From positions 1-64,000 of the forward strand of contig DUOO01000016.1 in assembly GCA_012838795.1 (NCBI GenBank): DNA of 64,000 nucleotides. The letters run 5' to 3'. Below are positions 1-64,000 of the stretch, piece by piece; within the stretch, counting starts at the first letter, position 1; each line of letters starts with the position of its first letter. The notes under the pieces are model-generated. The model searched no databases. It was not told where the DNA came from and saw only the letters and a program-made list of their open reading frames with translations. Both the position numbers and the translations under genes were made by a program. The DNA comes from Clostridiaceae bacterium (lineage in GTDB: Bacteria > Bacillota > Clostridia > Saccharofermentanales > DTU023).

Positions 1-620
1 GTATTGAGTATACTTTATCACCGGAAGGAATTTATCCGAGACCGGTAGATGAAACATTTGCTGTAGTCAAATATTTCCAGGAAAATGCGGAAGAATACAA
101 AATTGATCCGGATGCTATCGGTTTTGCCGGTGATTCAGGCGGAGCTAACATCTCAATGGGCGTGATTATCAAATTGCGTGATGAAGGATTTGATATGGAT
201 AAAATCAAGGCTGCAATTTTATATTACGGTTCCTATGGAATAGGCACCTCGATATCAATGGCATTACATGGCGGTGCATGGGATGGTCTGACAGAAGAAG
301 ATTTTATATACTACAGAACATTATATTTAGGCGATCAGGATCCTCTCGATTGCCCGTACTACAGTATTTATACTAATGATTTATCTTTCGGCATTCCTCC
401 TTGTTTCATTGTGGCAGCGGATTTGGATCCGCTTTGTGATGACAGTTTATTACTCCATACCATCTTGCAAAATCATGGCATAAAATCCGAGTATATTGAA
501 TATAAAGGGGCATTACACGCATTTATTCATTACAGTAAAGTGATGGATGATGCAGAAGACGGTATACGTCGTGGTGCTCACTTCTTTGCTCATGAATGCG
601 GTTTAGATCCGAGAAATTAA
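1..620 (+). CDS. Alpha/beta hydrolase (acetyl esterase/lipase type), 5' end cut by window
   Basis: This is the C-terminal part of an alpha/beta hydrolase related to acetyl esterases and lipases. The open frame runs from base 3 at the window edge, so the real start lies outside. The nucleophile elbow GDSGGAN is encoded around 129-149. The acid is probably the Asp in ADLDPLCDDS, and the catalytic His is in LHAFIHY near the C terminus. The usual N-terminal HGGG oxyanion motif would lie upstream and cannot be checked. A strong terminator follows. The family hydrolyses short acyl esters; the substrate is not predictable here. Confidence 0.85.
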   Translation, partial: IEYTLSPEGIYPRPVDETFAVVKYFQENAEEYKIDPDAIGFAGDSGGANISMGVIIKLRDEGFDMDKIKAAILYYGSYGIGTSISMALHGGAWDGLTEEDFIYYRTLYLGDQDPLDCPYYSIYTNDLSFGIPPCFIVAADLDPLCDDSLLLHTILQNHGIKSEYIEYKGALHAFIHYSKVMDDAEDGIRRGAHFFAHECGLDPRN

Positions 621-650
621 ATTTAATTTCTAATTGGCTTAATAACATTT

Positions 651-727
651 TAAAGATGTCTCAGAATATCAATTTCGGTAAAATCCGTTTTGCAGAACTT
701 CAATATCTGAGACATCTTTATTTTTTC
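651..727 (+). terminator. Rho-independent terminator with long loop after the esterase gene
   Basis: Arms 651-664 and 707-720 pair perfectly over 14 bases, extended by ATAT/ATAT across a one-base bulge, and are followed by six T. The loop is unusually long (over 30 bases) and contains a small CGG...CCG stem. It lies between convergent genes and serves mainly the + strand gene, because there is no T run on the minus side. Confidence 0.75.
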
Positions 728-744
728 AATATCTAATTGGATTT

Positions 745-1665
745 CTAATTAGATTTTAAAAAATTCTCTAATTTCGGCAGAATTTGCCGAGCCTGACGAT
801 AACCTTGTTCATAGTTGGCTTCCAAAGCAGCCAAATCTCGACAGCTACTGTTAATTGCCATCTTTTCCGGGTAGATTAATAAGGCATGACCGGAATTTTC
901 TAATGCCGATAATTCATCGAGAGTTTTATTATAGTTTAGATGACGTTGAGCAAGCAGCTTTAACAATTTTGGATAACGTCTTAAATAAAAGCGTAACAAT
1001 GGTCGATGGGATTGTATGGTTTTGCGATAATTCTTTTCGCGGGTCAATACGACAACAAAACGTGTCATTCCGTCGTTTCTTGCAGTATCCAGCTCAAGTC
1101 CGTTTCGTAAACCGCCGTCATAGTAGATTTTTCCATCAATCGTCAGGGGAGGCATCATAATAGGCAGAGTAGACGAAGCCCTTACCGCTTGAACCAACTG
1201 TTCAAGTTTTGTGAGCTGCGTTTTATCCCAAAATCGCGGTAAAGCTGAGTCTGCTTCGATTGCGCTGATTTTCATACGAGCAGGGTTTGCATTGAAAGTA
1301 TCTATGTCGAAAGGCAAAATATCCCTGCAGGTTTCTTCATAGATCCACTTAGCATTAAAAAAACCGTTACCTTTGACAAAATGCCCCCAGCCGCCAAATT
1401 CAGGGTACTTAGCTATATCAATAAAAGACTTCCTGGCACGTTCTTGATCACGCGAAAGATAATTAATGGTACAAGATGCTCCGGCTGAAACCCCGCAAAC
1501 ATAGTCAAAGTAATATTCTTCTTCTAATAATACATTAAGCACACCGGAGCTGAAACTGGCACGCATGCCGCCACCCTCGAATATTAAAGCTGTATCGTGA
1601 ATGTTGTTTTTAAGTTTTTCCATTCGTTTACTTTTCACCAACCTCGCTCTTTTCCGACAAGTCAT
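745..1665 (-). CDS. Patatin-like phospholipase family protein
   Basis: A patatin-fold serine lipase with a Ser-Asp dyad. The oxyanion motif EGGGMR is near residue 30, the nucleophile motif GVSAGAS near residue 60, and the Asp motif DGGLRNG near residue 183. The family cleaves acyl chains from phospholipids or related esters; this bacterial YjjU/RssA-like type is usually a cytoplasmic protein of about 280-300 residues. The start is uncertain: the longest frame begins at 1665, but a GTG at 1638 (behind GCGAGG) or the ATG at 1623 gives an N terminus closer to the family. It converges with the esterase gene and appears to be transcribed alone. Confidence 0.85.
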   Translation of the reverse strand: MTCRKRARLVKSKRMEKLKNNIHDTALIFEGGGMRASFSSGVLNVLLEEEYYFDYVCGVSAGASCTINYLSRDQERARKSFIDIAKYPEFGGWGHFVKGNGFFNAKWIYEETCRDILPFDIDTFNANPARMKISAIEADSALPRFWDKTQLTKLEQLVQAVRASSTLPIMMPPLTIDGKIYYDGGLRNGLELDTARNDGMTRFVVVLTREKNYRKTIQSHRPLLRFYLRRYPKLLKLLAQRHLNYNKTLDELSALENSGHALLIYPEKMAINSSCRDLAALEANYEQGYRQARQILPKLENFLKSN

Positions 1666-1917
1666 TCTTTAACACTAATAATGAAACCGGATAATTGATT
1701 GCTTGTATTTAATATCATAATTTATGTCTTTGATATCTTTTCTGATACATATTTATATATTCAAATTAGACCGTTTGCTCAAGCGTATTTTGAAAATAAT
1801 AGCAATTTGAGCTAGATTATTTAATATATATTATAATAGATATTAGTATAATCTCGATTCACTGCTAAAAGAATGTTTTTTCACTTGCTTAGTAAAAAAT
1901 TATGAGAAAGGTTTTGT

Positions 1918-2823
1918 ATGAAAGATCCTATTCAAAAATATTTCCAAGTTGGAACAGTACATTTTATGAGTTATCCGACAGCTCATCATGAATATGTGGA
2001 ATCATTGAGAAAAATTCTATTAGATGATTTTTTCACTGCCGTTGAAATAAAACATGTAGAAGATGATGAAACAAGAGCAATTGTTAAAAAAATGCTGGAT
2101 GAATCAGGTATTAAAGTATGTTATGGCGCACAACCGAGTTTATTAGGACCCGGTTTTAATCCTAATCATTTGGAGGAGACTGAAAGAAAAAAAGCAGAAG
2201 ATGTATTGCTTGCAGCTATTGATGAGGCTGAATATCTGGGAGCAAAAGGTATTGCTTTCTTAGCGGGCAAATATGAAAAAGATAAAGAAAAAGAGGCATA
2301 TCAACAGCTATTGATAACAACACGCAATCTTTGTGATTATGCCAAAACCAAGGACATGATGATAGAAATGGAGATTTTCGATTTCAATTTCGATAAAGCA
2401 GCCTTAATCGGACCGGCTCCTTTAGCTGCAAAATTTGCAGCAGATATGTGTACAACACATAATAATTTTGGATATATTGTTGACTTATCACATTTTCCGC
2501 TGACATATGAAACGAGCAAATTTGTCTTTAGGACGCTGCGTCAATATATTACACATTTACATATCGGAAATGCAGTAATGACAAAAGGAGCTCCGGGATA
2601 CGGTGACTTGCATCCGAGATTTGGATTCCCTAACAGTGAAGTAACAGTTGATGATGTATTGGATTTCTTCCGTGTCTGTAAAGCTGAAGGATTTTTGGAT
2701 GCCGATGATCCGATTGTCATGTCGTTTGAAGTCCAGCCGTTTGGTGATGAAGATGCGGATTTAGTTGTGGCAAATACAAAACGTGTGATCAATAGGGCAT
2801 GGGCATTATTAGAGGATTTTTGA
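1918..2823 (+). CDS. Sugar phosphate isomerase/epimerase-like TIM-barrel protein
   Basis: A 301-residue protein of the xylose isomerase-like TIM-barrel superfamily (AP endonuclease 2 type). Candidate metal ligands sit on successive strands: Glu in MIEMEIFDF, Asp and His in VDLSHFPL, His in THLHIGNA and Glu in MSFEVQPFG. The family isomerises or epimerises sugars and inositols, or acts on keto acids; the substrate is not evident. A clear GAGAAAGG ribosome site precedes the ATG. It stands 165 bases before a hydroxyacid dehydrogenase gene on the same strand, so the two may share a small catabolic pathway, but no terminator or promoter settles co-transcription. Confidence 0.75.
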   Translation: MKDPIQKYFQVGTVHFMSYPTAHHEYVESLRKILLDDFFTAVEIKHVEDDETRAIVKKMLDESGIKVCYGAQPSLLGPGFNPNHLEETERKKAEDVLLAAIDEAEYLGAKGIAFLAGKYEKDKEKEAYQQLLITTRNLCDYAKTKDMMIEMEIFDFNFDKAALIGPAPLAAKFAADMCTTHNNFGYIVDLSHFPLTYETSKFVFRTLRQYITHLHIGNAVMTKGAPGYGDLHPRFGFPNSEVTVDDVLDFFRVCKAEGFLDADDPIVMSFEVQPFGDEDADLVVANTKRVINRAWALLEDF

Positions 2824-2988
2824 AATACTTCCTTCTCATTTAAATAATGGAAATACATTAAAGAATATCATTGTTCAATATTTGAAAGGTGTTTCGTTAA
2901 GGTCATTTTTATATAATTAGAAATATTACAAAATTTTTTTCGTATAAATTAAAACATAAGGAATAAAATTTGCAAAGGAGACCGGCAT

Positions 2989-3951
2989 ATGGCTAAAAAA
3001 ATAGTTGTATTAGACGGATATACAGCAAATCCGGGCGATTTATCATGGGAAGAGTTAGAGAAGCTTGGAGAATTAACAGTGTATGATCGCACACCGTCTG
3101 ATAAAATAATCGAAAGAATCGGAGATGCATCTTATGTTTTCACGAATAAGACTCCTCTATCAAAAGAAACTATTGAACAAAGCTCTAATCTAGAATTTAT
3201 CGGTGTTTTGGCTACAGGCTACAATATAGTTGACATAGAAGCTGCTAAGGAAAAAACCATTCCGGTATGTAATATTCCCTCTTACAGCACTGATTCGGTG
3301 GCTCAATTTGTTTTTGCCTTATTATTAGAAATTTGCCATCATGTGGGGCATCACAGTCATGAGGTAAAAAAAGGCCGTTGGACATCCTGCAATGATTTTA
3401 GTTTTTGGGATTATCCGTTAATAGAATTGTCAGGTAAAACAATTGGTTTTATAGGTTTTGGTGAAATAGGCCAGGCAACTGCAAAAATTGCAAGATCATT
3501 CGGTCTGCATACGATTGCTTATAATCGTTCTCAATCTGATGAAGGAGCAAAATTAGCGGAATATGTCAGTTTGGATGAACTTCTGGAAACCGCGGATATA
3601 ATTTCTCTTCATTTACCGTTATTTCCGGAAACAAAGAATTTGATTAATGCAAAAACAATTGATCAAATGAAAGACGGAGTAGTTGTTATCAATACTGCCA
3701 GGGGTCCTCTTGTCAATGAAACGGAAATGGCAAAAGCTTTAGAAGAAGGCAAAGTCGGTTATTATGCTGCAGATGTAACGGAAATAGAACCGATACCCGG
3801 CGACAATCCGCTGTTAAAAGCACCAAATGCTATTATTACTCCGCATATTGCTTGGGCACCCAAAGAGGCAAGACAACGACTGATAAATCTTGCAGTTAGA
3901 AATCTTAAGCTGTTTCAAACCGGAAATACTGTTAATGTCGTAAATTTATAA
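2989..3951 (+). CDS. D-2-hydroxyacid dehydrogenase (glycerate dehydrogenase-like)
   Basis: An NAD-dependent D-isomer 2-hydroxyacid dehydrogenase of 320 residues, the usual length. The Rossmann motif GFGEIG is near residue 155. The catalytic Arg is in NTARGPLVNE, the Glu in TEIEPIPGDN and the His in TPHIAWAPKEAR. The family interconverts 2-keto acids and D-2-hydroxy acids; the sequence most resembles glycerate/hydroxypyruvate reductases, though the substrate is inferred. The ribosome site AAAGGAGA is well placed. It may be co-expressed with the upstream TIM-barrel gene. Transcription appears to end in the AT-rich hairpin at 3975-3999. Confidence 0.85.
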   Translation: MAKKIVVLDGYTANPGDLSWEELEKLGELTVYDRTPSDKIIERIGDASYVFTNKTPLSKETIEQSSNLEFIGVLATGYNIVDIEAAKEKTIPVCNIPSYSTDSVAQFVFALLLEICHHVGHHSHEVKKGRWTSCNDFSFWDYPLIELSGKTIGFIGFGEIGQATAKIARSFGLHTIAYNRSQSDEGAKLAEYVSLDELLETADIISLHLPLFPETKNLINAKTIDQMKDGVVVINTARGPLVNETEMAKALEEGKVGYYAADVTEIEPIPGDNPLLKAPNAIITPHIAWAPKEARQRLINLAVRNLKLFQTGNTVNVVNL

Positions 3952-3969
3952 TATTTTTAATAACGAGGG

Positions 3970-3998
3970 TTTACAAAAATATTCCGGCATGATATTTT
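3970..3998 (+). promoter_or_regulatory. Probable promoter of the T-box transcript
   Basis: TTTACA (3970-3975) and TATTTT (3993-3998) are separated by 17 bases, which would start transcription near 4005, just before the first T-box stem. The same bases form an AT-rich hairpin (3975-3982 with 3992-3999) that could weakly terminate the upstream dehydrogenase transcript. Read by eye only. Confidence 0.45.
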
Positions 3999-4004
3999 TA
4001 TTAT

Positions 4005-4310
4005 TAAATGCGATGACCGAGAACAAGTAGGTCAATGGAAGTTGTGAGAGATATGCCGGTTGGTGCAAGGCAGAAAACGGAAATTGATTGAATACATCTT
4101 GAGAGCAGCGTCCTGAAATTAACAGTAGGAGACGACGGGTGCGCCCGTAACAGCGTTAGGGTATAAGCTGATTAATTGTCTTTGTTGTACGGAATTTATT
4201 GTCAGTCGTACCCGATGAGGTCTTAGTTGTGAGACTAAGATAAAAAGAGGTGGTAACACGTTTTCTGAACGTCCTCTTGTGTTAATACAAGATGGGGCGT
4301 TTTTTTATTT
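4005..4310 (+). promoter_or_regulatory. T-box riboswitch leader, apparent tyrosine (UAC) specifier
   Basis: A transcriptional T-box leader. Visible parts in order: the Stem I distal element with AGAGA and GGTTGGTGC; the specifier region GAATACATC followed by TTGAGAGC, giving UAC (Tyr) in the usual position; a Stem III hairpin (4221-4227 with 4234-4240); and the conserved T-box TGGTAACACG (4251-4260). The antiterminator pairs AAGAGG (4245-4250) with CCTCTT. The competing terminator uses about 4269-4300 followed by a T run. Uncharged tRNA-Tyr should stabilise the antiterminator and switch on the downstream gene. The next gene starts about 170 bases after the terminator and encodes a tyrosine phenol-lyase-like enzyme. 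Confidence 0.92.
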
Positions 4311-4482
4311 CTCCATCAAACGAAACACATAATGAGTTAAGAAGACAGAGGAAATATTCCTCAAAATGAATTTTGATTCTGCAGCAAATAAACTGAAAAA
4401 GCGTTTTGTTTACAGAAATCAAAATACTATGTTAACTAAAAAACAGGTTAACAGAACAAAAAGTTGATTTAAGGAGAAGAAC

Positions 4483-5928
4483 ATGAAAGAAATTCGTTTT
4501 TTTAGTGGCAAAGACGTTCCCTTAGAACGTCATCGAGTATATGTAGTTAGAAAATTACATTTATTACCGGTTGAAGAGCGTTTACAAAAATTGCAAGAGG
4601 CAAAAAGTAATCTTTACTTATTGCATAATAAAGACATTTTTCTCGACATGTTAACTGATAGCGGTGTCAATGCATTGAGTGATAATCAGTTGGCGGCAAT
4701 GATGAATGCGGATGATGCCTATGCAGGAAGTGAGTCTTTTTATCAGTTAGAAGCCAAAGTCAAAGAACTGTTTGGTATGGATCACTTTTTACCGGCACAT
4801 CAAGGTCGCGGTTGCGAAAAAGTGTTGTCTGATCTTTTAGTTAAGCGGGGTGACATTGTTCCGATGAATTATCACTTTACGACTACAAAGTCACACATTG
4901 TGCGATGCGGTGGTGAAGTTGTTGAACTATTACCGCCGGAATCCTTGGAATGCAAGAGTGATTTGAAGTTTAAGGGTAACATTGACATCGGTATGTTAAA
5001 AGATGTTTTTGAGAAAAATCATAAACGTATTCCATTTGTCAGACTTGAAGCAGGTACCAACCTGATTGGCGGTCAACCCTTCTCTTTGGATAATTTAAAA
5101 CAAACATCTGAAATCTGTCGCTCGTATGAGATACCTTTGATGTTAGATGCATCCTTACTGCAAGATAATCTTTACTTTATGAAAAAAGACGATCCGGCTT
5201 GCCAAGATTTGACGATAAGAGAAATCACAAAGATAATCGGTGATCTTTGTGATATTATTTATTTTTCAGCCAGAAAATTAGGCTTTGCACGTGGTGGTGG
5301 TATTGCAATGCGTGAAGGTCCGCTGGTGGTTCGCTTAAAAGAATTAATTGTCTTGAATGAAGGTTTCCATACATACGGCGGTATGTCGGTAAAAGACATT
5401 GCGGCGATTACGGTCGGTTTAGAAGAAACAATGGATATGGAAATGATCTCCCAGGGACCGCTCTTTATCAAATATATGGTTGAAGAGCTGGATAAACGTG
5501 GTGTTCCGGTGGTAACACCTCCGGGCGGACTCGGTTGTCACCTTGATGCAATGAGATTTGTACCGAATATTCCGCAAAATCAATATCCGGCTGCTGCCTT
5601 GGCTGCTGCCGTCTACTTAGCCGGCGGTATCCGCGGTATGGAACGCGGTACACTCAGTGAAGATCGTAACCCTGACGGAACTGAACGTCTTGCTTCAATG
5701 GAATTGCTGCGTTGTGCGATGCCGCGTCGTGTATTTACTTTAAGTCAAGTTGAATTTGCGATTGATCGAATTCATTGGCTTTGGGAAAATCGTGAATTAA
5801 TCGAAGGTTTGGAATTTACACTTGAACCGAAAATATTACGTTTCTTCGTAGGCGAACTGAAACCGGTTTCTGATTGGCAAGAAAAGATTGTTAAACGCTT
5901 CCGCCAAGATTTCGGCGACTCACTGTAA
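4483..5928 (+). CDS. Tyrosine phenol-lyase-like PLP-dependent beta-eliminating lyase, divergent
   Basis: A 481-residue member of the tyrosine phenol-lyase/tryptophanase family (fold-type I PLP enzymes that split aromatic amino acids into phenol or indole, pyruvate and ammonia). Against Citrobacter TPL, recalled from memory, it keeps Tyr71 (here Y80), Arg100 (R109), Phe123-Thr124 (F132-T133), Asn185 (N193), Asp214 (D222), Ser254 (S262), PLP Lys257 (K265), Arg381 (R388), Arg404 (R410) and Phe448 (F454). Thr124, Arg381 and Phe448 are the TPL-type specificity residues where tryptophanase has Asp, Ile and His. However, Arg217 is Leu (L225) and Lys256 is Arg (R264), so activity may differ. It is preceded by a tyrosine T-box and has ribosome site AAGGAG. 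Confidence 0.8.
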   Translation: MKEIRFFSGKDVPLERHRVYVVRKLHLLPVEERLQKLQEAKSNLYLLHNKDIFLDMLTDSGVNALSDNQLAAMMNADDAYAGSESFYQLEAKVKELFGMDHFLPAHQGRGCEKVLSDLLVKRGDIVPMNYHFTTTKSHIVRCGGEVVELLPPESLECKSDLKFKGNIDIGMLKDVFEKNHKRIPFVRLEAGTNLIGGQPFSLDNLKQTSEICRSYEIPLMLDASLLQDNLYFMKKDDPACQDLTIREITKIIGDLCDIIYFSARKLGFARGGGIAMREGPLVVRLKELIVLNEGFHTYGGMSVKDIAAITVGLEETMDMEMISQGPLFIKYMVEELDKRGVPVVTPPGGLGCHLDAMRFVPNIPQNQYPAAALAAAVYLAGGIRGMERGTLSEDRNPDGTERLASMELLRCAMPRRVFTLSQVEFAIDRIHWLWENRELIEGLEFTLEPKILRFFVGELKPVSDWQEKIVKRFRQDFGDSL

Positions 5929-5983
5929 ATACTGAATTATTTGATTGTGATTACTTGTCTGTAATGACAAGCTCATATGGTTT

Positions 5984-6050
5984 TGTCTCAAAAGTCGAGG
6001 TCTGCAAATATTAATTTGATATGCTATGATTTTTGAGACATTATTTAATC
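5984..6050 (+). terminator. Probable terminator hairpin in the 468-base gap before ppk2
   Basis: TGTCTCAAAA (5984-5993) pairs perfectly with TTTTGAGACA (6031-6040), with a long loop and a weak T-rich tail. The arm core TGTCTCA/TGAGACA is shared with the terminator at 651-727. The rest of the gap (5929-6396) is AT-rich and I found no coding frame in it; several TATAAT-like stretches near 6230-6270 could serve the downstream gene, but none has a convincing -35 partner. Confidence 0.5.
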
Positions 6051-6396
6051 GGCCTGACTTCAAAAGACCTGTGTCAAAAAACTGTGCTTAAATTCGAAAT
6101 CTGCAGCGTGCCCGCAAGGAACTGATTCTTGACAAAATTTCCAATTGAAAAAACAATTTGACAAATGCAAATATTGATAAAACAACCATGATATACATTG
6201 AAAGCTCAATTATTATTGTGTAAAATATACACTATATATTTTGGTTATAATTCTGATCTATTATATTTTATTAATATTTGTTGAAACAAAGACAAAAAAT
6301 TGAAATGAAAATCATGAAAGGTTAGACAATAGTAAATTAATTTTTATCAAAAGCAATATTAATGATTGTAATTGGAATTTTTGAAAGGAGCGTATC

Positions 6397-7263
6397 ATGG
6401 GACAAGTCTATAAGATGAAAAAATCACTTTATGAGAAAAAACTGAGAGAGCTGCAAATTGAATTAGTTAATCTCCAAGAATGGATCAAAGCAAAAGGTCT
6501 AAGAGTTGTGGTTATATTCGAAGGACGTGATGCTGCAGGTAAGGGCGGAGCAATCAAAAGAATTACTGAGACGCTCAATCCTCGTTACTGTAAAGTCGTA
6601 GCTCTGGGTGTTCCGACTGAAAGAGAAGAGAGTCAGTGGTTTTTCCAACGTTACGTAGCTCATCTGCCGGCTGCCGGAGAAATGGTTTTGTTCGACCGCA
6701 GTTGGTACAATCGTGCAGGTGTTGACAAAGTTATGGGCTTCTGTACCGAAGAAGAATATAATGATTTTTTACGTAGCTGTCCGTCATTTGAAAATATCCT
6801 GATTCGTTCGGGAATTATTTTGATTAAATATTGGTTCTCAGTTAGTGACGAAGAGCAAGAACGTCGTTTCCAAAGCAGGATTAATGATCCTGCAAGACGT
6901 TGGAAAATAAGCAAAATGGACCTCGAATCTCGCAGACGCTGGTTAGATTATTCAATAGCCAAAGATACTATGTTTGCTTATACTGATACAAAATTGTCTC
7001 CCTGGTATGTAGTTCATTCCGATATAAAAAGACATGCACGTATTAACTGTATATCACATTTGTTGTCGATGATTCCTTATGAAAAAATAGAGCATCCTGT
7101 TATAGAGTTGCCGCCGATAGAAGAACACAGAGGATATATAAGACCGCCTCTGACGGAACAGACATTTGTACCTGATGTAGCAGCCGAATTGGCAAAAAGC
7201 CAGGATAAAATGAAAACTGAGGAGAGCGATTCAAACCTTGAAGATGATGACTTAATTGAATAA
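6397..7263 (+). CDS. ppk2: Polyphosphate kinase 2 family protein (PPK2)
   Basis: A 288-residue polyphosphate:nucleotide phosphotransferase. The Walker A motif GRDAAGKGG is near residue 45, the Walker B/lid segment DRSWYNRAG near residue 103, and the family block RRWKISKMD near residue 167. PPK2 proteins use polyphosphate to phosphorylate nucleoside mono- or diphosphates; which nucleotide cannot be told from sequence alone. The acidic C-terminal tail (residues 265-288) goes beyond the core domain. The ATG follows AAAGGAG. It seems to be a single-gene unit and converges with a histidine kinase gene. Confidence 0.9.
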   Translation: MGQVYKMKKSLYEKKLRELQIELVNLQEWIKAKGLRVVVIFEGRDAAGKGGAIKRITETLNPRYCKVVALGVPTEREESQWFFQRYVAHLPAAGEMVLFDRSWYNRAGVDKVMGFCTEEEYNDFLRSCPSFENILIRSGIILIKYWFSVSDEEQERRFQSRINDPARRWKISKMDLESRRRWLDYSIAKDTMFAYTDTKLSPWYVVHSDIKRHARINCISHLLSMIPYEKIEHPVIELPPIEEHRGYIRPPLTEQTFVPDVAAELAKSQDKMKTEESDSNLEDDDLIE

Positions 7264-7343
7264 TCGTACAACTAAAATATGTAAAACATCGGATGAGTTG
7301 TGAGTAATCAATTTAAGCGAATTAAATTAGTTTAATAATTAAA

Positions 7344-8987
7344 TTACAGTTGTTTTTCAGAGGCAGTTTCAATTATGAAGAGACTGCCTTTGCCAGCTGA
7401 ACTTTCTGCACTAATTTCTAAACCATGACGTTTAGCAATTTCTTGAGCAATAGCTAAACCGAGACCGCTGCCTTTTTTATTTTCTTCAGAAGTTTGTTTA
7501 TGAAATCTCTCAAAAATAAACGGCAAATCTTCCGGGGGAATACCTGATCCATGATCCTGAATCTTCATTGATATTTTTTGATCAGTACTATTCAGGAGCA
7601 AATCAATTGTTTCATTTTCCGGGGAAAACTTTATTGCATTATCAAGAATTATTACAATCATCTGGCGTAATCTGGTATAATCACCTGACATGCTGAAATT
7701 CGAACCTTTTTGTTCAAAATTCAGTTTGATTGATTTCTCAGCAGCAAGAGTTCGCATTCCGTTAAGAGCATCTTGACATATTTCTCGCAGATCAATGTTT
7801 TCACATTGAATTGAAAAATCGGGATCTTGTAAACGCGAAAGTTCCAGAAGATCACTGACTAATCTTTCAAGATATTTACTTTCGTTAAGCATCTGCCGAT
7901 AATATTCATCAATAGTTTTATCTTCTGTGACAATTCCATCGGCAAGAGCCTCTAATGAAGCTCGCATCACTGTGATCGGAGTTCGCAGTTCGTGAGAGAT
8001 GTTAGCTAAAAAATTCTGACGTCTTTGCTCGGCTTCAATTTTATTTTGATTGGCTATTTGCAAATCAGAGGCCATTTGATCAAATGATGTGGCTAGATCT
8101 CCGATTTCATCATTGCGTTTAATATTACTTCTTTCTAAATAATCTCCTTTTCCAATTTTATCGGCTGATTTTGCTAATTTGCGCAAGGGATCACTTAAAT
8201 TTTTGGAAAAGATTGCTGCTAAAACAAAAGAGATCAAAAGAGCTGTCGGCATACTGATTAACAGTATTCCTAAAGCTTGTCTGCTTGTGTCATTAATATT
8301 TTGAATCGGTTCATGCAGTAAAACGGCACCTTTAATTGAACCGTCACTTATCATTATCGGAACTGCTGCAGTCATAGTTCTATTCCCGAGAAATGTACTC
8401 AAATCCTCGCCATAAGCTTCATTACCGTCGAGTGCCTGTTGAATTAACAGGATAGATCCCTCCGGCAGTTCGCTGAGATTTAGTTCAGACTGCTCATTGC
8501 CGCGGGTAATCAATGCCATTTCCTGATCAACTAGCCAATAATCACCTTGAATCAGATTGTCCGGCACATTCATGTAATTTCCCAATCCATGACCGATTCC
8601 GCCTGCTTTATATTGACCTCTCATCTGAGCATTTTGTTGATTCGAAGAGACCGGATTTAATTTTTGATTCTTATGATATGAACTATTGGGATTATTGGGT
8701 TTATGAAGATTATTGGAATTGTCAGAATTATCAGGGTCAGTGGAATTAGTAAGATTGTTTTGATTATTCTGATCAATTTCGATGACTTGATCTGTCTGAG
8801 GATTGTCAAAAACTACCTGAGCTACAATATCAGAGATTCTGTTGGCACACTCAATAAGCTCGCCTCTATGATGTTCTGAGTTAAAACGTGAGAAAATAAC
8901 AAAAAACAATGAACTAATTACAAATGACAGCGTTATTAATGCTATTGAGAAATATAACATTAAACGTCCGCGGATTTTAATTATCAT
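7344..8987 (-). CDS. Sensor histidine kinase (HAMP/HisKA/HATPase_c)
   Basis: A membrane histidine kinase of 547 residues. There is one N-terminal membrane helix (about residues 8-32), an extracytoplasmic region to about residue 225, a second helix, HAMP, HisKA with the phospho-acceptor in HELRTP, and the ATPase domain with GSGIPPEDLP and GSGLGLAIA. The ATG at 8987 overlaps the stop of the regulator gene by 11 bases, the usual sign of translational coupling; a longer frame to 9122 would run inside the regulator and is rejected. The outer region contains an Asn/Ser/Gln-rich stretch (about residues 70-120) that looks disordered. It is the partner of the adjacent OmpR-type regulator; the stimulus is unknown. 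Confidence 0.9.
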   Translation of the reverse strand: MIIKIRGRLMLYFSIALITLSFVISSLFFVIFSRFNSEHHRGELIECANRISDIVAQVVFDNPQTDQVIEIDQNNQNNLTNSTDPDNSDNSNNLHKPNNPNSSYHKNQKLNPVSSNQQNAQMRGQYKAGGIGHGLGNYMNVPDNLIQGDYWLVDQEMALITRGNEQSELNLSELPEGSILLIQQALDGNEAYGEDLSTFLGNRTMTAAVPIMISDGSIKGAVLLHEPIQNINDTSRQALGILLISMPTALLISFVLAAIFSKNLSDPLRKLAKSADKIGKGDYLERSNIKRNDEIGDLATSFDQMASDLQIANQNKIEAEQRRQNFLANISHELRTPITVMRASLEALADGIVTEDKTIDEYYRQMLNESKYLERLVSDLLELSRLQDPDFSIQCENIDLREICQDALNGMRTLAAEKSIKLNFEQKGSNFSMSGDYTRLRQMIVIILDNAIKFSPENETIDLLLNSTDQKISMKIQDHGSGIPPEDLPFIFERFHKQTSEENKKGSGLGLAIAQEIAKRHGLEISAESSAGKGSLFIIETASEKQL

Positions 8988-9693
8988 CTGTTTTTTCCTC
9001 AAATTTATAGCCAACACCCCAAATAGTTTTAATTTCCCAGTTTGGATGTGACACTTGATCCAGCTTTGCCCGCAAACGTTTGATATGGGAATCAACAGTA
9101 CGTGAATCTCCCTCATAATCAAAACCCCAAAGACTGTTTAGAAGATTGTCTCTGGTAAATACTTTCGGACTGTTTGTGAGCAGTGTCCACAGGATTTCAA
9201 ACTCTTTTTTGGTTAAAATGATTTCTTGTTCAGAAATTGAAGTTTGATATGAATCCGGATTGAGAGTCAAATTATCATATGTCATGGTCTTGACCGGGGC
9301 ATCGTTTTCATTTGTCATATGAGGATCTAGTCTGCGTAAAACGGCACGTACTCTGGCCATGACTTCACCGGGTGAAAATGGTTTAACGATATAATCATCC
9401 GCACCTATATCCAGACCCATGATTCGTTCAAAATCTTCACCGCGTGCAGTGACCATAATGATCGGCACCTGACTTTTTTCGCGAATTTTACGACAAAGAG
9501 AAAAACCGTCCATTCCGGGCATCATTACATCAAGCAAAATAATATCAAAAATATCCGCTTCAAAAGCAGCCAAAGCCGACATCCCGTCGTAAGCTTTTGT
9601 AACAGAAAATCCTTCGTTTTTTGCATAAGCTTCTAAAACTGAAACAATTTGACGTTTATCATATGCAATTAACATTTTGGTAATAGAGACCAT
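8977..9693 (-). CDS. OmpR/PhoB-type response regulator with altered acidic pocket
   Basis: A 238-residue receiver plus winged-helix regulator. The phospho-acceptor Asp is in IILLDVMMPGMDG, the Thr in IIMVTARGE and the Lys in YIVKPFS; the C-terminal half has the OmpR DNA-binding signature TVDSHIKRLRAKL and GVGYKFE. The usual acidic pair after strand 1 (as in LVVDDE) reads LIAYDK here, so one Mg-binding Asp is Tyr. The frame starts at 9693; an inner ATG at 9675 fits the family N terminus better, and neither has a strong ribosome site. It is followed by the overlapping kinase gene as a two-gene operon. Confidence 0.9.
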   Translation of the reverse strand: MVSITKMLIAYDKRQIVSVLEAYAKNEGFSVTKAYDGMSALAAFEADIFDIILLDVMMPGMDGFSLCRKIREKSQVPIIMVTARGEDFERIMGLDIGADDYIVKPFSPGEVMARVRAVLRRLDPHMTNENDAPVKTMTYDNLTLNPDSYQTSISEQEIILTKKEFEILWTLLTNSPKVFTRDNLLNSLWGFDYEGDSRTVDSHIKRLRAKLDQVSHPNWEIKTIWGVGYKFEEKTDDN

Positions 9694-9802
9694 AAGTCTG
9701 ATTTTTAGTTATAAAGTCACAACAAAATAGCTTTTACTACGATTTTTCAGAATAAGTTGTAACGTTGTCACCTGTGTATGGGTTTTGAATTTTTAGTTAT
9801 AT

Positions 9803-10840
9803 TCATTCTTTTTGACTGCAGTTTCCACAGTAGCCTTTCGGATTTTGACTTTGCCACCGCCAGCTGTCTTTACACATACGTTTTAGATCAAATTTTGCTT
9901 CCCAACCTAATAAATCTTTTGCTAAAGATACATCAGCATAGCATGTGGCAATATCACCGGCACGTCGTTCGGTTATACGATAAGGAATCTCAATACCGGT
10001 TACTTCAGAGAATGTTTTTACCAAATCCAACACACTGTAACCACGACCGGTTCCGAGATTAATTATTAGAAATGAAGCGTCGGGATTTGCCTTTAAATAA
10101 TCAACTGCTGCCAAATGTCCTTTGGCTAAATCTACAACATGAATATAGTCTCTGACACCTGTACCGTCATGTGTATCGAAATTATTTCCGAAAACGAAAA
10201 GTTCCTCTCGTATACCGATAGCGACTTGTGTGATGAAGGGCATCAGATTATTTGGAATTCCTTGCGGATCTTCACCAATTATGCCTGATTCATGAGCACC
10301 GATCGGATTAAAGTAACGCAAACAAATGACGGAAATATCCGGATAGGCTGCAGTAACATCTTTTAAAAACAATTCATTAATCATTTTTGTTTCACCATAA
10401 GGATTAGTGGGAGAATATGGAGATGTTTCAATAATTGGAACTGCGTCCGGTTGACCGTAGACGGTTGCTGAGGAGCTGAAAATAATTGATTTAACATTGT
10501 ATTTTGCCATGAGTTCAATTAATACCCAGGTAGACTCCAAATTGTTACGGTAATAAAGCAAAGGTTTTTCAACGCTTTCGCCAACAGCTTTGGAACCGGC
10601 AAAATGAATTACGAAATCAAAATCATATTGCTTAAATACTTTTTCCATTGCCGAAAAATCACAGATATTTGCCAGAAAAAAATCAGGACGTTTACCGGTA
10701 ATTTTTTCTATACGGTCCACTACTTTAAGATGGCTATTCGATAAATCATCAACAATTACCACTTGATCTCCGCGATCGAGTAATTCGACAACAGTGTGGC
10801 TGCCGATAAATCCGGCACCGCCTGTTACTAAAATCTTCAA
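9803..10840 (-). CDS. galE: UDP-glucose 4-epimerase GalE
   Basis: An extended short-chain dehydrogenase that interconverts UDP-glucose and UDP-galactose using bound NAD. It has the NAD motif GGAGFIGSH at the N terminus, the catalytic Ser in SSSATVYG, the Tyr-Lys pair in NPYGETK, and the length expected of the family (about 345 residues). I chose the TTG at 10840 because it gives the canonical MKILVTGG start; an ATG at 10885 would add 15 residues without family support. It appears to be transcribed alone, divergently from the araM gene. The shared 257-base intergenic region has a tandem ATGCGAATAA-type direct repeat near 11009-11029. Confidence 0.93.
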   Translation of the reverse strand: MKILVTGGAGFIGSHTVVELLDRGDQVVIVDDLSNSHLKVVDRIEKITGKRPDFFLANICDFSAMEKVFKQYDFDFVIHFAGSKAVGESVEKPLLYYRNNLESTWVLIELMAKYNVKSIIFSSSATVYGQPDAVPIIETSPYSPTNPYGETKMINELFLKDVTAAYPDISVICLRYFNPIGAHESGIIGEDPQGIPNNLMPFITQVAIGIREELFVFGNNFDTHDGTGVRDYIHVVDLAKGHLAAVDYLKANPDASFLIINLGTGRGYSVLDLVKTFSEVTGIEIPYRITERRAGDIATCYADVSLAKDLLGWEAKFDLKRMCKDSWRWQSQNPKGYCGNCSQKE

Positions 10841-11097
10841 AATATTGACTCGCTTTCTTTGTAAGGTTGATTTACTGTTATTCATATATTCACAGTATAT
10901 ATTTATTTGAGAATTATCGGAAACATTATTGATTAAAAGTAATAGATCTAAATTTATTGCACAAGAGACGCATCTTATGTGATAATTAAATAAATTTTAT
11001 TAAATCAAATGCGAATAAATGCGAATAAAAAATCGAAAATATTGTTTAACAACAGGAAATATTTTAATAAAATTAATAATAATAACGTGGTGAAAAA

Positions 11098-12549
11098 ATG
11101 CGAAATTTGACTGAATTGAGTTTGACTGAATTGATCAGTCCGCAAGGTTTTGATTGTGATTGCGGGAAACATCATGTCATGGCGATCCGTCATGTAAAAA
11201 TCGGCGAACATGCAATTGAGTTTTTGTCTGAAATTTTACAAGACTTAACAATTAAAAAACCGTTTTTTATATCTGATCAAAACACTTATCGAGCTGCCTG
11301 GCAATATATCGAACCTGTTTTGCATGAAGTACAAATTGAATACAGTGAGTTTGTATATCAAGAAGAACATTTGGAGCCGAATGAATATGCAGTGGGCAGC
11401 TTAACTATGGCCTTTGATCGCAGCTGTGACGGAATAATAGTTATAGGTTCCGGTGTATTGAATGATATCGGAAAAGTTTTCGCCAATGCTGTAAAATTAC
11501 CGCAAGTGGTAATAGCAACAGCTGCTTCAATGGACGGTTACGGTTCAAATAATGCATCAATGATCCAAAACGGCTTAAAAGTTTCACTTTATAACGCTTG
11601 TCCTCAAGCGATTATTGCCGATACCCGAATTCTGGCGGAAGAACCGGTACATATGTTGCAAGCCGGATTGGGTGATATGCTGGCTAAATACGTTTCAATC
11701 TGTGAATGGCGAATCAGCAACTTAATTACCGGTGAATATTATTGCGAAAATATTGCGAGTTTGATTCGTTCCGCTTTGAAGAAAATATTGGATTCGGCCG
11801 GTGGATTATTGCAACACAAGGAAAATGAACAGAAAAAAAACAGTAAAGAAGAACAAATAATTGATCGGGAAAAAACAGATGAACAGAATCGAATCATAAA
11901 AAAGGATCGGTCACAATATTATCAGGCAATCGAAAATCTATTTGAAGGTTTGTTGATCACAGGATTGGCAATGGGATTTGCCGAAATTTCCAGACCTGCT
12001 TCCGGTTTGGAGCATTATTTTTCTCATGTTTGGGAAATGATGTCTTTGCAACGTGGCAAAATTCCGCAACTGCATGGTTTGCAAGTTGCGGTAGGTACAT
12101 TGTTATCAGTTGCAATATGGCAGAAATTACTTGTGTATCCGGCATCATCTGCTGCTGCAATAAACAAAGCTGAACAGTTTATTGATTCTTTTGATCAGAT
12201 ACAGTGGGAAAATATGGTGCGCAGAATTTACGGTAACAAAACGGCGGTACAGGTAATAGCTGCTGCAAATGCCGAGGGTCGTAACAGTAAAGAAAAACAT
12301 GCAGAACGCTTGGCTATGATTAAAGAAAAATGGCATGAGATTATTAATATTGTTAAATCAGAATTACCCGGTTATCAAGATTTAATTAACATAATGCGGA
12401 AATATGATCTGCCCTTAAATCCTCAGGAAATCGGATATTCGGAACAAGACAAACAAGATGCTTTAATCGGATCACGCGAAGTAAGAAATAAATATGTCAC
12501 AAGTTCACTGTTATGGGATTTAGGGTTGTTGTATGAATGGGAGATATAA
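11098..12549 (+). CDS. araM: sn-glycerol-1-phosphate dehydrogenase (AraM/EgsA family)
   Basis: A 483-residue iron-alcohol-dehydrogenase-fold protein that in the family reduces dihydroxyacetone phosphate to sn-glycerol 1-phosphate. It has the NAD-binding loop GSGVLNDIGK (near residue 118), the block TAASMDGYGSN, metal ligands in QAGLGDMLAK (Asp), and His residues in SGLEHYFSH and LHGLQVAVG. About 35 extra residues rich in Lys, Glu, Gln and Asp (about 240-278) interrupt the C-terminal domain. The ribosome site is weak (GGTG). It is followed after 95 bases by a HAD-IIA phosphatase, an araL/araM-like pairing. It diverges from galE. Confidence 0.88.
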   Translation: MRNLTELSLTELISPQGFDCDCGKHHVMAIRHVKIGEHAIEFLSEILQDLTIKKPFFISDQNTYRAAWQYIEPVLHEVQIEYSEFVYQEEHLEPNEYAVGSLTMAFDRSCDGIIVIGSGVLNDIGKVFANAVKLPQVVIATAASMDGYGSNNASMIQNGLKVSLYNACPQAIIADTRILAEEPVHMLQAGLGDMLAKYVSICEWRISNLITGEYYCENIASLIRSALKKILDSAGGLLQHKENEQKKNSKEEQIIDREKTDEQNRIIKKDRSQYYQAIENLFEGLLITGLAMGFAEISRPASGLEHYFSHVWEMMSLQRGKIPQLHGLQVAVGTLLSVAIWQKLLVYPASSAAAINKAEQFIDSFDQIQWENMVRRIYGNKTAVQVIAAANAEGRNSKEKHAERLAMIKEKWHEIINIVKSELPGYQDLINIMRKYDLPLNPQEIGYSEQDKQDALIGSREVRNKYVTSSLLWDLGLLYEWEI

Positions 12550-12644
12550 ATCTGAATCAAAATTGAGCGTCAATTACATCAAGTTGGAGTAAAAAACTCC
12601 ATACTGTTTCTTTTCTGATAACATAATTAAATAGGAGTTGAAGA

Positions 12645-13463
12645 GTGAATAATTTTACGGAATACAATAATAAACATGTGGAAAAATTGAAAGACATAAA
12701 ATGTATGTTTTTAGATATGGATGGAACGTTTTATTTAGGCAATCAAATTTTGCCCGGTTCTTTGGAATTTTTAAGAGATGCTGCAGAAAGAGATCTTAAA
12801 ATATTGTTTTTAACCAACAATTCTTCACGTTCTGCAGAATATTACGTAGAAAAATTAAAAAATATGGGGGTGCAACCACCTTTTCTCAATGTGTTAACCA
12901 GTGGACAAACTACGGGCAGATATGTTCTGAAAAATTATCCGTCGCAAAAAGGTTTTATTCTGGCAAATTCAATTGTAACTGCTGAAATGAAAAAGATCGG
13001 ACTGCAAATAGATGAGCATAGCCCGGATTATGTTTTGATAACTTATGATACTGAATTAGATTACAAAAAATTGGATAGACTTTGTCATTTTGTCAGAGGA
13101 GGTCTGCCCTATATAGCAAGTCATCCGGATTTCAATTGCCCTGTGGAATATGGCTTTGCTCCCGATATTGGTGCGACAATTGCCTATGTTGCAGCTAGCA
13201 CGGGCAGAGAACCTGATGTTATTATAGGTAAGCCTCATAAATATATAATTGAAGATGCAATTTCTCTGGTGAATGAAAAAAAAGAACATATTGCGATGGT
13301 TGGTGATCGACTTTACACTGATATCGCAGCGGCAATAGATAATGGATTGTTGAGTGTATTGGTAATGTCGGGTGAAACAGATCAGAAAATGCTTGATTCA
13401 TCTGAAATGAGACCTGATTTAGTTTTCCAGCAGCTTGTCGATATTGTTACTTTTTTGGAGTAA
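12645..13463 (+). CDS. HAD-IIA family phosphatase (NagD/AraL-like)
   Basis: A 272-residue HAD superfamily subclass IIA hydrolase. Motif I is DMDGTFYLG (near residue 24), motif II lies in LTNNSSR, the motif III Lys is in VIIGKPHKY, and motif IV is MVGDRLYTDIAAA. The family dephosphorylates small sugar or nucleotide phosphates. It starts with GTG (12645) behind TAGGAGTTGA. Its position directly after araM suggests it acts on glycerol phosphate or related metabolites, as proposed for the B. subtilis araL/araM pair; that is inference. Confidence 0.88.
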   Translation: MNNFTEYNNKHVEKLKDIKCMFLDMDGTFYLGNQILPGSLEFLRDAAERDLKILFLTNNSSRSAEYYVEKLKNMGVQPPFLNVLTSGQTTGRYVLKNYPSQKGFILANSIVTAEMKKIGLQIDEHSPDYVLITYDTELDYKKLDRLCHFVRGGLPYIASHPDFNCPVEYGFAPDIGATIAYVAASTGREPDVIIGKPHKYIIEDAISLVNEKKEHIAMVGDRLYTDIAAAIDNGLLSVLVMSGETDQKMLDSSEMRPDLVFQQLVDIVTFLE

Positions 13464-13525
13464 TGCTTGTCAATAAAATACTGCGGATAATGAAAATAAC
13501 TTAATATTGAATGAATAGATCGGGA

Positions 13526-13551
13526 TTTTTTATTTTAATTAAAATAAAAAA
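13526..13551. repeat. Perfect 26-base AT palindrome upstream of the lipoprotein gene
   Basis: Six T, A, four T and AATT followed by the exact mirror complement. It has no GC base, so it is weak as a terminator but could end transcription from the phosphatase gene in the + direction and from the other side too, or bind a regulator. It sits just before two TATAAT boxes. Confidence 0.6.
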
Positions 13552-13555
13552 AGTG

Positions 13556-13581
13556 TATAATACGATGAATTATTGTATAAT
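13556..13581 (+). promoter_or_regulatory. Two tandem -10 boxes before the lipoprotein gene
   Basis: TATAAT occurs at 13556-13561 and again at 13576-13581, each within TGTATAATA, exactly 20 bases apart. No good TTGACA-like -35 box is visible for either. They lie 78-103 bases before the TTG start at 13659 and are the likely promoter region of the lipoprotein gene and perhaps the opp operon. Confidence 0.5.
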
Positions 13582-13658
13582 ATTTTTAATTTATCCGGAC
13601 TGATTAAGTTTTTGATTTATGTTGTTTGGATATCTTTCTGCAAACCGGAGGAGGAAAT

Positions 13659-15329
13659 TTGAAAAACAATAGAATAAAATTAACGCGTATAGTTACTTTA
13701 TTTTTAGTTATTATTATTACGGCATCATCTTGTTCAAGAATAGGTGAAGATTTGGATCCTGCTGATTTAGGATATGAAATTGAAGTAACATACAATGCTT
13801 TGGGCGGACTTGTTAATCAACGTGAAATTCGTATCACCAATTATGCTGAGAATTCTTTGCTTTTTGCACCGTCAGGAACTACAAACTTATTGGTCGAACC
13901 GGTAAAAGACGGCTATATAATTGCAGGATGGTATACGGATGTTAAAGAAATTCCCGCAGCGGACGGTGAAGATGTTCAATATGAATTTGATCCTCAAGAT
14001 CGTTGGGATTTTGATATCGATCGTGCAACTGAAAATATTACTCTTTATGCCAGATGGGCAAAAAAGGCAGAGGCGAACTACATTGATGCTGATACTAACG
14101 AAATTGTTTTTGCCAAAAACATTACGGCGCAATCTCCGTTATCGGCTTTATCTCCTTCAATTTTGAATTTGGTTTCTAAAACCGGTTATACTTTTCAAGG
14201 TTATTATTATGAAGATTTAGAAGAAGAATTTGATTTTTCACAATATAAGTACTCGCCGTTATTACCGACAACTAAAGAGTTATATACTCAGTTAGCCGAA
14301 GAGTTTCCACAAAACATAGTGCAGCTGGATGGCGAAACCGGAACAGATGAACAAGCGGAAGCAGAAGAGTCGGAAGAATCAGCAGAAGAATCAGAACAAT
14401 TGGCAGAAGAATCAGAGGAAACAGAGCAAGCAGAAGAAACTGAACAATCAGAAATACAGGAATCGGAATCTGAAGAACAAAAAGAAGAACAGACCAATAA
14501 ATCGGGTGGTGGTGAAGAAACTCTTTCAGCAGATGCAACTGATCCGAATTTTCCGGATGAAATGTCAGGGGAAGAAATTGAAGAACTGGCTTCAGCAGAT
14601 AATATTGCGGAAGAAACACCATGGCTGTTTTTGAATAATCTCGGTTATGACATGATAGCGACAGAAGAAGAATTAGCAGAAATTCGTTATCGTAAAAATG
14701 AAATTATAGAATCATATATTTCGGAATATGAAAGAAACAATGCGGATAACAATGTATATCTGGTTTTTGCTGAGGGCAATAAAGTACAAATTAATGAACC
14801 GCAAGATATTGAAGAAAACGGGAAATTTGTTTTTAAAGATTTAGGCGAAAAAGGTGAATATATTATTAATCAGGATATTGATTTCGGATCCGGAACCTTT
14901 TCACCGGTTGACAAATTTACGGGTGTTCTCGATGGTCAGGGGTATATTTTGTCTAATATTAATTTAAAAATATCTTTTTCGAAAAAAGATACTTTCTTAG
15001 GTGCGGAAGGAGCTCTGTTTACTAATTTGGAAGGTGCTATAATCAAGGATGTTACGTTCAAAGACATGGTAATTAACATCAGTGCACCACCGAAAACAGA
15101 TGTTAAAGCGGCGGTTTTGGCTGTAAATGCAATTAACAGTCAACTTGAAAATGTGAAATTTGAAGGTTTGACAATCAATACAGGTTCAAGAGATGACGGC
15201 AGTTCGACCTATGAAGTATCAGATTTTATTATGAACAATGATAATACGTCAGTAGAAAATGTAATCGGTGAAAATATTGTTTGGGAAGTATCGGATTATA
15301 CTGTTGTAACAAGATTTTTTGCAGAATAA
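13659..15329 (+). CDS. Surface lipoprotein with InlB-type repeats, acidic tract and GLUG-like domain
   Basis: A 556-residue exported lipoprotein. It starts at TTG 13659, four bases after a perfect GGAGGAGG (13647-13654); upstream in-frame codons lack a ribosome site. The signal peptide ends in TASSC (lipobox). Residues about 35-135 form an InlB/Listeria-Bacteroides type beta-grasp repeat ending in ENITLYARW, followed by a partial second one. Residues about 225-280 are a Glu/Ser/Gln-rich, strongly acidic disordered tract. The C-terminal third, with INQDIDFG, FTGVLDGQGY and ALFTNLEGA, resembles GLUG-type beta-helix segments of adhesins. It probably acts at the cell surface, in adhesion or ligand capture. 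It precedes the oligopeptide importer by 143 bases. Confidence 0.75.
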   Translation: MKNNRIKLTRIVTLFLVIIITASSCSRIGEDLDPADLGYEIEVTYNALGGLVNQREIRITNYAENSLLFAPSGTTNLLVEPVKDGYIIAGWYTDVKEIPAADGEDVQYEFDPQDRWDFDIDRATENITLYARWAKKAEANYIDADTNEIVFAKNITAQSPLSALSPSILNLVSKTGYTFQGYYYEDLEEEFDFSQYKYSPLLPTTKELYTQLAEEFPQNIVQLDGETGTDEQAEAEESEESAEESEQLAEESEETEQAEETEQSEIQESESEEQKEEQTNKSGGGEETLSADATDPNFPDEMSGEEIEELASADNIAEETPWLFLNNLGYDMIATEEELAEIRYRKNEIIESYISEYERNNADNNVYLVFAEGNKVQINEPQDIEENGKFVFKDLGEKGEYIINQDIDFGSGTFSPVDKFTGVLDGQGYILSNINLKISFSKKDTFLGAEGALFTNLEGAIIKDVTFKDMVINISAPPKTDVKAAVLAVNAINSQLENVKFEGLTINTGSRDDGSSTYEVSDFIMNNDNTSVENVIGENIVWEVSDYTVVTRFFAE

Positions 15330-15472
15330 TCCAATTGGTTAAATCATAAAAGTCCGGCCATTACCGCATATTCAGTTATGTTGTGATCCGGTCTTATGAT
15401 AACATATACAACATTGTATCTCTATTTAAAATTAATAGCTGATAGAAAAACAAAAGAAAAAGGAGAAAAAAA

Positions 15473-17998
15473 ATGAAAAATGCTTTCTTAAAGAAATTGA
15501 TGGCATTAATCTTGATCGGTGTTATGATCTTGGGTGTTGTAGCCTGTAGCGGTGACAAAAAAGACGATGATAAAAAAGACACTGCAGAAGAAACCGAAAA
15601 AGTTGATGAAAAAGATTCTGAAGAAAAGGAAGAACCTTCTGAAAAGGCTGATGAGGCTGAAAAATCAGAAGAAACCGAAAAAGCCGAAGAACCGGAAGAA
15701 ACAGAAGAAACAGAAGAGCCGGAAGAACCTGCAGATGCAGTAACTGCGGATACTCCGCTGGTTATCGGTTCATATACTATGGACGGAAAATTCACTTCTT
15801 TCTTCAATACATCGGCATATGACCGTGCTATTGCAGATAATACATCATTATTCCTATTATGGTCGGACGAAAACGGTGAACCTTTAGCCAATATGGATGT
15901 TCCAAGCTATGCTATTGATTACACCATGGATGTAGCAGATGACAACAGTGAAACAACTTATACTTTCGCATTGAAAAATGATGTATTGTTCTCGGACGGA
16001 ACACCGGTAACAATTGATGATCTGTTATTCAGCATGTATGTATACTCAGATCCTTACTATGACGGAAGTTCAACATTCTATTCATTAGCAATTGAAGGTT
16101 TGAAAGAGTACCGTTTGCAAACATCAACCGAAATGGTTGAAGTCGGTGATGATATTTTAGCAGCCGGCATCAGTGGTGACGGTAAAGGCGAACCTGTTTT
16201 AGGTGATGGTTTGACAGTGGCTACAGCTGAACAACAAGCAGCTTTCTGGTCCTACTTGGATGAAGCCGGTACAAAATTTGCTCAAGAGATTATAGATTAT
16301 GTAATTAATAATTACATTGGTTATGCAGCACAGGTATTTCCTGATTTCACAGCTGATGAAATTACTGCAAGTGAAACTCTGAGAGCAGGATTTGCCATGA
16401 CTTTATGGGGCTTTGGTGATGTTGACGGAACAACTTACATAGACAGTGAAGAAGAGAAATTTGATTTAAGTGATCCTGCAGTAGAACTCAACGCCGGAAA
16501 ATTCTGGAATGATATTAAAGTTGCATATGGTTATGATTTAAGCGATGAAGGTATCAATGGCGAAAAAGCCGGTGACAAGAATGTTCAAGATTACGTTGTA
16601 GAACTGTTCTACCAAAATGAAGGCGGAATTGAAGGCGGCGTTAAAGAAATTACAGGTATTACCAAAACAACTGCTGAAGTTGACGGCGAAGAATACGAAG
16701 CACTTCAAATTAAATTAGAAGGAATTGATCCGGTTGCTATTTTCAAAATGGGTGTCGATGTTGCTCCGAAAGCATACTATCTCGATGGTTTTGCCGGTGA
16801 ACTTAATGACTTTGGTGTAAATCCAGCTAATAATGAATTAATTGAACATTTGAAAACCAAAAACGACAAACCTATGGGTGGCGGTCCATATGTCTTTGAA
16901 TCATTCAAAGATAACGTTGTAACTATGACTGCAAATGAGAACTACATTATGGGCAAACCGAAAATTCAAACTCTGCGTTATCAAGTAATTGAATCCGGTT
17001 CAGAAATGGATGCACTCAAAACCGGTCAAGTACACTTTGCAGAACCGAGCGCTCAAACTCAAGTTGTAAGTGATATTTCCAGTGGTGAAGGAGATTACGC
17101 AAAATTAGACTATATTTTAGTTGACAATGACGGCTACGGCTATATCGGAATCAATGCTCAAGCAGTTCCGGAATGGAAAATTCGTCAAGCTTTAGCTCAT
17201 GCTATGAATATTCAATTATGTATCGACAATTACTATGGTGAATTGGCATCAATCAATAACCGTACCATGACAAAAGTTCAATGGGCATATCCGGACAATC
17301 CGGAACGCTTGTATGAATTTGATGAAACAGGCGAAACATCAAAAGCTCTGTTCTTAGAAGAAGGATATGTATATGATGAAGCAGCTAATGAAATGCAGTA
17401 TCCTGCAGATCATGAAAAATCCGGTCAACAAGTAACCTTTAAATTTACTTTGCCGTCAGCAGCTGAAGATCATCCCGCAGGTTCCATCTTCTTAGCCGCA
17501 CAGGAACTTTTGGCTAAAATAGGCGTCAAAGTTGACATTGAAGAAGATCCGAACTTATTAGGCAAACTCTCAACAGCTTATGAATCAGGTATCCAAGTTT
17601 GGACAGCAGCTTGGGGTTCAGGTGGTGTTGATCCTGACATGTTCCAAATCTGGTACTCCGACCCGGCAGTTAACCAAGCAGGTTCACCGAACGGCTCCGG
17701 TTTATATTGGTTGTTCGAAAACGGTACTGATGAACAAAAAGAAGTTCTGGTGGAATTAAACGAAAATATTATTGCCGGACGCAGCTCATTAGATCCGGAA
17801 GAGCGTAAACCTATCTACGCCAAAGCATTAGAGTTGGCGACCAGCTTAGCAACAGAAATTCCTACATATCAACGTAAGAATATGTTTGCATTCAATAAAG
17901 AAGTTATCAATGCTGATACTATGTTCAGCGGCGACCAAGTAACTCCGTTCCAAGGCCCGCTCAAAGAAATCTGGAATGTAGAATTAAATCTTGATTAA
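15473..17998 (+). CDS. oppA: Oligopeptide ABC transporter substrate-binding lipoprotein (OppA-like)
   Basis: An SBP family 5 (cluster C) lipoprotein of 841 residues, much longer than the usual 520-600. The signal peptide ends in GVVACS, so Cys is the lipid anchor. A Lys/Glu/Pro-rich acidic spacer follows (residues about 26-85), then the binding domain with YTFALKNDVLFSDGTPVTIDD and the late TAAWGSGGVDPDMF region typical of the family. Extra length lies between residues about 200 and 420. It captures peptides outside the membrane for the permease encoded downstream. The ribosome site AAAGGAG is strong. A hairpin after the gene probably sets its expression above the rest of the operon. Confidence 0.88.
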   Translation: MKNAFLKKLMALILIGVMILGVVACSGDKKDDDKKDTAEETEKVDEKDSEEKEEPSEKADEAEKSEETEKAEEPEETEETEEPEEPADAVTADTPLVIGSYTMDGKFTSFFNTSAYDRAIADNTSLFLLWSDENGEPLANMDVPSYAIDYTMDVADDNSETTYTFALKNDVLFSDGTPVTIDDLLFSMYVYSDPYYDGSSTFYSLAIEGLKEYRLQTSTEMVEVGDDILAAGISGDGKGEPVLGDGLTVATAEQQAAFWSYLDEAGTKFAQEIIDYVINNYIGYAAQVFPDFTADEITASETLRAGFAMTLWGFGDVDGTTYIDSEEEKFDLSDPAVELNAGKFWNDIKVAYGYDLSDEGINGEKAGDKNVQDYVVELFYQNEGGIEGGVKEITGITKTTAEVDGEEYEALQIKLEGIDPVAIFKMGVDVAPKAYYLDGFAGELNDFGVNPANNELIEHLKTKNDKPMGGGPYVFESFKDNVVTMTANENYIMGKPKIQTLRYQVIESGSEMDALKTGQVHFAEPSAQTQVVSDISSGEGDYAKLDYILVDNDGYGYIGINAQAVPEWKIRQALAHAMNIQLCIDNYYGELASINNRTMTKVQWAYPDNPERLYEFDETGETSKALFLEEGYVYDEAANEMQYPADHEKSGQQVTFKFTLPSAAEDHPAGSIFLAAQELLAKIGVKVDIEEDPNLLGKLSTAYESGIQVWTAAWGSGGVDPDMFQIWYSDPAVNQAGSPNGSGLYWLFENGTDEQKEVLVELNENIIAGRSSLDPEERKPIYAKALELATSLATEIPTYQRKNMFAFNKEVINADTMFSGDQVTPFQGPLKEIWNVELNLD

Positions 17999-18033
17999 GG
18001 TTGAATTTGATGAGTAACTGACAATTAATATTG

Positions 18034-18064
18034 GTGCATCGGCCGGATTAATCGGTCGATGCAC
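18034..18064 (+). terminator. oppA-oppB intercistronic hairpin (partial terminator or mRNA-stabilising stem)
   Basis: GTGCATCGGCCG (18034-18045) pairs with CGGTCGATGCAC (18053-18064) over 12 base pairs including one G-U, with a 7-base loop. The following bases have only a weak T run, so full termination is unlikely. Such stems after binding-protein genes commonly allow more binding protein than permease to be made. Confidence 0.65.
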
Positions 18065-18091
18065 TTCATTTAACTAGGTGGTTTTGTTCTA

Positions 18092-19093
18092 ATGGTAAAA
18101 TATATCTTAAAAAGACTTGGACTTGCTGTAATAATTTTATTAGGTGTCTCTCTCTTGATTTATATGCTGACAATGGCAATGCCGGCTGACTACATTGATA
18201 ATCAAACTGCTGCTGCAGTACAGAGTGGTCAGATGACACCGGAAGATGTACTAAGGCTCAAAGAGCTCTATGGTTTAGCAGATAAAAGCTTGCCGGGAAT
18301 CCTGAAAGGCTATGCTCTATGGTTCAGTAATGCCTTACAAGGTGACTTGGGTTTTTCGTTCCTTTATGGACGTCCTGTAACACAAGTTATTAAAGAATAT
18401 GTTTGGATATCTTTCTTTATTTCATTAATAGCTTATGTTATAGAAATAATAATTGCCATCCCGATGGGGATACGGGCAGCAGTCAATCAGTATAGCGGAT
18501 ACGACTATACGGTTTCAGTCTTTTCTATGATGGCGACAGCGTTGCCGTCGTTCTTTCTGGCAGCACTGCTGATGAATTTTTTCAGTATTAATTTAGGTTG
18601 GTTTCCTTTACAGGGCTTAACCACGGCAACTAAAATATTCCATCCGAGTGATACCTGGGGAATTTTATTAGACAAAGCCTGGCATTTGGTATTACCGATT
18701 GTAACTTTGACTCTCTTAAGTATCGGGGGTTTGATGCGTTATACGAGGACCAATATGCTTGAAGTTATGAATTCGGATTATATTCGCACAGCAAGAGCAA
18801 AAGGTTTACCGGAAAAAACAGTTATTAATAAACATGCATTCCGTAATACATTCATTCCTCTGGTTACAACTTTATCAGGTTTGCTTCCCGGATTATTCAG
18901 CGGTGCAATGATTACCGAAACGGTTTTCTCTATTCCGGGTATCGGCAGTATGGCAATGCGGGCAACTCAGCAGGGTGATATTCCTTTCGTTATGGGATAC
19001 AATATGTATTTGGCAATTTTAACCGTAATTGGATACTTAATCTCCGACCTGATGTATGCGGTAGTTGATCCGAGAGTTCAAATATCCAAGTAA
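18092..19093 (+). CDS. oppB: Oligopeptide ABC transporter permease OppB
   Basis: A 333-residue inner-membrane permease of the DppB/OppB type with six predicted helices. Family marks are the N terminus KYILKRLGLAVIILLGVSLL and the cytoplasmic coupling loop with RTARAKGLPEKTVINKHAFRN (EAA motif), ending in the segment FSIPGIGSMA. With OppC it forms the channel for peptide uptake. It starts at ATG 18092 behind AGGTGG, and its gene is 11 bases from oppC. Confidence 0.93.
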   Translation: MVKYILKRLGLAVIILLGVSLLIYMLTMAMPADYIDNQTAAAVQSGQMTPEDVLRLKELYGLADKSLPGILKGYALWFSNALQGDLGFSFLYGRPVTQVIKEYVWISFFISLIAYVIEIIIAIPMGIRAAVNQYSGYDYTVSVFSMMATALPSFFLAALLMNFFSINLGWFPLQGLTTATKIFHPSDTWGILLDKAWHLVLPIVTLTLLSIGGLMRYTRTNMLEVMNSDYIRTARAKGLPEKTVINKHAFRNTFIPLVTTLSGLLPGLFSGAMITETVFSIPGIGSMAMRATQQGDIPFVMGYNMYLAILTVIGYLISDLMYAVVDPRVQISK

Positions 19094-19104
19094 GGTGGTG
19101 CGAA

Positions 19105-20226
19105 ATGACAGATAATAATATTAACTTAACCAATCAGCACGATCTTAATTCTGAAGTAAATAATAAAACACCTGTTGTACAGGGTGAAATGGCTCGTTTA
19201 GAAGAAGAAGAACTTGCTGTACAAACCGCAAAGAATTTCAGATCGATTTCTCCGGCAAGGATGGTAGCCAAGCGCTTTTTCCGAAGTCGTCTTTCAATTG
19301 TAGGATTGTGTATTATTCTTTTTGTTTTTCTATTCTCTTTTTTAGGTCCGGTAATAGTTGACGCAACTTGGGGCTATGGTCAAACAGAAGTTTTTAAAAT
19401 TCCGCGTCAATCACAATTATTGACGAAAGCTAACTTTGAAGGTGCGGATGGACGCAAATATGTGTACTATGACAGATCAATCAGTACAGTTACGACCAAA
19501 GCACCGCCTTCTGCCGATCATTGGCTCGGTACTGATACCAACGGTTTGGATATTTTTGTCCGTCTGATGTATGGCGGGCGGATTTCTTTGACGATTTCGT
19601 TCTTGACCATTTTCCTTGAGATGATTTTAGGTACAATTCTGGGAGGTATTGCCGGTTATTACGGCGGCTGGGTAGACCAGCTGATTATGAGGATAGTTGA
19701 TATCTTTGCCTGTTTGCCCGGGATGCCGATCCTCCTGATTTTGTCGGCGGTATTGACATCAATCGAAGAAATTCCGGCTGAACATCGAATTTATTATATG
19801 ATGGGATTTTTGACTTTGATCAGCTGGACAGGTACGGCACGTTTGGTCAGAGGGCAACTATTATCATTACGTGAACAAGAATTTATGCTGGCTGCTGAAA
19901 CTACCGGTATTAAAACTTCACGCAAAATTTTTAAGCATTTGATTCCCAACACCGTGCCGCAATTAATCGTTTCAGCTTCTTTGGGTTTAGGTCAAATTAT
20001 TCTCTATGAATCAACTCTATCCTATTTAGGTATCGGTGTTCCGTTTCCGAATGCGGCGTGGGGCTCAATGATTGCTTTGGCGGATCCTTCCAAAGGACAG
20101 GAAATCTTAGCTTACTATCCTAACATGTGGTTGCCTGCAGGTATTTTGATTGTGATGACAGTTCTCGCATTCAGCTTTGTAGGTGACGGTCTGCGTGATG
20201 CATTTGATCCGCGTCAGAAAAAGTAG
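19105..20226 (+). CDS. oppC: Oligopeptide ABC transporter permease OppC
   Basis: A 373-residue permease of the DppC/OppC type. A cytoplasmic N terminus of about 60 residues precedes the first helix (residues about 65-90); an outer loop follows, with HWLGTDTNGLDIFVRLMYGGR typical of the family. The EAA loop is in ETTGIKTSRKIFKHLIPN and the end is FVGDGLRDAFDPRQ. It is the partner of OppB. The gene has the ribosome site AAGGTGG and lies between oppB (11 bases) and oppD (8 bases) in one operon. Confidence 0.93.
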   Translation: MTDNNINLTNQHDLNSEVNNKTPVVQGEMARLEEEELAVQTAKNFRSISPARMVAKRFFRSRLSIVGLCIILFVFLFSFLGPVIVDATWGYGQTEVFKIPRQSQLLTKANFEGADGRKYVYYDRSISTVTTKAPPSADHWLGTDTNGLDIFVRLMYGGRISLTISFLTIFLEMILGTILGGIAGYYGGWVDQLIMRIVDIFACLPGMPILLILSAVLTSIEEIPAEHRIYYMMGFLTLISWTGTARLVRGQLLSLREQEFMLAAETTGIKTSRKIFKHLIPNTVPQLIVSASLGLGQIILYESTLSYLGIGVPFPNAAWGSMIALADPSKGQEILAYYPNMWLPAGILIVMTVLAFSFVGDGLRDAFDPRQKK

Positions 20227-20234
20227 GAGTTAAT

Positions 20235-21518
20235 ATGGCAAAAGACAATAAAAATACAAAAAACACTCAATACCTAACCATAAAAGAAGAGCGTGAAATT
20301 GCAAAATCAAATCGCAAGATTATGAAGCAATTTGAAAGAACTAAAAACAGAAAAAATGTTGATGAGTCTGAATTTACGACTCAGATGCATGATCCGCGTA
20401 ATGTTATAGAAATTGATAATTTGCATACCTATTTTTATACCGATGTCGGTACGACCAAAGCTGTTAACGGTGTTAGTTTCAAGATACCTGAAGGTAAAAT
20501 TGTCGGCGTAGTAGGGGAGTCCGGTTGTGGTAAATCAGTTACTTCATTGTCTGTGATGCAATTAGTTCAGGGACCGGTCGGACAGATTGTTGACGGTAGT
20601 ATTCGTTATACGACAAGCGAGGGTAAATGCTATGATATCGCAAAAATGCCGCGAGATGAGATGCGTCGTATTCGCGGTAAAGAAATTGCAATGATTTTTC
20701 AAGAACCGATGACTTCTTTAAATCCCGTATTTAAAATCGGTGAGCAATTAGATGAAGCTTTAGCTATTTTTGAACCGAAAATGTCAAAAGAAGAAGTCAA
20801 AGCCCGTTCAATTGAGATGCTTGAAATGGTTGGAATTGCTGATCAGAAAAAAATTTATAATAATTATCCGCATGAGCTGTCAGGCGGTATGAGACAACGT
20901 GTGATGATTGCTATGGCTCTGATTTGTAATCCGCGTTTAATTATTGCTGATGAGCCGACTACAGCCTTGGATGTTACGATTCAGGCTCAAATTTTAGAGC
21001 TGTTGCTTGAAGTTAAAAATAAAATTAACGGCAGTATCATGTTAATTACTCATGATCTGGGTGTTATTGCCGGAATGGCCGATTATGTCGTGGTTATGTA
21101 TGCAGGAAAGATCGTTGAAGCCGGCGATATACATGATATTTTCAAAAATCCGAAACATCCGTATACTGTTGGTTTGATGCGTTCTTTGCCAAGCTTGAGT
21201 CATGTTGCAACCGGATCCCGTCTTTATTCTATTCCGGGTCAGGTACCCAGTCCGGTAAATTTACCGGATAACTGCTATTTCTGTAACCGTTGTGAATACT
21301 CCTTTGATATATGTATGGAACAATATCCGCCTGACTATTACTTTGAAGACAATCATCGAGCAGCTTGTTTCTTATATGATGAAAAATATAAAGATTTGGA
21401 TTTAGTCAAACCGGAATTGCCACGGAATATGGCTGATGACTCTGAAAGTAAAATGGTTCGCAAAATCCCTCAAGGCAGAGTTGTTTTGGAATCTGAAACA
21501 GATAGGTTCGGAGGATAG
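20235..21518 (+). CDS. oppD: Oligopeptide ABC transporter ATP-binding protein OppD
   Basis: A 427-residue ATPase. It has a Lys/Arg-rich N-terminal extension (about 55 residues), Walker [10 protein letters not shown]-loop [11 protein letters not shown], signature LSGGMRQRV, Walker B LIIADEPT and switch His in LITHDLG. The C-terminal Opp-type domain contains the Cys cluster CYFCNRC...C...C found in OppD/DppD proteins. It drives transport through OppBC together with OppF. The gene is tightly packed in the operon (8 bases from oppC, 6 from oppF). Confidence 0.93.
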
Positions 21519-21524
21519 AAGAAC

Positions 21525-22592
21525 ATGAGTAATAATCAAGTTGCTGAAACCCTATTAAACAATACGGAAACATTAAGCGGTGTGGAAATTAATAAGGATA
21601 ATCTTGATAGTAATCTCAATAATGCAAAAGATTATCTTGTACAAGTAAAAAATCTCAAAAAATATTTTCCTGCCGGACTTAAAGGCACAACCCGCCAATA
21701 TGTTAAAGCGGTGGATGACATTTCTTTTAATATAGCTAAGGGTACAACTATGGGTCTGGTCGGTGAATCAGGTTGTGGCAAAACCACAGTAGGACGCACT
21801 ATGCTGCGTCTATATTCCATGACGAGCGGTGAAGTGTATTTTGACGGACAAAATATTAATAAGTTGTCAAGGAGTGCTTTGCGAAAACTTCGTCCCAGAA
21901 TGCAGATGATATTTCAAGATCCATATTCCAGTCTTTCTCCGAGAATGCCGGTTGGTGAAATCATCGGTGAAGCAGTACGAGAACATAAAATTGTTCCAAA
22001 CGCCGAATTAAGCGAGTATGTAGCAAAAGTCATGAATGATTGCGGTTTACCCTATCAATATGCCCGACGTTATCCGCATGAATTTTCCGGCGGTCAAAGA
22101 CAAAGAATTTGTATAGCCAGAGCAGTAGCTTTAAAACCTGATTTCATTGTTTGTGATGAGCCGGTTTCCGCTTTGGACGTTTCAATTCAAGCTCAAATTA
22201 TCAATTTGCTGCAAGATTTACAAAATGAATTCGGATATACTTATTTATTTATATCTCATGACTTGTCAGTCGTTGAGTATATTTCCGATACAATCGGTGT
22301 TATGTATTTAGGTTCAATGGTAGAGTTCGGTGATAAGAAAAAAATCTTTGCCAAACCGATGCATCCGTATACACAAGCTTTATTATCTGCAGTTCCGGTA
22401 CCTGATCCGGACTTTGAAATGCAACGTGTTATTTTGGAAGGCGATATACCCAGTCCGGTAAATCCGCCATCAGGGTGCAAATTCAGAACGCGTTGTCAAT
22501 ATGCAACTGAAGGATGCGCAAAATCTTGTCCGAAATTTATCGAATATGAATCGCAGCATGAAGTTGCCTGTTTCCTATATCCGCAAGACTAA
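21525..22592 (+). CDS. oppF: Oligopeptide ABC transporter ATP-binding protein OppF
   Basis: A 355-residue ATPase. It has Walker A GESGCGKTT, Q-loop FQDPYSSLSPR, signature FSGGQRQRI, Walker B FIVCDEPVSALD and switch His FISHDLS, then the OppF C-terminal domain with paired Cys (GCKFRTRC and GCAKSC). The first 35 residues are an Asn-rich extension before the ATPase. It forms the nucleotide-binding pair with OppD. The gene ends 9 bases before a small membrane protein gene. Confidence 0.93.
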   Translation: MSNNQVAETLLNNTETLSGVEINKDNLDSNLNNAKDYLVQVKNLKKYFPAGLKGTTRQYVKAVDDISFNIAKGTTMGLVGESGCGKTTVGRTMLRLYSMTSGEVYFDGQNINKLSRSALRKLRPRMQMIFQDPYSSLSPRMPVGEIIGEAVREHKIVPNAELSEYVAKVMNDCGLPYQYARRYPHEFSGGQRQRICIARAVALKPDFIVCDEPVSALDVSIQAQIINLLQDLQNEFGYTYLFISHDLSVVEYISDTIGVMYLGSMVEFGDKKKIFAKPMHPYTQALLSAVPVPDPDFEMQRVILEGDIPSPVNPPSGCKFRTRCQYATEGCAKSCPKFIEYESQHEVACFLYPQD

Positions 22593-22601
22593 TCTTAAAT
22601 T

Positions 22602-22922
22602 ATGGCTGAGCGAAACCAAATGTCAGATAAGAACACCAAAAAGGATTTTGAAGATGACGGCAGAGTTTATGCCGATATGAGCATGATTGATGAGATGACC
22701 CCTGCCGGATCACTTTTTGGCGGCGGTCGCAGAAAAAAAGTTCCGCGCATAGACGAAGCAGGTTATCCGATTGAAGAAAAAGACAATTCGATTGAATTAG
22801 AAAAGGAAGAAAAAAAGCAAATTGTGCGAGGAGTTGTCAGAGCACATCTTGCTTTTGCTTTAGTCGGTATAATATTTATAGTATTAGTTTATGTCTTATT
22901 GGTTGTTTTCTGGCTGAAATAA
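22602..22922 (+). CDS. Small single-helix membrane protein at the end of the opp operon
   Basis: A 106-residue protein of unknown function. The first 80 residues are charged and probably disordered and cytoplasmic, with a Gly/Arg/Lys cluster (FGGGRRKKVPR). One strong helix lies at residues about 84-104, ending with WLK at the C terminus. The start is unsure: ATG 22602 and the inner ATG 22620 both lack a clear ribosome site, but coupling to oppF 9 bases upstream could serve. Location suggests a part linked to the peptide importer; this is inference only. Confidence 0.7.
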   Translation: MAERNQMSDKNTKKDFEDDGRVYADMSMIDEMTPAGSLFGGGRRKKVPRIDEAGYPIEEKDNSIELEKEEKKQIVRGVVRAHLAFALVGIIFIVLVYVLLVVFWLK

Positions 22923-22954
22923 AAATCAGACGATTAACTCTAATGATAATTCTC

Positions 22955-25159
22955 TTATTTCAGATACTTATTAAACCAATTGATGATTTCCGCGAGACGT
23001 TTAATTCTGGCTTGAGGCTTACCGGATCTTGAAAGTTCATGTGTTTCATTTTTGAAGACTACTAATTTTGTATCTACATCATGAATTTGGAGGGCCGAGT
23101 ACATCTGAATACCTTGCTCCAGCGGACAACGATAATCCTGTTCAGCATGGATGAATAAAGTAGGAGTCGTTGCTTGATCGGCATATTTCAAAGGTGATTG
23201 ATTCCATGCATCTTCAGGATTTTGCCATGGATTGGCTGCAGTTTGATCTTGAGTGAAATAGTAACCGATATCTGAAACTCCGTAGAAGCTGGTCCAGTTA
23301 GAAATTGAACGTTGTGAATTGGCGGCAGCAAAACGACCAGTATGCCCGATAATCCAATTCACCATGAAACCGCCATATGAACCACCTATACAACCTAAAC
23401 GCGAATTGTCGATTTGAGGATAATTTTCAAGTACTAAATCAGTAAACTTCATCAGATCTTGATAATCAATTGTGCCATATTGGCCTCTGATATCGGAAAA
23501 AAAGTCGCCGTATCCGTCTGAACCATGCGGATTGGTAAAGAATACAAAATATCCTTGAGCTGCAAGATATTGCATTTCATGATGCAAGACTGTACCGTAA
23601 ACTGTTTTCGGTCCGCCGTGAATTGCCAATAGAGCGGGATACAATTTATTTTGATCAAAATCAGAGGGCTTGATAACAAAACCGTCAAGCAGAGCTTTAT
23701 TAGATTCAAACTGAAATTTTTCAATGGGCAAAAGTTCAGTATCTGCTAATTGATCGCTGAAATGGGTTAATTGACGAAATATATCGTTTCCGCAATGATT
23801 GTTGTTATTAAGCGGTAAAACATAAAGTTCCGGCAAATTCAAATCGAACATTGCTACGAAATAAATTGCATCATCAATTATAGCAAAGCTGTCGACAGAG
23901 CCGTTCCCTTCAATTACCGTGGAAATTTCACCATTAGGATTTGTTTTTTGTATAATAGCTTTGTCGCGTACAGTTGCAATATAATATAAATCCGAGTTTC
24001 TTACACCAATGCTGCTGCCTCCGCCAAATCTGGCATCACTGCCGACACTTGAACCGATCGAAGTGTCAAAATCAGATTGGCTGATTTGGGTAATTGAATT
24101 TTCAGCTAAATTGATCAGATAAATTTGAGGATTCTGATTAAGTCCGATTTTGTTACAGTCTGAAGCTGTCAAATAAGCCAAATTATTTTGCTCAGCAATG
24201 AAGTTTACGGAGTAGACCTGATATTCCAGCTGACTGATTGTTTGTCGTTCAAATGATCCTAAGTCAATTGCAACAAGATTTTCTTTAAGCAAGCTGACTT
24301 TTGTGATCGGTGAGCTGAAGAAAATTGCCTTTTGCTTATCCGGAGAAAGTTCTAAACCGTTGACCGATTCTTCGGCGGAAGATATTAATCTGAGAACACC
24401 CGATTCAAGTTGACTTTGCTCGTTATTGGCAGATTGAGAGATTTCACCATCAATTACTGCCGGAGAGTTCTCGGAATCAATTGACTCTTCAAGCAGAATG
24501 CGCGTTGCTTTCGGCAATTGAGCTGCTTCTGATTCTATTTGTTTGGCCAATGTCTGCTTTTTTGCCAATTCAGCATCGAACAAATAAAGCCCGTAATGAA
24601 TTCCGGTTGTGTAACCGGCACCGTTCAACCAAAATGGCAAATCTTCGATTTCGATCCAATCCAAGTTACGATCCATATCTTGATAACCGTGAATCAGATA
24701 TAAATTTGGTTTTAATTCGTATATCTGATTAACATTAAGTTCAACTTCGAATTCGAATTCCGCTTCACCGCCGGAGGGATTAATTTTCCAAAATTTAGTT
24801 TTGGAAGAGGATTTAGTCTTTGCAGATGCCGTGGAATCCTGTTGCTTACCGGTTCTGCCGGATGTAAACAATAAATTTCCATCGTGTAAAAATGTAACGG
24901 AACTATCTTGATCGGAATTGGTTAATTTCTTGATTGTAGAGTTTTGTCGATTATAAGTCCATAAATTTGTTTGATATTTATTTGCGGTGAGGTCAGGTTT
25001 GCTGACCTGGAATACAACTGAATCATTGGTAATATCTGCTTGTGGTGTATGTATGAAAGACCATTCGGTAAATTGTCCGATTTTCATTTTCTTCAGGCTA
25101 TTTCTATTATCTGTACTTTCGAGTTTATTCTTGTTGTTTTTATTATTTGTGTTTTTCAT
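22955..25159 (-). CDS. S9 family serine peptidase (acylaminoacyl-peptidase/DPP IV-like)
   Basis: A 734-residue cytoplasmic prolyl oligopeptidase-type enzyme. An N-terminal beta-propeller region (residues about 40-470) precedes an alpha/beta hydrolase domain with the nucleophile in GGSYGGFMVNW, the Asp in HAEQDYRCPLEQG and the His in NETHELSRSG. The family removes residues or dipeptides from short peptides. It converges with the peptide importer operon only 32 bases away, so a role in breaking down imported peptides is plausible. No signal peptide is seen. A Ser/Lys-rich low-complexity loop and a Ser/Asn/Glu loop lie inside the propeller. Confidence 0.88.
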   Translation of the reverse strand: MKNTNNKNNKNKLESTDNRNSLKKMKIGQFTEWSFIHTPQADITNDSVVFQVSKPDLTANKYQTNLWTYNRQNSTIKKLTNSDQDSSVTFLHDGNLLFTSGRTGKQQDSTASAKTKSSSKTKFWKINPSGGEAEFEFEVELNVNQIYELKPNLYLIHGYQDMDRNLDWIEIEDLPFWLNGAGYTTGIHYGLYLFDAELAKKQTLAKQIESEAAQLPKATRILLEESIDSENSPAVIDGEISQSANNEQSQLESGVLRLISSAEESVNGLELSPDKQKAIFFSSPITKVSLLKENLVAIDLGSFERQTISQLEYQVYSVNFIAEQNNLAYLTASDCNKIGLNQNPQIYLINLAENSITQISQSDFDTSIGSSVGSDARFGGGSSIGVRNSDLYYIATVRDKAIIQKTNPNGEISTVIEGNGSVDSFAIIDDAIYFVAMFDLNLPELYVLPLNNNNHCGNDIFRQLTHFSDQLADTELLPIEKFQFESNKALLDGFVIKPSDFDQNKLYPALLAIHGGPKTVYGTVLHHEMQYLAAQGYFVFFTNPHGSDGYGDFFSDIRGQYGTIDYQDLMKFTDLVLENYPQIDNSRLGCIGGSYGGFMVNWIIGHTGRFAAANSQRSISNWTSFYGVSDIGYYFTQDQTAANPWQNPEDAWNQSPLKYADQATTPTLFIHAEQDYRCPLEQGIQMYSALQIHDVDTKLVVFKNETHELSRSGKPQARIKRLAEIINWFNKYLK

Positions 25160-25323
25160 GTTTTTATATTCCTGTAACTTCTGAATTTATTTATTACTAA
25201 TGCTTGTTTTATTTTTTGAATTTGTAAATTTACCTACTGTTATAGCGTATCATTTTTTTCGATCTTTGAAAAAAGTCAATAATTCAGATGTGATTCGAAT
25301 TGCGAATTCTTTAAGATTATTTA

Positions 25324-25332
25324 TGTTATAAT
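25324..25332 (+). promoter_or_regulatory. Extended -10 promoter before hprK
   Basis: TGTTATAAT is a perfect extended -10 (TGnTATAAT) at 25324-25332; TTGCGA at 25300-25305 is a poorly spaced -35 candidate. It is the only clear promoter in the 309-base gap 25160-25468, which otherwise holds AT-rich sequence between divergent genes and no coding frame. Confidence 0.6.
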
Positions 25333-25468
25333 CTATTCATTATTTGTATTATAAAATATTAATTTCGAAGATAGTGAATTAAACATCAATCAATGAGAGA
25401 ATTATGTTTTTCGGATAGAAATATTGAGATCAATTGTAAATATTGGTAATAAGAATGACGAGGTTTTT

Positions 25469-26377
25469 ATGGATTCTGTTAAATTAAACGATTTGATAAA
25501 AGAGTTTGAGTTGGAAGTCATTCGCGGTTTTGATATGATTGACACTACCGAGCTCTTTATTCCTGATATTACGCGACCCGGTTTGCAATTAGCCGGAAAT
25601 TATATGCATTTCGGACCTGATCGAATTCAATTGATCGGTAATATGGAGATAGCTTATCTCAAGTCTTTAACTGAAGAAGAGCGCAGATATAAATATAATA
25701 CATTGTTTGCGACTGGTATCCCTTGTTTAATTATCAGCAGAAGTCATCGACCGGATCCTGTGTTGCTGGAGGTAGCTGCTAAGTACAAAACGCCGATCTT
25801 GGGGACATCGGAAGGAACTGCTGAATTTTACAGCAGCGTTACTAAGTATCTCAATGTGGAATTGGCGGAACGAATTTCTATTCACGGTGTTTTCATCGAG
25901 GTTTATGGTGAAGGTATTTTAATGTTGGGAGACAGTGGTGTAGGTAAATCTGAAACAGCTTTGGAAATTGTTAAACGTGGACATCGCCTGATTGCTGATG
26001 ATTTGGTTGAAATCAGAAAAGTTTCCGATACGACATTATTAGGCCGAGCACCTGAAATTATTCGACATCTGATTGAAATCAGAGGTATTGGAATATTAGA
26101 CGTTAAAGAGTTATATGGTGTTTCTTCAGTAAAAATGGAGGAAAACATTCAATTTGTAATCAATCTCGAGTTCTGGAATGATGAAAAAGTTTATGATCGT
26201 ATGGGTTTGATCGAGGAAACTACTGAAATATTGGGGATTGATGTACCGTCAATTACAATACCGGTTCGCCCCGGCCGAAATCTGGCTGTTATTGTCGAAG
26301 TAGCTGCGATTAACTTCAGACAGAAAACCATGGGTTATAATGCAGCTCTTGCTTTAACAGAGAGAGTATTTAACTGA
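25469..26377 (+). CDS. hprK: HPr kinase/phosphorylase HprK
   Basis: A 302-residue bifunctional enzyme that phosphorylates and dephosphorylates Ser46 of HPr, the central switch of carbon catabolite control in Gram-positive bacteria. It has the N-terminal domain, the P-loop GDSGVGKSE near residue 152, and the downstream HprK signature EIRGIGILDVKELYG with RPGRN near the end. I chose ATG 25469 (behind ACGAGG) over an upstream TTG at 25424 because it matches the family N terminus. It heads a gene order (hprK-murB-rapZ-whiA) common in Clostridia. Confidence 0.95.
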   Translation: MDSVKLNDLIKEFELEVIRGFDMIDTTELFIPDITRPGLQLAGNYMHFGPDRIQLIGNMEIAYLKSLTEEERRYKYNTLFATGIPCLIISRSHRPDPVLLEVAAKYKTPILGTSEGTAEFYSSVTKYLNVELAERISIHGVFIEVYGEGILMLGDSGVGKSETALEIVKRGHRLIADDLVEIRKVSDTTLLGRAPEIIRHLIEIRGIGILDVKELYGVSSVKMEENIQFVINLEFWNDEKVYDRMGLIEETTEILGIDVPSITIPVRPGRNLAVIVEVAAINFRQKTMGYNAALALTERVFN

Positions 26378-26458
26378 ATCATTTTGAAAGTAATGTAAAA
26401 TAATATGTAAATCTTGCTTAAACAAAGCGAGTCCTAATTAAGATTGTAAGGAGTAATA

Positions 26459-27400
26459 ATGAATAAAAGCGGTTCGTTTTATCAAGAGCTATTTGCAGAA
26501 TTACCGAAGAATAGAGTGTTTTTCGATTACGAAATGAAAAATTTTTCGACTTTTAAAGTGGGTGGTAAAGCAGATGTTCTTTTTTTGCCGGAAAATATTT
26601 CTGAAATTCAAGATGTTCTTGCAATTTGCAGAGCTAATTCAATTCCTTTTCAAGTTTTGGGCAGAGGCTCGAATATTTTAATTTCAGATCGTGGCATTCG
26701 TGGTTTGACAATATATTTAGGTTACAATTTTACGAAAGTTTCCTGTGAAGGTAATCACATTCGGGCGCAATCCGGTGCATCATTAGCCTCGATATCAGCA
26801 TTAGCTGCCAGAAATAATCTGAGCGGCTTGGAGTTTTCGGCAGGTATACCGGGATCAGTTGGCGGTGCAGTGCTGATGAATGCAAGTGCTTATGACAGTG
26901 AGATTAAAGATGTGCTGATCAGTTCATCTTATCTCACCCCGCATGATGAGATCATCACCTTGAATGGAGCGGAACATCAATTTGATTATAGAAACAGCGT
27001 ATACCAAGAAATACCTGCTATTATTTTAGAGGCGGATTTTGTTTTAGAAGAAGGTAACAGGCTGGAAATTTATGGAAAAATTCAAGAATTTCAAATTAAG
27101 CGCAGAGCAAGTCAGCCGATTGATAAATATAGTGCGGGAAGTGCTTTCAAAAGACCGCAAGGCAATTATGCCAGCAAACTGATAGCCGATGCGGGATTAA
27201 AAGGTTATCGTAAAATGGATGTTGGTGTTTCAGCAAAACATGCCGGATTTATCATTAACTATGGAGGAGCATCCGCTTCGGATATTAATCGGGTTTTTGC
27301 TCATGTGAAATCGGTAGTTGAAGCAGAATACGGCATTAGTCTGGAGCCGGAAGTAAAATGGATTGGTGATTGGCCGGAAGAAGAAATTCAATGGCAGTGA
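26459..27400 (+). CDS. murB: UDP-N-acetylenolpyruvoylglucosamine reductase MurB
   Basis: A 313-residue FAD enzyme that reduces UDP-GlcNAc-enolpyruvate to UDP-MurNAc in peptidoglycan precursor synthesis. FAD-binding motifs are LGRGSNILISDRG (near residue 66) and SAGIPGSVGGAVLMNASAY (near residue 130). The C-terminal substrate domain has GSAFKRPQGNYASKLI and the end LEPEVKWIG. Length and lack of the extra loop fit the type II MurB of Gram-positive bacteria. The ribosome site AAGGAG is clear. Confidence 0.95.
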   Translation: MNKSGSFYQELFAELPKNRVFFDYEMKNFSTFKVGGKADVLFLPENISEIQDVLAICRANSIPFQVLGRGSNILISDRGIRGLTIYLGYNFTKVSCEGNHIRAQSGASLASISALAARNNLSGLEFSAGIPGSVGGAVLMNASAYDSEIKDVLISSSYLTPHDEIITLNGAEHQFDYRNSVYQEIPAIILEADFVLEEGNRLEIYGKIQEFQIKRRASQPIDKYSAGSAFKRPQGNYASKLIADAGLKGYRKMDVGVSAKHAGFIINYGGASASDINRVFAHVKSVVEAEYGISLEPEVKWIGDWPEEEIQWQ

Positions 27401-27460
27401 TTGTGCTCACGGTATCAAAGATATTCGTATAAACAATGTTATCAAAGGGAAAATAACTCT

Positions 27461-28357
27461 ATGGAAGTAATTGTAATAACAGGTATGTCAGGAGCCGGAA
27501 AAAGTTCTGCAATGCACCATTTGGAAGATATGGACTATTTCTGCATAGATAATTTGCCGCCGAACCTATTACCCGGATTATTGCAATCTTTTGCGGAAAC
27601 AGAAAAAGAAATGGATGTTCTGAATTCAAATCGCAATCAAAAATTGGCAATAGGTATTGATATCAGAAGTCTGGTTCGTTTTGGAAATATTAATTCGGAT
27701 TTTTTGCAAATGTTTCCTGATGAAGTTAATCATCGAATTATTTTTATGGAAGCTTCGGATGATACATTGGTTTCACGTTATAAACAGAGCAGACGCAATC
27801 ATCCTTTGGCAGCAAAGAACAATTTGATTGCTGCGATCCGGAAAGAACGGGAAAATCTCAAAGAATTAAGAGGTTTGTCTGATTTAATTATTGATACTAC
27901 TGAAATGTCGCTTTATGAATTAAAGGATTTCTTATTTGACCTTTTGACGGGAGACGGACAAGAAGAATTAATGACAATTTTTGTTCAATCCTTCGGGTTT
28001 AAATATGGGATTCCACTGGATTGTGATCTGGTGGCAGATGTGCGATTTATGCCGAATCCGTTTTATATTGAAGAATTACGGGAGTCATCAGGGCTCGATG
28101 CACCGGTGAAGGAATATGTCTTGAATTTTCCTGAAGTACGAGAGTTTATGCAATTTGCACGCAGATTTTTTGAATTTTCTTTACCTTTATATCAAAAAGA
28201 AGGGAAAGTACGTTTAACTTTAGGTGTGGGTTGTACCGGGGGCAGGCATCGTTCAGTGACGATTTCTGAAGAATTGGCATCTGTTTTGCGTGATATGGAT
28301 TATCGGGTTTTTGTTGATCATCGGGATATTAAACGTGATCCGGTCGGAGGACTTTAA
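27461..28357 (+). CDS. rapZ: RNase adapter/nucleotide-binding protein RapZ (YvcJ family)
   Basis: A 298-residue P-loop protein. Walker A GMSGAGKSS follows directly after the start, and the C-terminal domain has SFGFKYGIP, DVRFMPNPFY and GCTGGRHRSV. In Bacilli the orthologue YvcJ has nucleotide hydrolase activity; in enterics RapZ controls GlmS synthesis through small RNAs. The ATG at 27461 fits the family N terminus and follows AAAGGGA; the longer frame to 27401 is not supported. Its stop overlaps the whiA start by one base. Confidence 0.93.
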   Translation: MEVIVITGMSGAGKSSAMHHLEDMDYFCIDNLPPNLLPGLLQSFAETEKEMDVLNSNRNQKLAIGIDIRSLVRFGNINSDFLQMFPDEVNHRIIFMEASDDTLVSRYKQSRRNHPLAAKNNLIAAIRKERENLKELRGLSDLIIDTTEMSLYELKDFLFDLLTGDGQEELMTIFVQSFGFKYGIPLDCDLVADVRFMPNPFYIEELRESSGLDAPVKEYVLNFPEVREFMQFARRFFEFSLPLYQKEGKVRLTLGVGCTGGRHRSVTISEELASVLRDMDYRVFVDHRDIKRDPVGGL

Positions 28358-29397
28358 TGTCGAAGATCAATAACAGATCAAACGCAAAAGTACCTAAGCT
28401 AACATCGGATGCACAAAAATCCGGCACTTTGAATGTACGGAATAAATCTGATGTACAAAAAATAATTGATAGACCTGATGAATCGAACAGATCTTTTTCC
28501 GCTCAATTAAGAGAATCAATTTTAGGTTCGATTGAACAGGATGTTAATTATCTTCGAATCGGTTTTGTTGCATTTTGCAGCGTCAGTTTCAAGTCATTAA
28601 AAAAACGATTGAGGCTGGCAACACGTTCCGAAAATTTGATTAACTATTTCCGCAGAGTATTGCGCATTGAATATCAGACAGAACCTAAAATCGTATATCA
28701 TAAAGAATTGATTACCTGTACCGTAAATGATCAGGTAATAATTTCTGATATCGCTGATGATGTAGATCAATTGTTTCATCAAAATCCTGCAAGTTTAAGC
28801 GAGCAATATTCTGTTGAAGATTACTATATGTTAATCAGAGCAATTTTACGTGGCTTATATCTGGGCTGTGGTTTTTTGGCAAATCCACAAGAAAGATATC
28901 ATCTGGAATTTAATATCCCTAAACGTTCAACTTCGCTTTGGTATGGACTTTTTCTCTCGGAATTGAATCTTGAACCGGGACGTACGGTTCATCAAGGAAG
29001 TGAAGTGCTATACCTAAAAGAAGGTGAGCTGATTGCAGATTTCTTGCGTTATGTCGGTGCAGATCAATATTTAATTAAATTTGAAGAAGTCAGAGTTGAG
29101 AAAGATATGCGTAATCATGTAAACAGAATTGTCAATTGTGATAATGCCAATGCTCAACGCCTTGCAAATTCAGTGGCAAGACAGATTTATAATATTAATT
29201 TTCTGATTGAAAAAAAGGGCTTGGCAAGTTTACCTGATGACTTACGTGAAGCTGCAGAATTACGCCTGAAATATCCGGATTATTCTTTGCGGGAATTAGG
29301 TGAGCAGGCAACGCCACCTTTAGGTAAATCAGGTATAAATCATCGGTTGAGTAAACTTGACAAATTGGCTGATGAATTACGTCAGAATAAGGGATAA
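28357..29397 (+). CDS. whiA: Sporulation/cell-division regulator WhiA
   Basis: A 346-residue WhiA-family protein. The middle resembles the LAGLIDADG-like domain (including RAILRGLYLGCGFLANPQERYHLEF), and the C-terminal helix-turn-helix has YSLRELGEQ and GKSGINHRLSKLDKLA. A charged N-terminal extension of about 45 residues precedes the family core, making it longer than the common 310-320. WhiA acts as a transcription factor in actinobacteria and affects division in Bacilli. The ATG overlaps the rapZ stop (TAATG), implying coupling. Confidence 0.93.
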   Translation: MSKINNRSNAKVPKLTSDAQKSGTLNVRNKSDVQKIIDRPDESNRSFSAQLRESILGSIEQDVNYLRIGFVAFCSVSFKSLKKRLRLATRSENLINYFRRVLRIEYQTEPKIVYHKELITCTVNDQVIISDIADDVDQLFHQNPASLSEQYSVEDYYMLIRAILRGLYLGCGFLANPQERYHLEFNIPKRSTSLWYGLFLSELNLEPGRTVHQGSEVLYLKEGELIADFLRYVGADQYLIKFEEVRVEKDMRNHVNRIVNCDNANAQRLANSVARQIYNINFLIEKKGLASLPDDLREAAELRLKYPDYSLRELGEQATPPLGKSGINHRLSKLDKLADELRQNKG

Positions 29398-29432
29398 GAA
29401 AAATCCATCAGGATAATAATGAAGGAGTGTAA

Positions 29433-29894
29433 ATGATACATGTTGTCTTGGTAGAACCGGTGATACCTCCGAATACAGGAAATATTGCGCGTACTTGTGT
29501 TGCGACTAATTCGAAATTACATTTAGTTGAACCGCTTGGTTTTTCCTTGTCAGATCGGGCTTTAAAACGAGCCGGTTTGGACTATTGGTTTGATCTGGAT
29601 GTAAAACTGTGGCCGGATCTTGATCACTGTCTGCCTGCTTTTAATGATCAGCAAATATTTTATGTAACAACTAAAGGCAAACAATTATATTCTGATGTAC
29701 AATATAAGGACAATTGTGTTTTGTTTTTCGGTAAGGAGGATAAGGGATTGCCGGAAGAGATATTGTTTACCCATCCGGAACGATGTATCAGAATACCGAT
29801 GGCGGATGATAAACGTTCATTGAATTTGGCGAATTCGGTTTCGATCGTATTATATGAAGCTTTACGTCAACAAGGATTTCCTGAATTGAGATAA
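29433..29894 (+). CDS. trmL: tRNA (cytidine(34)-2'-O)-methyltransferase TrmL
   Basis: A 153-residue SPOUT methyltransferase that in the family methylates the 2'-OH of the wobble base in certain Leu tRNAs. Motifs are PPNTGNIARTC near the N terminus, LVEPLGFSLSDRALKRAGLDYW, FFGKEDKGLP, and the SAM knot segment RIPMADDKRSLNLANSVSIVLYE. The length is standard. It starts at ATG 29433 behind AAGGAG, 35 bases after whiA. Confidence 0.94.
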   Translation: MIHVVLVEPVIPPNTGNIARTCVATNSKLHLVEPLGFSLSDRALKRAGLDYWFDLDVKLWPDLDHCLPAFNDQQIFYVTTKGKQLYSDVQYKDNCVLFFGKEDKGLPEEILFTHPERCIRIPMADDKRSLNLANSVSIVLYEALRQQGFPELR

Positions 29895-30000
29895 TGCAGG
29901 GTATAATTGACTTAAATATTATAATACGTATGTAATCCGGAGTATATTTTTAGATTTCTAAAGGGTAAACAAGTGCAAGTATTTTAGATAGGTATTTTTA

Positions 30001-30378
30001 ATGGCGGAAGAAAAATTGATGTTTAATTGGGCAACATGTGAGCTGGCTGCGTATCGTAAAGGTTATATATTGGTCAAGCTCGATTTTAAAACAAATGTAT
30101 TATCTTGGAAAGATAGTAATCGTTGGTTTAATAATTTTGTTCGTGGTTTACCCAAAAATCAAATGCAGCCGTTATATGATGTTTTATATCAATTCATTAT
30201 AGAAAATCGCGATAAAGAATATAAAACAACTGATATTCCGCAACATTATGTCTGGAATGTTCAGGTAGGTAATGACAATAATACTATTGAAATAAGCGGT
30301 TACGATACTGATACTGAAATATGGCAAGAATTAGTTAAAGCCATTGAAAAAGCCGGTCATCGAGATTTCAAATTGTAA
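30001..30378 (+). CDS. Hypothetical cytoplasmic protein
   Basis: A 125-residue soluble protein that I do not recognise. It has no signal peptide, membrane helix, Cys or known motif, and has several Trp residues (NWAT, SWKDS, RWFNN, VWNVQV, EIWQEL). The ribosome site is weak (AGG nine bases before ATG). It lies 13 bases before a multi-helix membrane protein gene and is probably co-transcribed with it. Confidence 0.7.
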   Translation: MAEEKLMFNWATCELAAYRKGYILVKLDFKTNVLSWKDSNRWFNNFVRGLPKNQMQPLYDVLYQFIIENRDKEYKTTDIPQHYVWNVQVGNDNNTIEISGYDTDTEIWQELVKAIEKAGHRDFKL

Positions 30379-30391
30379 TTTGGAGAAAAAA

Positions 30392-30991
30392 ATGGATTTT
30401 TGGGAAGGTTTCTTTTTAGGAAAATATTGGACTGATTCTAATTTTGAGGATAAACCACGCAAGGCGTTTTTCTTATTGATAGGATTTGTTGTTTGCCTAT
30501 TTAGTGTCGCTAATTTCATGTTTCCTGATCTTGTTGAAAAAATCTTTATAATGCCATTTTGGCTTCATTTATTGTCAGGCTTAATTTTGCTTGTCGGATT
30601 ACCCTTTGCGGCAGCACATTATCATAAACTAAGTTTTTTCATAAAAATCATTATCCTGCTTGGTTATTTACTTCAATATGTTTTCCTGATTTTTGGATTT
30701 GTTCAGATGATTTCAGGTCAAGTCGGCCTGGATACAGAGAGTATTCCTGCATTTTTCTTGAATATGTTTGATCGAGTGATGTCTTTAAGCGGTGAACTGT
30801 TTACATTTTTGGGTGGTCTGGGAAGTACAATAGCATCGGTACTTGGCGGAATCATTATCGGTGGTTCGATCGCTGTATTATTTTTGTTTGTAGCGATATT
30901 TATTCCCTTGGCATATATTTTGTTATTCAGGGCTTTGCAGCGTTTAATTGATAAATTAATTTATGATAAATGGTATGGTGTAAAAATATGA
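30392..30991 (+). CDS. Hypothetical multi-helix membrane protein
   Basis: A 199-residue integral membrane protein of unknown function. At least four hydrophobic segments are visible, at about residues 28-52, 60-80, 86-110 and 150-180, the last possibly forming two helices. I chose ATG 30392 because TGGAG precedes it; the frame to 30344 overlaps the previous gene. The gene follows a soluble unknown by 13 bases. Confidence 0.72.
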   Translation: MDFWEGFFLGKYWTDSNFEDKPRKAFFLLIGFVVCLFSVANFMFPDLVEKIFIMPFWLHLLSGLILLVGLPFAAAHYHKLSFFIKIIILLGYLLQYVFLIFGFVQMISGQVGLDTESIPAFFLNMFDRVMSLSGELFTFLGGLGSTIASVLGGIIIGGSIAVLFLFVAIFIPLAYILLFRALQRLIDKLIYDKWYGVKI

Positions 30992-31106
30992 AATGAATTT
31001 ATTGGCTGCAGCGAATACTAATCAGGCTTTAGCCAAGCTTTCTTGGAACAAGCATAACCTTATCATTTTTGCAAATTCACATTTTTTTCATATTAATACA
31101 TTTTTG

Positions 31107-31139
31107 TTTGATTTGTATTATTTCAAAATACAAATCAAA
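31107..31139 (+). terminator. Perfect 13-bp AT-rich hairpin in the 212-base gap before the PDZ gene
   Basis: 31107-31119 pairs exactly with 31127-31139 around a 7-base loop, followed by T-rich sequence (TATTCTTATTTTATT). It is AT-rich but fully paired, so it may act as a weak terminator for the membrane protein gene. A 68-codon frame crossing it (30993-31199) looks non-coding. Confidence 0.5.
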
Positions 31140-31203
31140 ATCGTATTCTTATTTTATTATCGAATAAGTATCGGGATAGTTTACCGAATGTCAGAGTAAT
31201 CAT

Positions 31204-31839
31204 ATGAAAGATACAGAGCATTTTAAATCAAATATTTCTGATAAATATATTTTGAATAATTCAGAGCCGGAGCCTAAAAAATATCCGACTGTTAATTTAG
31301 ATGGCAGCTATTATTATTCATACCCTGAACAAGATTCAAATATCAATAAAAATGATCAAACAAATAACAAAAATAATAACACTTTATGGATTGTTTTCAG
31401 TGCAGTATTGTTTGTCAGTTTGTTCTGCGGATTATTATTCGTTTCTGATTATTTCCCAAAAGAACAGATTAATCAATTTAATCTCTATCGAGCCGATCAG
31501 AGTAACAGACAAACTGACGTGAAACAATCGCAGATGATTGATGCAGGTCATGTCATTGTCAATAAAATCGGAAAACCTTTTGGCTGTAGTTTTTTTATTA
31601 ATAAAAACATGTCAGAAGGATTGTTTATCGAACAGATTGTTGAAGATGGTCCGGCTGACCAAGCAGGATTATCGGCAAGAGATCAAATTGTGTTTCTCGA
31701 TGATCAGAAAATTGAAACTATCCGCGATGTGATCGATATTTGTAATCAGAAAAAAACCGGAGATGTAGTTAAAGTTATATTTGTCAGAAACGACATAGAG
31801 TACGAAACCTTAATAACAATTGATCAATTGAATGATTAA
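31204..31839 (+). CDS. Membrane-anchored PDZ domain protein
   Basis: A 211-residue protein with a polar, Asn-rich cytoplasmic N terminus (residues 1-58), one membrane helix (about 60-80) and an extracytoplasmic PDZ domain (about 118-208) with the marks DGPADQAGLSARDQIVFLDD and GDVVKVIFVRN. There is no trypsin-like or other protease domain, so it is a PDZ-only protein that probably binds C termini or partner proteins outside the membrane. The ATG 31204 has no convincing ribosome site. Function is not known. Confidence 0.75.
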   Translation: MKDTEHFKSNISDKYILNNSEPEPKKYPTVNLDGSYYYSYPEQDSNINKNDQTNNKNNNTLWIVFSAVLFVSLFCGLLFVSDYFPKEQINQFNLYRADQSNRQTDVKQSQMIDAGHVIVNKIGKPFGCSFFINKNMSEGLFIEQIVEDGPADQAGLSARDQIVFLDDQKIETIRDVIDICNQKKTGDVVKVIFVRNDIEYETLITIDQLND

Positions 31840-31931
31840 TTAAAACACAATGAATATTTCTATTTACCGATTTTCTCATATTATATTTCTTTTTTGAATT
31901 CCTTATTCTTTTACTCCTTTAATCACGATAA

Positions 31932-31958
31932 AGTTTGTATGCATTATACATACAAACT
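31932..31958. repeat. Inverted repeat upstream of the SH3-protein remnant
   Basis: AGTTTGTATG (31932-31941) and CATACAAACT (31949-31958) pair perfectly around CATTATA. There is no T run after it, and it lies about 70 bases before the next start, so it looks more like an operator than a terminator. The 186-base gap 31840-32025 holds nothing else I can name. Confidence 0.4.
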
Positions 31959-32025
31959 ATTAAATATTTCATTGTAAATTATCAATGGAGAATTATCGTA
32001 CAGAAAATCGAAAAGGAGTAATATC

Positions 32026-32512
32026 ATGAATAAAAAATTATTTTTGAAAATTCAGGCTTTTATCCTGATGTTATTGATCATATTAACTACCCTTGTTATT
32101 CCTCCTCAGCATATTAAAGCAGCAACAATAATTGCCGGAGATGAAGAATCAGCGGAAGTTGTTGCGGATAATTCTACATCAGCGAATGAAAATTTAGATT
32201 CTGCACTTTCAGCGAACAGTTCGGATGAGCAAAATGATTTAGAACAGGTAGCCAAAGAATCTGAAAGCAGTGATATTCCCTTTGTATCAGACAACGAGGA
32301 AGCGGAAGAAACTGATGTAATCCCTCCGGATGACCGGATATGCTAAACAAACCTTATACATGAGAGATGTACCAGGCGGATCCATAATCGGAACAATCCC
32401 GATAGGTCGCAAGGTAAGCGGTAATCTTTTTGAAAACATGGTAAAGACGACTTATAACGGCAAGACGGGTTATGTATATGCTGCTTTACTGCAAAAGAAT
32501 CCGGTAAAATAA
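32026..32512 (+). pseudogene. Exported SH3-domain protein broken by a frameshift
   Basis: The first frame (32026-32346) gives a signal peptide (MNKKLFLKIQAF... through HIKAA) and an acidic Ser/Glu/Asp-rich linker, then stops. The second frame (32330-32512) continues with a bacterial SH3-like domain: TGYAKQTLYMRDVPGGSIIG... to GKTGYVYAALL. A single one-base shift between about 32321 and 32343 would rejoin them as one secreted SH3b protein that binds cell-wall material. The second frame has no ribosome site of its own and no classical slippery heptamer is present, so mutation or sequencing error is more likely than programmed shifting. Confidence 0.75.
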
Positions 32513-32580
32513 AACGATAGATCGATTATGGCAATCTGTAAAGAACATTGTAATATTATTCTTTAATTATTTATTATATT

Positions 32581-32994
32581 GGTAAACTTAAACTGATTTC
32601 TCTTTCAATTTTATTCTCGAGGATGGTCAAATAACGACTGGCGATTGTGCTGCGGTGCAATGGTGCGATATTCAGGTGCAGATGGCAGAGATCCTTTGGA
32701 AGATATTAAACTGTTTGCCAATTATCAGGCAGGTCATATGGTTCAAATCAAAACACCTGATTTAGACGGTTTGGATAATATGATTGAAGCGGTTCTCTAT
32801 TGTAAAAAACATGGGATTAAAGCTTATATAGGCGGCACTTGTAATGAAACCGATATTTCGCAAGAATCTGTATGCAAGTAACAATGGGTGTTTGTCCGGA
32901 TCAAGTTTTGGCAAAACCGGGAATGGGTGTCGATGAAGCCTTCATAATTGCCTATAATGAAATGCAAAGAGTTTTGGCAATCAGAGGAAAATAA
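32581..32994 (+). pseudogene. Methylaspartate ammonia-lyase remnant
   Basis: Fragments match methylaspartate ammonia-lyase, the enzyme that converts 3-methylaspartate to mesaconate in glutamate fermentation. In order: ISLSIL then (frame shifted) LEDGQITTGDCAAVQ, YSGADGRDPL, EDIKLFANYQAGHMVQIKTPDL...AYIGGTCNETD, and after another shift VTMGVCPDQVLAKPGMGVDEA to the end. At least four lesions are visible: a shift near 32616, an 8-base tandem duplication (32654-32661/32662-32669), a large in-frame deletion at about 32698 that removes the barrel (roughly 230 codons), and a shift near 32868-32880. The start codon and N terminus are also missing. It cannot make an active enzyme. Confidence 0.85.
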
Positions 32995-33147
32995 ACGAAG
33001 CAATTTCGGATTAAACTACAAAATGTGCTAAAATTATAGTTTAGTAATGTTTTTGTTTATTATTGAGTAATATTTAAGTATTATAAAATATTTTATTAGA
33101 AGATTAATACATTTTTTTGTTATAGGAGTTTTCAAGGAGAGTAAAAT

Positions 33148-34788
33148 TTGGAATTCCCTTTTGAACAAGATAGAAAAAGACGTCAACTTGACTCCGGCCG
33201 TCTTTTGAAAAGAAACCATAATATAAAAGCCGGTGATTCACGGACGATAGCAAGGGCAACCTTGATTTCGATGATCGGTCTGTTCATGGCGAAAATTACC
33301 GGCTTTTTGCGTGAAGTCTTAGTTGTACCGATTTTAGGTTATGGAATGTATTCCGATCCCTATTATATCGCATTTGCCATTCCCGATTTCCTGTTTGCAC
33401 TATTAATCGGCGGAGCTGTTGCTGCGGCAATTACACCAACTCTATCAGAGGGTATAGAGCAAAATCGCGAACGTGAAGCTTGGCGCAGTGTAAGTATTTT
33501 CATCAGTATTGCAGGCATAGTCATGATGGCAGTGTTAGGTTTGGCGGCAATTTTGATGCAATGGTTGTTACCTGCAATTAATCCGGGCAGATTAGCAAAA
33601 GTCATCAATGCGGCAATTCCCGTTTCAAGAATACTGCTCGTTCAATGCTTTTTCATGACTTTAATCGCTTTAACTCAAGGAATTTTGACTTCATATAAAC
33701 GTTTCGGTTTAGCCGCATTCGGCGTAATGATTTATAATATTCTTTTTATGATTGTCCTGATAACTTTCGGTGAAGAAAGTTTGGCAGGATTAAAGAAAGT
33801 TGCTTGGGGAGTCGTCGGTTCTGCGGCAATCTATTTTTTGTTTCAATTAGTATTGGCACGCAGAGAATTAAAGCATTTTAAGTTTAATTTAGACTATAAA
33901 GATTCCGGATTTAAAAAATTACTTGGTTTGGCAATTCCTACTTTGTTGTCCGGGTCGGTCTTGCATTTGAATGGTCTGATTATGAATGCTTTCACTAATC
34001 AGTTTACCGGTGCGATCACTTCGATCATACAGGCTAATCAAACATTTATGTTGCCATACGGTGTAATAGCAGTGGGTATAGGAACGGTTATGTTGCCTAA
34101 TTTAACCGGCTTTTATGCTAAACGTGATTATCAGCAATGCAAGCAATTATTTACCAAAAGCATCAGACGAGCTTTGTTTTTGACCGGACCGATTGCTGTG
34201 ATTTTCTTTGTCTTGGATTTTGAAACAATTCAATTGATTTTTCAATGGAGCTCTAAGTATAAGAATAGTGATGTAGTAATAACCGGAGAAGTTTTACAAT
34301 GGCTTTGTGTCAGCTTAATTGCCCAAACAATTGTCTATATGACTAATCAGGCTTTTTATGCAAGGAAAGTTACCAGAATTGCTTTGTTTAACGGTATTAT
34401 GACATTGATCTTAAATCCGTTATTTTGTGTTTTGTTTACAAAAGTCTTTGATTACGGTGTTAAAGGTATCGCAATGGCTCATGCAGCTTATAGTGTGCTT
34501 AGTGCACTTATCGTGTATACACTTTATAAACTGCATAAACCCCAAGCTAAACCTTATCGGATTTTTCCCTTTATGTTGCGATTGGCTTACTGCTTAATAA
34601 TTATGGGTTTAGTTCTTTCGGCAATTAATTTGATTCCGATATACCCTTCCGGTAAAGTTTTGCAAGCAGTAGTCTATCTGATTAAATTAATCATCGGCTT
34701 GGTTGTATATTATATTGCAGGCATTTCAATCAATTTACATGAAGTGATTGATTTGCGCAATAAACTGAAAATCAAAATTAGCAATTAA
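33148..34788 (+). CDS. murJ: Lipid II flippase MurJ
   Basis: A 546-residue polytopic membrane protein of the MATE/MviN family with about 14 helices, which moves lipid-linked peptidoglycan precursor across the membrane. Family marks are GFLREVLVVPILGYGMYSDPYYIAFAIPDFL in the first quarter and the conserved GIGTVMLPNLTGFYA. It starts with TTG (33148) behind AAGGAGA; the first 35 residues are a charged cytoplasmic extension. No other cell-wall gene is next to it, and it follows a decayed stretch. Confidence 0.92.
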   Translation: MEFPFEQDRKRRQLDSGRLLKRNHNIKAGDSRTIARATLISMIGLFMAKITGFLREVLVVPILGYGMYSDPYYIAFAIPDFLFALLIGGAVAAAITPTLSEGIEQNREREAWRSVSIFISIAGIVMMAVLGLAAILMQWLLPAINPGRLAKVINAAIPVSRILLVQCFFMTLIALTQGILTSYKRFGLAAFGVMIYNILFMIVLITFGEESLAGLKKVAWGVVGSAAIYFLFQLVLARRELKHFKFNLDYKDSGFKKLLGLAIPTLLSGSVLHLNGLIMNAFTNQFTGAITSIIQANQTFMLPYGVIAVGIGTVMLPNLTGFYAKRDYQQCKQLFTKSIRRALFLTGPIAVIFFVLDFETIQLIFQWSSKYKNSDVVITGEVLQWLCVSLIAQTIVYMTNQAFYARKVTRIALFNGIMTLILNPLFCVLFTKVFDYGVKGIAMAHAAYSVLSALIVYTLYKLHKPQAKPYRIFPFMLRLAYCLIIMGLVLSAINLIPIYPSGKVLQAVVYLIKLIIGLVVYYIAGISINLHEVIDLRNKLKIKISN

Positions 34789-34840
34789 TAGTTATTAAAA
34801 GTTAAAAGCAAAATTTTATTTGCTGAATTAGGAGGACTCA

Positions 34841-35419
34841 ATGTCAATTAATCTCTATCAAGAAAAAATTCGCGATCTTCGCTTTGCATATATTGATCGC
34901 AAAAAACAAAGAAAAGCTGATTTGTTCATTGGTTTATGGTTGGAGTTAAAAATTTCGGTTGTGCAAAGTCAATCAATGCGGTCAATAATTAACCAAGAAA
35001 AACAATTAAATAACTTTTTCTCGAAACAAGAAATCATAACACTGTTGGAAGAGAATAAGCAGGAAGCCCAAAAGGCACTTTATGCTGAAATCTTAGATTC
35101 AGCTTTGCTTTATCAAAGCGCTTGTCTTGAAGACCGCCACTATGGTTCAAAGTTCTTTAATTTAATCAGATTGAAAGATGATGAGATTGCATACAAAGCT
35201 GCAAAAGAAGTTTATAATGATATTATTTCGGCTTTGCTCGGTATGAACGACTATACTTGGCGCAATTATATGATTACGGCACTTCATGTCGCTTATCAAG
35301 AAGTATTTAATAAAAATGCATTAAAACCGGAAATCATGTTTGATAAAGATGATCCGCAATTGTTAGATAAATTTACGCAAATTATCAATAATACGCTGAA
35401 AAACGAAGGAGCAGAGTAG
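34841..35419 (+). CDS. Hypothetical helical cytoplasmic protein
   Basis: A 192-residue soluble, mostly helical protein with many Lys and Glu residues, no Cys pairs beyond one, no membrane helix and no motif I recognise. It starts at ATG 34841 with a strong AGGAGG ribosome site. It lies 52 bases after murJ and 63 before hflX, so it may be in one transcript with them. Confidence 0.72.
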   Translation: MSINLYQEKIRDLRFAYIDRKKQRKADLFIGLWLELKISVVQSQSMRSIINQEKQLNNFFSKQEIITLLEENKQEAQKALYAEILDSALLYQSACLEDRHYGSKFFNLIRLKDDEIAYKAAKEVYNDIISALLGMNDYTWRNYMITALHVAYQEVFNKNALKPEIMFDKDDPQLLDKFTQIINNTLKNEGAE

Positions 35420-35482
35420 TTTGTAAAAATAAATCCGGCATAACTAAATTAAATATGTCGGACGAATAAGGAGCCGAATAAC

Positions 35483-36748
35483 TTGCAAGAAAATAATAGA
35501 GCAATCGTTCTGGGAATTCATTTAACTTCTGAAGGTCATTCTAAAGAAACTGCAGAATATTCGTTAGCAGAATTAGCAGAATTGGCAGAGACAGCAGGTT
35601 TGGAAGTTGTAGCGGAATCACTTCAAAGCAGATTAAAACTTGATCCGACCTATGCTGCAGGCAAAGGAAAATTAAATGAAATCTCCGAAATGGCAGAAGC
35701 CATGGAAGTGGAAACACTAGTATTGGATCTCAATTTAAGCGGTTCACAGATGCGGAATATTTCAGAATTAACCGGACTAAAAATAATTGATCGAACTTTG
35801 CTTATTTTGGATATTTTTGCATTACGGGCTACTACAATGGAGGGACGTCTTCAAGTTGAGATTGCTCAATTAAATGATCGTGCAACCAGATTGGTCGGTG
35901 CCGGTCTTGCTCTGTCACGTTTAGGCGGAGGCATCGGAACCAGAGGTCCGGGCGAGACACAATTGGAAACAGATCGCAGACATATTCAAAGACGTATTAA
36001 AACTTTAAAGCAGCGACTTAATGATTTAAGTAAGCGCAGGCAATTAACGCGTGAGAACAGGACGAAAAATCAATTAATAACCGGAGCTATTGTCGGTTAT
36101 ACGAATGCCGGAAAATCGACCTTGATGAACGCTTTATGTGAATCTGATTTGTTTACGATGGATCAGGTTTTTGCAACGCTTGATCCTACTGCAAGGCGTA
36201 TTAAGGATTCAAATATACCGATTGTATTAATTGATACTGTCGGTTTTATTCGAAAGTTACCTCATCAATTAATTGAGGCATTTCAGTCTACTTTGGAAGA
36301 AGTGAGCTATGCTGACTTTATAGTTCAGGTAACTGATATTTCCGATCCGGAATTTGAAGTACAGATGGATACCGTAGAAAGACAATTGGAAAATTTAGAA
36401 GCAGACAGTAAACCGAGAATTCATGTTTTCAATAAAATTGACTTGGTTGACACTCATAGAATTGACCAGATCAAAGAAACCAATCGTCATGCGATAAAAC
36501 AAGTTTTTATTTCTGCACGTAACGGAATAGGAATTACAGAATTAAAACAGGCAATTAATGAAATTCCGAAAGCTCAAATGTTGCCGTTTCATTTGATGAT
36601 TCCTTTTGATCAAAGTCAAATTGTTTCTGAGTTATGTAATGTTGCATTTATAGATAATGTTGAGTATACCGAATATGGTACAAAAATCAGTTTTCGCATT
36701 CATGAAGGGCATTTGGGAATAATCAAACCGCTTTTACAATCACTATAG
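35483..36748 (+). CDS. hflX: Ribosome-associated GTPase HflX
   Basis: A 421-residue HflX-family GTPase that binds 50S subunits and splits stalled ribosomes. The N-terminal HflX domain has DPTYAAGKGKL and the glycine-rich linker LSRLGGGIGTRGPGETQLETDRR (residues about 143-172); the G domain has GYTNAGKST, the switch-region DPTARR, DTVGF and NKID. It starts with TTG at 35483 behind AAGGAG. It may share a transcript with the upstream unknown gene. Confidence 0.94.
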   Translation: MQENNRAIVLGIHLTSEGHSKETAEYSLAELAELAETAGLEVVAESLQSRLKLDPTYAAGKGKLNEISEMAEAMEVETLVLDLNLSGSQMRNISELTGLKIIDRTLLILDIFALRATTMEGRLQVEIAQLNDRATRLVGAGLALSRLGGGIGTRGPGETQLETDRRHIQRRIKTLKQRLNDLSKRRQLTRENRTKNQLITGAIVGYTNAGKSTLMNALCESDLFTMDQVFATLDPTARRIKDSNIPIVLIDTVGFIRKLPHQLIEAFQSTLEEVSYADFIVQVTDISDPEFEVQMDTVERQLENLEADSKPRIHVFNKIDLVDTHRIDQIKETNRHAIKQVFISARNGIGITELKQAINEIPKAQMLPFHLMIPFDQSQIVSELCNVAFIDNVEYTEYGTKISFRIHEGHLGIIKPLLQSL

Positions 36749-36853
36749 TATTTAAGGATATTTTCCAAATAAAATAGAGATTCTCACGATAATTTCAGAT
36801 TAATTTGTCAGAAATATTTTTTCCTGGAAAAAGTTTTAGACGCTAACTTCAAA

Positions 36854-37648
36854 TTAAATTTCTGATTTTATAGCCTTTTTCTTTATTCTTTTATGTTTTT
36901 TTCTTCGCTTGATACCTTTCGGTAATTTTCGCAACTGACCTTTATTTTTGATTAAATATTCGTTTTCTCTCTCTAACAGCCAATCTTCCAAGGCACATGT
37001 CATTTCATCTGGTGAGGAGTAATTTTCAGGCATCAGGGCTTTGCCGAAAATGATGTTAATATCGAATTTTTTCCCGGTTTTCGGGTTGCGGAAACGCGGC
37101 CATTTGTCATAGCGTGAAAAAACTTCGAAGGCTCCTTCGATATACACGGGAATCAAGGGTACTTTACTGGTTTTGGCAATATATGCCGCACCATTCTGTA
37201 AAGGTGCCAAAGTTCCGTCATGGGTACGTGTGCCTTCGGGATGTATCATCAGAATATTACCGGCATTACATGCACGACGTGCCATAACCAAACCTCGTAC
37301 CGGATTACCGTATCTTTCAACCTCAACACCGCGGGATACCGGTATAATTAATTTCCCCATCAAACCGTGTTTAGATTTAAGATCAGATCCGATCAATGCA
37401 GAGAATTTTTCAAAATGATCTTTGGACAGCCCTTTGCCAACCAGTAAACCGTCAACATAGGTTTGATGATTCGGTGCAAGGACATAAGGACTCTTTACAG
37501 GGATATTTTCTTGTCCTATATAATTGATGTTTGCACACATTTTGGCGACAGTCATGCCGAACCATGAAAAAATCCGCCCGGATAAGCTACGCTTACGGGG
37601 TAAAGAAGAGTTTGGTTTTTTATCATTCTTTTTATTTTTTTTGTTCAT
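36854..37648 (-). CDS. plsC: 1-acyl-sn-glycerol-3-phosphate acyltransferase (PlsC-like)
   Basis: A 264-residue acyltransferase of the lysophosphatidate family, which makes phosphatidate in membrane lipid synthesis. Motif I is NHQTYVDG (H-X4-D), motif III is HPEGTR, and motif IV is VPLIPVYIEG. Basic Lys/Arg-rich stretches at both ends probably help membrane contact. The gene overlaps the end of tadA by 17 bases on the minus strand, so the two are translated together. Confidence 0.88.
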   Translation of the reverse strand: MNKKNKKNDKKPNSSLPRKRSLSGRIFSWFGMTVAKMCANINYIGQENIPVKSPYVLAPNHQTYVDGLLVGKGLSKDHFEKFSALIGSDLKSKHGLMGKLIIPVSRGVEVERYGNPVRGLVMARRACNAGNILMIHPEGTRTHDGTLAPLQNGAAYIAKTSKVPLIPVYIEGAFEVFSRYDKWPRFRNPKTGKKFDINIIFGKALMPENYSSPDEMTCALEDWLLERENEYLIKNKGQLRKLPKGIKRRKKHKRIKKKAIKSEI

Positions 37649-38153
37649 GGTTTTTACTCTCCTGTTTATTGATTTGCTTTAATTTTGCTAAATCACGTTT
37701 GTTTTGAAAAAAACCTTTTAATTTTTGGGCACATTCTTCTTCCAACATACCGCCGGCAATTCTTGTGTGATGATTTAGAGCAGATTCTTTGAGTGCAGCT
37801 GTTTCAGCTACAGAACCGCAAGCTCCGGTTTTCGGATCGTATGCCCCGAAATAAACATTAGCAATCCTTGCTTGAATTATAGCACCAAAACACATCAAAC
37901 ATGGTTCCAGAGTTACATATAAATCACAATCATCAAGTATCCATCTTTGCAGCTTTTTGCAAGCTTCTCGGATAGCGACAATTTCAGCATGGGCGGTTGT
38001 ATCATGTGCAAATTCTCTTTGATTATGTCCGCGAGCGATGATTTGTCCTGATTTAACAATAACAGCTCCTACCGGCACATCTCCATTCAATTCCGCTAAG
38101 TCGGCTTCCGACAAAGCTTGTTGCATAAACCGGGAAAAATCTTCTATTGCCAC
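37632..38153 (-). CDS. tadA: tRNA-specific adenosine deaminase TadA
   Basis: A 173-residue zinc deaminase that converts A34 to inosine in tRNA-Arg. The zinc and catalytic motifs are TTAHAEIVAI (HAE) and TLEPCLMCFGA (PCxxC). The length is slightly above the usual 150-165 because of a Lys/Glu-rich tail, which overlaps plsC. The ATG at 38153 has the ribosome site GAGG (TATGAGGAAATAT). Confidence 0.94.
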   Translation of the reverse strand: MAIEDFSRFMQQALSEADLAELNGDVPVGAVIVKSGQIIARGHNQREFAHDTTAHAEIVAIREACKKLQRWILDDCDLYVTLEPCLMCFGAIIQARIANVYFGAYDPKTGACGSVAETAALKESALNHHTRIAGGMLEEECAQKLKGFFQNKRDLAKLKQINKQESKNHEQKK

Positions 38154-38169
38154 TATATTTCCTCATAAC

Positions 38170-38198
38170 TTGAAAATTAATTATATGATTACTATAAT
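38170..38198 (+). promoter_or_regulatory. Strong sigma-A-type promoter
   Basis: TTGAAA (38170-38175) and TATAAT (38193-38198) with exactly 17 bases between, about 50 bases before the ATG at 38250. It lies in the intergenic region divergent from tadA and should drive the zinc-ribbon membrane protein gene. Confidence 0.75.
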
Positions 38199-38249
38199 AA
38201 CATAGATTACATCAACTAAACTATTTTTTTATTCACAAAGAGGTTATTA

Positions 38250-38993
38250 ATGCAAGAAGGAATGTGTAAAAATTGCGGTTCGATTATTCTTTTGGACCCG
38301 AATCAGGAAAATTGTCATTGTTTATTTTGTGATTGTGTTTTCCCTGCTAAAGAAGCGCTGGAAATCAAACGAAATCCGCAAAATTATGAGTTTCCGAATG
38401 AAGAGCAACCTGAATACACAGGTGAAGAGATAAATCCCCAACATAAAAAAGTAAATGCCAATCTGGATCAATTGATTGAGCGAAGAGAGAAAAGATCAAA
38501 GGGTAAATCCAAGCCCAAATATGCGATTGAGAAAAAAGAGATTCCGAATGTAAATTTGAGTAAAAAACAGGTTTTCACAATCGTGGGAATTGTTTTAGCG
38601 GTAGTTGCAGTTTTTCTCGTGTTAACTTTGCCTCAAACGGTTAAACGTGATCAACATCGGGCAGATATTACAGCTGAGTTTAAAAAAACATTAAGTGATG
38701 AAACGTATAATGATTCCATCAATTTCGATCAGGGATTTGCAATTTATCGCATGAATAATACTCATGTTGATTTGATTAGTGATGCTGATCTGACCAAAAA
38801 AGATGCACGTAATATTTTTGCTTCATATTGCAAAGTCAGGGCTGATGTTCATCAAATCGACCTTGAAGATACGGATAAAGTATATTCTGATGTTTCAATT
38901 AGAATTGCTATGCCGGGTAAAGGCGGTTATTTAATTCAAAATACGAATCTTGAAGATTTGGAAAATTTGGATTCAATTGAAGTATTACCGTGA
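38250..38993 (+). CDS. Zinc-ribbon, single-helix membrane protein of unknown function
   Basis: A 247-residue protein. An N-terminal zinc ribbon (CKNCGS ... CHCLFCDC, residues 6-30) and a charged linker lie in the cytoplasm; a Lys/Arg-rich stretch leads to one helix (about residues 108-130); the remaining 115 residues lie outside. I recognise no domain in the outer part. The layout matches the three tandem proteins at 55.9-58.7 kb, although sequence similarity outside the ribbon is not obvious. It has its own promoter and is followed by a hairpin at 39054-39082. Confidence 0.75.
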   Translation: MQEGMCKNCGSIILLDPNQENCHCLFCDCVFPAKEALEIKRNPQNYEFPNEEQPEYTGEEINPQHKKVNANLDQLIERREKRSKGKSKPKYAIEKKEIPNVNLSKKQVFTIVGIVLAVVAVFLVLTLPQTVKRDQHRADITAEFKKTLSDETYNDSINFDQGFAIYRMNNTHVDLISDADLTKKDARNIFASYCKVRADVHQIDLEDTDKVYSDVSIRIAMPGKGGYLIQNTNLEDLENLDSIEVLP

Positions 38994-39053
38994 TATTACA
39001 GAAAAAACGAACAAATGAAATTTTTTTAATGTTTCATTTTAATTTTTTATAAT

Positions 39054-39088
39054 AGTCTGAAGTAATGCCATAACTTCGGACTTTTGTT
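39054..39088 (+). terminator. Hairpin between the zinc-ribbon gene and the response regulator gene
   Basis: AGTCTGAAGT (39054-39063) pairs with ACTTCGGACT (39073-39082), ten pairs including one G-U, followed by TTTGTTAT. It fits a moderate terminator for the upstream gene. A TATAAT at 39048-39053 just before it could also place it in the leader of the regulator gene. Confidence 0.55.
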
Positions 39089-39122
39089 ATATTAGTAGCA
39101 AAGATAAAATATAGGAGTATTT

Positions 39123-39800
39123 ATGGTTAATACGGTACTGATCGTAGAAGACGATACACATATTAACAACTTAATAAAAGAAGCTCTGGAACAGGCTAAT
39201 TATCAGTGTGTACAATCGTTTTCAGGAACAGAAGCATTATTGTTAGCTAAAGATACGAACTTTACAGTTGTTATTCTTGACTTAATGTTGCCCGGATTAT
39301 CCGGCGAAGAACTTTTGCCTAAAATTAAAGAAATTCAAACGTCTCCTGTTATCATTCTTTCCGCTAAGGATGCATTGGATTCCAAATTGCGCTTATTAAC
39401 GAGTGGTGCGGATGACTATCTGACCAAACCTTTTTCCGTCGAGGAATTAATTGCCAGAGTGAATATTTTGGCAAAAAGCAGACAAAATGTGCCTGATTCT
39501 CATTTTTATCAATATAAAGATCTGAAGCTGGATTCGAAGAATTATACAGCATCACTTGCTGATCAAGATCTCAATCTAACGGTTTTAGAATTAAAAATTT
39601 TGGAAATATTAATAAAAAATCCTAATCGTGTCTTTTCCAAACAAGATATTTATGATCTTGTTTGGGATGATTATTATATCGGTGGAGATAAAACAATCAA
39701 CGTACATATTTCTAACATACGTAAAAAAATTAAACGTTACACCAATGAAGAATATATCGAAACAGTATGGGGAATTGGCTTCAAATTAAATACCCGATAA
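39123..39800 (+). CDS. OmpR-type response regulator
   Basis: A 225-residue regulator with a receiver (acidic pair EDD near residue 9, phospho-acceptor in VILDLMLPGLSG, Thr/Ser in VIILSAKD, Lys in YLTKPFS) and an OmpR winged helix (INVHISNIRKKIKRY, TVWGIGFKL). All pocket residues are present. It starts at ATG 39123 behind ATAGGAG. It heads a four-gene set with an ABC ATPase, an ABC permease and a histidine kinase, the arrangement used by Gram-positive bacteria to sense and resist membrane-active peptides. Confidence 0.92.
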   Translation: MVNTVLIVEDDTHINNLIKEALEQANYQCVQSFSGTEALLLAKDTNFTVVILDLMLPGLSGEELLPKIKEIQTSPVIILSAKDALDSKLRLLTSGADDYLTKPFSVEELIARVNILAKSRQNVPDSHFYQYKDLKLDSKNYTASLADQDLNLTVLELKILEILIKNPNRVFSKQDIYDLVWDDYYIGGDKTINVHISNIRKKIKRYTNEEYIETVWGIGFKLNTR

Positions 39801-39902
39801 TCTTTAATCTTTCTTTACCTTTTCTTTGCGATATATTAAATAAGATTCGGCATCATGAATATAAGCAAATAATTGCTGTAATATGATGATGGAGGTTTCG
39901 GG

Positions 39903-40823
39903 ATGACAATAATTTTAGAAACAAGTAATCTCACAAAAATATACGGTACACAAAAAGCTGTTGACAATGTATCAATCTCGATTAAACAAGGCGATATTTA
40001 TGGCCTGATCGGGAGAAACGGAGCAGGTAAAACCACACTGATGCGAATTGTTTCCGGCTTGGCAAGACCGAGTTCAGGAGCATATAAAGTGTTCGGAGAA
40101 TCAGATGATAAGACTTCTTTAACAAGAATCGGTTGTCTGATTGAAAACACGGGAATTTATCCGAATCTGACTGCATTTGAACATTTATATTTAAAAAAGT
40201 TAGCTGTTGGAATCAAAGAAAAAGGAATAGAAAATAAATTACTTGATTTAGTCGGATTGGCTGATACAGGTAAGAAAAAAGTGAAACAGTTTTCTTTGGG
40301 AATGAAACAGAGGCTGGGTATAGCTTTGGCTTTAATCGGATATCCGGATTTAGTTATTTTAGACGAACCGATTAACGGTTTAGATCCGCAGGGAATCGTC
40401 GAAGTTCGCAGCATCATTGAAAGATTAAATAAAGAAGAAGGGATTACATTTATCATTTCCAGTCACATTCTGGATGAATTGGCAAAAATAGGAACTCGCT
40501 TCGGTATTATCGAGCGAGGACAAATATTAGAAGAAATTGATCGTGCATCGCTTATGGAGAAAAGTAGTGATCGTATTGAATTACAAACATCTGCAGCTGC
40601 GAATGCTTTACCGCTTTTAGATCAAATTCAGATAAAAGACTATAAATTAATTTCAGATAACCTGATCTATATCTACGATTCTGGCGAACGTACAGGTGAT
40701 ATTTCATTAGTTTTAGCAAAGCATAATATTCCGGTTGAATCCTTAAGCATTCATCAAAATACCTTAGAAGATTATTATCTGAGTTTAACCGGCTATGCTC
40801 AAATAAAAAACATGGGAGGATGA
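39903..40823 (+). CDS. ABC transporter ATP-binding protein (BcrA/LanF-like)
   Basis: A 306-residue ATPase with Walker A GRNGAGKTT, signature FSLGMKQRLG, Walker B LVILDEPINGLDP and switch His SSHILDEL. Sequence and length fit the BcrA/LanF group that works with a separate permease to confer resistance to bacitracin or lantibiotics. It has ribosome site GGAGG and ends 4 bases before the permease gene. The drug or peptide is not predictable. Confidence 0.9.
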   Translation: MTIILETSNLTKIYGTQKAVDNVSISIKQGDIYGLIGRNGAGKTTLMRIVSGLARPSSGAYKVFGESDDKTSLTRIGCLIENTGIYPNLTAFEHLYLKKLAVGIKEKGIENKLLDLVGLADTGKKKVKQFSLGMKQRLGIALALIGYPDLVILDEPINGLDPQGIVEVRSIIERLNKEEGITFIISSHILDELAKIGTRFGIIERGQILEEIDRASLMEKSSDRIELQTSAAANALPLLDQIQIKDYKLISDNLIYIYDSGERTGDISLVLAKHNIPVESLSIHQNTLEDYYLSLTGYAQIKNMGG

Positions 40824-40827
40824 ATAG

Positions 40828-41763
40828 ATGTTCAATTATACATGTATGGAATTAAGGCGCTTAAATAAACAAAAATCGACTTATATTATTTTATTGACAG
40901 CCGCAATCTTATTATTTGGATTGACATTAATGTTAAATATTAGCCTAAAAGCCTTAAGCAATTTAGATAATTCCCGAAATAATTCACTGGACAAAGGACC
41001 GGTTACGTTTGAAATATCCCTTGAGGAACAACAATCAAGTACTCCTTTGACTGTAGATAAAAATGAAAATCCGGATCCTGAAAAGATTTTTGCGGAATCT
41101 CTGGAGGAACATTTAGACGGTGAACCATTAGTAAAAGAAGATACCGGAGAGGATTTGTTACTTCATTACTTCAGTGGTTACAGTATGTTAATATTTTTGA
41201 TTATTTTTGCAGCATTGTTTTTTACAGCACCTTATCAAAACGGTTATGTTAAAAACTTTCTGGGAACCACTCGCAATCGTTCTAAATTTGTTTTTGCCCA
41301 ATTTTTTACCGGTATTATTTACACTATATTGTTATTTGTCGTGTCGGTAATTGTTCTGCTAATTGCTCAACATATATTTTTAGCTGATCAATTTCCCTTT
41401 TCAGATATAGGCGGAATGGTTAAGACTTTGATTTACCAATTGTTTGCCCATATTGCCTTTTTGTCTATACTATTGTTTATTGCGACTATATCCGGCAAGA
41501 TGTCTACGGTATTAATATCCAGCTTCCTCTATTATCTCATCGGTCATAAATTAATCTTCGATTTATTGACTAAGTTGATTAACAATTTTGTGGATTTCGG
41601 TGATGATTGGCATTTGCGTACGTATACGGTAATGGGAAGCATTGCACAGTTTACCAGGAATATCGAGGCAAAGAACTTAACACAACCGTTACTCGTTTGT
41701 ACGATGATTATGATTATTGCAATCGGGGCAAGCTGTTTTACTTTACAAAAAAAGGACATTTGA
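40828..41763 (+). CDS. ABC-2-type permease of the resistance module
   Basis: A 311-residue membrane protein with one helix near residues 17-38, a long acidic outer loop (about 55-112), and then about five more helices. This is the membrane partner of the ATPase encoded directly before it (GGAGG site within the gap). I infer export or immunity from the gene set, since the sequence itself has no substrate signature. Confidence 0.83.
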   Translation: MFNYTCMELRRLNKQKSTYIILLTAAILLFGLTLMLNISLKALSNLDNSRNNSLDKGPVTFEISLEEQQSSTPLTVDKNENPDPEKIFAESLEEHLDGEPLVKEDTGEDLLLHYFSGYSMLIFLIIFAALFFTAPYQNGYVKNFLGTTRNRSKFVFAQFFTGIIYTILLFVVSVIVLLIAQHIFLADQFPFSDIGGMVKTLIYQLFAHIAFLSILLFIATISGKMSTVLISSFLYYLIGHKLIFDLLTKLINNFVDFGDDWHLRTYTVMGSIAQFTRNIEAKNLTQPLLVCTMIMIIAIGASCFTLQKKDI

Positions 41764-41806
41764 GTAAAAACATTAAACTACAAAAAATTAAGTTAAGGAG
41801 AACATT

Positions 41807-42739
41807 TTGCAATATATTATAATTGCTATTCTAATTCTTATAAGCTTAGCCATAGGTATATACTTATGGCTGATTTTGCGTCAAATAAATAATTTATCGA
41901 AACAACTGGAGTTTTTGGCTAAACATGAAAGTCGTATGCAGTTAACTTCTTCATTCAATAATAAGTCCATCAGTAAGCTGACAGCATTAATCAATTCTCA
42001 AATAAAGGACATGGCCGAATTGAGGATACACCTGAAAAATGAAAAAGTTACAAGTGAAGATACCATTGCCGGTCTTTCTCATGATATCAGAACGCCACTT
42101 ACTTCATTGGATGGTTATTTACAGCTCTTAAAACAAACGGATGATCCGGTCAAACAACAAGCTTATCTTGTCATTATGCAGGAACGAGTAAAAAGTCTGA
42201 GAAAAATTCTCGATGAATTATTTATCTATGCAAAATTGCAGCAAGCAGACTATTTGTTAGAATTGGAAACGATCAATATCAATGAAGTTCTGACCCAAAA
42301 TATTCTGATGTTTTATGAAGATTTTAAGCGACATAATATTGAGCCGGAGATTAATTATAAAAAAGAAAATGTAATGATTCAAGCAAATACCAATGCTTTA
42401 GAACGTGTGCTGCAAAATGTTTTGCGAAATGTTTTATTACATGGTGCAGGAGATTTAAATATTTCATTAAGCATAATAGAAGCAGGAAAAGATGAAGAAT
42501 CCGAACCGAAGCTTTGTTTATCTTTCTCTAATCGAATGCGTCCTGACAGTACGTTACACACAGAACAAGTATTTGATAAATTTTATAAAGGCAATCCCAG
42601 CAGACACAATAGTTCTACAGGTCTCGGTTTAGCTATTGCTAAAAATCTTACTGAAAAAATGAACGGCAAGTTGAATGTTGAAATAGAAGAGAATATTTTT
42701 GTTCTTCAAATACAATTTCCTGTAAAAACATTATCTTGA
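41807..42739 (+). CDS. Sensor histidine kinase with a single N-terminal membrane helix
   Basis: A 310-residue kinase. One helix at residues 1-25 is followed directly by a cytoplasmic coiled region, HisKA with the phospho-acceptor in LSHDIRTPL, and the ATPase domain (SSTGLGLAIAKNL). No outer sensor domain is present, so it probably senses through the membrane or through the neighbouring transporter. It starts with TTG 41807 behind AAGGAG. A single terminator for the whole four-gene set would be that at 42963-42989, 220 bases later. Confidence 0.88.
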   Translation: MQYIIIAILILISLAIGIYLWLILRQINNLSKQLEFLAKHESRMQLTSSFNNKSISKLTALINSQIKDMAELRIHLKNEKVTSEDTIAGLSHDIRTPLTSLDGYLQLLKQTDDPVKQQAYLVIMQERVKSLRKILDELFIYAKLQQADYLLELETININEVLTQNILMFYEDFKRHNIEPEINYKKENVMIQANTNALERVLQNVLRNVLLHGAGDLNISLSIIEAGKDEESEPKLCLSFSNRMRPDSTLHTEQVFDKFYKGNPSRHNSSTGLGLAIAKNLTEKMNGKLNVEIEENIFVLQIQFPVKTLS

Positions 42740-42901
42740 AATAATATATGTATTAAACTTTTATACTGTCAAAGATTGATGTTGATATTATAAATTTACA
42801 ATTTCTTAACTTTAAAAAATGCATTTTACGAAACAGTTATCTAATTGTAAAACTTGTTTTTAATTTTGTTACATTTACGTTTTAGTTTATACAATTGTTT
42901 T

Positions 42902-43007
42902 TGCAATAATTTAATCAAAGAGTAAGTTATTTCTTATTCATACTTTTCTCCTCCAATGTTTGAACAGTTCTGGCCAAGCCAGAACTGTTTGTTTTTTGCG
43001 GTTTTTT
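42902..43007 (+). ncRNA. Candidate small RNA with anti-Shine-Dalgarno CU motif and strong terminator
   Basis: The gap 42740-43078 has no coding frame but holds a promoter-like pair, TTGTTA (42866-42871) and TACAAT (42890-42895) 18 bases apart, then about 50 AU-rich bases, CTCCTCC at 42948-42954 (complementary to a Shine-Dalgarno sequence), and a perfect 12-bp hairpin (42963-42974 with 42978-42989, loop CAA) with T runs. An RNA of about 90-100 bases is implied. The simpler alternative is that the hairpin only ends the kinase transcript. No expression data are available. Confidence 0.4.
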
Positions 43008-43078
43008 CAACATAATGATTAAAAAAGTATGCAGCTTGATAATTCCGTGCCCTGACTAATGATTAATTATTTGAAAAA

Positions 43079-45214
43079 CTAAATAAATAGAGAAACCAGA
43101 CTGTTAAAAATAAAAGTTAAAATAATTCCGGAAAGAGTCGGAACTAAGAATGAAATAACTGTCCATTTCAAACTTTGTGTTTCCTTGCGAATTGTTAATA
43201 AAGTAGTTGCACAAGGCCAATGCATTAAAGTAAAGAGCAATGTACTGATTGCGGTAACCCAGGTCCAATTATTTTGAATTAACAATTGACCTAATGCTGC
43301 ACCTTCTAATTCGAACAGACCACTTTGTGCAGTGTAGACCATGATTATAATCGGCATTACGATTTCATTCGCGGGAAATCCTAAGATGAAACCGATGATG
43401 ATTGCACCATCCATTCCTAAAGCTTTGCCAAAAGGATCAAGTAAATTAGTGATTGAATGTAACAGAGTAGTGTCGCCCATTTGTAAATTATTCAGAACCC
43501 AGATAATTAAACCGGCAGGAGCTGCTGCTGTTATCGCACGCCCTAAAACTTTCAAAGTACGGTCAAAGATACTGCGGACAATTACTCTGCCTACTTGCGG
43601 TTTGCGATAAGGTGGCAGTTCCAGAGTAAACGAAGAGGGAAGACCTTTTAAGATAGTCAAAGATAGAATTTTTGAAATCAAAAATGTCATACCGATACCG
43701 AAAAGAATTGTCGCAACCAAGATCAAAGCACCCCAAATAGTTTTAAGTGAACCTGCGGAAGATCCGACAAGAAAAATACTGATAATAGAAATCAGAATCG
43801 GGAATCTGCCGTTACAAGGTACAAAATTATTGGTAATTATTGCAATAAATCTTTCGCGTGTCGAATCAATTATTTTACTGCCGGTGACACCGACTGCATT
43901 ACAGCCAAATCCCATGCACATGGTAAGAGCTTGTTTACCGCATGCATCACAAGATTTGAATATGCGATCTAAGTTAAAGGCAACCCTCGGTAAATATCCG
44001 AAATCTTCCAGTAAAGTAAACATGGGGAAGAAGATTGCCATAGGAGGCAACATGACACTGACGACCCAGGCGATGACATTGAAAACACCATGAACTAACA
44101 TATCTATCAAGATTTGAGGCACACCGATTGAGCCGGCAGCACTTGCAAGCCATCCTTCTATGCCGAATAAAGTTTCTGCGAGTAATGAAGAAGGATAATT
44201 TGCACCGGTGATAGTAATCCAGAATACCAATAAAAGCATCAAAAACATGATCGGGAAGCCTGTAATTTTACTGGTAAATAATTTGTCGAGCTTGCGATCT
44301 CTTTCATCACTTGGTATCGCAGGTTCTTTGACAACACCTTGAAAAATTTCAATCGATTTCAAAATGAAAACTTCTGCCATCGCATCTTCTAATTCCAATT
44401 GAGTAATGCCTGATTTCATAAAATCATCTTTAATCTCTTTTAATGTACTTTTAACAGTACTTTGTTCTTTGAGATCTAACCCGAGAAAATCCGTCAGAGA
44501 CTGATAAAAACTTTGATCACCATCTAAAAGACGAGCTGCGATCCATTCGGCACTCAAATGATTTCCTGTATATGGCCTGATAAGCGGTGCAAGTTTTGAA
44601 ATGCTTTGTTGCACGCGTTCCGGATATTTGATTATAGATTCAGGTGCGGATTTTGCCAGTGTTTCAGCCAACGTAATCATTAATTGATCTAAACCTTGAT
44701 TTGAACGTGCGGTTGTACCAACAACCGCCACCCCTAATCTTTTTTCCAGCAAATCAAGATTTAATTCAATTTTTCGTTGGTTAGCTTCATCCAGAAGATT
44801 GACACAGACGACAGTTTTCTTGCCGGTTTCAATGATTTGTAAGACTAAATTTAAATTGCGCTGCAAACTGGTGGCATCACAAACAACAATTACCGCGTCA
44901 GGATTACCGAAACAGATAAAATCCCGGGCAGCTTCTTCATCTGCAGAACGTGCCATTAATGAATAACTGCCCGGTATATCCACTAAAATGTAGCCTTGAT
45001 CATTTAATTTATAGTAGCCTTGAGTATTTTCTACGGTTTTACCCGGCCAATTACCGGTGTGTTGTTTCATACCGGTCAGAGCATTAAAAATGGTGGATTT
45101 ACCAACGTTTGGATTACCGGCTAAAGCTATTACATAATCTGAGTCTGATTGTTTTTTTACAGAAAGGCCACCTAAAATATTAAAATGATTAGTATCTAAA
45201 TTTGATGAATTCAT
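43079..45214 (-). CDS. feoB: Ferrous iron transporter FeoB
   Basis: A 711-residue Fe(II) importer. The N-terminal G-protein domain has GNPNVGKST, the FeoB-specific segment HTGNWPGKTVE, and DIPGSYS; then a helical spacer and the membrane part with the gate motifs GFGCNAVGVTGSKI and NNFVPCNGRFPI. The length and order are standard. It follows feoA by 67 bases and is probably regulated through the DtxR-type operator before feoA. No feoC is present. Confidence 0.95.
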   Translation of the reverse strand: MNSSNLDTNHFNILGGLSVKKQSDSDYVIALAGNPNVGKSTIFNALTGMKQHTGNWPGKTVENTQGYYKLNDQGYILVDIPGSYSLMARSADEEAARDFICFGNPDAVIVVCDATSLQRNLNLVLQIIETGKKTVVCVNLLDEANQRKIELNLDLLEKRLGVAVVGTTARSNQGLDQLMITLAETLAKSAPESIIKYPERVQQSISKLAPLIRPYTGNHLSAEWIAARLLDGDQSFYQSLTDFLGLDLKEQSTVKSTLKEIKDDFMKSGITQLELEDAMAEVFILKSIEIFQGVVKEPAIPSDERDRKLDKLFTSKITGFPIMFLMLLLVFWITITGANYPSSLLAETLFGIEGWLASAAGSIGVPQILIDMLVHGVFNVIAWVVSVMLPPMAIFFPMFTLLEDFGYLPRVAFNLDRIFKSCDACGKQALTMCMGFGCNAVGVTGSKIIDSTRERFIAIITNNFVPCNGRFPILISIISIFLVGSSAGSLKTIWGALILVATILFGIGMTFLISKILSLTILKGLPSSFTLELPPYRKPQVGRVIVRSIFDRTLKVLGRAITAAAPAGLIIWVLNNLQMGDTTLLHSITNLLDPFGKALGMDGAIIIGFILGFPANEIVMPIIIMVYTAQSGLFELEGAALGQLLIQNNWTWVTAISTLLFTLMHWPCATTLLTIRKETQSLKWTVISFLVPTLSGIILTFIFNSLVSLFI

Positions 45215-45281
45215 TATTTTTCCGTTTATCTAAAATCTCGATAGAGTATATAAGTTTTTTATTAATCAACTATTTCAAATC

Positions 45282-45527
45282 TTAATGGCACTTTGTTATT
45301 CTTACTTTAATTGTATCTGCATCTTCCCTGCGCAGAGCAATAATCGTACTGCTTATTCGGTATGCTGTCGGATCACCTAATGGGCTTCTGCTGACACAAT
45401 CAACTTCTACACCTTCCACAAATCCTAAATCTTGCAAACGACGACGCATTCCGTCTTCCACACACAAACCGGTTATACTTGCTTTGGATCCGACCGGTAA
45501 TTCTGATAATGATATATTTTCTGTCAT
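45282..45527 (-). CDS. feoA: Ferrous iron transport accessory protein FeoA
   Basis: An 81-residue SH3-like FeoA protein, with the marks LPVGSKASITGL, RRLQDLGFVEGVEVDCVSRSPLGDP and ending IALRREDADTIKVRI. It supports FeoB in ferrous iron uptake. The ATG at 45527 follows AAGGAAG. Together with feoB it forms a two-gene operon. Confidence 0.93.
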   Translation of the reverse strand: MTENISLSELPVGSKASITGLCVEDGMRRRLQDLGFVEGVEVDCVSRSPLGDPTAYRISSTIIALRREDADTIKVRITKCH

Positions 45528-45637
45528 ATAATTGCTTCCTTAAATAATTAATTCGCATGGAAATTTACTGTCAATTTATCTAAAGTAGATTCTCCCGGGA
45601 TAAAATATATATTTTAAATTTAATACAATTATGATTG

Positions 45638-45651
45638 TTAGGTGTGCCTAA
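45638..45651 (-). promoter_or_regulatory. DtxR/IdeR/MntR-type operator before feoA
   Basis: TTAGGTGTGCCTAA has perfect 5-base arms (TTAGG/CCTAA) and matches the 'TTAGGcannnCCTAA' style of DtxR-family operators in Gram-positive iron and manganese genes. It overlaps the predicted transcription start of the feoA promoter. A degenerate second copy (TCAAGTGCGGCTAA, 45685-45698) lies across the -35 region. A DtxR-family regulator is encoded at 59500-59967. Confidence 0.75.
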
Positions 45652-45659
45652 TTATTTTA

Positions 45660-45688
45660 ATGTTAAGTGTATTTATAATTGTTGTCAA
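45660..45688 (-). promoter_or_regulatory. feoAB promoter
   Basis: On the minus strand TTGACA (45683-45688) and TAACAT (45660-45665) are 17 bases apart. Transcription would start near 45653, within the operator, so metal-bound repressor should block it directly. Confidence 0.65.
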
Positions 45689-45925
45689 GTGCGGCTAACA
45701 AAATTCTTTAATGAAGTATCTTGTTACTTGCCAGAGCAAAAACTCATGAACTTCTTGTAGTTTAAAATAGTTATGTAAAATCCAAAAGCAACAATATCAC
45801 AGGTTTTACCTGAACGTTTGGCATAAGTTACTATTTTGTCACTCTTATCCGTTAATTGGATTTTTTTAGAATTGATTTTTGGCAGATTAAGCTGTTGGAT
45901 TGTTACTCTTGAAATTTTAGCAAAA

Positions 45926-46951
45926 TTATTCAAGCAGATCGGCGATTTCATAAATTAATTGCTCGGATTTTTTCCAGCCAAGACAAGGATCGGTAATAGA
46001 TTTGCCATAAACATTTTCACCGATACTTTGACTGCCGTCTTCAATATAGCTTTCAATCATAAAGCCTTTAACGATACTATTGACGTCTTTAGAATAGCGG
46101 CAACTATGCAGAACTTCTTTGGCAATACGAATTTGCTCAAGATATTTTTTGCCTGAATTAGAATGGTTGGTGTCAACAATCACTGCGGGATTTTTTAAGT
46201 TTGATTCCGCATACGCTTCATATAGGGAAATCAAATCTTCGTAATGATAATTGGGTGTTGATTGCCCGTAACGATTGACGAATCCGCGCAAAATAGCATG
46301 TGCGAGAGGATTGCCGTTACTTTTACATTCCCAACCTCGATATTCGAACATTTGCGGTTGTTGAGCGGCATAGATTGCGTTCATCATAACTGTAATATCA
46401 CCACTGGTCGGATTTTTCATTCCGACCGGAATACCGACACCGCTTGAGGTTAAACGATGTTGTTGATTTTCAACTGAACGAGCGCCGACAGCTACATATA
46501 CCAATAAATCATCAAGATAACTGTGATTTTGCGGATAGAGCATTTCATCAGCACAACTGAAGCCATATTCTGTCAATGCACGCATATGCAATTTGCGAAT
46601 AGTAATTAAACCTTTGGTTAAATTAGGTTTCTCACCGGGATCAGGTGAATAGGACATTCCTTTGTATCCGATACCCAAAGTACGGGGTTTGTTAGTATAT
46701 ATACGAGGGACAAACAGAATCTTATCCTTGACTTTATCTTCTATTTTATGTAACCGGGAAAGATAATCTAAAACAGAAGTTTCATTATCCGCCGAGCATG
46801 GACCGATTATCAAAATAAGACGGTCGTCTTTGCCCGTGAAAATATCTTCGATTTCTTGTTGACGTTGTTTTTTTATTTCCAATGCCTTTTTCGGCACCGG
46901 AAATTGGGCTTTGATTTCTTTAGGTAGTGGAAGTTTGCTGATAAATTCCAT
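45926..46951 (-). CDS. aroF: 3-deoxy-7-phosphoheptulonate synthase (DAHP synthase, class I)
   Basis: A 341-residue class I (AroAI-alpha, AroFGH-like) DAHP synthase, the first step of the shikimate pathway (phosphoenolpyruvate plus erythrose 4-phosphate). It has ILIIGPCSADN, RIYTNKPRTLGIGYKG, GARSVENQQHR and VDTNHSNSGKK. The N terminus aligns with the E. coli type enzymes, which are feedback-controlled by an aromatic amino acid; which one is not clear here. The gene is separated from tyrA by a 252-base gap and has its own promoter. Confidence 0.93.
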   Translation of the reverse strand: MEFISKLPLPKEIKAQFPVPKKALEIKKQRQQEIEDIFTGKDDRLILIIGPCSADNETSVLDYLSRLHKIEDKVKDKILFVPRIYTNKPRTLGIGYKGMSYSPDPGEKPNLTKGLITIRKLHMRALTEYGFSCADEMLYPQNHSYLDDLLVYVAVGARSVENQQHRLTSSGVGIPVGMKNPTSGDITVMMNAIYAAQQPQMFEYRGWECKSNGNPLAHAILRGFVNRYGQSTPNYHYEDLISLYEAYAESNLKNPAVIVDTNHSNSGKKYLEQIRIAKEVLHSCRYSKDVNSIVKGFMIESYIEDGSQSIGENVYGKSITDPCLGWKKSEQLIYEIADLLE

Positions 46952-47064
46952 CTTTAATCTCCAATATTATTATTAAAATCTCTATTTCTCCTCAGAATTT
47001 CGAACTGTGCAAAATTATTTTCACAGAACTCCAAATTATGAGTAAATAATATTTTATAATAAAA

Positions 47065-47092
47065 ATTGTATAGACATAAAATAATCTTGCAA
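47065..47092 (-). promoter_or_regulatory. Promoter for aroF
   Basis: On the minus strand TTGCAA (47087-47092) and TACAAT (47065-47070), 16 bases apart, lie in the tyrA-aroF gap. A CTGTG/CACAG hairpin lies downstream of it in the leader. No T-box or other riboswitch is seen here. Confidence 0.5.
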
Positions 47093-47203
47093 ATTTAGCG
47101 GAAATCTAAAAATATTTCAGTTACAAAAATAATATACCATAACTGATATGTAAGATTATTTGGTAAAAAAAACAAAAGTTTAACGCTAAGAGCTGAAAAC
47201 AAA

Positions 47204-48073
47204 TTAATTATCACACGGGTACTTATCAAATCTTGAACGGCGTTCGGTAGATTTGCGCATTATTTTGCGCATGGTTGCAATATCATCATTTTGCAGAGCT
47301 TGTTTTAATTTAGTGAATTCTAATTCAAATTTTTCCATATGTTTGATCAGATTCTTTTTATTTAAAATAAATAATTCAGACCACATTGCATAATTGATTT
47401 TGGCAATTCGAGTGAGATCGCGAAAAGAATCTCCTGTGTAATTTTCGAGATGAGGTGAATCATTGCAGGTCATCAATGCAATGGCAATACAATGAGTTAA
47501 TTGGGATAAAAATCCGATCATATCGTCATGTTCTTCCGGAGATAATTTGGAAACTGAAGCAAAACCTAAGACACGACCAAGTTGTTCGCAAACCTCAATT
47601 GCTTGTGGAGAATTATTTTCTGTAGGTGTTACAATGTAATTAGCATCTTTGAAAATTTCATCTGTAGCATTTTCAACCCCGTAGACTTCACGACCTGCCA
47701 TGGGATGTGCCGCGATAAATTCAATACCTTCAGGTAAAAGCGATTCTATTTTATAAATAATTGGCAATTTAACTCCTGTAACATCGGTGATTAAAGTACC
47801 TTTTGAAATGTTTTGTCCGTTTTGTTCCATCCATTCCAAAAAAGTATGGGGGTAGAGTGCAAAGATAATTAAATCTGAATCAGATATTAATTGAGGATCC
47901 GGAGTAATTGTTCCTGATTCGATTAAGTTGTGTTCAACAGCATAGTCGATAGATTTTTGGCTTGTAGTAATTGCCCTTACTTTATATCCTTGTTTAGTTA
48001 ATGCCATTGCATAACTACCGCCGATCAGGCCCAGTCCGACAATTAGAATTTTTGTGTCTTTAGTTAATTTCAT
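47204..48073 (-). CDS. tyrA: Prephenate dehydrogenase TyrA
   Basis: A 289-residue NAD-dependent enzyme that converts prephenate to 4-hydroxyphenylpyruvate on the way to tyrosine. It has the Rossmann motif IVGLGLIGGSYAMAL (near residue 8), TDVTGVK and AAHPMAGREVYG. I use ATG 48073, which overlaps the aroA stop in an ATGA junction; the longer frame from 48181 lies inside aroA and has no family match. There is no mutase or ACT domain. Confidence 0.93.
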   Translation of the reverse strand: MKLTKDTKILIVGLGLIGGSYAMALTKQGYKVRAITTSQKSIDYAVEHNLIESGTITPDPQLISDSDLIIFALYPHTFLEWMEQNGQNISKGTLITDVTGVKLPIIYKIESLLPEGIEFIAAHPMAGREVYGVENATDEIFKDANYIVTPTENNSPQAIEVCEQLGRVLGFASVSKLSPEEHDDMIGFLSQLTHCIAIALMTCNDSPHLENYTGDSFRDLTRIAKINYAMWSELFILNKKNLIKHMEKFELEFTKLKQALQNDDIATMRKIMRKSTERRSRFDKYPCDN

Positions 48074-49353
48074 TTGATATATTCCAGCTCTATTCCTAAT
48101 TGCTCCATTACCGTAAAAAAGTCGGGAAAACTTTTTGATACAGCAGCTGCACCTTCGATAATCCCGCCGGTAATTGAACATAATATTGCCAAAGACATAA
48201 CAATTCGATGATCATTGTGTCCGAATAAGATTTCCTTAGGAGTATTCAATATACCGGGAATGATTTGTACTGAGTTTGGCTTAAGAATTACTCTGCTGCC
48301 GAATTTCGCCAATTCTTTTGCCATGGCATTAGCTCGGTTACTTTCTTTGATTGCCAGTCTTTGAGTATCGGTAAATGTTGCGCCATTATAAGCTGCGGCT
48401 ATAGCAAATAAAATCGGGCCTAAATCAGGGCAGTTTTTCAGAGAAATTTGCGGACTGCTTTCGGTTAATTGTTTAAATAATTCGGGATAAACGGCATCGC
48501 CTTGTAAACTATCGGTTTTTAGCCCTTTTACTTCAACTTTTCCGCCGAACAAATTGAATGCTGCCAGGAATGCCGCATTGGAATAATCACCTTCAACGGT
48601 TCTGTTCCCGGATTTGAATTTTTGATTACCTTGAATTGTAAACCTGATCCCTGTGTTTTGTACATTTTCTATTTTTTTTGCTGTCCATCTGTTGTTTACT
48701 GTTTGCGCATTCTCTATTGTTGAGATATCAAAAGAAACATCTATCCCGAATTCTCTTAATGCTTCGATGGTCATTAATATATAGGAGAAACTTTCAACCG
48801 GTGGTGTAATTTGCAAAATACTGTTTCCGGACAGCAGGGGAAGTGCATAGAGTAATCCGGTTGCAAATTGACTGCTGATATTTCCGGGAATTGAATAATA
48901 TCCATTAATTAAAGGTCCTTGTACGGTTATACCGTTTATTTGATGTTCAAACAGCAGATTTCTCTCTTGAGCAATATCGTGATACACACCCAATGGCCGC
49001 TTAAACAAATATTCACTTCCTGATAAGTTGACTATATTACCGTTTATTAAAGCTAAAGGGATCAAGAAACGTAAAGTGCTTCCGCTTTCGCGGCAATTTA
49101 ACTCTGTCTGAGGTTTACATTTTTTGGGATTCGTACCGTCAATTAATATAGTTTTGTCGTCTAATTGCCACTTAGCACCCAGAGCTTGCAAACAATCTAA
49201 AGTTGCAGAAATATCTTCGCTCAAAACAACATTATTTACTTGACTTCGCCCTTCGGCTAAACCCGCACAAATCAATAAGCGGTGCGCCATGCTTTTGGAA
49301 GGGGGAGCCGTTATGCAACCTTTAGCTGATGATGGTATTATTTTGACTTTCAT
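48070..49353 (-). CDS. aroA: 5-enolpyruvylshikimate-3-phosphate synthase AroA
   Basis: A 427-residue EPSP synthase. Motifs are PPSKSMAHRLLICAGLA, LNCRESGSTLRFLIPLAL, and GHNDHRIVMSLAILC near the C terminus. It transfers enolpyruvate to shikimate 3-phosphate. It lies 53 bases after aroQ and overlaps tyrA by four bases. The motif LNCRESGSTLR is the type found in class II EPSP synthases of Gram-positive bacteria. Confidence 0.94.
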   Translation of the reverse strand: MKVKIIPSSAKGCITAPPSKSMAHRLLICAGLAEGRSQVNNVVLSEDISATLDCLQALGAKWQLDDKTILIDGTNPKKCKPQTELNCRESGSTLRFLIPLALINGNIVNLSGSEYLFKRPLGVYHDIAQERNLLFEHQINGITVQGPLINGYYSIPGNISSQFATGLLYALPLLSGNSILQITPPVESFSYILMTIEALREFGIDVSFDISTIENAQTVNNRWTAKKIENVQNTGIRFTIQGNQKFKSGNRTVEGDYSNAAFLAAFNLFGGKVEVKGLKTDSLQGDAVYPELFKQLTESSPQISLKNCPDLGPILFAIAAAYNGATFTDTQRLAIKESNRANAMAKELAKFGSRVILKPNSVQIIPGILNTPKEILFGHNDHRIVMSLAILCSITGGIIEGAAAVSKSFPDFFTVMEQLGIELEYIK

Positions 49354-49406
49354 TGGAATAATACTAACCTATATCTTAATTAATAATAACAATGATCACT
49401 TCAATG

Positions 49407-49853
49407 TTAATCGCCGGAAGCTTTGACCTGTGCAGCCAGCAAATCAATCGCTTCAATATATCCCTCTATTCCTTTGCCGGATATGGTAGCTATGCAGGCT
49501 TCTCTGATATAGCTGATTTGACGATAATCTTCACGTTCTTCAATTTTTGAAATGTGTACTTCAACAGTGGGAATCGATACAGCTTTGATCGCATCCAACA
49601 AAGCGATACTTGTATGTGTATAACCTCCAGGATTGAATACAATTCCATCGATTTTTTCAAAATATGAGTCTTGAATTTTATCTATTAAATCGCCCTCGTG
49701 ATTTGATTGCAAAACCAGAACTTCATAATTATTTTGGCTGCAGTATTCATTGATACGATTGACTAAATTACTATAGGTGTCTGAACCGTATTGGTCCGGT
49801 TCACGAATACCGAGCATGTTCAGATTTGGTCCGTTTAAGACTAATAATTTCAT
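49407..49853 (-). CDS. aroQ: 3-dehydroquinate dehydratase, type II (AroQ)
   Basis: A 148-residue type II dehydroquinase. It has NGPNLNMLGIREPDQYG at the N terminus, with the catalytic Arg and Tyr, then QSNHEGDLID, FNPGGYTHTS (active-site Asn and His) and VEVHISKIEERE. It forms 3-dehydroshikimate. The ATG at 49853 has AGAGGG ahead of it, and the gene is 41 bases from aroC. Confidence 0.95.
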   Translation of the reverse strand: MKLLVLNGPNLNMLGIREPDQYGSDTYSNLVNRINEYCSQNNYEVLVLQSNHEGDLIDKIQDSYFEKIDGIVFNPGGYTHTSIALLDAIKAVSIPTVEVHISKIEEREDYRQISYIREACIATISGKGIEGYIEAIDLLAAQVKASGD

Positions 49854-49894
49854 AAAATCCCTCTTTACTGTTTATCTAAGAAATCAATTACTGT

Positions 49895-51013
49895 TCAGAT
49901 TTCATTTACAATCCAATCAGTACCGTAACGTAATGCATAAACATCGCATAAAATCAAAGCAGTCATTGCATTGACAACTTCCCGGGCACGATGAACTATT
50001 GCCGGATCGTGGCGTCCGTGTATTTCTAAAATGGCATTTTTCTTTTGTAAAATGTCGACTGTAGGTTGCGGTTTGGAAATAGAAGAAGTAGGCTTAATTA
50101 CTGTTTGATAGAGCAGAGGCATCCCGTTGGAAATTCCACCGTTTATTCCGCCGTTGTAATTGGATAAAAAAGTAATTTTGCCATCAAGCATGACAGGGGA
50201 ATCATTAACCTGACTGCCTTTTCTAACCGCAAAATCAAAGCCCAAACCAAAAGAAACACCCTTGACCGCAGGAATTGAGAATAGTCCATGTGCTATTATA
50301 CTTTCCAGAGTATCAAACCATGGTTCGCCCAGACCGGCATCAATTCCGAGTACACATGTTTCTAAAATTCCACCGACACTATCCGATTCTTTTTTTGCAT
50401 TCAGAATAGCTTGTTGCATAAGTTCGCCCTTGGCATTATTCAGAACGGGGAAGAGTTTTGTTGAAACATCTTTTACCTGTTGCTTCAATGCAGAAGCATT
50501 TTGTCGGAAATCAACAAAAGTGTCATCGGAAATACCGGCACATTCTTTGATATGAGTTCCGATAAAGATGTTTTTTTGTTCAAGAGCATACATGCATATG
50601 GCACCGGCACATACTAAAGCTGCGGTTATTCTTCCGGAAAAATGTCCGCCGCCGCGGATATCCTGATAGCCGTGATATTTGGTATATGCAGCATAATCTG
50701 CATGTCCGGGACGTAAGAGATGTTCAGTTCTTTGATAGTCTTTGCTTCTGATATCCATATTGGGAATGATAATCCCGATTGGCGTTCCGGTAGTTACTCC
50801 ATTGTGAATACCACTGACAAATTTGAATTGATCAGTTTCACTTCTCGGAGTTGAGATATTACTTCTTGCAGAACGTAATGACAATCTGGTTCTGATATAG
50901 TCCTCATCTATTTTGATGCCCGGGGCCAATCCGTCAAGTACGGCACCGATGGCTTGACCGTGACTTTCTCCGAACAGGGTAATGGCGACACTTTGTCCAA
51001 AAGTATTTTTCAT
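49895..51013 (-). CDS. aroC: Chorismate synthase AroC
   Basis: A 372-residue FMN-dependent chorismate synthase. Motifs are GESHGQAIGAVLDGLAPG, the Arg-rich segment SLRSARSNISTPRSETD, RPGHADYAAYTKYHGYQDIRGGGHFSGR and the late GRHDPAIVHRAREVVNAM. It makes chorismate from EPSP. A GGGAG ribosome site precedes the ATG and aroB ends 19 bases upstream. Confidence 0.95.
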   Translation of the reverse strand: MKNTFGQSVAITLFGESHGQAIGAVLDGLAPGIKIDEDYIRTRLSLRSARSNISTPRSETDQFKFVSGIHNGVTTGTPIGIIIPNMDIRSKDYQRTEHLLRPGHADYAAYTKYHGYQDIRGGGHFSGRITAALVCAGAICMYALEQKNIFIGTHIKECAGISDDTFVDFRQNASALKQQVKDVSTKLFPVLNNAKGELMQQAILNAKKESDSVGGILETCVLGIDAGLGEPWFDTLESIIAHGLFSIPAVKGVSFGLGFDFAVRKGSQVNDSPVMLDGKITFLSNYNGGINGGISNGMPLLYQTVIKPTSSISKPQPTVDILQKKNAILEIHGRHDPAIVHRAREVVNAMTALILCDVYALRYGTDWIVNEI

Positions 51014-51032
51014 TTTATTCTCCCATATAATT

Positions 51033-52034
51033 TCAGCGATTAACTAACAAAGTTTTCAAATCGGAAATTGAAATTTTGTTTAATTCATAGCTGCCTATTT
51101 CCGGAACTGAAACTATAGTTATTTGATTTCCGTCGGCTTTTTTATCATGTAAGATTGAACGAAAAATAAGCTCGGGATCCAAGGCGACTTCAATTGGCAA
51201 ACAATATTTCTGCAGAACTTTTATTAAAGTTTGTTTCACTTGCCCACCGGAAAAATATAACATGCCAAGTGCAATACATTCTCCGTGATAATAATTATCT
51301 GAACAATTGGCTTCAATAGCATGACCGATCGTATGTCCGAAATTGAGAACTTGCCTCAGACCTGCTTCTCTTTCATCTTGTTCAACAACAGAAATTTTGA
51401 TTTTCAGGCTTTCCGCAATAACTTTTTCGATGTTTTGCCAAGCATCTTGATACATGAGAAAATCAAAAAAGTCAGAGTTTGAAGTAGCTGCCATTTTGAT
51501 CGCTTCTGCGATACCGCTGGCTTTTTGACGTTCCGGCAAAGTTGTCAGTACATCAGGATCTATTAGCACCTTTTTCGGTTGGTAAAATGCTCCGACAATG
51601 TTTTTGACTTGTTGCATATTGATCGCAGTTTTTCCGCCTACTGATGAATCAATTTGTGAGAGTAAAGTAGTCGGAATATTGTAAAAGTCGATACCTCGCA
51701 TATAACTGGCAGCGACAAAACCTGCAAGGTCACCAACGACACCGCCGCCTAAACCTATTATCGCATCTGTTCTGGTAAAATTGTTCCTGATCAAAACATG
51801 ACACAAATTCGTAAATTGCTCAATGTTTTTATTATTTTCACCTTGGGGGATTATTTCGACTAAATAATTTTCACATTGTTCTGCAATAGTTTCAATATAT
51901 TGGGCAGGAATGCCGGAATCACTTATAACTAATATTTTACGATTTAAATTAAGCTCAGATGATGCTTGGTTTAAACAACCTTTTTTTATTAATATTTCAT
52001 AACTGTTCTCGCCTAAATCGACATTCAAACGCAT
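51033..52034 (-). CDS. aroB: 3-dehydroquinate synthase AroB
   Basis: A 333-residue NAD- and metal-dependent enzyme that cyclises DAHP to 3-dehydroquinate. It has IGLGGGVVGDLAGFVAASYMRGI, PTTLLSQIDSSVGGKTAIN, and the metal ligand motif NFGHTIGHAIE. The length is slightly short of the typical 350-360, through a compact C terminus. The start directly abuts the pheA stop. Confidence 0.94.
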   Translation of the reverse strand: MRLNVDLGENSYEILIKKGCLNQASSELNLNRKILVISDSGIPAQYIETIAEQCENYLVEIIPQGENNKNIEQFTNLCHVLIRNNFTRTDAIIGLGGGVVGDLAGFVAASYMRGIDFYNIPTTLLSQIDSSVGGKTAINMQQVKNIVGAFYQPKKVLIDPDVLTTLPERQKASGIAEAIKMAATSNSDFFDFLMYQDAWQNIEKVIAESLKIKISVVEQDEREAGLRQVLNFGHTIGHAIEANCSDNYYHGECIALGMLYFSGGQVKQTLIKVLQKYCLPIEVALDPELIFRSILHDKKADGNQITIVSVPEIGSYELNKISISDLKTLLVNR

Positions 52035-53135
52035 TTATTCTACCGCCTTTTGTTCTACGAACGAACCTATCATTTTCACTTGATTACAGCATACTTGGAG
52101 TGCTTCAAGCATGTCCTGACCGTCAGGTGTGTAAATATTGCCGTCTGCTTCAGCATAAAAATAGTATTGCCACATCAGTTCCGGCATCGGCCTGCTCCGC
52201 AAAGTTCTCAAATTATAACCATGAGCGCCGATGATATTCAATGCTCTGGCCAATGAACCGGCTTCATGGGTAACTGTAAACATTAAAGCAAAATGCACGT
52301 CGTGTTTATCACTGATCGAGCGGTTTTCTGAGGCACTGAGAATTGCAAAGCGGGTTGTATTCGTTTTGGCGGTATTTATACCGGCAGCCAAGGTTTCCAA
52401 ACCGTAAAGATCTGCACTGTCTTTGCTGGCAATTGCAGCAATAGCCGGATCATTTTGTTTTGCTACATATTGAGCTGCAAGAGCTGTGTTATCAGCAGAA
52501 ATTTGTTTCAGGTTATTGTCCCGGATGAATTTAGTACATTGATCGAGCGCTTGAGGATGACTGATTACCGTTTTAACATCTTTGAATTTTGTCCCGGGTA
52601 AACCGATCAGATCATGTGTAATTGTTAATTCATAGGTTGCATTAATGAACAATGGACCGGAAAACAGTAAATCAGTTACTTGACCGACTTCGCCTGCGGA
52701 ACTGTTTTCCAGAGGTAAAACGGCAATATCACATTCTCCTTTGACCACAGCATCATAAGTTGCTTTGAAACCGCTGTAAGATTCTTTGAGGGCTGTCGGA
52801 AATAGTTTGCGTGCCGCTATATGAGCATAAGCACCTTCAATACCGCTGTATCCTATTTTCATTCCGTTCAATAATCTGTTCTGATAGGACCTCGAAATGC
52901 GCATTGTTTGACGTAAAAAATCTGCATAATAACCTTTCAATAATTCATCTTCAATCCAATCAGAATTATTTCGAATCATTTCTTCTTCGCGTTCCCGATC
53001 ATAGATTTGCAGACCGTGTTCTTGTTTGTAGGCAGCAATTCCTTCCGCTAATTTCATACGTTGTTCGAAAAGATCAGCCATTTGGCTGTCAATTTGATTT
53101 ATTTTTTCTCTGGATAGTTTTAAATCATTATTCAT
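52035..53135 (-). CDS. pheA: Bifunctional chorismate mutase/prephenate dehydratase PheA
   Basis: A 366-residue P-protein for phenylalanine synthesis. Residues about 1-85 are an AroQ-type chorismate mutase (REKINQIDSQMADLFEQRM), about 95-275 the prephenate dehydratase (GIEGAYAHIAARKLF, VLPLENSSAGEVG and the catalytic TTRFAIL), and the end an ACT regulatory domain (HEAGSLARALNIIGAHGYNL). I use ATG 53135, preceded by GAGGG; the longer start at 53147 overlaps that ribosome site. It heads the aroBCQA-tyrA run. Confidence 0.94.
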   Translation of the reverse strand: MNNDLKLSREKINQIDSQMADLFEQRMKLAEGIAAYKQEHGLQIYDREREEEMIRNNSDWIEDELLKGYYADFLRQTMRISRSYQNRLLNGMKIGYSGIEGAYAHIAARKLFPTALKESYSGFKATYDAVVKGECDIAVLPLENSSAGEVGQVTDLLFSGPLFINATYELTITHDLIGLPGTKFKDVKTVISHPQALDQCTKFIRDNNLKQISADNTALAAQYVAKQNDPAIAAIASKDSADLYGLETLAAGINTAKTNTTRFAILSASENRSISDKHDVHFALMFTVTHEAGSLARALNIIGAHGYNLRTLRSRPMPELMWQYYFYAEADGNIYTPDGQDMLEALQVCCNQVKMIGSFVEQKAVE

Positions 53136-53276
53136 AATTTCCCTCATATCTTTGTATAGCTTACTAATAGTAAACCTATTGTTATTAATTAATTTTGTTA
53201 ATGTAATTGTATTAATATACAGCTTTATACTCTTTTTATAAAGTGAAAATGTTCGTGAGATGAATTTTATTCTAAA

Positions 53277-54470
53277 TTATGGTAAAAGGTTATATTCTTT
53301 TGCCAATTGTTTAAAAGCAGGCAGCGAGTTAATAATTTGTTCGGTCGATACACAATAGGCAATTCTGACAAAACCGGCATAACCGAAACTGTCACTGGGA
53401 ACTAATAATAATTCATATTTTTTTGCCAGTTCACAAAATTTTTCAGCATCTTGAATCGGTGATTTTACAAATAAATAAAAAGCACCGCTCGGATAGACAG
53501 CAGTGAAACCTAAATCTTTTAATCCGTTGTATAGTATATCGCGATTCTTTTTATAAATGGATAAATCAGCGGTCATGCCGATACATTCTTTAATCAAAAA
53601 TTGAAATAAAGATGGAGCGCAGACATAGCCTAAAGAACGTCCGGCTCCGCAAATTGCGACAAAAAGATCATTTGCGTTTTCAGCTAAAGGTGAAACAAAA
53701 ATATACCCGATACGTGCTCCTGCCAATGAAATCGACTTACTATAAGAGTAGATAATAATTGTATTGTCGTAATAATGAGGCAAGTAGGGAAGTTCAATAT
53801 CGTAAATTAATTCCCGATATGGGCCGTCACTTAAAATATAGATCGGTTTTTTAAATTCTAATTGTTTTTGCTTCAAGATTTCTGCCAGTTTTTGAATAGT
53901 ATCTTCACGATAACAAGTTCCGGTCGGATTGTTCGGTGAATTAACGATGATTGCTTTAGTATTAGCAGTGATGGCTTGCTCTAAACCAGCAAGATCTGGT
54001 TGGAAGTCATGCTCATTACACGGAACAATGATCAATTTGGCATTACTATGTTCAACGTAAATCCGATATTCCGGAAAAAACGGAGCGAATACGATTACCT
54101 CATCGTCTTGGGTAGTTAAGGCGTTAAGGCATATAGCAAGTCCTGATGCAGCACCGCAAGTCATATAGATCAGCTCAGCTGTAGCAGGAAAACGGAAAGT
54201 TTCCTGAATATAATCGGCGACTGCTTCTCTGACACTTTGGTCTCCCGGAGCAGAAGTATAACCATGCAATTTTTCTGCCGGTACTGAATCAATCAGTTGT
54301 TTTATAATATCGTTTAATTGTGGAGGTGCGGGAACACTGGGATTGCCCAGACTGAAATCAAAGACATTTTCAGCACCGATTTCCGCTTTGCGTTTCAGAC
54401 CGTATTCGAATATTTCGCGAATAACAGAACTTTGTTTACCTAAATCTAACATTTTCTTCGCTACTGACAT
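53277..54470 (-). CDS. PLP-dependent class I aminotransferase (aspartate/aromatic type)
   Basis: A fold-type I aminotransferase of about 397 residues. It has NSPNNPTGTCY, the PLP lysine in YSYSKSISLAGARIGY, and the C-terminal Arg in FVRIAYC. Location before pheA suggests transamination of phenylpyruvate and hydroxyphenylpyruvate, but the subfamily also includes aspartate aminotransferases. ATG 54470 fits the family start; the frame runs on to 54500. A 141-base gap separates it from pheA. Confidence 0.88.
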   Translation of the reverse strand: MSVAKKMLDLGKQSSVIREIFEYGLKRKAEIGAENVFDFSLGNPSVPAPPQLNDIIKQLIDSVPAEKLHGYTSAPGDQSVREAVADYIQETFRFPATAELIYMTCGAASGLAICLNALTTQDDEVIVFAPFFPEYRIYVEHSNAKLIIVPCNEHDFQPDLAGLEQAITANTKAIIVNSPNNPTGTCYREDTIQKLAEILKQKQLEFKKPIYILSDGPYRELIYDIELPYLPHYYDNTIIIYSYSKSISLAGARIGYIFVSPLAENANDLFVAICGAGRSLGYVCAPSLFQFLIKECIGMTADLSIYKKNRDILYNGLKDLGFTAVYPSGAFYLFVKSPIQDAEKFCELAKKYELLLVPSDSFGYAGFVRIAYCVSTEQIINSLPAFKQLAKEYNLLP

Positions 54471-54581
54471 TTTTTTATCACTTTCCCTTAAATTCGCCAT
54501 AATTATAACATAGAGATTTCAAAACATTAAAAATGTTATACTAAAATCAAATAATATTTAGTAATTATGAGGAGTTCGTGA

Positions 54582-54785
54582 GTGACTTATTTTATTATAT
54601 GTGATCAATGCGGTTCAAGTATTGATATTGAAACAAAAACAGAATGTCCGAATTGCGGCGGCAAGTTTGCGGAAGATGAAGAGTATCTTGATTGGAAACT
54701 AAAACATGAAGATGAAGATATTCGCGTGGCCAGACGTGTACGGATTGAATTAGCGGCAAAAAAATCACTGGCAGAGAAAAATTAA
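54582..54785 (+). CDS. Small zinc-ribbon protein
   Basis: A 67-residue protein that starts with GTG (54582) behind GAGGAG. CDQCGS (residues 8-13) and CPNCGG (22-27) form a short zinc ribbon; the remainder is a charged helix rich in Glu, Lys and Arg. No membrane segment is present. The function is unknown. It lies divergent from the aminotransferase gene and 125 bases before the peroxiredoxin gene. Confidence 0.72.
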   Translation: MTYFIICDQCGSSIDIETKTECPNCGGKFAEDEEYLDWKLKHEDEDIRVARRVRIELAAKKSLAEKN

Positions 54786-54910
54786 GCTGAAGTCGAAAGA
54801 AAGTATTATGAAACGGAGAATAATCGTTTAATTAATTAAATGTAATATACAACTTTACTAATAAAATATTATAATATGTAAACGACAACAAGAAATGGAG
54901 AATTATTATT

Positions 54911-55363
54911 ATGTTAGCAATTGGCAGTAAAGCTCCTGATTTTGAATTGCCGGATCAAAACGGTGAATCACGTACTTTGGAACAATACAGAGGCAAAAAG
55001 GTAATACTTTATTTTTATCCGAAGGATAATACGCCGGGTTGTACAAAACAAGCTTGTAATTTTGCCGAATTATATCCTCAATTTCGTGAAAAGGACGCTG
55101 TTGTTTTAGGTGTCAGTAAAGATAGTGTAGCTTCACATAAAAAATTTGAAGAAAAATACGGTTTACCTTTTCCATTGCTTGCTGATCCGAAGCATCAGGT
55201 GATTGAAGCATATGACGTATGGAAAGAGAAAACAGTATTTGGAAAAACCGGTTTAGGTGTTGTGCGTACTACATATTTAATTGATGAAAACGGTATCATA
55301 GAAAAAGCTTTTTCTAACGTAAATGCTGCAGACAATCCGGCGCAAATGCTTGCAGAAATTTAG
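54911..55363 (+). CDS. bcp: Thioredoxin-dependent peroxiredoxin (Bcp/PrxQ family)
   Basis: A 150-residue peroxiredoxin that reduces hydroperoxides. The peroxidatic Cys is in DNTPGCTKQAC, with the second Cys five residues later as in atypical 2-Cys PrxQ proteins; the start APDFELPDQNGE and the block VLGVSKDSVASHKKF are typical. The ATG 54911 follows TGGAG. It is probably monocistronic. Confidence 0.94.
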   Translation: MLAIGSKAPDFELPDQNGESRTLEQYRGKKVILYFYPKDNTPGCTKQACNFAELYPQFREKDAVVLGVSKDSVASHKKFEEKYGLPFPLLADPKHQVIEAYDVWKEKTVFGKTGLGVVRTTYLIDENGIIEKAFSNVNAADNPAQMLAEI

Positions 55364-55436
55364 GTATATTATGAAGATTATTCTTTCCCCGGCAAAATCA
55401 GATTTCAAAGAGAGCAAACACATAATGGAGAAAAAC

Positions 55437-55686
55437 ATGAAAAAAATTATCTCTGATTTTAGTTTTAGTGCTGGGATTTAGTTTGCTTTTAGCTGTTTGT
55501 AAGAATAATTCAGAAGAGAGAGTTACTGAGTCACAAAGTGAAAAGAGTATAACGGATAATTCTACAGCTGAACATTTATCAACCGATAATAACTCGGCTG
55601 AAGAATCTCCAAGTGAAACAATAACTTCAGGGCCGACACCTCAAGTTAGAGAATACGGCTATTGGATTGATTATGAAATAGGTTAA
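55437..55686 (+). pseudogene. Small lipoprotein with a frameshift at a poly-A tract in the signal peptide
   Basis: An ATG at 55437 (behind TGGAGAAAA) opens MKKIIS then reads into a stop, while the +1 frame continues as a good lipoprotein signal (LILVLVLGFSLLLAVC) and a 55-residue Ser/Thr/Glu-rich mature part ending in REYGYWIDYEIG. Removing one A from the seven-A run at 55440-55446 joins them into MKKLSLILVLVLGFSLLLAVC. Possibilities are a broken gene, phase variation by slippage or a sequencing error. The mature part is too short and polar to classify. Confidence 0.7.
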
Positions 55687-55878
55687 TATGCTATTTCTTA
55701 ATTGTTTTAATATTAAAATATAGATATAATTTGTTTAGAATCATTAACATACTTTTGAAATTTTAACTTGATAAAAATGTAGAGTTTGAGACAAGGTAAT
55801 AATAAGTTCAAGTTAAATAAATTTCAGCTTAACCGACAACATGAGTTAAAGAGTTGTTTGGCTTTTTAGGAGATGAAT

Positions 55879-56820
55879 ATGGAAAATATGGTAATATGCA
55901 GCAAATGTAATAATTTGATTGAGAGTACACAAAAATTTTGCAGATATTGCGGACAACCTGTTCAGCAAGAAACAAACCAAAACATTAATCAGAATCAAAA
56001 CCAAAATTTAAATCAGAATCAATATCAATTTCAATATCAGAACCAGTATCCAAGCCAAAATCAACAATATGGCCCATATGGTCAATATGCTCAATCCGGC
56101 TCATTTCCTCAGGGATACGGTACATCCGGGACTCAGGCTCCGCCCCAAGCTTTTGGTCAAACTCAAACTTATAATAATCCTCAATTGTATCAGCAGGCAT
56201 ACGGTAATCAGGTTCCTGTATATTATGATAATCGACAATATCCGTCGCAACAACCTGTAACTTCTGCATGGGGAGATAATCAAGTTAAGAAAAAATCGAA
56301 TAAAAAAGCAATCGGCATTGTAAGTACTATAGCTGTTATTGCTGTGTTAGCTGTGGTGTTCTTTGTCTTTATCCTTCCTAATCTCGGTAGATCACCGGAG
56401 AAAACTGCAGAGCAAATGAAAAAAGCAATTATGACCGGAGATGAAGAATTAGCACGGGATTGTTTTGATGATGCTACTTTACAGATGTTTTCAGGATCTA
56501 TTTTAGGATCAATGGATATTGACATGGATTATATGGAGTCGATGGCTCAGGGGCTCGATTTGGACAAATATATAAAGATTAAATTTGATGTGTTGCAAGT
56601 TTATGATTCTGGACTTCCGAAAGATCAGTGTGTAGTTGTTGTAGAGTTTGGTTTAGCATTTGAAAATATGCCGCAGGAATTACAGTATTTAGTAGATTTG
56701 TCAGGTGGAAGTCATACGGAAAAACAGGCTGTGGCAATGATTAAAGATGGCTCGAAATGGAAATTCAGCTATCCTCTAACCGAACAATTATCTGATTATA
56801 TTGACATGATAAATGAATGA
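55879..56820 (+). CDS. Zinc-ribbon/QN-rich/single-helix membrane protein, copy 1
   Basis: A 313-residue protein. A zinc ribbon (CSKCNN ... FCRYCGQ) covers residues about 5-30; then a prion-like stretch of about 95 residues rich in Gln, Asn, Tyr, Gly, Pro and Ser; a Lys-rich stop (KKKSNKK); one helix (about residues 142-165); and an outer domain starting SPEKTAEQMKKAI and ending KWKFSYPLTEQLSDYIDMIN, which looks like a small NTF2-like or lumazine-binding-like fold (inference). ATG 55879 is six bases after AGGAG; the ATG at 55873 directly touches the ribosome site. Two paralogues follow in tandem. Confidence 0.8.
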   Translation: MENMVICSKCNNLIESTQKFCRYCGQPVQQETNQNINQNQNQNLNQNQYQFQYQNQYPSQNQQYGPYGQYAQSGSFPQGYGTSGTQAPPQAFGQTQTYNNPQLYQQAYGNQVPVYYDNRQYPSQQPVTSAWGDNQVKKKSNKKAIGIVSTIAVIAVLAVVFFVFILPNLGRSPEKTAEQMKKAIMTGDEELARDCFDDATLQMFSGSILGSMDIDMDYMESMAQGLDLDKYIKIKFDVLQVYDSGLPKDQCVVVVEFGLAFENMPQELQYLVDLSGGSHTEKQAVAMIKDGSKWKFSYPLTEQLSDYIDMINE

Positions 56821-57832
56821 TTGAGTAATTAACGGTATTGGGATGGATATTTTCTTGACCTGAATCCGCAGGAAATATTTAATGACATTCAACTCCTAAT
56901 TGTTAATATATATGAGGCAAGTATGACAAATGAGATAATATGCAGCAGATGTAATAATCCGATAGAGAGTACGCTAAGATTTTGCAAATATTGCGGGCAA
57001 CCTGTTCAACAAGAACTGAATCAGAGTCAAAATCAATATCCAGGTAAAAACCGGTCAAATCCTCAACCGCATTATCAGTTTAAATATGGTACTCCGGTTT
57101 CTGTAAATCATCCTGATCAGCAACATGCAGGTCAATATCTGATACGACAGCCCATGAATTTAGGTGGAGAATCTTCATTGGGTGATAATCACAGTAAGAA
57201 AAAATCAAATAAAAAGAAGATTATCATCATAAGTACCGTAACAGCAGTTGTTGTGTTTGCAGTAGTTTTTTTCGTTTTTATTCTGCCTGGTCTGGTCAGA
57301 TCACCGGAGAAAACTGCGGAACAATTAAAAAATGCCATACTAACCGGGGATATGGAATCAGTGTATGATTGTTATGATGCTGCCAGTTTGCCGGAACTAT
57401 ATGTCGGACTTGCGGATTATATGGAAAATCCTTCTAAATATAAATACACGTATGTTGATATTATAGTACTACAAGTCTATGATACGGGACTTTCGAAAAA
57501 TCAATGTATAGTTACGTTGGACTTATATCTTTCGTCTGATGAAATTCGTGAATTGGAAAAATTTCAACAATTTATAAACTTAGAAGAGAATATGACTATA
57601 AGTAACGGCATTTTAAAAACGAGAGAACACCTGGCGATGGTAAAAGAAGGTAATAAATGGAAATTCAGCATTCCTTTGACCGAACGATTATCTGATTATA
57701 TAGATATGTTAAATTGATGATTACGTAATAAATGGTATAGGGATGGTGATTTTCTTGGTAACATGTTCTGGAAATAATTATTACATTCAATTCAAATTGT
57801 TTGAAGCACAAATAAATATCTAGGAGGCTAGT
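56821..57832 (+). repeat. Tandem duplication unit including the intergenic segments
   Basis: The segments after copy 1 (from about 56821) and after copy 2 (from about 57718) are related: both begin with a GTAAT(T/A)AA(C/T)GGTAT sequence, followed by GGGATGG and TTTTCTTG. Thus the duplicated unit carried the upstream region with the gene. A stretch of 43 bases is identical between copy 2 (56998-57040) and copy 3 (57908-57950). Confidence 0.7.
56923..57717 (+). CDS. Zinc-ribbon/QN-rich/single-helix membrane protein, copy 2
   Basis: A 264-residue paralogue of the previous gene. It has the zinc ribbon CSRCNN ... FCKYCGQ, a shorter linker (about 65 residues) that is Gln/Asn/Pro-rich with more His, a KKKSNKKK stop, one helix (about residues 100-120), and the outer domain from SPEKTAEQLKNAI to KWKFSIPLTERLSDYIDML. 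It has ribosome site GAGG (GAGGCAAGT). The first 42 codons are almost identical to copy 3 while the C-terminal halves differ, suggesting recent exchange. Confidence 0.8.
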   Translation: MTNEIICSRCNNPIESTLRFCKYCGQPVQQELNQSQNQYPGKNRSNPQPHYQFKYGTPVSVNHPDQQHAGQYLIRQPMNLGGESSLGDNHSKKKSNKKKIIIISTVTAVVVFAVVFFVFILPGLVRSPEKTAEQLKNAILTGDMESVYDCYDAASLPELYVGLADYMENPSKYKYTYVDIIVLQVYDTGLSKNQCIVTLDLYLSSDEIRELEKFQQFINLEENMTISNGILKTREHLAMVKEGNKWKFSIPLTERLSDYIDMLN

Positions 57833-58681
57833 ATGGAAAATATGGTAATATGCAGCAGATGTAATAATTCGATAGACGGTACGAAAAAGTTTTGTAAATA
57901 TTGCGGACAACCTGTTCAACAAGAACTGAATCAGAGTCAAAATCAATATCATGAACAAAGTCAATCCTACGATCAATCCCGGTCATATCCTCAAATACAC
58001 GATGCAACCGGTACTAAAAATTATAGTGAATCACAGCCGCATCAACAGAAATATGGATATCCGGAACAGGCGAATTATTACAAACAACAATATATGAGTC
58101 AATACCCGGCACAACAACCCGATAATTCTGCAATGATAGGATATCAAGGCAAGAAAAAGACTAATAAAAAAGTAATAGGTATTGCGAGTGCTGTGGCGAT
58201 ATTTGTATTGTTGGCTGTAGTTTTATTTGTGTTTGTACTCCCGGGAAGATCACCGCAAAAAACTGCAAAACAATTAGAAAAAGCAGTATTGAACGGAGAT
58301 GAGATGTTAGCTCGTGATTGTTTTGATGCTGCTTCTTTATATAGAATGGGCTCTGTTTTAAGTTATATGGATTTAGATATTAAAGATTTAGTAACAATGG
58401 TTCCGGGACTTGATATAAAAAAATATTTGCAAGTGGATTTTGATATTTTACAAGTTTATGATGCGGGACTTCCGAAGGAACAATGTGTGGTTGTTTTGTC
58501 TGTTAGTGCTTCATTGATAAACATTCCGCCTGAATTACAATTTTTTGTTGATCCGGCAAATTCAAGTTTTATGGAAACAGATGTTATAGCTATGATCAAA
58601 GAAGGTTCCAAATGGAAATTCAGCCTTCCGCTGACCGAACAATTATCTGATTATATTGATCGACTTAATATTCCTTATTAA
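57833..58681 (+). CDS. Zinc-ribbon/QN-rich/single-helix membrane protein, copy 3
   Basis: A 282-residue paralogue. It has the zinc ribbon CSRCNN ... FCKYCGQ, a linker of about 75 residues rich in Gln, Ser, Tyr and Asn, the stop KKKTNKK, a helix (about residues 118-138), and an outer domain from SPQKTAKQLEKAV to KWKFSLPLTEQLSDYIDRL. It is closer to copy 1 in the outer domain (DLDIKD..., DILQVYDAGLPKEQCVVVLSV) and to copy 2 at the N terminus. It has ribosome site AGGAGG. Confidence 0.8.
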   Translation: MENMVICSRCNNSIDGTKKFCKYCGQPVQQELNQSQNQYHEQSQSYDQSRSYPQIHDATGTKNYSESQPHQQKYGYPEQANYYKQQYMSQYPAQQPDNSAMIGYQGKKKTNKKVIGIASAVAIFVLLAVVLFVFVLPGRSPQKTAKQLEKAVLNGDEMLARDCFDAASLYRMGSVLSYMDLDIKDLVTMVPGLDIKKYLQVDFDILQVYDAGLPKEQCVVVLSVSASLINIPPELQFFVDPANSSFMETDVIAMIKEGSKWKFSLPLTEQLSDYIDRLNIPY

Positions 58682-58707
58682 AAATATTAAACCGAAGGAG
58701 GATTGTT

Positions 58708-59262
58708 ATGAATAAATACTATCTTGATCCAAAAACAACCGGATTACTCTTAATTGATATTCAAACCAAAATGATGCCTGCAATTTATATGCACGAATCT
58801 CTGGTTAAACCAACAAATACTCTAATTAAAACCGCTGAATTGTTTAACCTGCAGGTTTATGTAACTGAACAGTATCCGAAAGGTTTAGGACCAACCATTC
58901 CGGAACATAAAGAGGAGTTAGAAAAGATTGAAGCGAATTTTTGGGAAAAAACCAGTTTCACTGCTTGTATTCCGGAAATTATGGATAAACTTAAAGCGGA
59001 TGGAATAAATACTTTGATTATTGCCGGTGCCGAGACTCATGTTTGTGTTTACCAAACGACACGGGATCTTCTGCAAATGGGATATAACGTTTATTTGGCA
59101 GAAGACGCCTTAGGTTCACGTGATCCTGAAAACAAGAAGAATGCTCTCGATTTAATGTCAAATATGGGTGCAGTTATTTCCAATAGTGAAACGATTGCCT
59201 TTGATTTATTAAAAGATGCCAAAGCTCCGCAGTTTAAGGCGATTTCCAATGCAGTGAAATAG
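58708..59262 (+). CDS. Isochorismatase-family cysteine hydrolase
   Basis: A 184-residue hydrolase of the isochorismatase/nicotinamidase superfamily. The catalytic Asp is in LLIDIQTKMM, and the nucleophile Cys is in AGAETHVCVYQTTRDL; the Lys is probably K72 region (EKTSF). The family hydrolyses amides or vinyl ethers of small molecules; the YcaC-like subtype is suggested by length and the TEQYPKGLG segment, but the substrate is unknown. It has ribosome site GAAGGAGG and follows the triplet by 27 bases. Confidence 0.85.
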   Translation: MNKYYLDPKTTGLLLIDIQTKMMPAIYMHESLVKPTNTLIKTAELFNLQVYVTEQYPKGLGPTIPEHKEELEKIEANFWEKTSFTACIPEIMDKLKADGINTLIIAGAETHVCVYQTTRDLLQMGYNVYLAEDALGSRDPENKKNALDLMSNMGAVISNSETIAFDLLKDAKAPQFKAISNAVK

Positions 59263-59272
59263 GAGTGAAAGA

Positions 59273-59395
59273 ATGTTTTGTATTCCTTGCACAGGTGAAA
59301 CAACATATACCTGGTTAATTATTGTTCTGATAATATTATTAATTTTAGTAGTTGCTTTCAGACTGTTTCTGACCAAAAAAAACAAAAACAAATAA
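59273..59395 (+). CDS. 40-residue single-helix membrane peptide
   Basis: An ATG eight bases after AGGAG, 10 bases after the hydrolase stop, opens a 40-codon frame. It encodes a short N terminus with two Cys (MFCIPC), a strong hydrophobic helix (WLIIVLIILLILVVAF) and a basic tail (KKNKNK). The ribosome site, coupling distance and clean type of membrane peptide support it. Its function is unknown; it could assist a membrane partner. Confidence 0.65.
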   Translation: MFCIPCTGETTYTWLIIVLIILLILVVAFRLFLTKKNKNK

Positions 59396-59499
59396 GAATA
59401 CTATTAAATAAAATTCAAAATAATAATAACAAAGTGACAGAAAATTTTGCGAGGGCGAAATTCTGAGCAGATTTGTTTTTGGATTATTATACTTAATCC

Positions 59500-59967
59500 T
59501 TATGAACCGGTGATTTTGCCCGGATCAAAATTTTCTAAATCCTGAATTTTTTCTTTGTTGAAGTTAAAGAATTTTTCAGAGGATGCTTTTGGACAATTGA
59601 GAGCACAATTAATTGTGTGTAATCTTAATCTTTCCATGGTTTCTTCACTTATATGATATTCCAAACGACAGGCATCGTCATAAGCTGTTTCCTCACTGAC
59701 ACCCATTGCCATAAAGTATTCTGCTAAGAACATATGTCTTTCATATATGTTCTTGGCAAGTTTTTGACCTGACTCAGTTAGAATTAAATTCCCGCTATCG
59801 GAGAATTCAAGGTAGCCGTCATCTGCCAGGAGATGTACCGCCCTGCTGACGGAAGGTTTGGAAAATCCCATTGCATTGGCTAAATCTACCGAGCGCACAA
59901 ATCCTTGTTTTTGTTGCAGGATGTAAATATTTTCCAAATAGTTTTGACCAGACTCCAGTAAACCCAT
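59500..59967 (-). CDS. DtxR/MntR-family metal-dependent transcriptional regulator
   Basis: A 155-residue repressor. The winged helix-turn-helix (SVDLANAMGFSKPSVSRAV) is followed by a dimerisation/metal domain with ERHMFLAEYF (H78) and DDACRLEYHISEE (C100, E103). DtxR-type Cys102 and Glu105 are thus present, but the usual His106 is Tyr104, followed by His105, and the N-terminal ligand position is Asn9. No SH3 domain is present. ATG 59967 follows AAGGAGA; the frame extension to 60048 has no family match. It is likely to act on the operator before feoA (45638-45651). Confidence 0.88.
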   Translation of the reverse strand: MGLLESGQNYLENIYILQQKQGFVRSVDLANAMGFSKPSVSRAVHLLADDGYLEFSDSGNLILTESGQKLAKNIYERHMFLAEYFMAMGVSEETAYDDACRLEYHISEETMERLRLHTINCALNCPKASSEKFFNFNKEKIQDLENFDPGKITGS

Positions 59968-60156
59968 GTTCAATCTCCTTTTCATATAATCATTTGAAAA
60001 AATTACTGATACAAATACGTACAATCTAATATAAAAACACACAATCAAACAATAAAGTATTATACTTATTATTAAATAAATATTAGCATAATAATCTATT
60101 TTATTACAGTTTTTCAGATATATATATCAAACGAGATATATAGTGAACATAGTTTT

Positions 60157-60184
60157 TTGCTTAGAAAGATTCCTGATGTATAAT
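60157..60184 (+). promoter_or_regulatory. Probable hisS promoter
   Basis: TTGCTT (60157-60162) and TATAAT (60179-60184) are 16 bases apart. A TATATATC/GATATATA inverted repeat (60121-60128, 60135-60142) lies just upstream. The 298-base region 59968-60265 shows no T-box, although hisS leaders often have one. Confidence 0.5.
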
Positions 60185-60265
60185 ATAATACTGCTGAAAT
60201 AGATATAATGCTTTCTGAAGCGGATTAAAGAAATGCCGAAGCGGAGAAATTGAGAGGATAGCCAT

Positions 60266-61519
60266 ATGACAATTAAAGCACCGAAGGGAACACGAGATAT
60301 ACTGCCCGCAGAAACACCTGCTTGGCAATATGTTGAACAAAAATTTAGTTCAGTGTGTGCTCGTTTTAATTTTCAAGAGATTAGAATACCGACTTTTGAA
60401 CAGACGGAATTGTTCCAAAGAGGAGTTGGTGATACGACGGATATAGTGCAAAAAGAGATGTATACATTTAATGATAAAGGTGGCAGAAGTATGACTTTAA
60501 GGCCGGAAGGTACTGCAGGAGTTGTCAGGGCATACTTAGAGAACGGCCTGGGTTCGGAACCATCTCCTCAGAAGTTATACTATATTCTGAATAATTTTCG
60601 TTATGAAAAAATGGGAAAAGGTCGTTACCGTGAATTTAATCAAATGGGATGTGAACTTTTCGGTTCAGCAGAATCAACGGCTGATGCAGAAGTTATTAGT
60701 TTATTGTTTTTATTTTTTCGCGAATTAGGTTTACAAGAAATTAATTTAAAAATCAACAGTATCGGTTGTCCGCAGTGTCGACCTGCATATTTAGAATTAC
60801 TCAAAGATTATCTCAGACCTCACCTGAATGGCTTATGTGATAATTGTCAAGATAGATTTGAACGTAATCCGATGCGAATTTTAGATTGTAAGGACGATGC
60901 GGAAAATGATATTGTGAAAAATACACCTTTACAGATTGATCATCTATGTAAAGATTGCCAAGAGCATTTCTCGGATTTGTGTACCGAATTGAATAACTTA
61001 GGCTTTGCATACGAAATAGACGGTCATATTGTACGCGGTTTAGATTATTATACGCGAACAGTTTTTGAATTTGTTTCAGATAATGTAGGTACACAAGGTA
61101 CAATTTGCGGCGGTGGCAGATATGACGGTTTGATTGAAGAATTGGGCGGACAAGCAACTCCGGCAGTTGGTTTTGCTTTAGGTGTTGAGAGATTATTGAT
61201 GGAAATTAACAGTCAGCATGTGAAGTTGCCCTCAATAACAGGTCCTGATATTTATATTGTATCTTTTCCTGAGACAGTTCATCAGGCAGCCAAGATTTGT
61301 TTTGATTTGCGCAATTCAAACATTACAGCAGAAAATAATATAACTGCTCGTAGTTTTAGAGCGCAAATGAAATATGCGGATCGAATCGGAGCAAAATATA
61401 TTGTTGTTTTAGGTGAAGATGAATTAAAATCTAAAACAGTGAAACTGAAACGAATGTCCGACGGTTATGAAGTTGAGCTGGGATTGGCTGATCTGACTAA
61501 TTATATCAAAGGGAATTAA
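60266..61519 (+). CDS. hisS: Histidyl-tRNA synthetase HisS
   Basis: A 417-residue class II synthetase. It has KGTRDILP at the start, motif 2 region TLRPEGTAGVVRAYLENG, YREFNQMGCELFG, the His-specific RGLDYYTRTVFEFV and motif 3 region GGGRYDGLIEELGG, with the anticodon-binding domain after about residue 325. ATG 60266 follows GAGAGGA. The gene is followed by aspS after 100 bases, a common Gram-positive order. Confidence 0.96.
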   Translation: MTIKAPKGTRDILPAETPAWQYVEQKFSSVCARFNFQEIRIPTFEQTELFQRGVGDTTDIVQKEMYTFNDKGGRSMTLRPEGTAGVVRAYLENGLGSEPSPQKLYYILNNFRYEKMGKGRYREFNQMGCELFGSAESTADAEVISLLFLFFRELGLQEINLKINSIGCPQCRPAYLELLKDYLRPHLNGLCDNCQDRFERNPMRILDCKDDAENDIVKNTPLQIDHLCKDCQEHFSDLCTELNNLGFAYEIDGHIVRGLDYYTRTVFEFVSDNVGTQGTICGGGRYDGLIEELGGQATPAVGFALGVERLLMEINSQHVKLPSITGPDIYIVSFPETVHQAAKICFDLRNSNITAENNITARSFRAQMKYADRIGAKYIVVLGEDELKSKTVKLKRMSDGYEVELGLADLTNYIKGN

Positions 61520-61619
61520 TTTGTTCTTTGAAACATGATTTTTAACGCAAGGACAAAGAATAACGAAAATCGTCGAAGAGTGAATAACAAATATTTTAAT
61601 TTTACAGAGGATAATACAA

Positions 61620-63389
61620 ATGAATACAATTAAAGGTATGAAACGCAGTTGCTTAGTTGCAGAATTTACACCTGAACAACAAGGTTCAGAATTAACGTTA
61701 ATGGGATGGTGCCACAGACAAAGGGACATTGGTAACCTGGTGTTTATAACTCTGCGCGATCGAAGCGGTGAGTTGCAACTTGTGATTGATGATCGAAGTC
61801 CGGCGGGAATTCTGGATATTGCTCGTCAGGTGAGAAGTGAATTTGTTTTGGCTTGCAGAGGAACTTTACGCAAAAGACAAGATATAAATCCGGATATGCC
61901 GACCGGTGAATGGGAATTACATGTTCAGGAATTGAGAATTCTATCCAAAGCGAAAACACCGCCTTTTTATATTGAGGAGAATATCGATACGGGAGAAGCT
62001 TTAAGGCTTGAGTATCGTTATCTGGATTTACGCAGACCGGATCTGCAGAGAAAAATTATTAAAAGGCACCAGATTACTAAATGGACACGTGATTTTTTTG
62101 AGCAACAAGGTTTTATCGAGATAGAAACTCCGATGTTGATTAAGAGCACACCTGAAGGAGCCAGAGATTATTTAGTACCTTCAAGAGTCTTTCCCGGTAA
62201 GTTTTTCGCTTTGCCGCAATCACCGCAGCTTTATAAGCAATTGTTAATGCTCAGTGGCTATGATCGATATATGCAAATAGCCAAATGTTTCAGAGATGAA
62301 GACCTGCGTGCTGACAGACAACCGGAGTTTACCCAAATTGACTTGGAAATGTCATTTGTCCAAGCTGAAGATGTTATGGAAATTATTGAAAAGTATTTGG
62401 TTTATTTATGGGATAAAAGCGAGAACTGCCAAATAGAATTACCGATACCGCGTCTGACGTATACTGAAGCTTTAAGAAGATTCGGTTTGGATAATCCCGA
62501 TCTGCGATTTGGAATGGAATTACATGATGTTTCGAAATTGGCATCCCTGACTGATTTCAGAGTGTTTAGCGGAGCGATCGAAGCAGGCGGTTCCGTACAA
62601 TTAATAGTTGTACCGCAAGGTTCCGGCATGACTCGTCGGGAAATTGACAGCTTGACCGATTATGTAAAAGATTATCGGGCAAAAGGTTTGGCTTGGTTGG
62701 CCTTGGAAAAAGAACCGCGTGGTTCTTTCTTGAAATTTGTCGACAAGACATGGATTGAACAAGTCAAAACACAAGTTTCGGCAGAAACGGGAGACTTGCT
62801 GTTATTTGTTGCTGATCAAACTAACGTAGTATATGATGCTTTAGGTCATTTGCGTGAAGAAGTTGCTGACAGATTGAATTTGATTGATCAAAACAAATGG
62901 AGTTTTGTGTGGATTACAGAATTTCCGATGTTTGAATATAATGAGGATGAAGATCGTTACGTCGCAGTACATCATCCTTTCACTTCTCCGATGGATGAAG
63001 ATTTACATTTGTTGGAAACAAATCCTGAACAATGTCGTGCGAAAGCATATGATATTGTACTTAACGGCAATGAAATCGGCGGCGGAAGTATCAGAATTCA
63101 TGATGAGAATTTACAAAATAAAGTTTTTGATTTGCTCGGTTTATCCAAAGAAGAGAGTTCCGATCGTTTCGGTTTTTTATTGAAAGCTTTTCAATACGGT
63201 GTCCCGCCGCATGGAGGTTTGGCTTTCGGCCTGGATCGCTTGGTTATGTTATTGACCGGCAGTACCAGTATTCGTGATGTTATAGCATTTCCCAAAGTTC
63301 AAAACTCATCTTGCCTGATGAGTAATGCTCCTAGTTCGGTTGCAGGAGATCAATTGGCGGAATTGGGAATTGAATTGACCGATTCATAA
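61620..63389 (+). CDS. aspS: Aspartyl-tRNA synthetase AspS
   Basis: A 589-residue bacterial-type class IIb synthetase. It has the N-terminal OB-fold (RQRDIGNLVFITLRDRSG), motif 1/2 region with GARDYLVPSR and FRDEDLRADRQPEFTQID, a GAD insertion domain (about residues 300-415), and motif 3 GLAFGLDRLVMLL. The position equivalent to the discriminating/non-discriminating switch holds Ile (DIG), so tRNA-Asn mischarging is not decided. It has ribosome site GAGG. Confidence 0.95.
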   Translation: MNTIKGMKRSCLVAEFTPEQQGSELTLMGWCHRQRDIGNLVFITLRDRSGELQLVIDDRSPAGILDIARQVRSEFVLACRGTLRKRQDINPDMPTGEWELHVQELRILSKAKTPPFYIEENIDTGEALRLEYRYLDLRRPDLQRKIIKRHQITKWTRDFFEQQGFIEIETPMLIKSTPEGARDYLVPSRVFPGKFFALPQSPQLYKQLLMLSGYDRYMQIAKCFRDEDLRADRQPEFTQIDLEMSFVQAEDVMEIIEKYLVYLWDKSENCQIELPIPRLTYTEALRRFGLDNPDLRFGMELHDVSKLASLTDFRVFSGAIEAGGSVQLIVVPQGSGMTRREIDSLTDYVKDYRAKGLAWLALEKEPRGSFLKFVDKTWIEQVKTQVSAETGDLLLFVADQTNVVYDALGHLREEVADRLNLIDQNKWSFVWITEFPMFEYNEDEDRYVAVHHPFTSPMDEDLHLLETNPEQCRAKAYDIVLNGNEIGGGSIRIHDENLQNKVFDLLGLSKEESSDRFGFLLKAFQYGVPPHGGLAFGLDRLVMLLTGSTSIRDVIAFPKVQNSSCLMSNAPSSVAGDQLAELGIELTDS

Positions 63390-63417
63390 AGTATCAAATA
63401 ACATTAGGAGTTTGCTT

Positions 63418-64000
63418 GTGAGAAAAAATTCGAAAAGTGAGTATGAACAATCCGATGAGCAAAATAATGACAGATCTCGCAATAGTTCGGGCTCAGATAA
63501 ACTATTGCAGTTTTTAGATTGGCTTAAATCTTTTCTGCTTGTTATTTTGATCGGCTTGTTTATAACATTATTTGTTGTACAGCGCAATACGATTTCAGGT
63601 CCTTCGATGGAACCGACATTACATAATAAAGATCAAATTATTGTAGAAAAAATCAGCAAACATTTCAGTATCAATCGAGGCGATATTGTTACGATTGATG
63701 AAACCGATGACGAACATCCTGATAACTTATTGATAAAAAGAATTATTGGTTTACCCGGAGAAAGAATTGAGTTGAAAGACGGTAAGGTTTTTGTTAACGA
63801 TCAAATGTTGCAAGAGGATTATTTGGCTCAAGGAGTAGAAACACTGGTTGATCCGGTACGCAATGAAGAAGTTGTGACCTTAGGTGAAAATGAGTATTAT
63901 GTTTTAGGTGATAATAGACCTGTAAGTAAAGACAGCAGACGGATCGGACCCGTAAAAAAAGATCAAATTATCGGAAAGCTTTTGATCAGATTTTATCCTT
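63418..64000 (+). CDS. lepB: Signal peptidase I (LepB), 3' end cut by window
   Basis: The first 194 codons of a type I signal peptidase. A charged cytoplasmic N terminus (about 35 residues) leads to one membrane helix, then the nucleophile in SGPSMEPT, the catalytic Lys in LLIKRIIGLPGE, and YVLGDNRPVSKDSR. It starts with GTG (63418) seven bases after AGGAG and follows aspS by 28 bases, so it is probably in the same transcript. The C-terminal end is outside the window. Confidence 0.93.
   Translation, partial: MRKNSKSEYEQSDEQNNDRSRNSSGSDKLLQFLDWLKSFLLVILIGLFITLFVVQRNTISGPSMEPTLHNKDQIIVEKISKHFSINRGDIVTIDETDDEHPDNLLIKRIIGLPGERIELKDGKVFVNDQMLQEDYLAQGVETLVDPVRNEEVVTLGENEYYVLGDNRPVSKDSRRIGPVKKDQIIGKLLIRFYP

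Follow-up and report, generated by a model that had tools for sequence, protein, structure and literature searches.

A tyrosine T-box leader upstream of a gene of a third tyrosine phenol-lyase/tryptophanase clade, and a proposed role in tyrosine formation from phenol

The main finding of this analysis is that a T-box leader RNA of the tyrosine type (positions 4004 to 4279, + strand) precedes a gene (4483 to 5928, + strand) for a 481-amino-acid PLP enzyme related to tyrosine phenol-lyase (TPL); the positions are those of the window, the whole 64,000-nucleotide stretch of DNA that was analyzed. We consider it close to certain that this leader is a tyrosine T-box with the lyase-family gene as its target. 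Whether the enzyme would form tyrosine by salvaging phenol is a proposal that we regard as evenly balanced. Each of the components is of a known kind; their combination is what appears to be new.

An earlier note on this DNA had claimed a tyrosine T-box in front of a TPL-like gene. A covariance-model search (cmscan) gave a match to the complete T-box model RF00230 (model positions 1 to 219) at 4004 to 4279, with a score of 113.8 bits (cut-off 93) and an E value of 2e-24. This full T-box was the sole Rfam match across the whole window and, taken with its UAC specifier, its UGGU bulge, and the PF01212 gene at 4483 to 5928, it bore out that claim. In an alignment of 22 leaders, Stem I showed compensatory changes in 19 of 20 pairs. 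Immediately 5' of the T-box is a promoter-like site (3970 to 3998, + strand) consisting of TTTACA, a 17-base spacer, and TATTTT, with TG before the second hexamer; its 9 of 12 matches are a consensus match only, in a region no richer in such sites than shuffled sequences. The specifier stretch (4087 to 4096, + strand), around TTGAATACAT, comprises the loop-E GAA, the specifier UAC, and a conserved purine, and was assigned from the sequence, the covariance-model alignment, and the invariance of AATACA in 22 leaders. The T-box sequence AGAGGTGGTAACACG (4247 to 4262, + strand) contains the UGGU bulge, the predicted partner of the ACCA end of tRNA-Tyr, and was assigned from the sequence, cmscan, the leader alignment, and A73.

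A predicted intrinsic terminator (4267 to 4307, + strand), which would compete with the antiterminator, is followed by a T run that was kept in 22 leaders. RNA from 4262 to 4312 had a folding energy of -16.0 kcal/mol (z -4.59), and none of 200 shuffled sequences was as stable. The sequence CCUCU serves the terminator as its 5' arm and the antiterminator as its 3' arm. Because the two structures have this arm in common, the leader is predicted to have the usual architecture, in which an uncharged tRNA turns transcription on. The lyase-family gene begins about 200 bases past the T-box and terminator.

On its 3' side the specifier loop has the sequence GAA-UAC-A-U. The UAC specifier pairs with the tRNA-Tyr(GUA) present in the genome, and A73 of tRNA-Tyr fits the UGGU bulge; because these two independent positions agree, the leader was assigned to tyrosine. 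AAUACA and GGUGGU were both invariant in all 22 aligned leaders, and an A-U or G-C pair adjoining the specifier was kept in 18 of them. The reading of the specifier as UAC (Tyr) in the earlier note was thus upheld by the host tRNA-Tyr(GUA), the match of A73 to UGGU, and the invariant AAUACA.

The specifier frame was judged by a test of the TBDB type, in which frames -1, 0, and +1 are compared with the anticodon and discriminator base (PMC7778990), here those of the host tRNAs. An out-of-frame ACA (Thr) had to be excluded, because in the thrS and ileS T-boxes of this genome a single base separates GAA from the codon. That spacer would suit the reading GAA-U-ACA-U, and the enzyme would then be threonine-related; threonine aldolases are in the same Pfam family and have a related fold. 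However, all three tRNA-Thr in the genome, tRNA-Thr(UGU) among them, have U73, which cannot pair with UGGU, and the thrS T-box has a UGGA bulge in accord with that base. Further points against ACA are the distant leaders L150, L125, and L141, which show UAC in the canonical frame GAA-A-UAC-A, the conserved pair flanking the specifier loop, and the protein itself, which unlike the aldolases is TPL-like over its full length. On the sequence the threonine reading is already refuted, and we find it scarcely credible. The frame in which the codon abuts GAA exists in this genome, since the T-box before a substrate-binding protein gene (read as trpX) has UGG directly after GAA; the UGGC bulge of that T-box fits G73 of tRNA-Trp.

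The pairing of the T-box with the gene was conserved. A close homologue was found in 25 of 148 related genomes, with 59–98% identity for complete genes, and a T-box preceded it in all 24 relatives in which the upstream region was present; the remaining homologue (in G042) begins at a contig edge and was left out of this count. In two genomes the lyase gene was present as tandem duplicates (G030:C17:41039-44921 and G033:C314:264-3299), each copy having its own T-box. A scan of GTDB genomes gave at least 589 candidate stretches for the gene, and a T-box was found at 18 of the 80 best loci. The distant carriers among these loci include Christensenella, Eubacteriaceae, Oscillospiraceae, Dethiobacter, and Halanaerobiales, and no T-box was found at the clade members sampled from Proteobacteria, Actinomycetota, Spirochaetota, and Bacillaceae. 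T-box presence on the tree required 8 changes, vs 20.7 for shuffled labels, so inheritance explains most of the association, alongside several gains or losses. The search of related genomes for conserved pairing, proposed in the earlier note as a check, thus found it in every assessable relative and in distant lineages, and its retention in relatives, distant Clostridia, and a Halanaerobiales bacterium ruled out chance or a single-genome artefact.

In the relatives, the TPL/tryptophanase paralogues examined gave no T-box in front of them. The genome of one relative (G028) encodes a bona fide TPL and a tryptophanase besides the T-box lyase, and of these three genes only that for the lyase was found to have a T-box. 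Another target for a tyrosine T-box in the relatives was rejected: in G006, G009, G015, G022, G008, G014, G029, G032, and G036, visual inspection of the reading frames that follow the high-scoring T-boxes examined assigned these to trpX, ileS, trpB2, methionine-type transporter, and metG-like genes. In G014, a T-box with a UAC-like specifier and a UGGU bulge (L225; G014:C26:5623-5873) ends near a contig edge. Two weaker T-boxes of the window's own genome lie before an aminotransferase gene (L005; GCC, an Ala-like specifier) and a 2-isopropylmalate synthase-like gene (L006). In Firmicutes bacterium UBA4882, a NiCo riboswitch (L159:8634-8740) lies shortly 3' of the clade member.

The gene product was assigned from its open reading frame, profile matches, a tree, and a structural model. 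The protein matched PF01212 (Beta_elim_lyase; 146.6 bits) and the broad-subfamily profile NF009709 (552.5 bits, cut-off 285). Its scores were below the cut-offs of both equivalog profiles, far so for TPL (TIGR02618; 392.6 bits, cut-off 720.7) and likewise for the tryptophanase TnaA (TIGR02617; 311.4 bits, cut-off 825.8). The nearest solved sequences were TPLs, with 38% identity. In a tree of 91 sequences the enzyme belonged to a clade that branches outside TPL plus tryptophanase on a very long stem, the exact root being unsure with such long branches. From its sequence the enzyme is thus a member of a third, widespread, uncharacterized clade, neither TPL proper nor tryptophanase; a plain TPL or a plain tryptophanase was ruled out by the equivalog cut-offs, the residues described below, and the tree. 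The statement in the earlier note that the enzyme is of the family that destroys tyrosine holds for its relatedness to TPL; that it would be a TPL proper does not. Purifying selection was strong (NG86 dN 0.071 and dS 3.30, and dN 0.015 and dS 0.41, vs two congeners). The predicted structure had a mean pLDDT of 88 and aligned with TPL with a Z of 48 and an rmsd of 1.8 A over 449 residues, which shows a common fold and is silent on the direction of the reaction.

The catalytic residues Y80 and K265 were invariant in the 24 clade members sampled, and in TPL numbering the PLP lysine, Y71, N185, D214, R100, and R404 were kept. Five residues distinguish phenol- from indole-lyases (PMC5805759). At four of these positions all 24 members were of the TPL type, with T133, M386, R388, and F454 for T124, M379, R381, and F448 of TPL; among these, Arg381 is a key determinant of the specificity of TPL for tyrosine (PMC3870968). 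The position of Met288 was Phe in the clade, as in tryptophanase. Around the cofactor, Arg217 was replaced by Leu225 and Lys256 by Arg264 in all 24 sampled members, whereas both residues were invariant in the TPLs and tryptophanases compared. A386 was Glu in all 24, D258 was Leu or Phe, and every one of the 24 had a one-residue deletion near the PLP lysine. Judged by these alignments, the phenol pocket is kept and the surroundings of the cofactor are changed; because Arg217 and Lys256 are changed in every sampled member, even the basic chemistry could differ. The enzyme thus resembles TPL (EC 4.1.99.2; Citrobacter freundii, Erwinia herbicola) in its fold, PLP lysine, Y71, R100, R404, and the four phenol-pocket residues, but differs in having R217 changed to Leu, K256 to Arg, D258 to Leu, and M288 to Phe, in not keeping W61, and in its low identity and profile score. 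It resembles tryptophanase in family, fold, and the Phe at the M288 position, but lacks the indole-type residues D137, V394, I396, and H463, and its clade branches outside both enzymes.

The substitutions at Arg217, Lys256, Asp258, and Ala386, the deletion, the Phe for Met288, and the very long stem branch could also reflect a changed reaction, in which the enzyme acts on another substrate of tyrosine supply, for instance by building or releasing tyrosine with another donor or from a modified amino acid; the logic of the T-box would then be biosynthetic and phenol uninvolved. We hold this to be unlikely, though a serious contender: the residues by which TPL recognizes the phenol ring (T124, M379, R381, and F448) are all kept, and no partner gene suggested another substrate, the 80 loci having no conserved operon partners.

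The paradox raised in the earlier note, that a T-box of the starvation type for tyrosine stands before a relative of a tyrosine-degrading enzyme, was rightly noted. The tpl genes of Citrobacter and Erwinia are activated through TyrR, and the physiological role of the known TPLs is catabolic (PMC1173090), in contrast to the tyrosine-starvation control predicted for the clade gene. Membership in the TPL/tryptophanase family, together with that catabolic role, would agree with an ordinary degrading beta-lyase acting on tyrosine or another amino acid, the T-box being either a true paradox or a means of nitrogen or pyruvate supply in starvation. Retention of the tyrosine T-box in all of the assessable relatives and in several distant lineages, set against the TyrR-activated tpl, and the separate bona fide TPL in G028 make such a role improbable.

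Among the solutions offered by the earlier note, we favor synthesis or salvage, because the T-box with its terminator would be on when the tRNA is uncharged, its conservation is broad, the pocket is of the TPL type, and a parallel exists in tryptophan T-boxes before TrpB2; the options of a degrading enzyme and of another substrate are the less favored ones. The direction of the reaction, its substrates, and the physiological role that follow are what we infer from these features. When tRNA-Tyr is charged, the T-box would hold the gene off. In tyrosine shortage, uncharged tRNA-Tyr would bind the leader at its UAC specifier and UGGU bulge, the antiterminator would replace the terminator, and the gene would be transcribed. 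Its product, a PLP-dependent fold-type-I relative of TPL, would run in the tyrosine-forming direction, joining phenol from the surroundings to a C3 amino acid unit (pyruvate plus ammonium, or serine-derived aminoacrylate) to give L-tyrosine. TPL itself can join phenol to pyruvate and ammonia to give tyrosine (PMC12058496). The same reaction, phenol plus a C3 amino acid donor to tyrosine, is that of an engineered tyrosine synthase (Almhjell 2024, as cited in PMC12909874), although that enzyme, as described in the citing source, is a laboratory-evolved TrpB of another fold. With the tyrosine T-box (RF00230) of Bacillus tyrS, the leader has in common Stem I, the UAC specifier, the UGGU bulge, the antiterminator, and the terminator; the difference is that here it drives a lyase-family gene.

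The proposed enzyme would be the tyrosine counterpart of TrpB2, which uses indole and serine for tryptophan synthesis and is likewise controlled by a tryptophan T-box in related genomes. In G010, G016, G022, and G028, which are of the same family as the window's genome and all without a chorismate synthase match, a tryptophan T-box (GAA-UGG-G) lies 95–96 bp 5' of a TrpB2 gene that scores above the TIGR01415 cut-off. Three of these four genomes (G010, G016, and G028) also carry the tyrosine T-box gene, and in L138 (Eubacteriaceae) no more than 5 kb separates a tryptophan T-box and TrpB2 from the tyrosine T-box lyase gene. A tryptophan T-box (UGG) was directly 5' of trpB2 in five genomes (L138:10873-12533, - strand, and L220-L223), and four of these gave no match for chorismate synthase. 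At G028:C18:5884-9070 (L222), the tryptophan T-box and trpB2 adjoin a convergent TPL-type gene with one in-frame TGA in the match. TrpB paralogues have reported roles in the indole salvage of Thermococcus, and exogenous indole is turned back into tryptophan by bifidobacteria (PMC11085991); trpB2 under a tryptophan T-box is a case of tryptophan rescue from indole. TrpB2 (TIGR01415) resembles the clade enzyme in being a PLP enzyme for an aromatic ring and a C3 unit, with a T-box for its own product amino acid in related genomes. It differs in being of an unrelated fold type (the beta-synthase family) and in acting on indole and tryptophan, so that the analogy is one of function and not homology. 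As an analogy, this parallel is the strongest hint that tyrosine would be rebuilt from outside phenol.

The window also contains an aromatic cluster (45926 to 54500, - strand) with genes for an aminotransferase, CM-prephenate dehydratase, aroB, aroC, aroA overlapping tyrA, and DAHP synthase. The Rfam scan of the window gave no RF00230 match in this cluster, in agreement with the claim that its aromatic biosynthesis genes lack a T-box. Because the genome has the full aromatic pathway including tyrA, phenol salvage there would be a supplement or an economy measure. In 14 relatives with the lyase gene, mostly incomplete MAGs, there was no match for prephenate dehydrogenase (tyrA) or chorismate synthase (aroC). 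Phylogeny confounds the link between the gene and an absent tyrA (Fisher p 4e-6), which comes mostly from incomplete draft MAGs; within the family, tyrA was present/absent in 6/14 carriers and 1/17 non-carriers. Across the family, chorismate synthase was found in genus g1 alone; the 31 other genomes gave no match. The 17 distant T-box carriers were mixed (chorismate synthase in 9, tyrA over the cut-off in 6, prephenate dehydratase in 7), and since they are mixed and limited by MAG completeness, these counts are weak support only.

Several points thus stand against phenol salvage: the full pathway in the genome itself, the R217 and K256 changes, the lack, among the 80 loci, of a conserved neighbor gene pointing to phenol uptake or supply, the clade members without a T-box, and the phylogeny-confounded link to tyrA. 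Many members of the clade presumably come from digesters, guts, and wastewater, going by record titles and the genera concerned. Such origins, with the kept phenol pocket, would also suit an enzyme that scavenges or detoxifies phenol or some phenolic compound and yields tyrosine as a by-product, but control in all T-box carriers is by tyrosine starvation and not by phenol, and we judge this role very improbable.

A tyrosine T-box on the third TPL/tryptophanase clade was not found in the literature searched, which covered part of the T-box literature. There, T-boxes and tyrosine phenol-lyase were mentioned together with no link drawn between them, and a survey of T-box targets named no lyase (PMC2494555). 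The T-box yields a clear and testable prediction of the direction of the reaction. We tentatively suggest, somewhat short of an even case, that the clade is a widespread natural tyrosine synthase using environmental phenol and a C3 unit. In Firmicutes it would be induced by tyrosine starvation, and together with TrpB2 under T-box control it would form an aromatic-ring salvage system in bacteria whose shikimate pathway has been lost. If so, the products of hundreds of genes (at least 589 candidate stretches), now named "tryptophanase" or "tyrosine phenol-lyase" as though for producers of indole or phenol, may instead consume phenol for tyrosine, which would reverse what is predicted for digesters, guts, and wastewater about the production of phenol and the dependence on tyrosine. 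The clade would also offer a natural starting point for the enzymatic synthesis of tyrosine analogues from phenols, otherwise sought by TrpB engineering, and would provide a route to tyrosine for bacteria without aromatic biosynthesis.
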